Shown in pieces: positions 1-33,012 of a stretch of DNA of 33,012 nucleotides. The notes beneath the pieces were generated by a model. The model was not told the origin of the DNA. It made no database searches and saw only the letters and a list, made by a program, of their open reading frames with translations. Location of the stretch: IMG/VR virus record IMGVR_UViG_3300043570_000623, positions 1 to 33,012 of that record; one strand, written 5' to 3'. Both the position numbers and the translations under genes were made by a program. Position 1 is the first letter of the stretch. Every line of letters begins with the position of its first letter. The DNA is from a virus.

Positions 1-404
1 GGTCAAGGATCACACCTATTGGGATGGTCTCGATGATGGACATGAGCATTGAGATTGGTTTCTCTGTTGGGTGCAGTCTTGGTCCGTTGCGGTTTGCGTT
101 GACCACTCCACCGTGAAGGACACGCAACATCTGGTTCTTGCCCGGTGTGTCTGACCATGCAAGTTCATATGGTGTTCCCACCATCTTGTCTGCTGCTTCT
201 GTGAGACGCTTATCCCAACAGAACCATTGTCCACCGGGTGTGAGTAGGTGTGGGAACTCATGCGCTCCGAACACAACACGTTTCACCGCTGGGATTGTGA
301 GTGCAAACTGTGCAGAGTCAAATGTGGTGTCACCGTGTATGGGTGCATATTCAGTTGCACCCAAGTTGGTGGGTCCACCTTCATATGCAATCCCGTAGGG
401 TGGA
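1..404. repeat. Left copy of terminal overlap (contig junction)
   Basis: Bases 1-404 align without gaps to 32609-33012. By eye they differ at positions 18, 19, 68, 203, 230, 239, 240 and 316, about 2 percent. Both copies lie in the same reading frame of one methyltransferase gene. The simplest reading is that a circular or circularly permuted genome was written out with overlapping ends. The substitutions suggest the ends came from two related variants or from uncorrected reads. A true paralogous duplication cannot be excluded from the sequence alone. Confidence 0.9.
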
Positions 405-499
405 TCTGTCAGCACATGATCCCATTCCAGCTCATCAATGATCTGCATTGAATCTGCATGGAAGATGGTCACATGATCGTCTTCATAGAACGGTTTCAT
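1..499 (-). CDS. DPPY-type DNA methyltransferase (N-terminal part, cut by window start)
   Basis: This is the first 166 codons of a SAM-dependent DNA amino-methyltransferase (N6-adenine or N4-cytosine), which methylates an exocyclic amine in its target site. The catalytic motif DPPY is at residues 32-35. The start is the ATG at 499, overlapping the stop of the upstream small gene by 4 nt (ATGA). The gene runs off the left edge; its 3' end is in the right-hand copy at 32466, and the joined protein would be 213 aa. No restriction nuclease gene is nearby, so I infer a solitary methylase protecting phage DNA. Compared with the right copy it carries Ser62, Thr87 and Ile161 in place of Ala, Ser and Glu. 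Confidence 0.9.
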   Translation of the reverse strand, partial: MKPFYEDDHVTIFHADSMQIIDELEWDHVLTDPPYGIAYEGGPTNLGATEYAPIHGDTTFDSAQFALTIPAVKRVVFGAHEFPHLLTPGGQWFCWDKRLTEAADKMVGTPYELAWSDTPGKNQMLRVLHGGVVNANRNGPRLHPTEKPISMLMSIIETIPIGVILD

Positions 500-678
500 T
501 GTGTGGTCCGGTCCATGATGCGGAGTCCGGTCCATGCCCTAATTCCGTTTGCAATCTGAACAGCGTCCTGATGGTTCAGTTCATGTCTAATCGTGATCCG
601 GTCTGCACCGTGTGCAACAGCAATCCCATATTGCTGTGAATGTGGTTCGTAAAAGATCACAAGTTCCGGTGTGGTCAC
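496..678 (-). CDS. Hypothetical protein, 60 aa
   Basis: I do not recognise this small soluble protein. I chose the GTG at 678 because it follows AAAGGAGG by four bases, the best ribosome site in this area. An in-frame ATG at 720 would add 14 residues, but that stretch lies in a hairpin (705-742) and has no such site. The protein has a central hydrophobic strand followed by two probable helices with a few aromatic residues; no metal-binding cysteines or membrane segment are present. Its stop overlaps the methyltransferase start by 4 nt, so the two are probably translated together. Confidence 0.7.
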   Translation of the reverse strand: MTTPELVIFYEPHSQQYGIAVAHGADRITIRHELNHQDAVQIANGIRAWTGLRIMDRTTQ

Positions 679-704
679 GGAACCTCCTTTGCTTGAGAAT
701 GAGT

Positions 705-779
705 GTGGGGAACCGGTCACCCTCTGACAACCGGTTCCCCACGTTTCAACAGAACATCGGATGCGAGATCATCCGGTGT
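705..779. other. Two consecutive hairpins between genes
   Basis: The first inverted repeat is perfect: 705-717 pairs with 730-742 (13 bp, GTGGGGAACCGGT on the plus strand, 12-nt loop). The second pairs 754-762 with 771-779 (9 bp with one G-T pair, 8-nt loop). They fill the gap between the stop at 789 and the start at 678. Neither is followed by a clear U-run on the minus strand, so they look more like RNA-processing or attenuation structures than classical terminators. Function is inferred only. Confidence 0.6.
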
Positions 780-788
780 TCTCGATGA

Positions 789-1214
789 TCACATGAGGTC
801 TTCAGCCTCAAGAGTGATTGGTGACGGTGGCTGATACTGAGCCTTCCATTTCTTCGATGGGTTGTAACCCTTCACCTTGGAAGGTTCCTCACCAATCCAT
901 TGGACAGCGAGAACTCCACCCACCTCTGGGGTTGCTCCTGCTGCACGGAACGCATCCTTCACAGCGTTATACATGAACCCTTTTGCAAAGATTCGTGTCT
1001 CTTCCCCTGTGTCTGGGTCTGTTCCGGTGAACACCAACTGGAACTTAGGTTCCCCGTTGGGCCATGAAAGAGGCTCACCGGTAGCGAAGTCTGTCACCTG
1101 CTGTTTTGCTGCAGCGGTGATCTTCACCTTGCGGATGTCTCCGATTGCATCCCACTTTGCAGCGGTGCCACCGGAAGCGTTCAGATCATCAATGATTGAT
1201 TGATCAATGGTCAT
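789..1214 (-). CDS. SSB-like phage protein
   Basis: A 141-aa acidic protein that resembles the single-stranded DNA-binding-like proteins found beside exonucleases in actinophages. The similarity lies in a conserved run of the type W..-GD, then QQVTD..TGEP..WPNGEP, a mid-protein FAKG segment, VGG, and a C-terminal tyrosine/proline-rich YQPPSP stretch. The fold would be OB-like; this is family memory, not a computed match. The next gene upstream is a Cas4/RecB-like exonuclease, which fits a recombination or replication pair. A GTG at 1253, immediately after the upstream stop, is an alternative start adding 13 Thr-rich residues. I prefer the ATG at 1214, which follows CAGGGA by four bases. Confidence 0.8.
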   Translation of the reverse strand: MTIDQSIIDDLNASGGTAAKWDAIGDIRKVKITAAAKQQVTDFATGEPLSWPNGEPKFQLVFTGTDPDTGEETRIFAKGFMYNAVKDAFRAAGATPEVGGVLAVQWIGEEPSKVKGYNPSKKWKAQYQPPSPITLEAEDLM

Positions 1215-1253
1215 GTTGTCCCTGCTCTTTCCTGTTGTTGTAGTTGTTGACAC

Positions 1254-2861
1254 TCACAGAGTGTCCGTGTTCCCGAACAGATATGCGGTCCCGTCGTCGT
1301 TGAACATCACAACAATGTCTTGACTGTCTATCCGTTCGGAAATCTGTTGCAGTCTCCGGGCCTGCTCGATGGTGAGAGATCCGGTGACTTCTCCGATTTG
1401 TTCAACCGGTGTCCTATCAGTTGCACCTGTAGCAACAGCAAGTGCTGCACAGAACAATGTGTCATCTGTGTGGGGTGCGAACATGACAAGTGCCTTGCAC
1501 ACCTCGAGACGCTGCTGAACAGGTTTCCCGCCTGGTCCCCGCAACCGGACATTGCGGTTTGCCTTGGAACACGCTTTCATGGTCTCTGCAATCCATGCGC
1601 GCGCGTCATTATCAAGAAGACGGGTGGCTTTGTTGATTGCGTCAATGTCAGAGTCACCTACCAGATCACCTTCATAGGGTGCAGGGTTCCGGTCAGCGGT
1701 TTTCTCCCACTTCTTCTTCTCCACAGAGGTGGGGACATCAGCGAAGGGGAGTCCGTGGTCCCGCTCGATGCGTGAGAACAGGACAGACAACCGGTCACCA
1801 TCAGCAACTGAGATTGGGTCACCTGACCTGAGGGTGGCAATGTCTGAAGGCCATTCACGGAGAATGTCTGTCCGTGCGTCCGCATTGTCGAGCATGGTTC
1901 CGATTCGTTCCCGTGCCAGTTTGCGCCATGGCTCATCCACATATTCGGTGACCTCTCGAGCCTTGGCTGCAGCCTCCACCATGTGAACCTGCGTGTGTGT
2001 GGTTGGTGCAATCATGTCTTTTCTGCGTGGGGTCTCTGGTGGTATCTCAAAAGGGCTGATTGGTTTCACGTTGCGATAGTCACGGACCTTCAATGCCACC
2101 TGAAGTGCTTCATGTCCGGTGGCAATGTCCAGCCAATGCAGTTCAGCGTGACCAGATCCGGGTTCACAATGAATAATGATGGCCCGTTCCCGGTTCACCT
2201 CAGGCATTGGAAACCGGGTGTCCTGAGACCCATCCTTGGCTGGACCCTGCAGGTAGAGAGCATCTGCGTGTGCGTAGATGGAGAGTTGGATTGCCCATGA
2301 CAACCCACCGAACAGGGAACCGGTCTTCAGGTCGAACAGATACAGAATCCCGTCAATGCGGATGATCCCGTCAAAGGTTCCTGCAATCCCTAGCTCATCA
2401 AGTACCACGATGCGTTCCACCATGTCTGTGAGGAACTCACCACCTGCAGCCTTCACAGCAGCGTGGATTGCTTCGATGTCGGCCCGGTACTGTTCCGGTG
2501 TCTGATAGTCAGGGAGGGTCAGGGACTGTTCCAGCATCGAGTGGACAGCAGTTCCAAGGTTGCGTCTGGTGACAGAACCACCAGCCTCAGATGCCTGATC
2601 ACAAAGCCTGTTCAGTTCCTTGCTGTTGGACTCATCAATGGTTCCCGCTAATGCAAGAAGGTCTGGACGTTGCAGAAGTCCAAGGAGAATCATCCTTCCA
2701 CTCCACTTCATCAGTCCGTCCTGCGAGTCCAGAGCCTTTGCAACTGTTGTGGCGCGTGTGTATCCCTTGGGCTTTGCACCGTAGGAAGGCACTACTAGAT
2801 ACCTTCCCCAACGGTCTCTGCGTACCGTGTCGCTCAGTTCCTGTCCAAGTATGTCTGTCAT
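1254..2861 (-). CDS. Cas4/RecB-like exonuclease (PD-(D/E)XK family)
   Basis: A 535-aa protein whose first 200 residues carry the RecB/Cas4-type nuclease motifs in order: GTAVH with His107, GTFD with Asp164, FDLK with Asp177 and Lys179, and QLSIY with Gln192 and Tyr196. These would coordinate metal and cut DNA, probably resecting ends for recombination or replication. I do not see the cysteine cluster of classical Cas4. The C-terminal part (about residues 270-535) is unrecognised and may handle partners or DNA. The ATG at 2861 follows CAGGAGG by eight bases. The gene lies next to the SSB-like gene and 29 bp from the divergent plus-strand membrane gene. Confidence 0.85.
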   Translation of the reverse strand: MTDILGQELSDTVRRDRWGRYLVVPSYGAKPKGYTRATTVAKALDSQDGLMKWSGRMILLGLLQRPDLLALAGTIDESNSKELNRLCDQASEAGGSVTRRNLGTAVHSMLEQSLTLPDYQTPEQYRADIEAIHAAVKAAGGEFLTDMVERIVVLDELGIAGTFDGIIRIDGILYLFDLKTGSLFGGLSWAIQLSIYAHADALYLQGPAKDGSQDTRFPMPEVNRERAIIIHCEPGSGHAELHWLDIATGHEALQVALKVRDYRNVKPISPFEIPPETPRRKDMIAPTTHTQVHMVEAAAKAREVTEYVDEPWRKLARERIGTMLDNADARTDILREWPSDIATLRSGDPISVADGDRLSVLFSRIERDHGLPFADVPTSVEKKKWEKTADRNPAPYEGDLVGDSDIDAINKATRLLDNDARAWIAETMKACSKANRNVRLRGPGGKPVQQRLEVCKALVMFAPHTDDTLFCAALAVATGATDRTPVEQIGEVTGSLTIEQARRLQQISERIDSQDIVVMFNDDGTAYLFGNTDTL

Positions 2862-2890
2862 TGCTGCTTTCCTCCTGCTTGAATGGCCCT

Positions 2891-3121
2891 ATGTGGCCTT
2901 GGTTGTTGTTGTGTTGTGAATTGGTGGGTGTCGCTGGTCAATATCTGATTGGTCGGCGGGTGTGGTGGGGATTCCTCATCGTCCTGCTCCACTCATGGCC
3001 TTGGGCTGTCTACTCGATTGTGACCCGTCAATGGGGATTCCTTGCCATGTTCGGACTGTGGCAGATAGTGAACGGTGTTGGTTGTGTCCGCTGGTTCAGG
3101 AACCGTACTCAACCCCTGTGA
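2891..3121 (+). CDS. Small membrane protein on the opposite strand
   Basis: A 76-aa protein with two to three hydrophobic segments rich in Trp (about residues 1-17, 27-44 and 48-64) and a basic C-terminus. The pattern WPW, then G..LIGRR.WWG, then a hydrophobic stretch ending VTRQWGF, then R-W-R-N resembles a common small membrane protein family of actinophages of unknown function. It is the only convincing plus-strand gene. The first 102 bases lie where no minus-strand gene exists, so it is not simply the shadow of one. I see no good Shine-Dalgarno before the ATG. Its last 129 bases overlap the minus-strand gene 2993-3295 tail to tail. The reading frame is open further upstream, but that part is antisense to the exonuclease. 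Confidence 0.65.
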   Translation: MWPWLLLCCELVGVAGQYLIGRRVWWGFLIVLLHSWPWAVYSIVTRQWGFLAMFGLWQIVNGVGCVRWFRNRTQPL

Positions 3122-3295
3122 CAGTCCCGGTTCATACAAACGGACCATTGGAACACAGACTTCATCAAACAGTTCTTTCTCCTGATATTCCTCATCTGTG
3201 TAGGTGGGTCCGTCATGGTCAAGACAGAACACCTCACAACAGAACCCGTTCCTGATTCCTTCATTGAGCCATGACCAGAACACTTCATCATCCAT
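2993..3295 (-). CDS. Hypothetical protein with DHDGP motif
   Basis: A 100-aa protein. Residues 1-57 match a small protein family I recognise from actinophages but whose function is unknown: an FWSW start, then CEVFCLDHDGP, then an acidic stretch DEEYQEKE, then VCVPMVRLYEPG. Cysteines and the HD-type segment might bind metal; this is inference. The ATG at 3295 overlaps the stop of the methyltransferase gene by 8 nt. The last 43 residues, rich in Ser/Thr/Pro, lie antisense to the plus-strand membrane gene and look less conserved. They may be a lineage-specific extension. Confidence 0.7.
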   Translation of the reverse strand: MDDEVFWSWLNEGIRNGFCCEVFCLDHDGPTYTDEEYQEKELFDEVCVPMVRLYEPGLSQGLSTVPEPADTTNTVHYLPQSEHGKESPLTGHNRVDSPRP

Positions 3296-4274
3296 TGTTG
3301 GTGAACTCGATTCCTGTGACTGCTGATAGGACATGGGCTGCAAGGAGAGGTGGAACAGCGTTCCCGGTCTGCTCATACTGCTTTGTGACAGAGCCTTGCA
3401 CCGGATAGTCCCTTGGGAATGACTGCAACACCAACGCATCCTCCGGTGTGATCCTCACAGAACCTTCACGCTCCTGTCTGGGCCTGGTGAGATCCACACC
3501 CGGACCTGCAACAATCATTGGACGGAATGAACCAACAATTGTGGTTGAAGGACGGGTTCTCCACCATTCCCCACGTTCAATCTCACCAATCAGATTGGAC
3601 CGGATCCCTGAGCCACCAGACATGAACGCATCTGGTGCGCCATGAACACCGCTGCAAATCGTCCAAGACGGTGACGGTCTTCCCCATCCCAACGCTTCAG
3701 CCATCGTCACCCATGGCAGAAGTTCAGATCCAAACAGGGATGGTTCAGGGTTCTTGGCATGTGTTGGTGATGGTGCGTCCATGTCGCGTGACTTGGACGC
3801 AAGGAGCAACGCACGCTTCCGTGTCTGTGGCACCCCATAGTCCGCTGCATTGAGGATCCCAACCCAAGTGGAGAAACCCCATTCACGCATCTGTTCAGCG
3901 TATGAATGCCAAATGGGAAGGACTGGTGGCACCTGCTCACACACCACCCATTCAGGCTTCAGAGCCTCAGTCCAACGCAACACCTCCGTGACCAACTGAC
4001 CACGGTCACCCTCAATTCCCTTCTTGAATCCTGCAACGGAGAAGTCCTGACACGGTGGAGACGCAATGAGTCCAACAGACTTCCCTGCGAACTGCTCAAC
4101 CGGGAACTCTGCAATGTCAGCCTGAATGGTCTTATGTCCTGCAGCGTCACGGGTAGCGCACGCAGTCTTGTCCCACTCAATACCAACCTCCAATGCGTGC
4201 AGTTCAGGGGACAGCATCCGCAACCCCTCAGACCAGCCACCGGGACCAGCGAACAGGTCAACGATTGCGTCCAT
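3288..4274 (-). CDS. DNA (cytosine-5) methyltransferase
   Basis: A 328-aa C5 methylase that transfers a methyl group from SAM to cytosine in DNA. All core motifs are visible: motif I DLFAGPGG (residues 6-13), motif IV SPPCQ with catalytic Cys75, motif VI as CEQV around Glu113 (usually ENV), motif VIII QTRKR (150-154) and motif X GNAVPP near the end. A stretch STTIVGSFRP near residue 250 is typical of phage versions. The ATG at 4274 follows AAGGAGG by four bases; a longer frame reaching 4385 is antisense-like extension over WhiB. No cognate endonuclease is present, so it probably protects phage DNA from host restriction. Confidence 0.93.
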   Translation of the reverse strand: MDAIVDLFAGPGGWSEGLRMLSPELHALEVGIEWDKTACATRDAAGHKTIQADIAEFPVEQFAGKSVGLIASPPCQDFSVAGFKKGIEGDRGQLVTEVLRWTEALKPEWVVCEQVPPVLPIWHSYAEQMREWGFSTWVGILNAADYGVPQTRKRALLLASKSRDMDAPSPTHAKNPEPSLFGSELLPWVTMAEALGWGRPSPSWTICSGVHGAPDAFMSGGSGIRSNLIGEIERGEWWRTRPSTTIVGSFRPMIVAGPGVDLTRPRQEREGSVRITPEDALVLQSFPRDYPVQGSVTKQYEQTGNAVPPLLAAHVLSAVTGIEFTNNG

Positions 4275-4629
4275 GTTTCCTCCTTGCGCGCCATTCTGCA
4301 GCGTAGGCAGTTTGAGATGCTCGACACTCTGCACACCTGCAGCCTTGGATGTACCCGGAGCGGGTGCCACACACCACCGGTCCACGGAGCCTCTGTTGGA
4401 TAGTCATCTTGCGTCTCTGGGTGTAACCCACCCCACCCCACACCCCGTAACGCTCATCATTCTGCAACGCAAAGTTGAGACAATCCCATGCAACCGGGCA
4501 TTGATCGCAGATCTCACGCGCGCGTTGTGAGGCTTTCCAGTCACCCTTGTGTGCAAAGAACAAATGTCCAAGTCCCTTGCACAAGGCACGGTCTGTCCAA
4601 TGATCTGTCACTTCCTGTTTTGGATTCAA
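4258..4629 (-). CDS. WhiB-family transcription regulator
   Basis: A 123-aa member of the WhiB family, iron-sulphur DNA-binding regulators confined to Actinobacteria and their phages. The four cluster ligands are Cys17, Cys41, Cys44 and Cys50, and the signature turn GVWGG is at residues 62-66. A basic C-terminus adds a second cysteine group (Cys87, 97, 99, 102) followed by WRARRK. This is an extra possible zinc-binding, DNA-contacting module. The likely start is TTG at 4629, overlapping the upstream stop by 4 nt; the stop overlaps the methylase start by 17 nt. It probably sets phage gene timing or interferes with host WhiB control. Confidence 0.92.
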   Translation of the reverse strand: MNPKQEVTDHWTDRALCKGLGHLFFAHKGDWKASQRAREICDQCPVAWDCLNFALQNDERYGVWGGVGYTQRRKMTIQQRLRGPVVCGTRSGYIQGCRCAECRASQTAYAAEWRARRKHGRNR

Positions 4630-4814
4630 TATCCTGCAGCCTCACTTGCACGGGAACGTGACAACTCTGCACGCACATTGGACAGACGCGCTTCCAGATC
4701 TTCGATCCTGCGTTCCAGCTCAGCAATGGCTGTGATTGCGTCCAGATACAGTTCACGGTCTGGTTCCGTGGCAATGGCCTGTGCTGCAAGACGTAGCGTG
4801 ATTGATTCAGACAT
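4626..4814 (-). CDS. Small coiled-coil protein
   Basis: A 62-aa protein whose second half (about residues 28-57) shows a heptad-like helix rich in Glu, Arg, Leu and Ala, predicted to form a coiled coil. The N-terminal half is a short amphipathic helix. I do not recognise a family. The ATG at 4814 is preceded by GGAG six bases upstream and overlaps the resolvase stop by 8 nt. It sits directly before WhiB in the same overlapping gene chain, so it may act with a neighbour, but no function can be assigned. Confidence 0.7.
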   Translation of the reverse strand: MSESITLRLAAQAIATEPDRELYLDAITAIAELERRIEDLEARLSNVRAELSRSRASEAAGY

Positions 4815-5148
4815 TCTCAACTCCCATGAGATCAACAAACGTTTTCAATGACATTGTTGTGTACCAGTTAGCAGGGTTACCCTTGCCGCGTCGCTTATGA
4901 ACCACAATCCCGGTTGAACGGTTCGCGTTGGCTGCTTGGATCTCGACATCATCCACCCAACCTGCAAGATCCAACCGTGCATGATTCTTCACCTGTATTG
5001 CAGGCCACCAGATTCGTGGCACCCAAATGTCCGAAATGTCAGCGGTGTTTCCTGCAGGAACACGCTCAGCATGAACTCCCCTGAGTTGCAGATAGTCGCG
5101 CACAGCGCGTTCCGCATCGTCTCCCAGACGCTTGTTCTTGTTCACCAT
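4807..5148 (-). CDS. Holliday-junction-resolvase-like nuclease
   Basis: A 113-aa nuclease of the PD-(D/E)XK fold resembling actinophage Hjc-type resolvases, which cut four-way DNA junctions during replication and before packaging. Candidate active-site residues are Glu13 in DDAERA, Asp40 in the ISDIW strand, and Gln52-x-Lys54 in IQVKNH (QVK in place of the usual ExK). After this comes the family-typical LDLAGW and IVVHKRRG. The ATG at 5148 shares its A with the stop of the 29-aa gene upstream. Frames reaching further upstream run across the membrane microgenes and are not used. Confidence 0.85.
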   Translation of the reverse strand: MVNKNKRLGDDAERAVRDYLQLRGVHAERVPAGNTADISDIWVPRIWWPAIQVKNHARLDLAGWVDDVEIQAANANRSTGIVVHKRRGKGNPANWYTTMSLKTFVDLMGVENV

Positions 5149-5237
5149 CAGAACCACCCTGACATGATGGCTGCTGTGAACAGGATCAGGACACAGACCA
5201 TGAGTCCGACTGCAGCCAAAGGCCATGTGTCTTTCAT
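5148..5237 (-). CDS. 29-aa single-span membrane microprotein
   Basis: A tiny peptide: six polar/aromatic residues followed by one hydrophobic helix (about residues 7-26) and a short Gly-Trp-Phe end. It is supported by GGAGG four bases before the ATG, by sharing one base with the resolvase start (TGATG), and by the ATGA overlap with the gene upstream. Such a chain is hard to obtain by chance. It may modulate host membrane functions or lysis; nothing in the sequence decides this. Confidence 0.6.
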   Translation of the reverse strand: MKDTWPLAAVGLMVCVLILFTAAIMSGWF

Positions 5238-5407
5238 TGTTCCTCCGTGACCATGAACAGAACCACCGCAAGGATTGACAGCATGACAATGAAGACTGCA
5301 ATCAGCCCAATGACACCGGTTCTGGTGGATGCTTCAACAATGACATTCAATGCCATGAGTCCGAACACGATCCCCAACAATGCCCCAAGACCTTTCAATG
5401 CGCTCAT
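5234..5407 (-). CDS. 57-aa two-span membrane microprotein
   Basis: This protein has two hydrophobic helices (about residues 7-24 and 32-52) separated by a short polar turn, with an acidic end (TEEQ). The start at 5407 follows AAGGAG by eight bases, and both ends overlap neighbours by 4 nt. The architecture resembles small holins or host-membrane modifiers, but a separate holin is present at 8812-9078, so a second lysis or superinfection role is only a guess. I do not recognise the family. Confidence 0.65.
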   Translation of the reverse strand: MSALKGLGALLGIVFGLMALNVIVEASTRTGVIGLIAVFIVMLSILAVVLFMVTEEQ

Positions 5408-5571
5408 TGCTCAGTCTCCTTCATGTGTGCTGTTGGATGATTCCTCATGGACTGTTCCTCTTTCTGCACTAACTGCTGGAAGCAGTCATGGTGTGTGAAC
5501 TGGAACACCATTGTTGCTGGGGTTCCTGTGAAGTCATGTTCACAGTTCAGACAATGCAGTTGGTCAATCAT
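5404..5571 (-). CDS. 55-aa Cys/His-rich small protein
   Basis: The protein starts with CLNCEHDF and continues to an HHDC segment, so Cys7, Cys10, the histidines at 27-28 and Cys30 could form one zinc site. The rest is a short polar helix. The ATG at 5571 overlaps the helix-turn-helix gene stop by 4 nt, and its own stop overlaps the next start by 4 nt. A small zinc-finger adaptor or nucleic-acid binder is likely. No specific family is recognised. Confidence 0.65.
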   Translation of the reverse strand: MIDQLHCLNCEHDFTGTPATMVFQFTHHDCFQQLVQKEEQSMRNHPTAHMKETEQ

Positions 5572-5747
5572 TGTTCAGCCTTCTTTCTGAGAGTCTCGAT
5601 GTTGTCGGATTGGATGCGGAGTTGACCTGATGGCAACCGGTAGGACTTCAACAGTCCTTGGTTCGCCCATCGTCTCACGGTCTCTGATGACACCTGCAGG
5701 ATTGCTGCAGCCTGTCCGGTAGTTAGGTGTGCGGGTTGTTCTGTCAT
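5568..5747 (-). CDS. BldC/MerR-like helix-turn-helix protein
   Basis: A 59-aa DNA-binding protein that is essentially one winged helix-turn-helix of the MerR/excisionase type. A helix LTTGQAAAIL (about 8-17) is followed by a recognition helix SSETVRRWANQG (20-31) and a wing around RLPSGQLRI (37-45). BldC-like regulators of Actinobacteria and phage excisionases share this layout. As no integrase is seen, a transcription role is likelier than excision. The ATG at 5747 follows AAGGA by six bases; longer frames have no such support. Confidence 0.85.
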   Translation of the reverse strand: MTEQPAHLTTGQAAAILQVSSETVRRWANQGLLKSYRLPSGQLRIQSDNIETLRKKAEQ

Positions 5748-5770
5748 GTTGCGTCCTTGCAGTTGAAGGG

Positions 5771-5962
5771 TCATTGTTCGCGCCTGGATAGCCAACACAA
5801 ATGGTTTTTGCGGTGGTGGGTCCAGCCTCTGAGGTCTGTCCAGAAGATCAGGGAACCACAATCTGTGCAGCGTTGCGGTAGTCCGTCATCATCGAGATAG
5901 TCACGGTCAGGGTGAGTGGAGGTGATGAGGTCAATCATCACCAGAGTGTTGCGGTCATTCAT
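5771..5962 (-). CDS. 63-aa zinc-finger-like protein
   Basis: The second half has a likely zinc site: CTDC (residues 32-35) followed by two histidines in THHRKNH. The first half is acidic and hydrophobic. The ATG at 5962 overlaps the upstream stop by 8 nt and follows GGAG by seven bases. It is one of several small Cys/His proteins in this operon. I cannot name a family; DNA or RNA binding is inferred from the metal-site pattern only. Confidence 0.7.
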   Translation of the reverse strand: MNDRNTLVMIDLITSTHPDRDYLDDDGLPQRCTDCGSLIFWTDLRGWTHHRKNHLCWLSRREQ

Positions 5963-6191
5963 GTGGGAACTCCGGCATGGTTGCAGGGTCAAGTCCCATT
6001 TCTGTGATCCACGCTCCCAGAGCGCACATCTTCGCAAACTCAACTTCCGTTGGTGTGCATTGCAGACACAGCACCTCTGCAATGACACCCCATTGGATCT
6101 GTTCATCCACGGTCTCTGCACGCAACCCGGACAGGAGCGCATAGGTCAGCCGTCCTTCTGGTTCGCTTTGCTCTGGAATGAAGTCAGTCAT
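5955..6191 (-). CDS. Hypothetical protein, 78 aa
   Basis: A mostly helical acidic protein with Cys42 and Cys45 in LCLQC and a further Cys56. The helices around residues 30-66 are hydrophobic enough for a small globular fold, and no membrane segment is seen. The start at 6191 overlaps the upstream stop by 4 nt and its stop overlaps the next gene by 8 nt. I do not recognise it. Position in the promoter-proximal small-gene run suggests an early host-takeover role. Confidence 0.7.
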   Translation of the reverse strand: MTDFIPEQSEPEGRLTYALLSGLRAETVDEQIQWGVIAEVLCLQCTPTEVEFAKMCALGAWITEMGLDPATMPEFPHE

Positions 6192-6397
6192 TTTCTGTCT
6201 GCCATTTGTTTGATGAGTTGTTCCCTGATTGAGTCAATGCGGATCAGGTCATGCCAGAGAGATGCAATGGTGTCTTCATTGTTTGTGCAGAGACGTTCAT
6301 TGCGTATCGCTCCAGAGAGTTCTGCGTGATGGTCAATGAGAGCAATCTGCAACACGTCAAGATCTGTGTCCGTCAACTTCAATGTGAACTGCATCAT
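6188..6397 (-). CDS. Hypothetical helical protein, 69 aa
   Basis: This protein has an N-terminal strand rich in Thr/Leu, then two long helices with Asp, Arg and Ile (about residues 12-28 and 45-66), and is probably a helical hairpin. I chose the ATG at 6397, which shares its A with the upstream stop and follows AGGTGAAG; a GTG at 6400 is possible. No known motif is visible. It is translationally coupled to both neighbours. Confidence 0.7.
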   Translation of the reverse strand: MMQFTLKLTDTDLDVLQIALIDHHAELSGAIRNERLCTNNEDTIASLWHDLIRIDSIREQLIKQMADRK

Positions 6398-6714
6398 CAC
6401 TTCACCTGCAGTTCAGTCATCATCTGAATGATCTTGTCAACCACAGTCTCTTGGGTGTCTTCTTCTGTTGAGTATGCAGCCACGTCACCTTCACCGTCTC
6501 CCCAACAGAAGTCCTGCAGATGTCCCCGTGCCTGTGTCCAGTTCGGACCATCGAACCAGCCCGGACCAACCATGAACGGTGGAACCCACTCATCATCCAA
6601 TGTTCCAACATAAATGGTGGCGCATCCTCCACCGGTCTGCTCCACATATGCAGTCACTCCGGTGCGCTCGATGATCTGAGCGGTGATCCAATCCATGTCC
6701 AAGTCTTCAGTCAT
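6397..6714 (-). CDS. Hypothetical acidic protein, 105 aa
   Basis: A strongly acidic, Trp-rich protein of unknown function (for example the PGWFDGPNW and FCWGDGEGD segments). The start at 6714 is supported by CAGGAGA seven bases upstream inside a 47-nt leader that recurs before the gene at 7022-7336. The acidic composition recalls DNA-mimic anti-restriction or anti-repressor proteins, but that is only a compositional hint. The C-terminus forms a helix ending at the ATG of the next gene. Confidence 0.75.
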   Translation of the reverse strand: MTEDLDMDWITAQIIERTGVTAYVEQTGGGCATIYVGTLDDEWVPPFMVGPGWFDGPNWTQARGHLQDFCWGDGEGDVAAYSTEEDTQETVVDKIIQMMTELQVK

Positions 6715-6761
6715 TGCGTTGTCTCCTGTTGTTGAGTTGTTGAGTGGTTGAGTTTCTGAGT
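6715..6761 (-). repeat. Start-associated leader, copy 1
   Basis: This 47-nt gap between genes shares its gene-proximal ~30 bases (minus strand, ending CAGGAGACAACGCA before the ATG) with the 47-nt gap at 7337-7383. It contains the ribosome-binding site AGGAGA and upstream CAACAA-type repeats. It resembles the start-associated sequences described in some actinophages in placement, though not in sequence. Confidence 0.7.
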
Positions 6762-7025
6762 TCACTTGAAGTCTCCCCATGTTCCTGACCAGATGACACG
6801 TCCCTTTGCGTTGGGGTCTGCAGGCCAAAGTTCATCGCGCTTCTGTTCCCACGTTGTCTTGGGATCCACCTCATTGATGATGAACATTGACACCCGCTCA
6901 TCCTGATCACGTTCACGCTTTCCGAATCGTTCACACGCTGCAAAGGTTTCCAACCAATATCCGATTGGTGTCATGTCAGAGTCATAGGTGACTGCACAGA
7001 ACTTCTGTTCCTGTGTGGTGTTCAT
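6762..7025 (-). CDS. Hypothetical protein, 87 aa
   Basis: The protein has a single aromatic-rich domain: CAVTYDSD near the start, then a WLETF helix with Cys32, a charged KRERDQDER segment and a Trp-rich C-terminus ending WSGTWGDFK. I do not recognise the family. The ATG at 7025 overlaps the upstream stop by 4 nt; the stop is followed by the repeated 47-nt leader. It belongs to the leftward operon that begins at the 7680-7707 promoter-like site. Confidence 0.75.
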   Translation of the reverse strand: MNTTQEQKFCAVTYDSDMTPIGYWLETFAACERFGKRERDQDERVSMFIINEVDPKTTWEQKRDELWPADPNAKGRVIWSGTWGDFK

Positions 7026-7336
7026 GCATTCACCTTCAGTTCTGATTGCAGCCACTCGATGACCTGATTCATTGCGTCACCGTCAACAGTCCATGACGGG
7101 ATGCCTGAATCAAGATCCAGTCCAGAGTGAGGATCACGATTGAAGAGGGTGTCTGCGTAGTAGGTGGAAACGAACTGACCCAAAGGTGTGTGGTCATAGC
7201 GGGTGTCATAGAACTCAATCATGGGAGTGTCTTCATCGTGAATGAGTGAGTTGGTGCGTCCCCAACTGTCACCCTTGCGGATGATGTGGACATTGAATGA
7301 CAGTCCGTTGTAGTTGGTGACCTTGAGTGTGTTCAT
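7022..7336 (-). CDS. Conserved actinophage hypothetical protein, 104 aa
   Basis: This resembles a small family I recall from actinobacteria and their phages, of unknown function: NYNGLSFNVHIIRKGD near the N-terminus, then HDEDTPMIEFYD, then TPLGQFVSTYYADTL, then GIPSWTVDGDAMNQV. It looks like one compact alpha/beta domain. I chose the ATG at 7336 because CAGGAGA lies seven bases upstream in the repeated leader. An ATG at 7387 that overlaps the upstream stop by 4 nt would add 17 Asn/Thr-rich residues that are probably untranslated leader. Confidence 0.8.
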   Translation of the reverse strand: MNTLKVTNYNGLSFNVHIIRKGDSWGRTNSLIHDEDTPMIEFYDTRYDHTPLGQFVSTYYADTLFNRDPHSGLDLDSGIPSWTVDGDAMNQVIEWLQSELKVNA

Positions 7337-7383
7337 TGCGTTGTCTCCTGTTGTTGAGTTGTTGGTTGGTTGAGTTGTCGTGT
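7337..7383 (-). repeat. Start-associated leader, copy 2
   Basis: The second copy of the 47-nt intergenic leader seen at 6715-6761 has identical length, the same ribosome-binding block and the same CAACAACTC-type upstream bases. The two downstream genes are otherwise unrelated, so the leader rather than the gene is what was duplicated or conserved. Confidence 0.7.
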
Positions 7384-7629
7384 TCATGAGTTGCTGCTGT
7401 GGTGGGTCACAATGCTGTTGATTTCACGGATGCACTTCTTGCAAACGTCCATGTCTTCAATGGTGGTTGCAATATCGTTGATCTCAACAGTCATTGATGA
7501 GGTGATGTTGGCGCGTCCGGTGTTCCATCCACCATCAATGGCACAGGAGGGGCGGTTTTGATAGAGACGGTGAACCTTGGTCCCGGTCTTTGTGGTGCCA
7601 ATCTCAATGGTGGTGGTGGTGGTGTTCAT
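7384..7629 (-). CDS. Hypothetical protein, 81 aa (first gene of leftward operon)
   Basis: The first gene after the promoter-like element. It opens with a Thr-rich stretch and a TKTGTKVHRLY strand, followed by a Gly/Asn-rich turn. A C-terminal helix contains CKKC (about residues 63-66), possibly half of a metal site. The ATG at 7629 follows AGGAGA by six bases. I do not recognise the family. Being promoter-proximal, it is expected to be among the earliest and most strongly expressed proteins of this operon. Confidence 0.75.
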   Translation of the reverse strand: MNTTTTTIEIGTTKTGTKVHRLYQNRPSCAIDGGWNTGRANITSSMTVEINDIATTIEDMDVCKKCIREINSIVTHHSSNS

Positions 7630-7651
7630 GGTTGCTCTCCTGCTTTGTTCG

Positions 7652-7670
7652 GGGGAACCCTGCGTTCCCC
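7652..7670. promoter_or_regulatory. 7-bp inverted repeat at expected transcript start
   Basis: GGGGAAC at 7652-7658 pairs with GTTCCCC at 7664-7670 around a 5-nt loop. It lies just downstream of the -10-like box on the minus strand, where a repressor site or a 5'-UTR hairpin would act. A second symmetric element (two GGATCC copies three bases apart) sits just upstream of the -35-like box at about 7709-7723. Confidence 0.45.
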
Positions 7671-7679
7671 ACACACACC

Positions 7680-7707
7680 ACTATACACACAGAACCCACA
7701 TCTGCAA
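7680..7707 (-). promoter_or_regulatory. Sigma70-like promoter for the leftward small-gene operon
   Basis: On the minus strand TTGCAG (7707-7702) is followed after 16 bases by TATAGT (7685-7680), close to the TTGACA/TATAAT consensus. The first start codon downstream is the ATG at 7629, and the late-operon hairpin terminator lies just upstream at 7747-7790. Position and match make this the best promoter candidate in the window. Confidence 0.55.
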
Positions 7708-7746
7708 CGGATCCCCCGGATCCCTATCCCAGAGCCACAAAACGCA

Positions 7747-7790
7747 GAAGACCCCACACCTCAACCAATCACGGGAGGTGTGGGGTCTTC
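7747..7790 (-). terminator. Strong hairpin terminator after the virion/lysis operon
   Basis: A perfect 16-bp inverted repeat: 7747-7762 (GAAGACCCCACACCTC) pairs with 7775-7790 around a 12-nt loop. On the minus strand it is followed by TGCGTTTTG, a short U-rich run. It lies 100 bases after the last late gene stops at 7890 and before the next operon's promoter. A weaker long-range repeat (CCGGCTCA at 7796-7803 with 7876-7883) precedes it. Confidence 0.75.
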
Positions 7791-7889
7791 GCAGACCGGC
7801 TCAGTTGTATGTGTGAATGGACCCCATGTGAAGGGTCTTCATTCCTAATCAGAGGAGCAGGGGAGCCTCTGTGATTGAGCCGGAGAAAC

Positions 7890-8477
7890 TCACCAAGGAT
7901 TCACCAGAACAGGAGTGACCGTGGCAATGACAGACGGAACAGCAGGACGCACCGGTGCAGTCCTAGTTCCCAACGCGTACAGAGAAACCGTCCCAGAATC
8001 ATGGGACCACATGAGCTGGACATACTCATTGACTGTGGTGGTACGGATGACCCAATTCCACGCGGCCACTTCCTCTGCACCGTTCCCCTGAACTCTGACA
8101 TCAGTTGCAGAGTTCGCTACAGGAGAACCATTCTGAGCCAACCAAATTGACACGTCAGAACTTCCACCGGAACTCTTCAAAATCTGTGCAGAGAACTGCA
8201 CATTCCAGATCCCCGGACTTGCAATCACAATGTGACTGGAGTTCTCGACAGACACACCAACAGAAATGTCTGTGGTGTTCAACGTCATTGCAGCAGCAGA
8301 ATCTGAAGCAACACTCTGAGTCTGAGTGGAAGAGAACGCACCGCAATATGACAGAGACCCTGCAGGACCAGCGACACCAGCAGCAATGACATTGGATGAA
8401 CCCTGCTGCAACACCACAGTCCGGTCATCAGACTTCAACTGCACAGCATCCAGGCGCAACGTCACGTCAACACTCAC
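7890..8477 (-). CDS. Virion surface/fibre-like protein with jelly-roll-type domain
   Basis: A 195-aa protein. Residues from about 70 onward match a beta-sandwich domain widespread in phage fibres and head decoration proteins. Its landmarks are GIWNVQFSAQ, then SIWLAQNGSPV, then AAWNWV, then VQLMWSHDSG, and a final proline-rich V-P-S-V-I-A-T-V-T strand. It probably sits at the tail tip or capsid surface and contacts the host. I chose the GTG at 8477, which overlaps the upstream stop by 4 nt; a longer frame starts inside the previous gene. It is the last gene before the 7747-7790 terminator. Confidence 0.8.
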   Translation of the reverse strand: MSVDVTLRLDAVQLKSDDRTVVLQQGSSNVIAAGVAGPAGSLSYCGAFSSTQTQSVASDSAAAMTLNTTDISVGVSVENSSHIVIASPGIWNVQFSAQILKSSGGSSDVSIWLAQNGSPVANSATDVRVQGNGAEEVAAWNWVIRTTTVNEYVQLMWSHDSGTVSLYALGTRTAPVRPAVPSVIATVTPVLVNPW

Positions 8478-8812
8478 CGTGTCACATCCTGCACAATGAA
8501 CACCTGACCACCCATCAAAGTGGTCACGGTTCCTGAGCTGATTTCCTGACAATCCCACACAGCAGTCTGAGGTGACAGAGCAGCGGTGGTTGCAGTTCCA
8601 AGGGTGCAGGCAAACGTTCCTGCAGTCCCGTTGGTGACGGTGCAGGTGAAGGTTGCAAGAACAGCCGTGGACGCAGCGGTGTCACGGATCTGAGCCTGAT
8701 AGGTCCGGCCCGTGATATCGATTGCAGCACCCGCTGCAGTTTGCATTGCGACGCTGACAGTCTCTGTGTCCCCGGTGCGGATAGTGAGTGGAAGATTGGC
8801 TGGTGAACCCAT
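8474..8812 (-). CDS. Small beta-sandwich virion protein (BppU N-terminal-like)
   Basis: A 112-aa all-beta protein, rich in Thr and Ala. It has the pattern LTIRTGDTETVSV, then DITGRTYQAQIRD, a central VTNGTAGTF strand, and WDCQEISSG..TTLMGGQVFIV near the end. This is the layout of baseplate upper protein N-terminal or Ig-like adaptors in phages. It probably links the neighbouring fibre-like protein to the virion. The ATG at 8812 shares its A with the holin stop; GTG at 8815 is an alternative. Confidence 0.75.
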   Translation of the reverse strand: MGSPANLPLTIRTGDTETVSVAMQTAAGAAIDITGRTYQAQIRDTAASTAVLATFTCTVTNGTAGTFACTLGTATTAALSPQTAVWDCQEISSGTVTTLMGGQVFIVQDVTR

Positions 8813-9078
8813 CACAAACCTTCAGGTTTGGTTGAGTTGTCGATCCTCTTCGGGATCTCTGCAATGGTCAGAGACGTTGAACCCTTGTCACCAACATTCA
8901 CACCAGCAACAGAGGTCAGGACAGACAGTCCCGCTGCAACAGCAGACGTTGCAACCAGCGTCTGCCAGTCAGCAGACATCCAATCAAACTGAGATGCACC
9001 TGCTACTGCAACCAGCGTCTGACAGAACGTACGAATTGCACGCTCGATTGCGGACTTCCAAAATGTTTGAGTGAACAT
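8812..9078 (-). CDS. Holin, r1t-type
   Basis: An 88-aa protein with the r1t-holin layout: a short N-terminal amphipathic segment, a first membrane helix (about residues 14-32, ERAIRTF..TLVAVAGA), a short loop with Trp, a second membrane helix (about 42-60, TLVATSAVAAGLSVLTSV) and a polar tail containing GSTSL. It would form the pore or lesion that times lysis and lets the endolysin reach the wall. The ATG at 9078 overlaps the acidic microgene stop by one base; TTG at 9090 is an alternative. It is unusually far (1.7 kb) from the endolysin gene. Confidence 0.88.
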   Translation of the reverse strand: MFTQTFWKSAIERAIRTFCQTLVAVAGASQFDWMSADWQTLVATSAVAAGLSVLTSVAGVNVGDKGSTSLTIAEIPKRIDNSTKPEGL

Positions 9079-9212
9079 CACACGTTCCAATCTTTCTTTG
9101 GGTATGGCTGGGTGTCTGGGAACTCTTCGTCACCGTTCGGATCCCACGGTTCATCCTGTGGGTCTTCAACGTCAGGTGCAGGAATCAGGTCAGGTTCAAT
9201 GGTGATGGTCAT
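9078..9212 (-). CDS. 44-aa acidic microprotein
   Basis: A small, Pro/Asp/Glu-rich peptide, probably disordered, with a basic end containing YPKKDW. It is supported by a 4-nt ATGA overlap with the upstream gene and a one-base overlap with the holin ATG. I recognise no family. Coupling to the holin suggests it might tune holin translation or activity, but this is only positional inference. Confidence 0.65.
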   Translation of the reverse strand: MTITIEPDLIPAPDVEDPQDEPWDPNGDEEFPDTQPYPKKDWNV

Positions 9213-9613
9213 TCCTCATCCTCCCAATCCTCTTCCAGTTCCTCTTCTTCGAGTTCTTCCCACTCTTCAACTTCATATTCAACGGGATGATTCAAGACTT
9301 GCCACAGACCATCCAGATACCCGGACGCATCAATGATCGAGTCTTCAACCATCTGAGGTTCTTCATATGCCATTCCGGTGTGGAGAGCATGGGCGACACG
9401 GGACAACTTCATTGAAACCATGAACAACAGCGCATACGCCGCGTCCATCTGCACGGGTTCATAATCGCAGAGAGCTGAGAACACAGATGACACGCGCGCG
9501 TAGTCCTCTGCAAACGGTCCATACGATTGATTACGGTCACCATGGGTGAGCGCAAACGCGTTCAGCAGGGTGGATCCGTACTCATCCTCAACTGTCAGTT
9601 CTGATTCTTCCAT
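9209..9613 (-). CDS. DUF6378-like protein with acidic tail
   Basis: A 134-aa protein. Its core matches my memory of DUF6378, a phage family of unknown function. The core reads THGDRNQSYG (residues 24-33), then F..DYARV, then ALLFMVSMKLSRVAH (61-75), then ED.IIDASGYL. The last ~25 residues are almost entirely Glu, Asp and Trp, an acidic tail that could bind basic proteins. The ATG at 9613 follows AGGGGAA. It lies between the metallophosphoesterase and the holin, outside the expected place for a virion gene. Confidence 0.8.
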   Translation of the reverse strand: MEESELTVEDEYGSTLLNAFALTHGDRNQSYGPFAEDYARVSSVFSALCDYEPVQMDAAYALLFMVSMKLSRVAHALHTGMAYEEPQMVEDSIIDASGYLDGLWQVLNHPVEYEVEEWEELEEEELEEDWEDEE

Positions 9614-9628
9614 GACGCTTCCCCTGCG

Positions 9629-10441
9629 CTAGTAACGGTGAGCGGTGAACTTGCTCAATGATGTTCCTTCATAACGTCTGCACAGATAATCCATGGAGAC
9701 GAACATTGGACAGTAGGAACCCTCTTGGACTTCATGCTTCACGATGATTCCGCGCCAATGATGATTTCCCTGAGGTCCTAGATAGTCCTCATGGTGCAGA
9801 TAGCAAGATCCAGCAACCAGTCCGTGTTGGCTCTTATCGCCCACAAACCTGATTGCATAATCCAATGTCTGTTGGTGACCCATTGTGAATGAGTGACCAA
9901 TCTTGGAGAGACGTAGAGAGGCTGCACCACCCAACGGTCTTCCCGTCATAGGTGCAATCCAATAGTGCGCGTAGCCCACACCATCAATCCAGGCGGGTTG
10001 CAGAAACGGATGGACAGTCCAACCGTGGTCTGCATAGTTCAGGTCATCAAGTGAAATGATTCCGTCCAGATGTGCAGCGTCTGCATCAATGGCCCGTTGG
10101 ATGCGGTGTTCATGGTTTCCGTGCAGGATGTGCAGTTCAGGTTTGAACTGTCGCTTCTGCTTCTTCTTCTGTTCCCGGTTGTGCTTATCCATTGCAGAGT
10201 TCAGAACATCAAAGGCTGCGTTGGCTGACTCGATGTCATCCCGATATCGCCGGCCTTCATACTGACGTTTCCCAACATCGAAACTTGAGAGGCTTGGCAT
10301 ATCTGCGTGGTCCCCAAGATGCACAACTACGTCTGGTTTCTTGTCCACAATGTATTGACCAATCCAATGGAGATGGTCAACGGGGACACCAGCCTTGGCC
10401 TGTGTGTCAGGGATGACAAGGTGTGTTCTGACTTCAGTCAT
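9629..10441 (-). CDS. Calcineurin-like metallophosphoesterase
   Basis: A 270-aa two-metal phosphoesterase. Motifs: PDTQ (Asp12; Gln replaces the usual His), GDH (Asp44-His45), GNHEHR (Asn109, His110) and a later GHQQ histidine segment. It would hydrolyse a phosphoester in nucleotides, nucleic acid or a phosphoprotein; the substrate is unknown. Phage relatives are often called phosphoesterase or DNA-repair-exonuclease-like. The ATG at 10441 is the first ATG; TTG at 10465, three bases after the upstream stop, is possible. It lies inside the lysis region between the DUF2746-like protein and the holin, which is unusual. Confidence 0.85.
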   Translation of the reverse strand: MTEVRTHLVIPDTQAKAGVPVDHLHWIGQYIVDKKPDVVVHLGDHADMPSLSSFDVGKRQYEGRRYRDDIESANAAFDVLNSAMDKHNREQKKKQKRQFKPELHILHGNHEHRIQRAIDADAAHLDGIISLDDLNYADHGWTVHPFLQPAWIDGVGYAHYWIAPMTGRPLGGAASLRLSKIGHSFTMGHQQTLDYAIRFVGDKSQHGLVAGSCYLHHEDYLGPQGNHHWRGIIVKHEVQEGSYCPMFVSMDYLCRRYEGTSLSKFTAHRY

Positions 10442-10468
10442 ATGTGGCCCATCTGTAGGGGACAAGGA

Positions 10469-10792
10469 CTACCAGCGACGCTTCCCACGGTGATGCACAT
10501 TCTCATGACGGTCAAGACGGTCAGTCATCTGGTCAACCTTCTTGTCCACATGATTCACGGAAGTGTGCAGGTCAAGAAGTCTGTCACGCACATCTGTGAC
10601 AAGTGCGCGTCCTTCTGCGTGCTGCTGGGTGTTCTCTGTGCGGAGCCTCACCAACTGCACAACAGCGGTGGTGACAACCCCTAGAACAATGGAGACTGCA
10701 GAGACGATTGCAATCCACTCTGCAGCACCCCAACCCGGTGAGTCAGCAACCTGTGTGGTGACTTGTGCAATCACGACACCAGAACCTGCCAT
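10469..10792 (-). CDS. DUF2746-like membrane protein
   Basis: A 107-aa protein with one N-terminal membrane helix (about residues 22-48) and a long cytoplasmic coiled coil containing TENTQQHAEGRAL and repeated D-x-x-D-x-x-V segments. The layout matches DUF2746, a family common next to actinophage lysis genes. It may be a second holin-like or holin-regulating protein, but direct evidence is lacking. The ATG at 10792 lies 22 nt inside the end of the endolysin gene, so it is probably coupled to it. Confidence 0.8.
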   Translation of the reverse strand: MAGSGVVIAQVTTQVADSPGWGAAEWIAIVSAVSIVLGVVTTAVVQLVRLRTENTQQHAEGRALVTDVRDRLLDLHTSVNHVDKKVDQMTDRLDRHENVHHRGKRRW

Positions 10793-11829
10793 GTATCGGG
10801 ACCAACGATCCCGTCCACCATCAGACCATGGTCAGACTGACACCTGCGGGTTGCAGCGTCCGTCTTGGGTCCAAAGATTCCGTCTGACTCGAGTTCATAC
10901 CCATTCACATTGAGCAGACCCTGAGCAATTGCAACATCATGACCGGTTGAACCAATGCGGAGAATCTGCGCGCGCGCATGATCCAATGCTTCCAACCAAG
11001 GATTGCTGGGAGCCACAGCGGGAAGGTTGTTCAGGAACACAAACAGGTCATGAGTTGCACCTTCAGTCTGTGGACCCCACACCCCATCAGCAGAGAGGTT
11101 CAGGTTTGACTGCCAGATACGAACTGCAGCCTCAGTCTGTGGACCGTAGATACCGTCCTGAGTGACACCAACAATCTTCTGAATGCCACGCACCTTGTCT
11201 CCGGTGGAACCCGGACCCCACACGGAACCTTCAGGGTTGGGTGTGGGTGGAACAGGGGTGGGAGGAACAGCGGGTTGTTCCCCGCTGTGACGCTCGATGG
11301 CCTGCAGCAACATTGAATCGAAGATCCAACGATCCTGTCTGCGTGACCATGCGTCTGAACGGTCAGCAGGCTGCACATCCCCATGATGAGCTAGACCGGG
11401 ACGGATCTTCACATCGTCACCAATGAACTCTGACGCTTCCGCAACATTGATTCCGTTCCGATTCCAGAACGCAACAATCTCTGCACCCATCCGGTCAATC
11501 TCAGCATGAGTCCGTGGATCATCAGGGTTCAGGTCAGCGGAGACTGCAGCAATAGCAATCATCCAACATGACGAATTGAATCCAGGCTGAGCGACACCAA
11601 ACGCTGTGAACTCATCAGGCATGAGCGCAACACTTGAATTGGTGTCCACCACCATGTGATAGGAACCCGGATCAGAGCGACGCGCAATGAACGCTGCTGT
11701 GTTCTCTGCTGCAGTATCTCCACCAGCACCCTCTGTGGTGTGAATGACAACACCACCAGACAGACCGTTGTTCCTCGATGGGTAGAACTGTGGTGAAGCG
11801 GGCGGATTGTCTAACAGGTAGAACGACAT
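10771..11829 (-). CDS. Endolysin: N-acetylmuramoyl-L-alanine amidase with two peptidoglycan-binding domains
   Basis: A 352-aa cell-wall hydrolase. The N-terminal part (about 1-175) is an Amidase_2 domain: VVIHTTEG with zinc ligand His30, a second motif with His58, and AHHGD with His148/149 before SDAW. It cleaves the bond between muramic acid and the peptide stem. Two PG_binding_1 repeats follow (about 203-265 and 288-352, each with G..G..V..IQ..L and DGI.GP.T). A Pro/Thr-rich linker joins them near residue 190. No signal peptide is visible, so release depends on the holin. Confidence 0.93.
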   Translation of the reverse strand: MSFYLLDNPPASPQFYPSRNNGLSGGVVIHTTEGAGGDTAAENTAAFIARRSDPGSYHMVVDTNSSVALMPDEFTAFGVAQPGFNSSCWMIAIAAVSADLNPDDPRTHAEIDRMGAEIVAFWNRNGINVAEASEFIGDDVKIRPGLAHHGDVQPADRSDAWSRRQDRWIFDSMLLQAIERHSGEQPAVPPTPVPPTPNPEGSVWGPGSTGDKVRGIQKIVGVTQDGIYGPQTEAAVRIWQSNLNLSADGVWGPQTEGATHDLFVFLNNLPAVAPSNPWLEALDHARAQILRIGSTGHDVAIAQGLLNVNGYELESDGIFGPKTDAATRRCQSDHGLMVDGIVGPDTWQVLVS

Positions 11830-11874
11830 TTCAGGAACTCGATTCTCAGAAGGAACAATGGAAAGTGAGGACGG

Positions 11875-12513
11875 TTACGCCGGCGCTCCGGATGGGCCAA
11901 TGTCTTCGACGGCGATGAAGATGGGTGTAGTTGCTGATGCGCCAAAGGTGTGTGTTCCAGCACCAACGATGGCGTTGTTGTAAAGATTGCAGCCCAGCGA
12001 AGCGTTTGTCGCTGCCGCTGTGTAATAGGCAACAACACTTCCGCCGAAACCTGCAAAGTTTGCAATAGTGGCAGTAGCGCGTGTTGCAGCGATAACAGTT
12101 CCACCAACCACAATCGACAGTTCAGCGACGTCGTTCACAACTGTGGATGAAAAGTTTTGGATTTGAGCGTGGATTCGATAGCGGCGACGGTTCACAACAC
12201 TGATTGTGCTACCTGCGAGAATGTTGCCGTTTTTTACGCTGACCCCGGATGTTGTTTGTGTGTATTGAATGAATCCCCACGGGGCATTCCAGCCCGGACC
12301 CTTGCGCCATCCGCTTCCGTTGTAGACGTAAAAACCCTCGGAGGAATCGTTGCTTCCAACGTATGCAACCATGCCATCAACCGGTGAAGTGATTGCAGCA
12401 TCACGCGCGGTGGTGCTTGCAAAATACATGACTGACTGTGTCATCAGATAGTTCTGCACATTGGATGACGTGAGAACTTCTGATGTTGCGAATGTGCGAA
12501 AACCGGAACCCAT
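11875..12513 (-). CDS. Minor tail / receptor-binding-like protein
   Basis: A 212-aa protein. The N-terminal part (about 1-75) shows the actinophage tail-fibre pattern: GFRTFATSEVLTSSNVQNYL, then VMYFAS..ARDAAI, then DGMVAYVGSND and a YNGSGW segment. This domain usually attaches a fibre to the tail tip. The C-terminal part is a Ser/Thr/Ala-rich beta domain likely to meet the host surface. The position between the LamG minor tail protein and the endolysin fits a host-recognition role. Confidence 0.82.
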   Translation of the reverse strand: MGSGFRTFATSEVLTSSNVQNYLMTQSVMYFASTTARDAAITSPVDGMVAYVGSNDSSEGFYVYNGSGWRKGPGWNAPWGFIQYTQTTSGVSVKNGNILAGSTISVVNRRRYRIHAQIQNFSSTVVNDVAELSIVVGGTVIAATRATATIANFAGFGGSVVAYYTAAATNASLGCNLYNNAIVGAGTHTFGASATTPIFIAVEDIGPSGAPA

Positions 12514-12528
12514 AAGGTTTCCCCTTTG

Positions 12529-14520
12529 TTAGTAACCCAACTGGTTGGAATCAAGAACACCGAATGTTGCAGAGTCCAGAACGAATGTTGCAGCGAACAC
12601 GGGTGACAATGTGAACGAAGTTTCCCAGCCATCAGGACTGATGTTGTGAGAGATGCCTTCAACAATGACTTCTTTGGACAGAACAGAACCCACATTCTGT
12701 GGTCTCCTCTTCACAGTCAACCGTGTTCCAATCTCAACACCGATTGCTACAGCGTAAAGGGTGGACGGTGATTGACGGGGTGTGAATGTGAGTTGCTCGA
12801 CACGCATCAATGGTTGCTTGTATGCAGCCAAAAGCGCTGTTGCTGTGTCAACAACCTGCTGATCCGTGTCCACGATGAGGTCAGTAACTGAACTTGTTCT
12901 GATAAAATATTGACCCTGTGATGTCGCGTCATTGAGTGTTGCAGTTGCGCCATTCCTGCGTCCAGCAATTGAGCGGTTGAAGATGAGACGATCGTTGAAC
13001 GCAAACTCCAAACTTGTGTAGCCCAACTCACCTGAACCGTCACCGAAAGTGTATTGACTGGTGTTGTAGGTGGAGGTCGTAGCGAACGCAGACCGGCTGA
13101 TGAACTTCACTTTCCCGTCACGGTCAATGAACAATCTTCCCTGTTCAGCGCTCTCACATTCCTGAGCGACAGCAAGCGGTGTTTTGTTTTCAATGTCAAC
13201 ACCCTGCACCGTGCCTGAACCCGTGTTCAAACTTGTTCCATCAGTCATCCATTCAGCAAGTGTCAACGCGGTGCTGATGCGTTCATCTGTGCGTTGCCCC
13301 GCACCGTAGGTTCCATTACCAATTGCATAATGGTTGTCTACCTGTGCAGCAGACAATGTTGTACCGTTGTAGATCACCAGTTCATCAATGGTTGCTTTCA
13401 ACCCTGACGTAAAGTTGTCAGCAGCAGTTGTGAACGGTGCGAAGATCCAACCAATTTTGTATGTGGAAATGTCACCTGTGTATGTTGATGAAAACGTGGG
13501 ATAGGTTTCATAGGCACCAGCAAAATTGACCCCATCAACATAGATGCTGCGTTGTGATGTTTGATAATCAAACACCATCACAACATGATGAGGATTCCCA
13601 TCATTCACCTGTGTAGTTGTGGTGACCATTGTTGGATAGATGCCCAACACCGGATCATTGAAGAACCCGCGAATGACACCGACACCGGCACCGTTCACGG
13701 TCATGCCAACGCCCCAGTCACGACCGCCACCCATGATCCCAAAATCTGCGGGAACAGTTGTGGTGGTTTGAATCCAGAACTCGACTGTGAACTTGTTTGA
13801 TGTTGCAGGCAGTCGCACGCGTGGTTGCAGTTCTGAACAATTGATCCAATTCAACCCATCAAAAACTGCTGAACGGGTGGTGGTGTTTTTCACTAATGAA
13901 TCAGCAGAACCACCAGCGGGTGTGTATCCGTAGAACTGCTGCCACGTTCCGCCCGTCACGTTTTGATATGAATCAAACGCGCTTGTGGGTGTAGCCCCGT
14001 CATCAAACTTGAACCATTGCGTAGGCCCATCAGGACTTCCCGCTGGCACCGTGTCAGTTGTGATCTGATAATCCCACAGAGAAGGCAAGGTGAGCAGGTT
14101 CAGAATCTTGAATGAATCCGAAGCAGTAACGGTCACCGTTGCATCAGTCGGGTTCTCATATGTCTGGGGCCATTGCTCGACCCAACCAAAGAACAGATTG
14201 GTGGTTGCACCTGCACCGTATTGCGCGCGAATACGCACCGGACGGAGAGGTGTCAACGTCCCGAAATATGGACCTGCTGTGTATTCAGGATCAAACCGGC
14301 GGTCAGCGTTAGAGAACACGATTGAAGCAGATCCGGTTTGGAATGTGTCAAGTTCACTTGAGCGTCCACGACTGGTGGACACGCTCCGAACATATGCGCT
14401 GACATCAGTCCAATTGATTGAAGCGAGGGTTGAACCCAACGGAACCTGACCTGAACCGCTCGATGTGGAGAACCCAATCTCAACAGTTAGAACTGCACCA
14501 TCAAGAAGTGTTGCGCTCAT
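12529..14520 (-). CDS. Minor tail protein with inserted LamG domain
   Basis: A 663-aa tail-tip protein. Residues 1-150 are a beta-rich domain typical of actinophage minor tail proteins (SASIVFSNADRRFDP; then VRIRAQYG and LFFGWVEQW). Residues about 165-400 form a concanavalin/LamG-type sugar-binding fold, with FTVEFWIQT, HHVVMVFD, IYVDGV and IDELVIYN strands. The end (410-663) resumes the tail fold. The LamG module probably binds host glycans. The stop of the tape measure overlaps its ATG at 14520 by 4 nt. Confidence 0.85.
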   Translation of the reverse strand: MSATLLDGAVLTVEIGFSTSSGSGQVPLGSTLASINWTDVSAYVRSVSTSRGRSSELDTFQTGSASIVFSNADRRFDPEYTAGPYFGTLTPLRPVRIRAQYGAGATTNLFFGWVEQWPQTYENPTDATVTVTASDSFKILNLLTLPSLWDYQITTDTVPAGSPDGPTQWFKFDDGATPTSAFDSYQNVTGGTWQQFYGYTPAGGSADSLVKNTTTRSAVFDGLNWINCSELQPRVRLPATSNKFTVEFWIQTTTTVPADFGIMGGGRDWGVGMTVNGAGVGVIRGFFNDPVLGIYPTMVTTTTQVNDGNPHHVVMVFDYQTSQRSIYVDGVNFAGAYETYPTFSSTYTGDISTYKIGWIFAPFTTAADNFTSGLKATIDELVIYNGTTLSAAQVDNHYAIGNGTYGAGQRTDERISTALTLAEWMTDGTSLNTGSGTVQGVDIENKTPLAVAQECESAEQGRLFIDRDGKVKFISRSAFATTSTYNTSQYTFGDGSGELGYTSLEFAFNDRLIFNRSIAGRRNGATATLNDATSQGQYFIRTSSVTDLIVDTDQQVVDTATALLAAYKQPLMRVEQLTFTPRQSPSTLYAVAIGVEIGTRLTVKRRPQNVGSVLSKEVIVEGISHNISPDGWETSFTLSPVFAATFVLDSATFGVLDSNQLGY

Positions 14521-16871
14521 GCGCTCCTCCAGTTGGAACCAGACCTGCGTTCATAAGATGCGATCGCTTCAACAATGGTCTGTCCAATGGATGCCTTGTC
14601 AGCGGTAGCGGACACGTTCACATTGATGTTGTAGACAGACGCTCCACCACCCATCCCGTTTCCGCTGAACAATGCTTTCTGCTGTTGCGGATTCAGAATC
14701 ATTTCATTGTCATGCAAGACTGCGAGTCCTGCACCACCACCCATTGCGTTGAACATTCCACCCTTGGCGAACTCTGGAAGACGGGGTGCGGAGATTGTGT
14801 CACCGCCGAACACCGGAACGATTCTAGGAATCGTCCATGACAGTTTGCCCACGGTGTTGTTCCAGGCGCGTGCAATGAAGTTGAATGCTTCACGGAATGG
14901 ACCGGAGATGCTGTCCGCAATTGTTGAGAACACAGTTGAGATGATGTCCTTAGCGGTCTGAAAGAACCCCCACACCGTTGAGATCCCAGACTTGATCTTC
15001 TCGAATGCTGGACTAATGATGCTGTTCCACGCATAACTGATTGCGGTAGAGATTGCGTCCCACACAATTGAGACAATGTTCCACAACAACTGAAAATAGG
15101 GGATCAGGTATGTGGTGATGTACCCATAAATGAGATTCCAGATGGGCTGAATGATGTCAGTCCATACGCGTTGAATCTTCTCACCAATGTAGGTGAGGAT
15201 CGTGGAGACAACTCCCCACCAGATTTCAAAGATCGGAATCAGAGTGTTGACAATGAATCCGTAGATTGCATCCCAAATTGGTTTGATAACGTCATTCCAT
15301 GCAAAAGCAATTGCGTTCTTGATGACGTTCCAAATCTCGACAGCCTTATTCCCCAGCGAGATGAACACAGGCACAAGTGTTTCTGTGATGAACGTCTTGA
15401 TTGCATTCCAGATTGGTTCAATGTAACTCCATGCCCATTGGACTGCACCCTGAATTGCATTCCATATGGTGTCCCAGTTGGCCTGAAGGAACTTGATTGC
15501 TGCAACAATCGCAAAGATGGGAATCAGAACGGGCATGATTGTTGCAATGAGGAGCGCAAGAGCGGGATGGTCTTTGATGAAGTTCATCACCTCATCAAAC
15601 TTTGTGTAAAAGAGAATGAACGCACCAACCACAACTGCGATTGCAGCAGCAAGAAGGATGAACGGTCCCGCAAGAATGAGAGTCTCTACTGCAGCAATAC
15701 CTGCAGAAATGATGTAGGCACCAAGAGCTGCAAGGAGAACTCCACCAATAACACCTGCGAGTGCGTACGCGGCGACTCGATGCTTATCAAACCAGTTGAC
15801 TATGTTCTCAATGATTGGAGCAAGTTTTGTTCCAATGTCAATGAGAAGAACTGCAGCCCACGCTTTGAACCTGTCAATGAGGGGACCAAGACCCTGATCC
15901 ATTTGGGTGAATGCACCCTCAGTTGCACCCGCAGACTTGCCCATTTCGTCAAGGTTCCTAGAGAACGTTTCTGTCCCCTTGCCTGTTAGGGCAAGAGCAG
16001 CAGAGCCACCTTCAACAGAACCAAAAAGGTCATTGATTCCCACACCCGTTTTCTTTGCGTACTGCTCGAGAAGCAACAGAGCCTGCTGGGTGTTGCCACC
16101 CTCTGTGACAAATTGCTTGAAGGACTTCCCGCTGATCTTCTCGAATACTTCAGAAGTCTTGGTTCCTTCCTTGGAAAGTTCCACGAACAACTGTCGGAGT
16201 TGCGTTGACGCAACATTGGTTGGGATACCCTGCGCGGTCATTGCAGACATTGCAGCGGTAACGTCAGCGAACTTCACACCCAATGCAGAAGTGATTGGGG
16301 TGACATTGAACAGAGAGTTGGACAGTTCTTCAAAAGTGGTCTTGCCCATACGAACAGCGGTAAACATCAGATCAGACGCTTGAGTTGCATTGATGATGTC
16401 AGCACCGTACGCGTTGACGACAGATGAAATGCCATTCACAGCGGTGGTCAGATCCGTGACACCACCCTTGGCTGCTTTCTGTGCAGTCTCCAAGAATGCA
16501 AACACATTGTCCTGAGGAACACCAGCAGACAGAGCCTGATAGAGAGCAGGGACAATCTTCTCTGGAAGAACCCCAAACTCTTTTGAGAACTTCTTCACAT
16601 TGTTGGTCATTGCGTCCAGAGCGTCTTGCGACGTTCCAGGCACAAGTGTGAACACCTCATTCATTGACCGTTCAAAGTCAACAAATGCCATTGTTCCCGC
16701 AACACCAATTCCAACTGCAGCAGCACCAACAGCAGCACCAAGCATCTTGAACTGCTTAGACATTTTCTTCTGTGTGTCAGTAACCGCGCCAGAGACCTTT
16801 GCCATCTCTGCTTGTGCCTGCTCGACACCCTTACGGTCAAAGGTTGTTGTGATTGGGATTACTACTGCCAC
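14517..16871 (-). CDS. Tape measure protein
   Basis: A 784-aa protein that sets tail length and is ejected during infection. The first ~330 residues match the TP901-type tape measure core (MAFVDFERSMNEVFTLVPG, then ALYQALSAGVP, then TFEELSNSLFNVTP). Residues about 366-460 form several hydrophobic helices that could enter the host membrane. Residues 486-640 hold 45-residue repeats rich in Trp. The usual rule of about 1.5 angstrom per residue would give a tail near 118 nm (inference). It follows the chaperone genes as expected. Confidence 0.93.
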   Translation of the reverse strand: MAVVIPITTTFDRKGVEQAQAEMAKVSGAVTDTQKKMSKQFKMLGAAVGAAAVGIGVAGTMAFVDFERSMNEVFTLVPGTSQDALDAMTNNVKKFSKEFGVLPEKIVPALYQALSAGVPQDNVFAFLETAQKAAKGGVTDLTTAVNGISSVVNAYGADIINATQASDLMFTAVRMGKTTFEELSNSLFNVTPITSALGVKFADVTAAMSAMTAQGIPTNVASTQLRQLFVELSKEGTKTSEVFEKISGKSFKQFVTEGGNTQQALLLLEQYAKKTGVGINDLFGSVEGGSAALALTGKGTETFSRNLDEMGKSAGATEGAFTQMDQGLGPLIDRFKAWAAVLLIDIGTKLAPIIENIVNWFDKHRVAAYALAGVIGGVLLAALGAYIISAGIAAVETLILAGPFILLAAAIAVVVGAFILFYTKFDEVMNFIKDHPALALLIATIMPVLIPIFAIVAAIKFLQANWDTIWNAIQGAVQWAWSYIEPIWNAIKTFITETLVPVFISLGNKAVEIWNVIKNAIAFAWNDVIKPIWDAIYGFIVNTLIPIFEIWWGVVSTILTYIGEKIQRVWTDIIQPIWNLIYGYITTYLIPYFQLLWNIVSIVWDAISTAISYAWNSIISPAFEKIKSGISTVWGFFQTAKDIISTVFSTIADSISGPFREAFNFIARAWNNTVGKLSWTIPRIVPVFGGDTISAPRLPEFAKGGMFNAMGGGAGLAVLHDNEMILNPQQQKALFSGNGMGGGASVYNINVNVSATADKASIGQTIVEAIASYERRSGSNWRSA
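15011..15416 (-). repeat. 45-residue (135-bp) repeats in the tape measure gene
   Basis: Three clear protein repeats start with PIW at residues 486, 531 and 576, and a weaker fourth (PAF) at 621; the spacing is exactly 45 residues each time. Each unit reads PIW.AI..FI...LIP.F and is preceded by an AW..I segment. Repeats with Trp/Phe at regular intervals are known in tape measure proteins; 45 is close to four 11-residue units. Confidence 0.8.
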
Positions 16872-16877
16872 GGGAAC

Positions 16878-17468
16878 TCACTTCCGATTGTATTCATCCA
16901 TGAACGCGCGCTGATAGTCATTGATAATCAGGACTACCGCTGCACGAACCTTGTTCTCCCCGTTGACTTGATCCCATGCCTTCCAGATCAAACGTCCCGG
17001 TTTGCCTTGTGTGCGCTTGATTGCGAGGGTGAAGGAGTTAGGGGAACCAACACCGATGAACTCCAATGCTGCACCCGCTTTGGAGTCATTCAGAATGGAC
17101 CATGAGTCCTTAGTGAAGGATCCCTTCTCACGTCTGCCACCCTTCTTCACACGGATACCGGAACGGGCTAGGGAGTCATTCCAATATGGGAGACCACTCC
17201 CACCCTTAGACCGTGCTTCAGGTGAAGTCCCGGGATATCTCGCACCGTCTCCACCGTAGTTCCAACCGGACAACGGTTGGTCAGGGACAAACCCCTTGGC
17301 CTTGTCAGCGATGGGACGCAACACATAATTGATCTCACGATTCATCTCCTTGAGAAGTTCAGGAGAGAACCGTTTCATCTGAGCTACAAACGCGTCATAT
17401 CCATGAATGGCAATCTGAGCATCGAACTCTGCTTTGTTCGCTTGCACTTGCTCGATGCTCAGAGCCAT
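16878..17468 (-). CDS. HK97 gp10-like tail/connector component
   Basis: A 196-aa basic protein. The middle has Gly/Arg-rich loops (LSGWNYGGDGARYPG; then KGGRREKGSF) followed by LEFIGVGS and a RLIWKAW strand, resembling the HK97 gp10-like fold. The C-terminal helix ends in YQRAFMDEYNRK. This family normally lies between connector and tail tube genes. Here it lies between the tail chaperones and the tape measure, which is unusual, so its exact role is uncertain. Starts at ATG 17468, one base before the chaperone stop. Confidence 0.7.
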   Translation of the reverse strand: MALSIEQVQANKAEFDAQIAIHGYDAFVAQMKRFSPELLKEMNREINYVLRPIADKAKGFVPDQPLSGWNYGGDGARYPGTSPEARSKGGSGLPYWNDSLARSGIRVKKGGRREKGSFTKDSWSILNDSKAGAALEFIGVGSPNSFTLAIKRTQGKPGRLIWKAWDQVNGENKVRAAVVLIINDYQRAFMDEYNRK

Positions 17469-17469
17469 T

Positions 17470-17604
17470 TCATTTCCTCGAGTTCTGTCTTGCCTGTTCC
17501 TTTAGGACTGCAACGATTGCCCAGAACACGTCAGACGGTGCGTCCAACAGTTCATTGGGTGCAATGCTGGTGGCAACAGCAACCTGTGCCACCAGCATTG
17601 TCAT
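17470..17604 (-). CDS. Second tail-assembly chaperone segment (frameshift product of the preceding gene)
   Basis: A 44-aa helical frame. It has an ATG at 17604 (ATGA overlap with the stop of the first chaperone), but it is also exactly in the -1 frame after the slippery site at 17613-17619. The fused protein would be about 135 aa, as in the lambda gpG/gpGT arrangement, in which the fusion loads the tape measure and tail tube subunits. The visible pattern SIAPNELLDAPSDVFWAIV fits actinophage second-chaperone domains. Translation from its own ATG cannot be excluded. Confidence 0.8.
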   Translation of the reverse strand: MTMLVAQVAVATSIAPNELLDAPSDVFWAIVAVLKEQARQNSRK

Positions 17605-17876
17605 TGAATCTCTAAAGGGACGCGTTCAGCCTCTGCAGCCTCGATGGAATCAATACCGTCTAACCATTCATCAAATGGTTTGACGATGACTCCAGCAGAC
17701 TGAGATGCCTTCCACGCTGTCCAGCAGAGCGCTTCAAACGAAGCGTTCTCACCAAAGATTTGTGACATTGGTTTTGCGAACTGACGTTCCGCACCAACAA
17801 TCACTTTTGGTGTCACGTTCACTTCATACGTTGCCCCATCAGCAGGGACCACCCGGAGACGCATTAGCGCGGCCAT
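17601..17876 (-). CDS. Tail-assembly chaperone (G-like)
   Basis: A 91-aa protein with the common actinophage chaperone layout: an N-terminal beta segment LRVVPADGATYEVNV, a VGAERQF helix, then WTAWKASQSAGVIVKPFDEWLDGI (about residues 52-75). It helps assemble the tail tube around the tape measure and is absent from mature virions. The gene starts two bases after the tail tube stop and has no clear Shine-Dalgarno, so it is probably read by coupling. Its last codons hold the heptamer CCCTTTA, giving a predicted -1 frameshift into the next frame. Confidence 0.85.
   Translation of the reverse strand: MAALMRLRVVPADGATYEVNVTPKVIVGAERQFAKPMSQIFGENASFEALCWTAWKASQSAGVIVKPFDEWLDGIDSIEAAEAERVPLEIQ
17613..17619 (-). 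promoter_or_regulatory. Predicted -1 ribosomal frameshift site CCCTTTA
   Basis: On the coding strand the zero-frame codons read GTC CCT TTA GAG, so the heptamer C-CCT-TTA has the X-XXY-YYZ form in the right phase. Slipping back one base continues as AGA GAT TCA ATG, in frame with the 44-aa second chaperone segment. It lies 10 bases before the zero-frame stop. Confidence 0.8.
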
Positions 17877-17878
17877 GA

Positions 17879-18283
17879 CTAGGCAGTAGCCTTTGTGATG
17901 GTTCCATCAATCGGCCAATTGATACTGGCGGTTGACAACTCACCCACCTGCGCGTCAAGGGGAGTAAATTCTACGCAGAGCGCGTTGAATGTGTATGACG
18001 GATTCGCGGTGCCGGTTGTGGTGCCATTGGGCTTGATGATGATCTGAGCAGTTGAACCAATAAGCGGATAGAGAGTTGCTTCCACGGTCGCTGCTGCAAA
18101 GTCTTGGTTGAAGTCAATTGACACGCTGTTGTCCTGAAGACCAGCAACGCGACGCTTTGCAACATTGCCAAACGTGGTTGTCTCGATCTCGGAACGCATC
18201 GTGCTGAGTGTGACCTTCGTGATGTGGCTAGAAAGATCCACACCGCCGATGCTCACATTTGCGTTGGTGATGACGATAGCCAT
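17879..18283 (-). CDS. Major tail (tube) protein
   Basis: A 134-aa all-beta protein placed directly before the tail chaperones, the usual site of the tube subunit. The features fit the short tail-tube family: DLSSHITKVTL near the start, RSEIETTTFG, RVAGLQDNSVSIDFNQDF in the middle, VEFTPLDAQVGELSTASI and an IDGTI end. The ATG at 18283 shares its A with the upstream stop and is preceded by AGGAGG four bases upstream, fitting a highly expressed virion protein. Confidence 0.9.
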   Translation of the reverse strand: MAIVITNANVSIGGVDLSSHITKVTLSTMRSEIETTTFGNVAKRRVAGLQDNSVSIDFNQDFAAATVEATLYPLIGSTAQIIIKPNGTTTGTANPSYTFNALCVEFTPLDAQVGELSTASINWPIDGTITKATA

Positions 18284-18456
18284 CAGTCCTCCTGATTGTT
18301 GTTGGGTTCAGCCTTGCGGCTTTTGCTGGTGGGTTCGATATGTCCAGCATCAATGAGATGCTGGATATCTACTCCGGCGAGGTCACCACTTGTGATGATG
18401 TCTCCCGGTTCGTGACCCACCACATTGTGTGAGCCAACGATTTTGAAGGTGTCCAT
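18283..18456 (-). CDS. Small hypothetical virion-region protein, 57 aa
   Basis: A short protein, with an FKIVGSHNVVGHEPGD beta segment, a LIDAGHIEP helix and a polar Lys/Asn-rich tail. It resembles small proteins found between tail-terminator and tube genes in HK97-like phages, but I cannot name a family. I chose the ATG at 18456, which follows AAGGAG by seven bases; an ATG at 18474 overlapping the previous stop by 4 nt is possible. Confidence 0.7.
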   Translation of the reverse strand: MDTFKIVGSHNVVGHEPGDIITSGDLAGVDIQHLIDAGHIEPTSKSRKAEPNNNQED

Positions 18457-18470
18457 AGGAACACTCCTTG

Positions 18471-18878
18471 TCATGCGTGAATGGAAAGATTGAACTCGCA
18501 GGTGAGATAGGAAGCATCACCAATTGAGAGCGGACGGATTGTGATCATGTCTTCCATGATCAATGTTGAGCAGGTTCCATCAAGGGTTCTGTCTGACTCG
18601 ATGGCTGCACGGATGGACTGTGCGCCATCCCATGACATCCAAGAGTCCAACGTGCGTTGCGCTGCACGGTCTCCCATGCGTCCAGCAATCACAGAGATGA
18701 CGTACTTCCACTCAGACAACCCACCCTGCATTGCACGGTGGTAGGTGACTGACTGAATCTGAATCACAGCCATTGGCGGTGAGACCTGTTCAGGGAGATG
18801 GTCAGCGATTCTGAGACCAGGCACAGTTGCCAAGGCCCGTGCTATCGCATCGTGGAGGTCTGCAGCGTTCCCAGCCAT
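18471..18878 (-). CDS. Tail terminator / head-tail joining protein
   Basis: A 135-aa protein. Its pattern fits the tail-terminator/neck family that caps the tail tube and joins it to the head: an N-terminal helix DLHDAIARAL, then a VSPPMAVIQIQS strand, then YVISVIAGR, a WMSWDG turn and a C-terminal beta segment LTCEFNLSIHA. Position just before the tube gene supports this. The ATG shares a base with the upstream connector stop. Confidence 0.78.
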   Translation of the reverse strand: MAGNAADLHDAIARALATVPGLRIADHLPEQVSPPMAVIQIQSVTYHRAMQGGLSEWKYVISVIAGRMGDRAAQRTLDSWMSWDGAQSIRAAIESDRTLDGTCSTLIMEDMITIRPLSIGDASYLTCEFNLSIHA

Positions 18879-19489
18879 CAGGCAACCACATGGATTCTGT
18901 ACGGACGCAACATCCGTTCGACGTCAGGATCAATGGCCCGGACTGTGATTGCGCCCAACTCACCGAAACCAGCGACACCAAGGAGGCTGTCACCACGCTT
19001 CACAAGACGACCTGCGAGGATCAGACACGCTGAGTGAACAGGGTCTGGGACTGCAGGCCAACCCCACTTGGCGGTGACCTGACATCCAGCAGGAACAGCA
19101 GCCATTGAGAACGCACCGTAGATTCTCGATGCAATAGAAGTGATGGGGTTCCCCTTCACAATCGCGTTCAACGGTTCCGCTTGAAAGTCTGCTGCAGCAA
19201 TGGTGGTTGCATAGGTGCCATCACCCGCTGCATCAGACTTCACAACCAGACCAGACGTTGAAGCGATGTCATCCACAAAGATGGTTGAACCATCAATGGA
19301 AGTGAACAACCGTGCAGACGCAACAGCGTCTGCATAGAACCGGCGGTTGCAATGAGTATCAATGACCCTTGATGCTTCATTGATGCGTGCTTCCAACAGT
19401 TCATCATCCACCGTGTCAAGAATGCGGAGGATCTCTTTCAGTTCAGCAAGGGTGCAATAGCCATTTGTGATTGTCACGGGAGTCTCCAC
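18878..19489 (-). CDS. Head-tail connector (gp6-like adaptor)
   Basis: A 203-aa protein. It has an N-terminal helical part, CTLAELKEILRI and LLEARINEASRVIDTHCNRRFY (about residues 12-52), as in gp6-type adaptors that bind the portal ring. A beta domain and a final helical part with CLILAGRLVKRG follow. It lies before the tail terminator gene, and its first 16 bases overlap the methyltransferase gene end. Confidence 0.85.
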   Translation of the reverse strand: METPVTITNGYCTLAELKEILRILDTVDDELLEARINEASRVIDTHCNRRFYADAVASARLFTSIDGSTIFVDDIASTSGLVVKSDAAGDGTYATTIAAADFQAEPLNAIVKGNPITSIASRIYGAFSMAAVPAGCQVTAKWGWPAVPDPVHSACLILAGRLVKRGDSLLGVAGFGELGAITVRAIDPDVERMLRPYRIHVVA

Positions 19490-20007
19490 ACGCGGACATA
19501 TCCGCTGACGATTTCAGGAATGTTGTGTTCAGCCATGTGAGCTGCAACTGCTGTCCCCTTGCCGTCACCGTTTCGATTGTCGTCAACGGCGACGATTGAG
19601 CCAGAGGTGAGCAGATGCCAACACAGGTTGAGTTCAGAGAGATGATGTTCAGACGCTGGTTCCGGGTTCGCAAAGTCAACATCGAAGGAGTCCAAATACA
19701 GGAAGTCAACGTGTTGAAGGTCAAGTGTTGGGATGACCTGCAAGGAATCCCCGGTGAGTGCTGTTGTGTTGAGAAGGTTCATCCGTTGCACAAGTTCAGC
19801 GCATCCCGGATCTAGGTCAATGGTTGTGACATGACCTGAGCGAATACCTGCATAGTGATCCCAGACAACCGTTGATTGTCCGTCACCAATCCAGTTCCCC
19901 GGTTCACGGATTGTTCCAGTCTCGAGAATCACGCAACCCTCTGGGAGCATTGCGGTGATTCGTTCAAAGGCTGTGAGCCTGTGACCAAGAAGGTTCCACG
20001 GGATCAT
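19474..20007 (-). CDS. SAM-dependent methyltransferase (class I, not DNA type)
   Basis: A 177-aa Rossmann methyltransferase resembling the Methyltransf_24/macrocin-type small-molecule or sugar methylases. Motif I is ETGTIREPGNW (29-39), acidic motif II is TIDLD (62-66), GDS lies at 86-88, YLDSFD at 104-109 and VDDN at 141-144. The YLDSFDVDFANP plus SEHHL run recalls methylases found near sugar-modifying enzymes in other phages. It overlaps the glycosyltransferase stop by 4 nt (ATGA), so the two are likely co-expressed. It may methylate the sugar added by that enzyme; this is inference. Confidence 0.82.
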   Translation of the reverse strand: MIPWNLLGHRLTAFERITAMLPEGCVILETGTIREPGNWIGDGQSTVVWDHYAGIRSGHVTTIDLDPGCAELVQRMNLLNTTALTGDSLQVIPTLDLQHVDFLYLDSFDVDFANPEPASEHHLSELNLCWHLLTSGSIVAVDDNRNGDGKGTAVAAHMAEHNIPEIVSGYVRVWRLP

Positions 20008-21278
20008 GCTTCACCCATTCTCTTATCAATCTCTGTGAGAATGGGTTTCCAATACCGGTTGAACACTTGGGAATGTTCATAGAACTCTGCATGAGACCGG
20101 GCTGCAGCGCGTCGCTCAGGATTGACTGAGGTCAGATACGCATCTTGCAGGTTCTCTACAATGGAATGAATGAGTGGTGTTGCAAACCATGAGGATTGCA
20201 GAGCGTCCCAATCAGGCTGAACAGCGGTGACCCAACCGTGATCTGCAACTAACTCTGGTTGAGCGGTGAACGCAGACACAATTGATGGGACACCACACGC
20301 TGCAGTCTCAAGGACTGGAACTCCGAAACCTTCACCACGGGAACACATCAGGTGAACGTCAAGTGATGCCATGATTCCAGCAAGAACACTTTGTGGAAGT
20401 CCTGCGTAGTAGGCCCATTGGTCAACCCACACCAGACGGTCTTCAGGGATGCCACATGCGTGAGCAAGTTTCACAAGGTCAATTCCACCTTGTGCGCCAC
20501 GCTTCTCAGAATGAATGTAAAGAAACACGTCTTCACGCTGCTGCATGAACTGTGCCATTGCCAGAAGGTTTTCTCCCCACGCTTTGCGTAGCGGGTTCGT
20601 TCCCTTATTGGCTGCAACGATTCCAACTAGGAATGCGTCTTCAGGAATGTTCAGGACTGTGCGTCCAGGCGCACCACCAATTGTTGCATCCGGTTTGAAC
20701 ACGGATGTGTCAACGCTGTGTGGTGCATACATTGAATCAATGTCTGCGTTGTGCAACATCTGTTCCCCAAAGCGGGACATTGCAATTGGCAGAACATTGT
20801 CCCGCTGACACCAGTCCAGAACATCTGGTGGTGCAGGTGTGTGATCAATAGGAACCCATGATGCAATCACGGGAACATCATCGATCTTGTGAGACTTGAA
20901 CACCCAGCAGTCAAAGAGTGTGATCAGCGCTGTGCGCTTTTTGGTTGTCTCTTCTGCGTACTTGGTATGCGCTGAGAGGACATCTGCTGAGTATGGGGTG
21001 AATCCGCAGGGGAGGACTTCGATACCTTCCCAACTGGAGATTCCCCCTTGCAGTCCGTAGTTGACTGAGAGGGTGACGGTTTCTTTTTCGCGTTTGATTG
21101 CTTGCGCGAGTGCGGCGGTTTGGACTCCGTATCCGGTTCCGGTCCACGGTGCGTTGGAGTGGATGAGATAACCGGTTGCGCTCGATGAGCGTCCAGCAGC
21201 GGTTCCGCTAACCAGTCGGGAAGTTCCACTTCCGCTCCGTGAATGAGAACCAGCATTGTTGTTCCGTTTCTTGCCCAT
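20004..21278 (-). CDS. Glycosyltransferase, GT-B fold (family 4-like)
   Basis: A 424-aa GT-B glycosyltransferase. After a low-complexity Ser/Asn/Gly N-terminus (1-35) comes the first Rossmann domain (YLIHSNAPWTGTGYGVQTAAL, about 37-57). The second domain has NKGTNPLRKAW (224-234, nucleotide-sugar binding) and the catalytic E-x7-E in EGFGVPVLE (Glu316, Glu324). It transfers a sugar to an unknown acceptor. The place right after the capsid gene suggests a virion protein, though host wall or DNA is possible. The ATG at 21278 has GGAG upstream; the longer frame crosses a hairpin. Confidence 0.88.
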   Translation of the reverse strand: MGKKRNNNAGSHSRSGSGTSRLVSGTAAGRSSSATGYLIHSNAPWTGTGYGVQTAALAQAIKREKETVTLSVNYGLQGGISSWEGIEVLPCGFTPYSADVLSAHTKYAEETTKKRTALITLFDCWVFKSHKIDDVPVIASWVPIDHTPAPPDVLDWCQRDNVLPIAMSRFGEQMLHNADIDSMYAPHSVDTSVFKPDATIGGAPGRTVLNIPEDAFLVGIVAANKGTNPLRKAWGENLLAMAQFMQQREDVFLYIHSEKRGAQGGIDLVKLAHACGIPEDRLVWVDQWAYYAGLPQSVLAGIMASLDVHLMCSRGEGFGVPVLETAACGVPSIVSAFTAQPELVADHGWVTAVQPDWDALQSSWFATPLIHSIVENLQDAYLTSVNPERRAAARSHAEFYEHSQVFNRYWKPILTEIDKRMGEA

Positions 21279-21315
21279 GTTGTTTTCTCCTTGGCCCGTG
21301 AGTGTTGCCCGTGGT

Positions 21316-21372
21316 GCGGGAGATGAAGACGCAACAGGTACGGGCCGACCTGCAGATATCTTCATCTCCCGC
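21316..21372 (-). other. Structured hairpin after the capsid gene
   Basis: GCGGGAGATGAAGA (21316-21329) pairs perfectly with 21359-21372 (14 bp), and an inner stem pairs 21335-21339 with 21348-21352. No U-run follows on the minus strand, so it may stabilise the capsid mRNA end or reduce read-through into the glycosyltransferase. A 6-bp stem (21386-21391 with 21397-21402) brackets the capsid stop codon. Confidence 0.7.
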
Positions 21373-21393
21373 GAACTCAGATGATGCGTCCGA

Positions 21394-22602
21394 TCAGGAC
21401 GCGCCACCCTTGAAATACTTCACAGCGTTTGCATCCACAACGTTGCCATCTCCGCGCCATGTGACACGGAAGGTGATCAGGTCATTGAGGAAGCCAACTG
21501 AATCGTCTCGACTCACATCGATACCGCGAACCTGTCGGACGAAATAGGCAGAAGCGAAGTCACCGAAGATGACCGAACGCGCACCGGTTGCAGCAGACGC
21601 AATGTCTGGGTTTTCCAGAACAGCGTGACCGAGCAACTGATCCGGCTGACCATCTTGGAAAGACGGTTGCCAGATGTAGGAACCGTTTCCGTCCTTGATC
21701 TTGCGGACAGCAGCGGTGGTTGCAGCGTTCATCTGGAATGCTGCTCCACGACGGCGATACGGTGATGCCACGGAATAAACGAGGTCCACCAGATTTTCAT
21801 AAGTCGGAACACCAGAAACACCAGTTCCACCGGTAACAGCAGAGCCTGCATTGGTGACGATACCGACAGGCTGAACCGTTCCGGTTCCAACCGTGAGTCC
21901 GTAGTTCACCGCGGTGCCCATGCCAACAGCAGCCTGCGACGCGACGAACGAAAGCAGATCAATACCGCTGTCCTCTACGACCTCTCGCGAGAGCTGAAAA
22001 CTAGCGGCATATTTGAACGCGCCAAGCGTAATGAACGCAGCAAACGTCGGATCCGATTCCGCAATAGCAGTTCCTTCTGCAGTAATAGCAGGAGCGGTGT
22101 ACGACGCGGTACGCGGGATCTGAAGGCTCTCACCTGACGTGGTGGTGAGCATCGTCACCACGTTGCCATCAAGCATTGGGCCTTGAATCACGAGTTGTTC
22201 AACCAGGCGATCATAGAAAGAAGTCGGAACCGGTGAACCGGTGCTGGACTTCAACACATCGCGCTGTTCAAACGAATGGTTGCGACGCTCACCCAGAGCA
22301 ATTTCACGGATGATGTCTGAATCATTCTTCACACCGGGTGCAACCTCACGGGCTGCAAAGTCGGCGGGAAGGCCAAGTGCTGAACGGGACTCATCAATGG
22401 CGCGTTCACGCTTCTCACCCTCAAGAAGGAAGGTGCGACGTGCGTCAAGTGCGTCAATGTCTGAGTTCATGCGGTTGAATTGTTCCGACTCTTCGCCGGT
22501 AAGGTCTCGACCTTCAGCAGCCGCGTCATCAAGAAGGCTCTTGGCCTGTTCCCATGCACGCGCGCGCTGTTCGGTCAGACGTGAGATGAGTTCTTCACTC
22601 AT
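21394..22602 (-). CDS. Major capsid protein, HK97 fold
   Basis: A 402-aa shell protein. Residues about 1-100 are a charged helical scaffold-like delta domain (many Glu, Arg and Ala), expected to be cut off by the prohead protease. The capsid domain follows: SFYDRLVEQLV, then LQIPRTASYTAPAITAEGTAI, then FQLSREVVEDSGIDLLSFV, then GHAVLENPD and SVIFGDFASAYFVRQVRGI near the end, which are typical HK97-family landmarks. The start is at 22602, seven bases after GGAGG. Flanking hairpins and a weak promoter-like site suggest it is expressed separately. Confidence 0.95.
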   Translation of the reverse strand: MSEELISRLTEQRARAWEQAKSLLDDAAAEGRDLTGEESEQFNRMNSDIDALDARRTFLLEGEKRERAIDESRSALGLPADFAAREVAPGVKNDSDIIREIALGERRNHSFEQRDVLKSSTGSPVPTSFYDRLVEQLVIQGPMLDGNVVTMLTTTSGESLQIPRTASYTAPAITAEGTAIAESDPTFAAFITLGAFKYAASFQLSREVVEDSGIDLLSFVASQAAVGMGTAVNYGLTVGTGTVQPVGIVTNAGSAVTGGTGVSGVPTYENLVDLVYSVASPYRRRGAAFQMNAATTAAVRKIKDGNGSYIWQPSFQDGQPDQLLGHAVLENPDIASAATGARSVIFGDFASAYFVRQVRGIDVSRDDSVGFLNDLITFRVTWRGDGNVVDANAVKYFKGGAS

Positions 22603-22629
22603 GGTCTGTCCTCCAATGGACTGTTGGTT

Positions 22630-22656
22630 TTTATGATGAACGCAAGTGGTGGTCAA
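22630..22656 (-). promoter_or_regulatory. Possible promoter before the capsid gene
   Basis: On the minus strand TTGACC (22656-22651) is followed after 15 bases by CATAAA (22635-22630). The -35 match is good but the spacing is short. The capsid start lies about 28 bases downstream. This is a weak call. Confidence 0.3.
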
Positions 22657-22660
22657 TGGT

Positions 22661-22680
22661 GGTCACATCGGGATGTGACC
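22661..22680. other. 8-bp hairpin upstream of the capsid gene
   Basis: GGTCACAT (22661-22668) pairs perfectly with ATGTGACC (22673-22680) around a 4-nt loop. It lies in the 114-base gap between the protease stop and the capsid start, directly upstream of the promoter-like element. It may be an operator or RNA-processing stem; no U-run follows. Confidence 0.6.
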
Positions 22681-22716
22681 GGGCATCAACTCCGGTCTGC
22701 GAAGGTTCAACCTGAT

Positions 22717-23901
22717 TCAGCGTTTGCTGTTCAGGTCGAAGATGCGTTGTGCAAGAGCGACCGGGAGACCACGGTCTGCTACTTCTTCAACGGCGATTTC
22801 TTCAGTATTGCGAACCGTGACCCCTGAGGTTGCTTTGTACGCAGGGAATCCGGTCACAACTGACACCTCATGCAGAATGACTTCCCGCAACTCACGCGTC
22901 TGACCGTTGTCAGAGAATGAGTCACCTCCACGGGGAATTGAGAACCCAAATGACATGGAGTGAACAACCCCTGATTCAATGAGGGTTGCAAGGTCACGTC
23001 CAGCGGTGGTGTCTGGAAGGTCTGCTTCTGCACGCAAACCGCGCGCGTCTTCACTCAACCGGAGTGAGCCATTGCGGGTAGTTGCGAGTGGCTGACCAGA
23101 GTCATGATTTACGAACATACGGATTTCACGTTCACTCTTGAGTGTGCGCCGGAATGCACCAGGCGCAATTGTCTCTGTGAACGGAAGTGGTTCAGACGGT
23201 GAGTTGAACACAGCAGCGTAACCGGAGAACACAGGAGAACCATCTGTGTCTGCTGCTCGGAGTTCTAATCCTCCAACTTCCATGGTGCGGTATTCAACCT
23301 CACGTCCGTTGACGCGACGTTGCTCCGCTTCCAGCATTGCGTACCGGACTTTTGGTGCTGACAATTCTTCTTCAATTGCAACACCTGTCTCGATGTCTTC
23401 CATTTCAGACCTCACAGTTTCTTGATCGTTGCTCACATCTTCCATGATGGATTGTGAACGGTTCCATCCAGCATCTCCACCCCACAATGCCCATGCAATG
23501 CGTCCGTTGGATGGATAACCGTCTTCACCGGGTGACCATCCTTCTGCATCACGGTCACTTTGGTGTCTGTCAAAGTAGGCTTTGATTCTGCGCCAAGTAT
23601 CAATGGGAAGGTTCTTCTCATTCACAATGTCCCGTGCGCGTGCAATACCTATCTCAGTTCCACCACGTCCGTACTCATTGCGCCAATCCAAACCGCGTTG
23701 CGCTTCCTCAATCATCCCCTCTGTTGGAGGATATGAATCAAGCGCGCGCGCTTCTGCTTCTGCAATCTCTAATGCTGCAAGATGAGCTGCAGCCTCAGAC
23801 TGTGTTGCATGGCATCCACCGGGAACGATGGATTGATCTTCAATTTTGATGACTGCGAAACCGTCGCAACCATCAGCGTTGTCTTCAATTGTGTAGGGCA
23901 T
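22717..23901 (-). CDS. Prohead protease with extra N-terminal domains
   Basis: A 394-aa fusion. The C-terminal half (about 205-360) is an HK97-type serine prohead protease: SGYAAVFN, then ETIAPGAF, then FVNHD with His266, then SMSFGF with Ser317 as the likely nucleophile. It matures the capsid. The N-terminal half contains a cysteine-bearing domain (DGCDGFAVIK, CHAT..EA..H..AL) and a second helical domain (RARDIVNEKNL; GRIAWALWGGDAG) also found in portal or protease fusions of other phages. Typical proteases are nearer 200 aa. The gene ends 114 bases before the capsid start. Confidence 0.85.
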   Translation of the reverse strand: MPYTIEDNADGCDGFAVIKIEDQSIVPGGCHATQSEAAAHLAALEIAEAEARALDSYPPTEGMIEEAQRGLDWRNEYGRGGTEIGIARARDIVNEKNLPIDTWRRIKAYFDRHQSDRDAEGWSPGEDGYPSNGRIAWALWGGDAGWNRSQSIMEDVSNDQETVRSEMEDIETGVAIEEELSAPKVRYAMLEAEQRRVNGREVEYRTMEVGGLELRAADTDGSPVFSGYAAVFNSPSEPLPFTETIAPGAFRRTLKSEREIRMFVNHDSGQPLATTRNGSLRLSEDARGLRAEADLPDTTAGRDLATLIESGVVHSMSFGFSIPRGGDSFSDNGQTRELREVILHEVSVVTGFPAYKATSGVTVRNTEEIAVEEVADRGLPVALAQRIFDLNSKR

Positions 23902-23904
23902 GAA

Positions 23905-25083
23905 TCACACCGGAGGGTCTGCGTCTGTTCCCACGGGTGGCAGATCAGGGTTGTCACCCGGAACGGCCATGGGCGCACCGGGAAGAGCCATGACGAAATC
24001 TGAGCCTCCGGGGAAGTATGGTTCCATGCCTTCCATGGCGCGTGCTTCATTCGGTGTCAGGATGCCTGACATGATTCCGGTTTGATAGGTGCGGAACCGG
24101 CCTGCAATGTCTGCACGCATAAACCCAGCAGGGTCAATGTGAACCTCATCAGGTTGAGCCATCAGAGAAGACAGAGCCATTTCAATTCTGCGGATCCATG
24201 GCATGAGTGTGTATTGCACAAACTGCATTCCTGAAGATTCCACATTCTGATAGGTCTGCGAATCACCACGGGCTGAGATCATGTGTGAAGGGATGCGGAA
24301 GATGCGTGCAACCTGCAGCACCTGTTCCATGCGGGTGTCATTCATCTGCGAGTCAGCAGCAGAGGTCTGAACACTCTTCCACTTCATGCCACCAGTCAGC
24401 ACAGCGGGACGACGCTTCCGGCGGTTCTGGGTTTCCCATGTGGCCTGAAGCGTCTTTGCCTGCTCCACGCTCATGTCACCGTCCACCTCGAGAACAGAAG
24501 ACGGGGTTGCTCCTTGTGCGTAGAACTGTGCAAGGTGACGTTCCATTGCTAATGCAAGGCCAATGGTGGTCTTCTGCATCTCGACAGGGGACAGTCCCTT
24601 TGCAGCCTGTGGTGGAGTCCACCAACGAAGATGCATCATGCTGTCATTGGGGATCACATAACCGGCGGTGGTGTAGTACCGCTGACGGTTCACAATCGTC
24701 ACCTGCACATCCGTTGGATGCAACGGTTGCAACGCAATTGGAAGTGAAGTCACCGGGTCACGATCAATGAACACATATGCGTTCCCATGCAATGCAAGGG
24801 AAGTCACAATCATGTGAATGAGTTCATATTGGGTGACAGTTGAAGAGTTGTCTAACCAGGCGGGAACAGGGATCCGTTCCACCCGGTCTCCAACATTGCG
24901 AACAGCGCGAATGGGAAGCGTTGCACATGAGTCTGCAATGAGTGACACACAGGACAGGACCGCTGACACCTCTAGTGCAGAAGACTCTGTGACAGACTCA
25001 CCAGACCAGTTGGGTGAAGGAATCCATGTGGAGGTCTTGATTGGGTCAGGACCGGTGATTGCGCGTTTGCTAAAGATGCTCAT
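23905..25083 (-). CDS. Portal protein, HK97 type
   Basis: A 392-aa portal subunit, forming the dodecameric ring for DNA entry and exit. Visible landmarks: the SCVSLIADSCATLPI helix, the ALHGNAYVFIDRD segment, LSPVEMQKTTIGLALAMERH, FYAQGATPSSVLEV and a RIFRIPSHMI stretch followed by QFVQYTLMPWIRRIE. The C-terminus is a Pro-rich acidic tail. The ATG at 25083 overlaps the membrane microgene stop by 4 nt. Next to terminase and protease, as expected. Confidence 0.94.
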   Translation of the reverse strand: MSIFSKRAITGPDPIKTSTWIPSPNWSGESVTESSALEVSAVLSCVSLIADSCATLPIRAVRNVGDRVERIPVPAWLDNSSTVTQYELIHMIVTSLALHGNAYVFIDRDPVTSLPIALQPLHPTDVQVTIVNRQRYYTTAGYVIPNDSMMHLRWWTPPQAAKGLSPVEMQKTTIGLALAMERHLAQFYAQGATPSSVLEVDGDMSVEQAKTLQATWETQNRRKRRPAVLTGGMKWKSVQTSAADSQMNDTRMEQVLQVARIFRIPSHMISARGDSQTYQNVESSGMQFVQYTLMPWIRRIEMALSSLMAQPDEVHIDPAGFMRADIAGRFRTYQTGIMSGILTPNEARAMEGMEPYFPGGSDFVMALPGAPMAVPGDNPDLPPVGTDADPPV

Positions 25084-25223
25084 CGAGTAGCCACCAGATA
25101 GGAAGCGCAGATGCACAGCACACCGGCTGTGATAACTGCAGCGGGAATGGAGAGCAGCGCGACACCCGCAACCACAAGGACTGCACCAACAATCTCAATC
25201 ATGGTTGTGAAGATGTCATTCAT
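25080..25223 (-). CDS. 47-aa membrane microprotein between terminase and portal
   Basis: A small hydrophobic peptide with two helices (about residues 8-25 and 27-44) and a polar end. It is supported by an 8-nt overlap (ATGAATGA) with the terminase stop and a 4-nt overlap with the portal start. Similar small membrane proteins occur at this spot in other actinophages. Function is unknown; it is not obviously a structural protein. Confidence 0.7.
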   Translation of the reverse strand: MNDIFTTMIEIVGAVLVVAGVALLSIPAAVITAGVLCICASYLVATR

Positions 25224-26709
25224 CGTCAATGCTCCAAGGGTCAATGATCTGAGGTTCACTAGAAGGTTTCAGATCCGTGGACAAATGTCCGTGCAATGCC
25301 AGAGTTGCAGCCACCAGAGGTGACACGTCAACTGTTGTGTCACGCCTATGCCATGCCCACGCGTCACCCAACGGGCGACGTTTCGCACCAGCAAGAGCTG
25401 CAGTCAATGGAACTTGGTCAATGTGACGCAACTCATGCGTCTTCGTGAGGTCAAAGAACTTTCCACACCCCAACACAAGTTGACGTGGGCCAATCTCAAT
25501 GACATTCAATCCGAGTCTGCGAAGGTCACCGGAGAGTGAACCAGCCGCGCCTACAGGATCAATGATCACGTTCCGGTACTTGTCCGCTCTGTCATCAGCA
25601 GCGAACCAATCAAACACCCATGAAGTACCCGGACGATTCCCGACAACTTCAACGTGAGGTTTGCCATCTGCGCGCAATCCTGCAGCACAGAGTGAAGACA
25701 TCGAGCGTGACGGGGTGACATCAAGTGCAAGGGTGGGTTGGTCATCAATGCGTGAGCGACGGTCCACGCACGCTTGCCAATCATCCTCTGCGATTACCTG
25801 CCACGGTGCGGAAGCGGAACGGTCCTGACGTTGGTTCAGATATGCGCGCCGGAACTCCGGTTCCCGCATTGATTCAAAGTCAGACCGGATTGCTTCAATG
25901 GGAACTGTGATTCCCAGCGCCGGCATACAGGACAACCACACGTCAGGGTCTGAGATGTCCGCATCATCAGGTGCGGACCATTCAAAGAATGCAACAGAGG
26001 AAGTCTGACCGGACATTGCACGCAACCGTCCGTCATCAATCTTGTCATTCAGATAGAGAGAATCATTGGTTCCCGCAGTCGAGACAATCCACAACTGTGG
26101 TTGTGGACGGGTCACCATTGCAGGTTTCATGGCCTGTTCCAGGCGGTCATCCTGCAACGCAAAAGCCTCATCGATCACACCCAAGTCTATTTGGGAACCG
26201 TGACCTGCAGACTCTGTGGTTGCGAGAAGAGACCAGATGGAACCGTTGTTCCAGCGGATTGCTTCGCTTCCGTTGGTGCGTCTCACCTGCATGAGCTGAA
26301 AAAACTTGGACCGTTCCAACACAGGAACGTGTTCATCCTCCCACTTCAACCGTGCATCCTTACCGGTCTGTGCGGTGTATGCGACACGCTGACGGTCGCC
26401 CATAGCCACACAGCGGTGAGTCAGAGCAGACAGCATGAGAGTTGTCTTCCCAGACTGACGTGGAACTGTCAACCTCACCTCACGATATGCGAGACGATGA
26501 GACACTTCACCGGTCTGAGGGTCAACGTACTTCTCGAGTTCATAGGCAACATCCACAACGTGACGTTGCCAAGGCATGAGAGGAGTTCCCAGCATCTCCG
26601 CAATCTGTGCAACACGCGATCCCAAAGTGGGACGGTCAGTCCGTGGTGTTGACCACCGGGGCTGACAGATCAGCAAGGAGTCTTGAGAACTCATCTGTGG
26701 TTCCATCAT
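25216..26709 (-). CDS. Terminase large subunit
   Basis: A 497-aa packaging motor. The ATPase part has the Walker A motif PRQSGKTT (83-90) and Walker B LGVIDEA with Asp180 and Glu181. The nuclease part has ALDVTPSR with a catalytic Asp near residue 345, then IDPVG and DAWAW. It cuts concatemers and pumps DNA into the prohead. Several ATGs open the frame (26709, 26706 and 26694); 26694, seven bases after GGA, is a plausible true start. Its 5' end overlaps the small upstream gene by up to 74 nt. Confidence 0.95.
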   Translation of the reverse strand: MMEPQMSSQDSLLICQPRWSTPRTDRPTLGSRVAQIAEMLGTPLMPWQRHVVDVAYELEKYVDPQTGEVSHRLAYREVRLTVPRQSGKTTLMLSALTHRCVAMGDRQRVAYTAQTGKDARLKWEDEHVPVLERSKFFQLMQVRRTNGSEAIRWNNGSIWSLLATTESAGHGSQIDLGVIDEAFALQDDRLEQAMKPAMVTRPQPQLWIVSTAGTNDSLYLNDKIDDGRLRAMSGQTSSVAFFEWSAPDDADISDPDVWLSCMPALGITVPIEAIRSDFESMREPEFRRAYLNQRQDRSASAPWQVIAEDDWQACVDRRSRIDDQPTLALDVTPSRSMSSLCAAGLRADGKPHVEVVGNRPGTSWVFDWFAADDRADKYRNVIIDPVGAAGSLSGDLRRLGLNVIEIGPRQLVLGCGKFFDLTKTHELRHIDQVPLTAALAGAKRRPLGDAWAWHRRDTTVDVSPLVAATLALHGHLSTDLKPSSEPQIIDPWSIDDE

Positions 26710-26896
26710 TGCGGTTTTCCAGTTCGCTCAGGGTGGCCCGTAACTCGCGAGAAATAGCAGCAGTCGCCATCCCCGCATCCCCATCAAGCGCAACAGCCAA
26801 CACAACAGCCAACCTTGCGCGCGCATCTGAAGACACTTCACATTCAAGTTGCTTCAACGTGGCACGAATAGCCTTCTCCATTGGGCCTTGTGCCAT
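26636..26896 (-). CDS. Probable terminase small subunit
   Basis: An 86-aa helical protein directly before the large terminase, where the DNA-recognition subunit normally lies. Visible: KAIRATLKQLEC, an alanine-rich helix RLAVVLAVALDGD, then a second helix SRELRATLSELENR and an acidic tail. It is shorter than most small terminases and has no clear helix-turn-helix, so identification rests on position and composition. The ATG at 26896 shares its neighbourhood with a GTG at 26899. Confidence 0.7.
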   Translation of the reverse strand: MAQGPMEKAIRATLKQLECEVSSDARARLAVVLAVALDGDAGMATAAISRELRATLSELENRNDGTTDEFSRLLADLSAPVVNTTD

Positions 26897-26902
26897 CACA
26901 AC

Positions 26903-27463
26903 TCATTTCAAAAGATCAGAAATCCAATCATCAAGATTGGCGAACTCAACACCACAGCCACGGAACCTCTGCCCCGTCACCGTTATGTAACGGCCTGCAC
27001 CGTAAATCTCCACGTCCCCGGTTCTGCGTCCTGACATGAAGTCAGCGTGACCCCAGACATGGAGACCAGATCCAGAAGGTGACACCTCCACATAGGTAGA
27101 AGGCATCTTGCCCAACAGATCACGCGCCCAAGACTCGAGTCTTCCGCGACGGTCAAGGCAATGATCAATGTCAACACACACGATGGAATCAGCGGGTGAC
27201 AGAACGAAACCGACACCAACACCAACAGACGATGAGGACGCAACTTCCCACGACACCCAAGAACCGGGGTCAGTAGAACTTGCATTCCCACCAGTCACAC
27301 GCAACGGAACCTTGTCCGCTGACCAGCGCACCCACCTAGGGATGTCACGGAGAGTCTGAGCAGGTAGCGAACGGTGAGACGCAACCCTGCAACGGGTGCT
27401 GCAGTAGCGGGAATCACCACGCGCAAGAAGCGCAACGGGACCAGAGCAGCGGAGACAGACCAT
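26903..27463 (-). CDS. Short primase-polymerase-like protein with N-terminal zinc finger
   Basis: A 186-aa protein. The N-terminus has four cysteines (3, 6, 21, 25), a likely zinc finger. The body matches the archaeo-eukaryotic primase/bifunctional DNA primase-polymerase N-terminal domain: RWVRW, then TDPGSWVSW, then VDIDHC with Asp98 and Asp100, then SPSGSGLHVWG with His135 and a GAGRYITVTG strand. It would make primers or short DNA, but lacks a helicase part. It lies beside the terminase and far from the main primase gene. It may act at packaging or on ends; inference only. Confidence 0.8.
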   Translation of the reverse strand: MVCLRCSGPVALLARGDSRYCSTRCRVASHRSLPAQTLRDIPRWVRWSADKVPLRVTGGNASSTDPGSWVSWEVASSSSVGVGVGFVLSPADSIVCVDIDHCLDRRGRLESWARDLLGKMPSTYVEVSPSGSGLHVWGHADFMSGRRTGDVEIYGAGRYITVTGQRFRGCGVEFANLDDWISDLLK

Positions 27464-27739
27464 GCAGCCACCCTAGCCCGTAACGGGTGCGAACGTCTGA
27501 CCTGCGGAAACCCAATGAAGTCGCTCGAGAATTAGGAACTCCTCACCCATGAGCTAGAGTCCCACGCACAGCAACCGCAATGGAGAACCACCGCAACAGA
27601 ACCCCAGCAGAGCCACCACGGGCCATCCAGGCACCTCTCAGACTCCCCCACGGTGACGTGGGGGGGATCGGGTGGAGGAACCCGGGGTTGCCCCATGGCC
27701 TGTTTCAGAAAAAACGGGGACCGGTAGAGGGGGTGGGGG
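27464..27739. other. Non-coding 276-bp GC-rich gap, candidate packaging (cos) region
   Basis: No convincing gene. It holds a perfect 8-bp hairpin (27645-27652 with 27657-27664, CCCCCACG around GTGA), an AACCCGGGGTT palindrome near 27689, ACCGGT near 27720 and an A6 run at about 27709. It lies between the HNH endonuclease and the terminase genes, where many cos phages carry their packaging site. The exact cut cannot be seen. Confidence 0.45.
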
Positions 27740-27991
27740 TCACCAGATCCGTGATGCGTTGAGCGTCTTAGCCTCAGGCATCTTCGCTCCACGACTGCTG
27801 TTGCATGATCGATGTGCTGGAAGGAGGTTGGTGGGGTCCTCTCCCCTACTGGGGTCAATGCTCAGCGGGATGATGTGATCCACGGTGTCTGCTCCGGGTT
27901 GACCACAGAGCCAACAGATGTCCGACATCTCGAGGATGCGGGTTCTCATCTTGCGGAATGCACGGGTGGAGCGTCCTGTGTATTTGCTCAT
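27740..27991 (-). CDS. HNH endonuclease
   Basis: An 83-aa HNH nuclease. It has the CWLCG (zinc half), DTVDHIIPLS (catalytic His), EDPTNLLPAHRSCNSSRG pattern, in which the Asn and final His/Cys complete the motif. In HK97-like phages such a protein lies next to the terminase and assists cutting of packaging sites. The ATG at 27991 follows AAGGA by six bases; a longer frame adds 12 residues without a ribosome site. Confidence 0.92.
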   Translation of the reverse strand: MSKYTGRSTRAFRKMRTRILEMSDICWLCGQPGADTVDHIIPLSIDPSRGEDPTNLLPAHRSCNSSRGAKMPEAKTLNASRIW

Positions 27992-28038
27992 GTGTGTTCC
28001 TTGGCGCACAGGGTGCGAGTGTTGCACAGGATAGGTGT

Positions 28039-28596
28039 TCAGTCTGTAGCAATTGCTGATGTTGCGTTGTCCTGTATGGGGTGGGTGGGGTGGTTGGTGT
28101 CACCACCCACCCGCTGTTCTTGCAAATACTTTTTGCGTTGCAGTAGCCACTCTCCACGTTCTTTCATGGAGCGCGCCCATGATCGATGGCATGAGAGACA
28201 GAGACCTGAGCGGATCCGGTCTGTGTCTGTGTTGGGAACGTAGCGTGTGCAGGCTAGGCAGTCTGTGCCGCGTGTGACTTCCTTGCGCCTGGTTGGTGTT
28301 GTCCATTGGGTTGTGATGCGGTGGAGTTCTAGTGCGTTGGTGTGTGTGCGTTCAATTGCTGTTGTGAGTGTCTCGAGGTCTTGGGCTGCTGGGTCTGGTT
28401 GGTTCAGGTAGCGGTCTAGTCCGTTGGGTTTGCCTGCATCGTTGAGTGTGGGTGTTGCTCCTTCTGCTGTGCTGCTGGTTGGAAATCCGTTTTGGTTCAG
28501 GTGCAGCTCATGGAGTGTGTCTTCGAGTTGGTGGAGAGAGAGGGTGAGTAGGTGAATGGTTTTGTTGAGTGTGTGGGTGGGTGTGGTGGGTGTCAT
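28039..28596 (-). CDS. Zinc-finger protein with helical N-terminus
   Basis: A 185-aa protein. The N-terminal half is Thr/His/Leu-rich helix, and a CxxC pair (CLAC near residue 113) and a second pair (CLSC near 133) form a zinc ribbon around RYVPNTDTDRIRSGL. A basic helix with SWARSMKERGEW follows. Proteins of this kind are known in actinophages beside primase genes; a nucleic-acid-binding role is likely. The ATG follows GGAG by five bases and lies 11 bases after the primase stop. Confidence 0.8.
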   Translation of the reverse strand: MTPTTPTHTLNKTIHLLTLSLHQLEDTLHELHLNQNGFPTSSTAEGATPTLNDAGKPNGLDRYLNQPDPAAQDLETLTTAIERTHTNALELHRITTQWTTPTRRKEVTRGTDCLACTRYVPNTDTDRIRSGLCLSCHRSWARSMKERGEWLLQRKKYLQEQRVGGDTNHPTHPIQDNATSAIATD

Positions 28597-28607
28597 GGGG
28601 TCTCCGA

Positions 28608-30785
28608 TCAGAACAGGTCTTCTGGGTGGCTAACCGCGCCAGAGTGGTTGGTTTGGTTGGGTGTTGAGTTGGTGGTTGGAACTGATCCTTCTACCGCGCC
28701 ATCCGTCCCTTTTAGTAAAGGGGCGGGACGGTTGGCGCGGTTAGAAGTTGGCAACTGCTCCGGGTCTTCTTGGCGCGGTTCGGCGCGGTTGGCGCGGTTA
28801 GGTTCAGGCTGTGGTTCTTGTGGGGTTTGTGGCTCAATTGTGAGGGTGTCCATGACTTCATATTTCTTCAGCAATGTGAAGTTGAACCCTCCTCCTTTGC
28901 CTGTCCTGAGGGTGCGTTCTACATAGCCACGTTCCATGAGGTCTTCCAGCGTGTCTATGACTGCACGTCTGGGAAGTGGTTTGCACGCTTCAATGAGTCC
29001 GTTCTGTGTCTGTGTTCCCATTCCCAGCACCTGACTGATCTTCTGTGCAGCGTCTGATGGGATGGCTGCTTCAGGGTCTGCAATGGTGACAAGGACTCCC
29101 ACAGCGGTGTCTGTGATGGTGATTGCTGCAACGGTGGTTCCGTGTCTGTAGGTTCCGTGACGGTCCTTGGCGACGGTGAGACGCAGTTTCCCTTCCTGAC
29201 CTTTGGCTGGTGGGGTGGTTACGTCTACCCGGTAGGACGCACCGTCAATTGCAGCCAACTTCCGTTGGGAGCCAATAGCAAACCTTTTGGATGCTTCATT
29301 GGACTTGGGAACATGGTCGAGGAGCAGGACGGTGGATCCTGCACGGGTGAGTCTGCGTGGCAGTTTGCGGAACCATGCTGCTATCTCATCGTCAGCATTG
29401 GGATTGATTCCGTCCATGGAGACTGCTTCACCGGTTGAATCAATGATGGTGAGTTCAATCCCCTTTGTCACAACCATGTTCTCGAGATAGTGGCCTGCAC
29501 GGTCGTTGTATGGGGCTACGGGGGATATGTAGGTGAAGAGTTCCAGCACCTGTTGTTGTGTGCATCCAAGTTGTGTCATGCGGTTGGTAACTGAGCCTGG
29601 ATGGTCTTCAAAGTCTAGGAACAGGACGCGTTGTCCGTTCTGGATGGTTTGTGCTGCAGCGAGCATGGACACCCACGTTTTCCCTGACCCACTCTCACCG
29701 TAAAGTGCGTTTATGCGTGCAGGGTAGAGAAGTGCTGCACCGTCCATTCTGGTGAGGATGGTTGGGGTGACTTGCTCATGGGTTCCGTGGAGGATTGCTG
29801 CAAGGTCTGTTGGTTCCCATCCGTGATCTAGTTCTTCAATGTCAGCGGGTGTGGGTGCTGGGAGTGTGGTCGGAAGTGTTGCTTCCCATGCGTTGACCGC
29901 GGCCATGTCGTAGTCACGGAGTGTCCGTGCAGCCTGTGAACGGTCACCTGCGTGGTGTCGTTGTGCGTAATACCCAAACCGGGAGTAGGGGTTCTCTGGG
30001 AGCCATGGGATAGAGGATGTGAAGACACGCATCATGTCTTGTCCGTTCCAACCCACCGTTGCTGATGTCCCCTCATCCTTACCGGGACGGGTCCAATGTT
30101 GTTCACCAGTCCGGTCTGTGTGATCGAGAGTCCAGCCATCAGCGGTGAGTAGTTCAGCCCATGTGGTGCGTTGGTTGTATCTGGCAGCAACAGAGTCTTC
30201 ATCAGCGTTGCTGGACACACGGGTGACGGGTTGGTGGGTTGGTTCTGGTTGTGCGGTGATCAGTTCAATGAGCCATTCCGGGGCTGGTGCAACGGGTGCT
30301 GGTTCTCCTCCCACCCATGCGTACGGGTTGCCTGATTGATGCACAGACGGTGGTGCAACTACCTGTCCACCTTCACCCCGGATGTCTAGTCCCGGACCCA
30401 ACTTGCGTCCTGCATCGTTGCGGATCTCGATTCCTTCAGGGTGTTGGAAGTAGTAGTGAACTCCACCGGACCCGGTGAGAACGGTTGCTGTGTCGGGTAG
30501 TGGACCGTGGGTCTGTTCTAGTTCGTGGAGGGTTTCATCTCCGGTCTTGCCTTCTGACACGTCCACGTCCAGCACGAACACCCCAGATTCCTGTCCGGTT
30601 GCAATACCAATCCCGTGGTCTGCATATTGTCCCAGCCACCATTGGTGAATGGTGTTGGTGTCTGTGGTGGCGATTGTCTGCCATGAGTGCATGGGTGGAC
30701 GCTTCCCAGCGGGGATGATTGGGATGACTCTCCACCCGTTGTGTTGGTAGGTGTCTGTGTAATCAAACACGTCTTCCATTGTCAT
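28608..30785 (-). CDS. Primase-polymerase / RepA-like helicase
   Basis: A 725-aa replication protein. N-terminus (about 1-175): bifunctional primase-polymerase domain with LDVDV (Asp73, Asp75), TGSGGVH (His110) and LDIRGEGG (133-140). Middle: RecA-like ATPase with Walker A GESGSGKT (363-370), Walker B LTIIDS (445-450) and a LLLDHVPK sensor segment. C-terminus: winged-helix-like part (AVIDTLEDLMERGYVERTL), then a repetitive Asn-Arg-Ala/Pro-rich tail encoded by the iteron-like repeats. It would prime and unwind phage DNA. The ATG overlaps the upstream stop by 4 nt. Confidence 0.93.
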   Translation of the reverse strand: MTMEDVFDYTDTYQHNGWRVIPIIPAGKRPPMHSWQTIATTDTNTIHQWWLGQYADHGIGIATGQESGVFVLDVDVSEGKTGDETLHELEQTHGPLPDTATVLTGSGGVHYYFQHPEGIEIRNDAGRKLGPGLDIRGEGGQVVAPPSVHQSGNPYAWVGGEPAPVAPAPEWLIELITAQPEPTHQPVTRVSSNADEDSVAARYNQRTTWAELLTADGWTLDHTDRTGEQHWTRPGKDEGTSATVGWNGQDMMRVFTSSIPWLPENPYSRFGYYAQRHHAGDRSQAARTLRDYDMAAVNAWEATLPTTLPAPTPADIEELDHGWEPTDLAAILHGTHEQVTPTILTRMDGAALLYPARINALYGESGSGKTWVSMLAAAQTIQNGQRVLFLDFEDHPGSVTNRMTQLGCTQQQVLELFTYISPVAPYNDRAGHYLENMVVTKGIELTIIDSTGEAVSMDGINPNADDEIAAWFRKLPRRLTRAGSTVLLLDHVPKSNEASKRFAIGSQRKLAAIDGASYRVDVTTPPAKGQEGKLRLTVAKDRHGTYRHGTTVAAITITDTAVGVLVTIADPEAAIPSDAAQKISQVLGMGTQTQNGLIEACKPLPRRAVIDTLEDLMERGYVERTLRTGKGGGFNFTLLKKYEVMDTLTIEPQTPQEPQPEPNRANRAEPRQEDPEQLPTSNRANRPAPLLKGTDGAVEGSVPTTNSTPNQTNHSGAVSHPEDLF
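28632..28799. repeat. Iteron-like 9-bp repeats, candidate replication origin
   Basis: GGCGCGGTT occurs at 28734-28742, 28772-28780, 28782-28790 and 28791-28799. The reverse, AACCGCGCC, is at 28632-28640, with a near copy (one mismatch) at 28692-28700. The last three are spaced 10 and 9 bp, about one helical turn. A small CCCTTT/AAAGGG hairpin (28707-28722) lies between. All lie in the 3' end of the primase-helicase gene. Confidence 0.55.
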
Positions 30786-30991
30786 GTGGTCCCGTTCTCC
30801 TGCTGTGCCTGCTTCAACACGTTTGTGATCTGGATCCAGCCTTCAATGTGTTGGATGAGTTGTTCCTTCATCCATTCCATTGTGAACACAGCAACGCTCA
30901 GGTCTTCGTCCAGCGTGTCTGGGTTGGGCCAGAACCGTTGGTTCTTGAGTGCCTGGATTGCTTCATCAATTGTTGGTCCCTGCTCATCCAT
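30782..30991 (-). CDS. Hypothetical helical protein, 69 aa
   Basis: An acidic, helical protein: a PTIDEAIQALKN helix, a PNPDTLDEDLSV segment and a long C-terminal helix with WMKEQLIQHIEGW. No known motif is seen. The ATG at 30991 shares its A with the upstream stop, and its own stop overlaps the primase-helicase start by 4 nt, so it is probably co-translated with it. It may be a small replication accessory; not recognised. Confidence 0.72.
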   Translation of the reverse strand: MDEQGPTIDEAIQALKNQRFWPNPDTLDEDLSVAVFTMEWMKEQLIQHIEGWIQITNVLKQAQQENGTT

Positions 30992-31188
30992 CACTCAGTC
31001 TCCATTCCGTATGCTCTCCGACACGCGTCACGGAGGATCCGTGTTGCAATGCGCTGATCGATGTCTTCCAGCTCATGTGTTGCGAAATATTCCACAACGT
31101 ATTCGTCCAAATGAAGGAACAACGGTCCACCTTGGGGAAGGTTCAGGAGTCCCTGTGGTGAGATTTCCTGCTGCTGATGCCAGTTCAT
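30991..31188 (-). CDS. Hypothetical protein, 65 aa
   Basis: This protein starts with a Gln-rich region, then a GGPLFLHLDEYVVEYFATHELED segment and a basic helix (TRILRDACRRAYG). No family is recognised. The ATG at 31188 follows AAGGAGA by seven bases and overlaps the upstream stop by 4 nt. It belongs to the gene run feeding into the primase-helicase. Confidence 0.72.
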   Translation of the reverse strand: MNWHQQQEISPQGLLNLPQGGPLFLHLDEYVVEYFATHELEDIDQRIATRILRDACRRAYGMETE

Positions 31189-31445
31189 TTTGTGTCTCCT
31201 TGTGTGGTCCATGCGTCTGCTGCATGGTGCAGTCTTGTGATTGCTGCTGAATATTCTTCCTCTTCACATGTGCAATAGAGTTCTTCACAGTCACATTCAA
31301 TTTCTGCTTTGTCTGCCCAACAGAAATCTTCAATGAGTCCACGCAACCGCTCAATTTCTGTGATTGCTACTGCAACCCAATATGGGTCCACTCCATGTTC
31401 AGCGTGCGTCACTACGGTCTCAAGACGTTTCAGAATGTCAGTCAT
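31185..31445 (-). CDS. Hypothetical acidic Cys-rich protein, 86 aa
   Basis: The first half is an ILKRLETVVTHAE helix and a VAVAITEIERLRGLIEDF helix. The second half has CDCEELYCTCEEEE (about residues 51-64), a very acidic cysteine cluster that could bind metal. No family is recognised. Starts at ATG 31445, after GGAGA, overlapping the upstream stop by 8 nt. Confidence 0.72.
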   Translation of the reverse strand: MTDILKRLETVVTHAEHGVDPYWVAVAITEIERLRGLIEDFCWADKAEIECDCEELYCTCEEEEYSAAITRLHHAADAWTTQGDTK

Positions 31446-31578
31446 TGTTGCTCTCCTTCAATGCGTTGTTGAATGCTTCACGGATGATGTCTGCTTCACG
31501 TTTCTTGATGAGATACCACGGACGGGTCATCTTCTCTGACAGTTCCCTGTCCAGTTCAATGGTCACGGTGTCTTCCAT
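31438..31578 (-). CDS. Small hypothetical protein, 46 aa
   Basis: A basic/acidic helical protein beginning TVTIELDRELSEKM with a later RREADI-like helix. The first strand plus helix resembles small ribbon-helix-helix DNA-binding proteins, but it is too short to be sure. The ATG at 31578 overlaps the transglycosylase stop by one base (TAATG). Weak ribosome site. Confidence 0.6.
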   Translation of the reverse strand: MEDTVTIELDRELSEKMTRPWYLIKKREADIIREAFNNALKESNND

Positions 31579-32078
31579 TAGATGAGTCCGAGTTTGCGCG
31601 CGCATCCGGGCCATGCACCCCAGCCGGACGTGTTGAGAACCTGTGTTGCAACCTCGATCTGTTGTTCCCGTGACGCTTCCCATGGGTGTGGTGCGTGCTG
31701 GTTGCCACCGTATGCGTTCCATGTTGACCACCGGGCTGTGTGTGCGAACTGCAACCCTCCACCAAATCCGTTGCCTGTGTTCGCTGACCAGTTCCCACCG
31801 GTCTCACATTGTGCGAGTTGATCCCACACATTCTGGTCTGCAGGTGTGGTGTTCCGGTATTGCGGTACAGCAACTCTGGTGGTTGTGGTGACTGACTGCA
31901 GGAAGACGTGCAGGTTTTGAAGTGCCTTCCCTGCGTTGTCTGTCATGTCATATCCGGTGAACCCGATTGGTTCAGGAGACTGTGACGGTGCTTCTGGTTG
32001 TTCCGTTGTGCAGGATTGCAGGGTGATGATCATTGCTGCTGCACAGACTGTTGCTCTGATTGTTGAAGTTGCATCCAT
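31578..32078 (-). CDS. Rpf-like secreted transglycosylase (lipoprotein)
   Basis: A 166-aa protein. The first 23 residues form a signal peptide with an approximate lipobox (LQSC, Cys23), so it may be anchored to the membrane. The domain at 83-165 matches the resuscitation-promoting-factor transglycosylase: [14 protein letters not shown] with catalytic Glu92, GGLQF, then [11 protein letters not shown] and WGAWPGC, with Cys91 and Cys159 probably bridged. It cuts peptidoglycan glycan strands. It lies among early genes, not near the endolysin. The ATG at 32078 lies 49 nt inside the upstream gene. Confidence 0.88.
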
Positions 32079-32188
32079 TGAAGTTTGTTCCTGTTCTTCC
32101 GTGTACAGATGCTGCATGACACAGCCTGCAACGCGAGTGGTGAAGGGTAGGTGTCACCGCATCTGGGACACATCCATTCCTGTTTCAT
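32030..32188 (-). CDS. 52-aa zinc-ribbon protein overlapping the Rpf-like gene
   Basis: Four cysteines in two pairs (CPRC at residues 7-10 and CSIC at 25-28) form a likely zinc ribbon, followed by a basic RKNRNK stretch and a Gln-rich tail. It starts at ATG 32188 with a 4-nt overlap with the upstream stop, which supports it. Its last 49 bases overlap the Rpf-like gene in another frame. A small nucleic-acid or protein-binding adaptor is inferred. Confidence 0.65.
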
Positions 32189-32469
32189 TGCTGATGTTCC
32201 GTGCGTGCCTGGTTCCATTGCCCAATGGCTGACGCTGCTTCAATCATGCGTCCTTGGGTGAGGGTGACGGTCACCTGACCGTTGCTGTGTGTGCGTGGTG
32301 CAGCGTTGAGAATCTGAATGGTGTCTGCGAGACGTTCACCTGCTGCAATCAATGCGTTGTTTGCGCGCGCGCATTGGATCAGTTCGCTAGTGGGCCATCC
32401 CCCATTTTCTTTCTCCCAATCATCCAACGCTGCTAGTGCTGCAGCGTATGGATCCCAGCCCGGTTTCAT
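32185..32469 (-). CDS. Hypothetical helical protein, 94 aa
   Basis: A helical protein, beginning with a WDPYAAALAALDDWEKE helix and continuing with ARANNALIAAGERLADTIQIL and a final QGRMIEAASAIGQWNQ helix. No known motif. Its ATG overlaps the methyltransferase stop by 4 nt and its stop overlaps the zinc-ribbon gene by 4 nt. It is part of the chain that continues across the contig junction. Confidence 0.75.
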   Translation of the reverse strand: MKPGWDPYAAALAALDDWEKENGGWPTSELIQCARANNALIAAGERLADTIQILNAAPRTHSNGQVTVTLTQGRMIEAASAIGQWNQARTEHQQ

Positions 32470-33012
32470 ATCGAGTCACCGAACGTCAGCACTTCTTGTC
32501 CCATGCGTTCCGCTGCTGCATAGCAGTAGCGTTCCTCTATCTCAATCCCTATGGCCTTGCGTCCAAGGTTCTTGGCTGCACGCAATGTGGTTCCTGATCC
32601 CATGAACGGGTCAAGGATCACACCTTCTGGGATGGTCTCGATGATGGACATGAGCATTGAGATTGGTTTCTCTGTCGGGTGCAGTCTTGGTCCGTTGCGG
32701 TTTGCGTTGACCACTCCACCGTGAAGGACACGCAACATCTGGTTCTTGCCCGGTGTGTCTGACCATGCAAGTTCATATGGTGTTCCCACCATCTTGTCTG
32801 CTGCTTCTGTCAGACGCTTATCCCAACAGAACCATTGCCCACCGGGACTGAGTAGGTGTGGGAACTCATGCGCTCCGAACACAACACGTTTCACCGCTGG
32901 GATTGTGAGTGCAAACTGTGCAGCGTCAAATGTGGTGTCACCGTGTATGGGTGCATATTCAGTTGCACCCAAGTTGGTGGGTCCACCTTCATATGCAATC
33001 CCGTAGGGTGGA
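32466..33012 (-). CDS. DPPY-type DNA methyltransferase (C-terminal part, cut by window end)
   Basis: The C-terminal 181 residues of the same methyltransferase whose N-terminus is at 1-499. The SAM-binding motif LDPFMGSGT (about residues 165-173 of the joined protein) and IEIEERYCYAAAERM confirm an amino-methyltransferase. Before it lies HPTEKP, the typical preceding segment in this class. The stop at 32466 overlaps the next gene start by 4 nt. With the left copy it gives one intact 213-aa gene, so I treat the cut as a contig artefact, not a broken gene. Confidence 0.9.
   Translation of the reverse strand, partial: PPYGIAYEGGPTNLGATEYAPIHGDTTFDAAQFALTIPAVKRVVFGAHEFPHLLSPGGQWFCWDKRLTEAADKMVGTPYELAWSDTPGKNQMLRVLHGGVVNANRNGPRLHPTEKPISMLMSIIETIPEGVILDPFMGSGTTLRAAKNLGRKAIGIEIEERYCYAAAERMGQEVLTFGDSI
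32609..33012. repeat. Right copy of terminal overlap (contig junction)
   Basis: The partner of 1-404: same length, gap-free, 8 substitutions. It shows that the window is a circularly permuted or circular genome of about 32,608 unique bases. Confidence 0.9.

Follow-up and report, generated by a model that had tools for sequence, protein, structure and literature searches.

A putative virion-glycosylation cassette between the capsid and connector genes of HK97-type siphoviruses

Virion glycosylation in the mycobacteriophages Che8, Corndog and Myrna is described in PMC4351075 and PMC12363180, the latter also reporting, with reference to Freeman 2023, that phage glycosyltransferases (GTs) glycosylate the capsid and the tail tube. 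In Corndog, an O-methyltransferase gene and three GT genes lie between the portal and protease genes, and a modification of the capsid has been proposed (PMC4351075). In chlorovirus PBCV-1, A064R and A061L provide GTs and methyltransferases, the latter O-methylating the terminal sugar of the major capsid glycan (PMC9614988). A further arrangement is found in genes 010-012 of Pontimonas phage phiPsal1 (MG835450), where GenBank already annotates a GT gene with a methyltransferase and then a GT2 gene behind it; the phiPsal1 paper (PMC6106888) does not discuss the phage genes.

The window (the whole stretch of DNA analysed here, a 33,012-base virus record) carries a GT gene and a methyltransferase (MT) gene between the genes for the capsid and the head-tail connector. 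As in Corndog (cluster O, gp35-gp38), a putative O-methyltransferase stands beside a GT within the head gene operon, but the Corndog cassette occupies the portal-protease slot, whereas the putative cassette of the window occupies the capsid-connector slot. A tblastn search with the window GT against 50,697 phage records (E 1e-3) listed 6 records, with no mycobacteriophage among them; the window GT was therefore probably recruited independently of Corndog. The gene arrangement in relatives, together with the purifying selection and the correlated distances described below, supports a swappable virion-glycosylation cassette comparable to Corndog's. The GT and capsid of phiPsal1 match those of the window at 35% and 38%, and the slot is the same, although its methyltransferase belongs to a different family and lies on the opposite strand, and a GT2 gene is added. 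The order proposed below for the window, glycosylation followed by O-methylation on a capsid glycan, is that of PBCV-1; unlike the window, chloroviruses infect eukaryotic algae, the GT domains of A064R fall in other GT families, and the first methyltransferase is fused.

Gene order and predicted enzymes of the window

The late operon is encoded on the minus strand and runs from the terminase (26709-25216) through portal, prohead protease, capsid, GT, MT and connector to tail completion, major tail protein, two small genes and the tape measure (Table 1). An earlier note had described a GT and a small SAM methyltransferase joined by an ATGA overlap between capsid and connector, and Pfam, PHROG and the coordinates confirmed this. 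The span it gave, 20004-22602, does contain the GT, but it also takes in the capsid gene and misses the MT, and the operon reads on the minus strand. The ATGA overlap of GT and MT lies at 20007-20004 and is followed by a GTGA overlap at 19477-19474, in which the GTG start of the connector overlaps the MT stop; a longer connector frame opens at 19489. The GT most likely starts at the ATG at 21278 behind AAGGAG and not at the GTG at 21407, because homologues begin at the former.

Table 1 Features of the capsid-connector region
Feature	Position	Strand	Basis
HK97-fold major capsid protein, 402 aa	21394..22602	-	Phage_capsid E 3.5e-59; PHROG 10
Capsid-GT intergenic RNA element (putative), 118 nt	21279..21396	-	Folding, covariation, loop pairing
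GT-B / GT4-type glycosyltransferase (GT, predicted), 424 aa	20004..21278	-	Pfam, PHROG, AlphaFold, PDB comparison
Disordered basic Ser/Gly/Asn-rich GT N-terminus, ~35 residues	21174..21278	-	pLDDT, composition
Class I SAM methyltransferase (MT, predicted), 177 aa	19474..20007	-	Pfam Methyltransf_24, AlphaFold, COMT-like fold
gp6-like head-tail connector	18878..19477	-	Phage_connect_1; PHROG 442

The GT matched the group-1 GT families of Pfam, Glyco_trans_1_4 (35 bits, cut-off 27) and Glycos_transf_1 (33.3 bits, cut-off 26.4) as well as PHROG 2170 "glycosyltransferase" (E 6e-24); NCBIfam profiles gave no match above cut-off for GT and none for MT. Its AlphaFold model (pLDDT 83, pTM 0.84) has a two-Rossmann GT-B fold and aligned with GT-B structures of the PDB at Z up to 31 over ~350 residues, and both glutamates of its EX7E motif (E316, E324) were invariant in 26 aligned sequences. 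The protein is thus a probable GT-B/GT4 enzyme, predicted to carry out the first sugar transfer. Its best Foldseek match was B736L of chlorovirus NY-2A (3oy2) and its best PDB sequence match a methylmannose-polysaccharide mannosyltransferase (7qsg), while the structural matches in the PDB were of the small-molecule or lipid type (MshA, PimA, BshA). The acceptors of GT4 enzymes are mostly small molecules and lipids.

This nearness of the fold to cell-envelope and small-molecule GTs favours an alternative in which the cassette alters host surface glycans late in infection, for superinfection exclusion or release, and leaves the virion as it is; a change of the cell wall was proposed for actinophage GTs by the authors of the Nanopelagicales phage study (PMC10202952). 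However, no membrane segment was found in GT or MT (maximum 19-residue hydropathy 1.37 and 1.14, respectively), the neighbouring genes, all structural, included no recognised flippase and no GT of the polyprenyl-phosphate type, and the fixed capsid-adjacent position across wide divergence would not be expected of such a system, so that we consider it unlikely. The locus also differs from a gtrABC-type serotype conversion cassette, its neighbours being capsid and connector genes, with no flippase and no membrane-like segment in either enzyme.

The earlier note had further pictured the GT N-terminus as a low-complexity Ser/Asn stretch that might bind the capsid or serve as an acceptor itself. 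Low complexity was borne out by the composition of the first 36 residues (9 S, 7 G, 3 N), but the stretch is also basic (4 R, 2 K). The suggested role found no support and was abandoned: residues 1-30 have a pLDDT of ~30 and are predicted to be disordered, and the Arg/Lys-containing extension varies among relatives and is absent in phiPsal1 and Microcystis phage Mae-JY09, whose enzyme occupies the same slot.

The MT matched Pfam Methyltransf_24 just above the cut-off (27.6 versus 26.3 bits). Its AlphaFold model (pLDDT 91) showed a class I SAM fold of the COMT type, aligning best with catechol O-methyltransferases (Z 17.1, rmsd 2.3, 155 aligned residues), then with mycobacterial MeT1 (16.3) and MycF (15.3), and the sugar O-methyltransferase SpnH was among the Foldseek matches. 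SpnH, MycF and MeT1 share the fold, yet at an identity of ~18-21%, and the matches also include the tRNA methyltransferase TrmR, which is the sole PDB sequence match below E 0.01; the COMT-like fold is common to tRNA and small-molecule methyltransferases. Residues D106, after strand 4, and D142-D143-N144, after strand 5, were invariant among relatives and stand at the places at which a COMT-type enzyme would be expected to bind its metal, which makes them candidate ligands. On its model, the MT is closest to metal-dependent O-methyltransferases, and its probable task is O-methylation of the sugar added by GT.

The window also encodes a resuscitation-factor-type transglycosylase domain. This domain and the origin of the relative phiPsal1 in a Microbacteriaceae culture suggest an actinobacterial host, and several cassette-bearing siphoviruses are linked to actinobacteria. 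Elsewhere, the window carries two DNA methylases, of the C5-cytosine and the N6/N4 type, that probably modify phage DNA (3288-4385 and 32466-32972 (-)), and two Prim-Pol-like proteins, a short one and one joined to an ATPase domain (26903-27463 and 28608-30785 (-)). The region at 28-31 kb has a strong GC and AT skew.

Contents of the capsid-connector interval in relatives

Searches with the GT yielded 80 viral loci and 14 genome-assembly loci, the latter all from metagenome-assembled or uncultured bins, and searches seeded with the capsids of phiPsal1 and L097 added further loci. The earlier note had named relatives carrying the two genes at unrelated sites as an outcome that would speak against it. 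The idea withstood this test. We compared 96 distinct intervals in which both capsid and connector were present, and 82 had the GT in the slot, a share that is not a population frequency because sampling was partly by GT (the capsid-seeded searches being less biased); the window-type MT was present in 24 of 25 clade A intervals, always behind GT and overlapping it in the closest relatives. Because it recurs in dozens of independent contigs, the arrangement is not due to chance. Same-slot holders of the GT include phiPsal1, with a Microbacteriaceae host, Mae-JY09 and loci from metagenome-assembled genomes.

The partners of the GT were identified by Pfam (Epimerase, Glycos_transf_2, Methyltransf_24, Methyltransf_11). 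The commonest contents of the 82 intervals were GT with MT24 (24), GT with GT2 (20) and GT with GTb and epimerase (15), followed by GT with epimerase and GT2 (5), GT with GTb (5), GT with a reversed MT and GT2 (4) and single other mixes; the GT stood alone or with unrecognised genes in 6 of the 96. Intervals lacking this GT held GT2 only (2/96) or no recognised cassette gene (12/96). In L179, the capsid is followed first by a reversed methyltransferase (L179:2748-3365) and then by the GT; cassette order can therefore change.

Eight relatives (L155, L167-L172 and L178) have an empty slot, the connector frame opening 16-81 nt past the capsid stop, with a terminator-like hairpin. As these relatives join the capsid directly to the connector, the description of the pair as an insertion between these two genes held.

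Pairwise distances of GT, capsid and connector correlated at 0.87-0.90 (79 sequences, Mantel p 0.001), with r 0.90 for GT against capsid and likewise 0.90 for GT against connector. The dN/dS values, ~0.08-0.12 for GT and 0.04-0.16 for MT, indicate purifying selection on both. Judged by these sequences, the GT resembles a permanent member of the head module, and the second step an interchangeable unit.

The pair might also consist of unrelated passengers, the GT acting on virion or host targets and the MT on protein or nucleic acid. MT homologues do occur without this GT cassette in the cyanophages S-EIV1 and P-TIM68, where they stand apart from a cassette of this type or in an unrelated context, TrmR is the nearest PDB sequence match of the MT, and the clade A locus L024 has a GT but no MT, its connector match starting 15 nt past the GT match (L024:6663-6678). 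Against this stand the adjacency of the two genes throughout the rest of clade A, the other methyltransferases that occupy the same slot in phiPsal1 and L083, and the methyltransferase in the head operon of Corndog, and we regard unrelated passengers as improbable.

Proposed pathway of virion decoration

We propose, with a probability of about 0.6, that a sizeable group of HK97-type siphoviruses carries a virion-glycosylation cassette inserted between the capsid and connector genes. The virion decoration put forward in the earlier note is thus upheld in part, through the capsid-connector cassette and the co-occurrence of GT and MT, but without its N-terminal acceptor. The GT would take a host-made nucleotide sugar, no sugar-nucleotide pathway gene having been recognised in the window, and would add the sugar to a late structural protein. 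The candidate acceptor is most likely the capsid protein made just upstream, although the sugar could instead go to a protein of the tail or to a glycan of the host. The O-methyltransferase would then methylate and so cap the added sugar, with acceptor, sugar and reaction order being our inference. In relatives, exchange of the second step for another GT, a GT2 or an epimerase would yield end glycans that differ but share the conserved first step. The presence of GT2, a second GT or an epimerase in place of the MT fits a stepwise building of a glycan, and the NAD-dependent epimerase/dehydratase and GT2 partners are hard to account for otherwise.

Glucosylation that protects phage DNA was proposed for some freshwater actinophage GTs (PMC10202952). 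For the window GT this is very improbable given its late structural position, the lack of a recognised hydroxymethylase or modified-nucleotide gene in the window, and the C5-cytosine and N6/N4 methylases encoded elsewhere, which account for DNA modification. Virion glycosylation would be a rival to the published suggestions for actinophage GTs, namely DNA protection or a block to superinfection. What was a single annotation becomes a pattern that can be tested, with many uncultured phages holding one capsid-adjacent GT and exchanging the finishing enzyme. The swapping looks as if the sugar of the shell were varied; such variation would have an effect on adsorption and on the chemistry of the particle surface.

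The RNA hairpin behind the capsid gene

The gap between capsid and GT folds into a long hairpin (MFE -44.8 kcal/mol, z -3.1), with the 5' arm of the stem starting at ~21372 and the 3' arm ending at ~21316. Relatives keep a strong post-capsid hairpin despite differing sequence. In clade B, 18 cells were changed on both sides with pairing preserved, and covariation was 0.180 versus 0.052 after shuffling (0/500) and ≤0.042 in slid controls. The number of base pairs (median 19, versus 15 in capsid coding sequence) was not discriminating; the case for an RNA element therefore rests on covariation and loop pairing.

The loop of the window hairpin, GGCCCGT, is complementary to ACGGGCC, which adjoins the GT Shine-Dalgarno AAGGAG. 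The complements of loop and GT start differ by clade, namely TGCGCAG/CTGCGCA, TGTAGGTT/AACCTACA, TCTAGGTT/AACCTAGA and TGTGTGGC/GCCACACA. Over 33 loop classes, the score of the loop with its own GT-start partner was 18.5, versus 13.0 for permuted partners (p ≤ 5e-5, an overstatement of independence as the classes are related by ancestry) and 13.2 for sequence further downstream in the same genomes. Cassette-free relatives had no loop partner near the connector start, and several had one where the gene behind the major tail protein starts.

Pairing of the loop with the start of that gene, seen in many relatives, gave z 7.6 (27 classes, likewise related by ancestry) and was seen at L124:8373-8395, L157:8660-8685, L167:2834-2860 and L170:5310-5322, also in phages without GT. 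A conserved Asn-Leu codon pair confounds this signal in part, and the pairing is weak in the window itself. The partner lies at or upstream of the start codon in L170, L098, L218 and L223, however, where protein coding cannot explain the pairing. Starts after the portal, protease and tail-completion genes showed no pairing (z -0.4, -0.9 and -1.8), and the start after the connector showed weak pairing (z 2.4, p 0.01). Among contigs outside the set on which the idea was formed, L264 had both pairings, L267/L268 and L269 had the GT pairing, and L270 and L273-L278 had neither. Loop pairing thus fails in the latter lineages and in phiPsal1 itself; it is widespread, not universal.

Two other roles were considered for the hairpin. 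As an intrinsic terminator it was rejected in the window, having no U-run, and a terminator scan found none there; a hairpin with a U-run, resembling an intrinsic terminator, is present in phiPsal1 and most cassette-free relatives. A stimulator of readthrough or frameshifting at the capsid stop is disfavoured by the distance from stop to stem, which varies from roughly 10 to 55 nt. Rfam gave no match for the junction RNA at gathering thresholds.

We put at even odds the reading of the post-capsid hairpin as a regulatory RNA whose loop pairs with the GT start and also, either over a distance or in trans (as a 3'-end RNA), with the start of the gene downstream of the major tail protein. The genes behind the two most abundant virion proteins would then be held down. 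In phages that lack the cassette and have the connector behind the capsid, the loop and its pairing at the gene past the tail protein are mostly retained, and the nearby partner is gone. Its probable function would be to tune translation of low-copy genes, pairing at the GT start keeping synthesis of the enzyme below the level of the capsid. If it is confirmed, the setting of protein ratios in phage late operons by an RNA element beside the capsid gene would be unusual. A second strong hairpin (TGCTGGTGGCA...TGCCACCAGCA) is located at 17470-17605 (-), in the intergenic stretch that separates the two small genes past the major tail protein.
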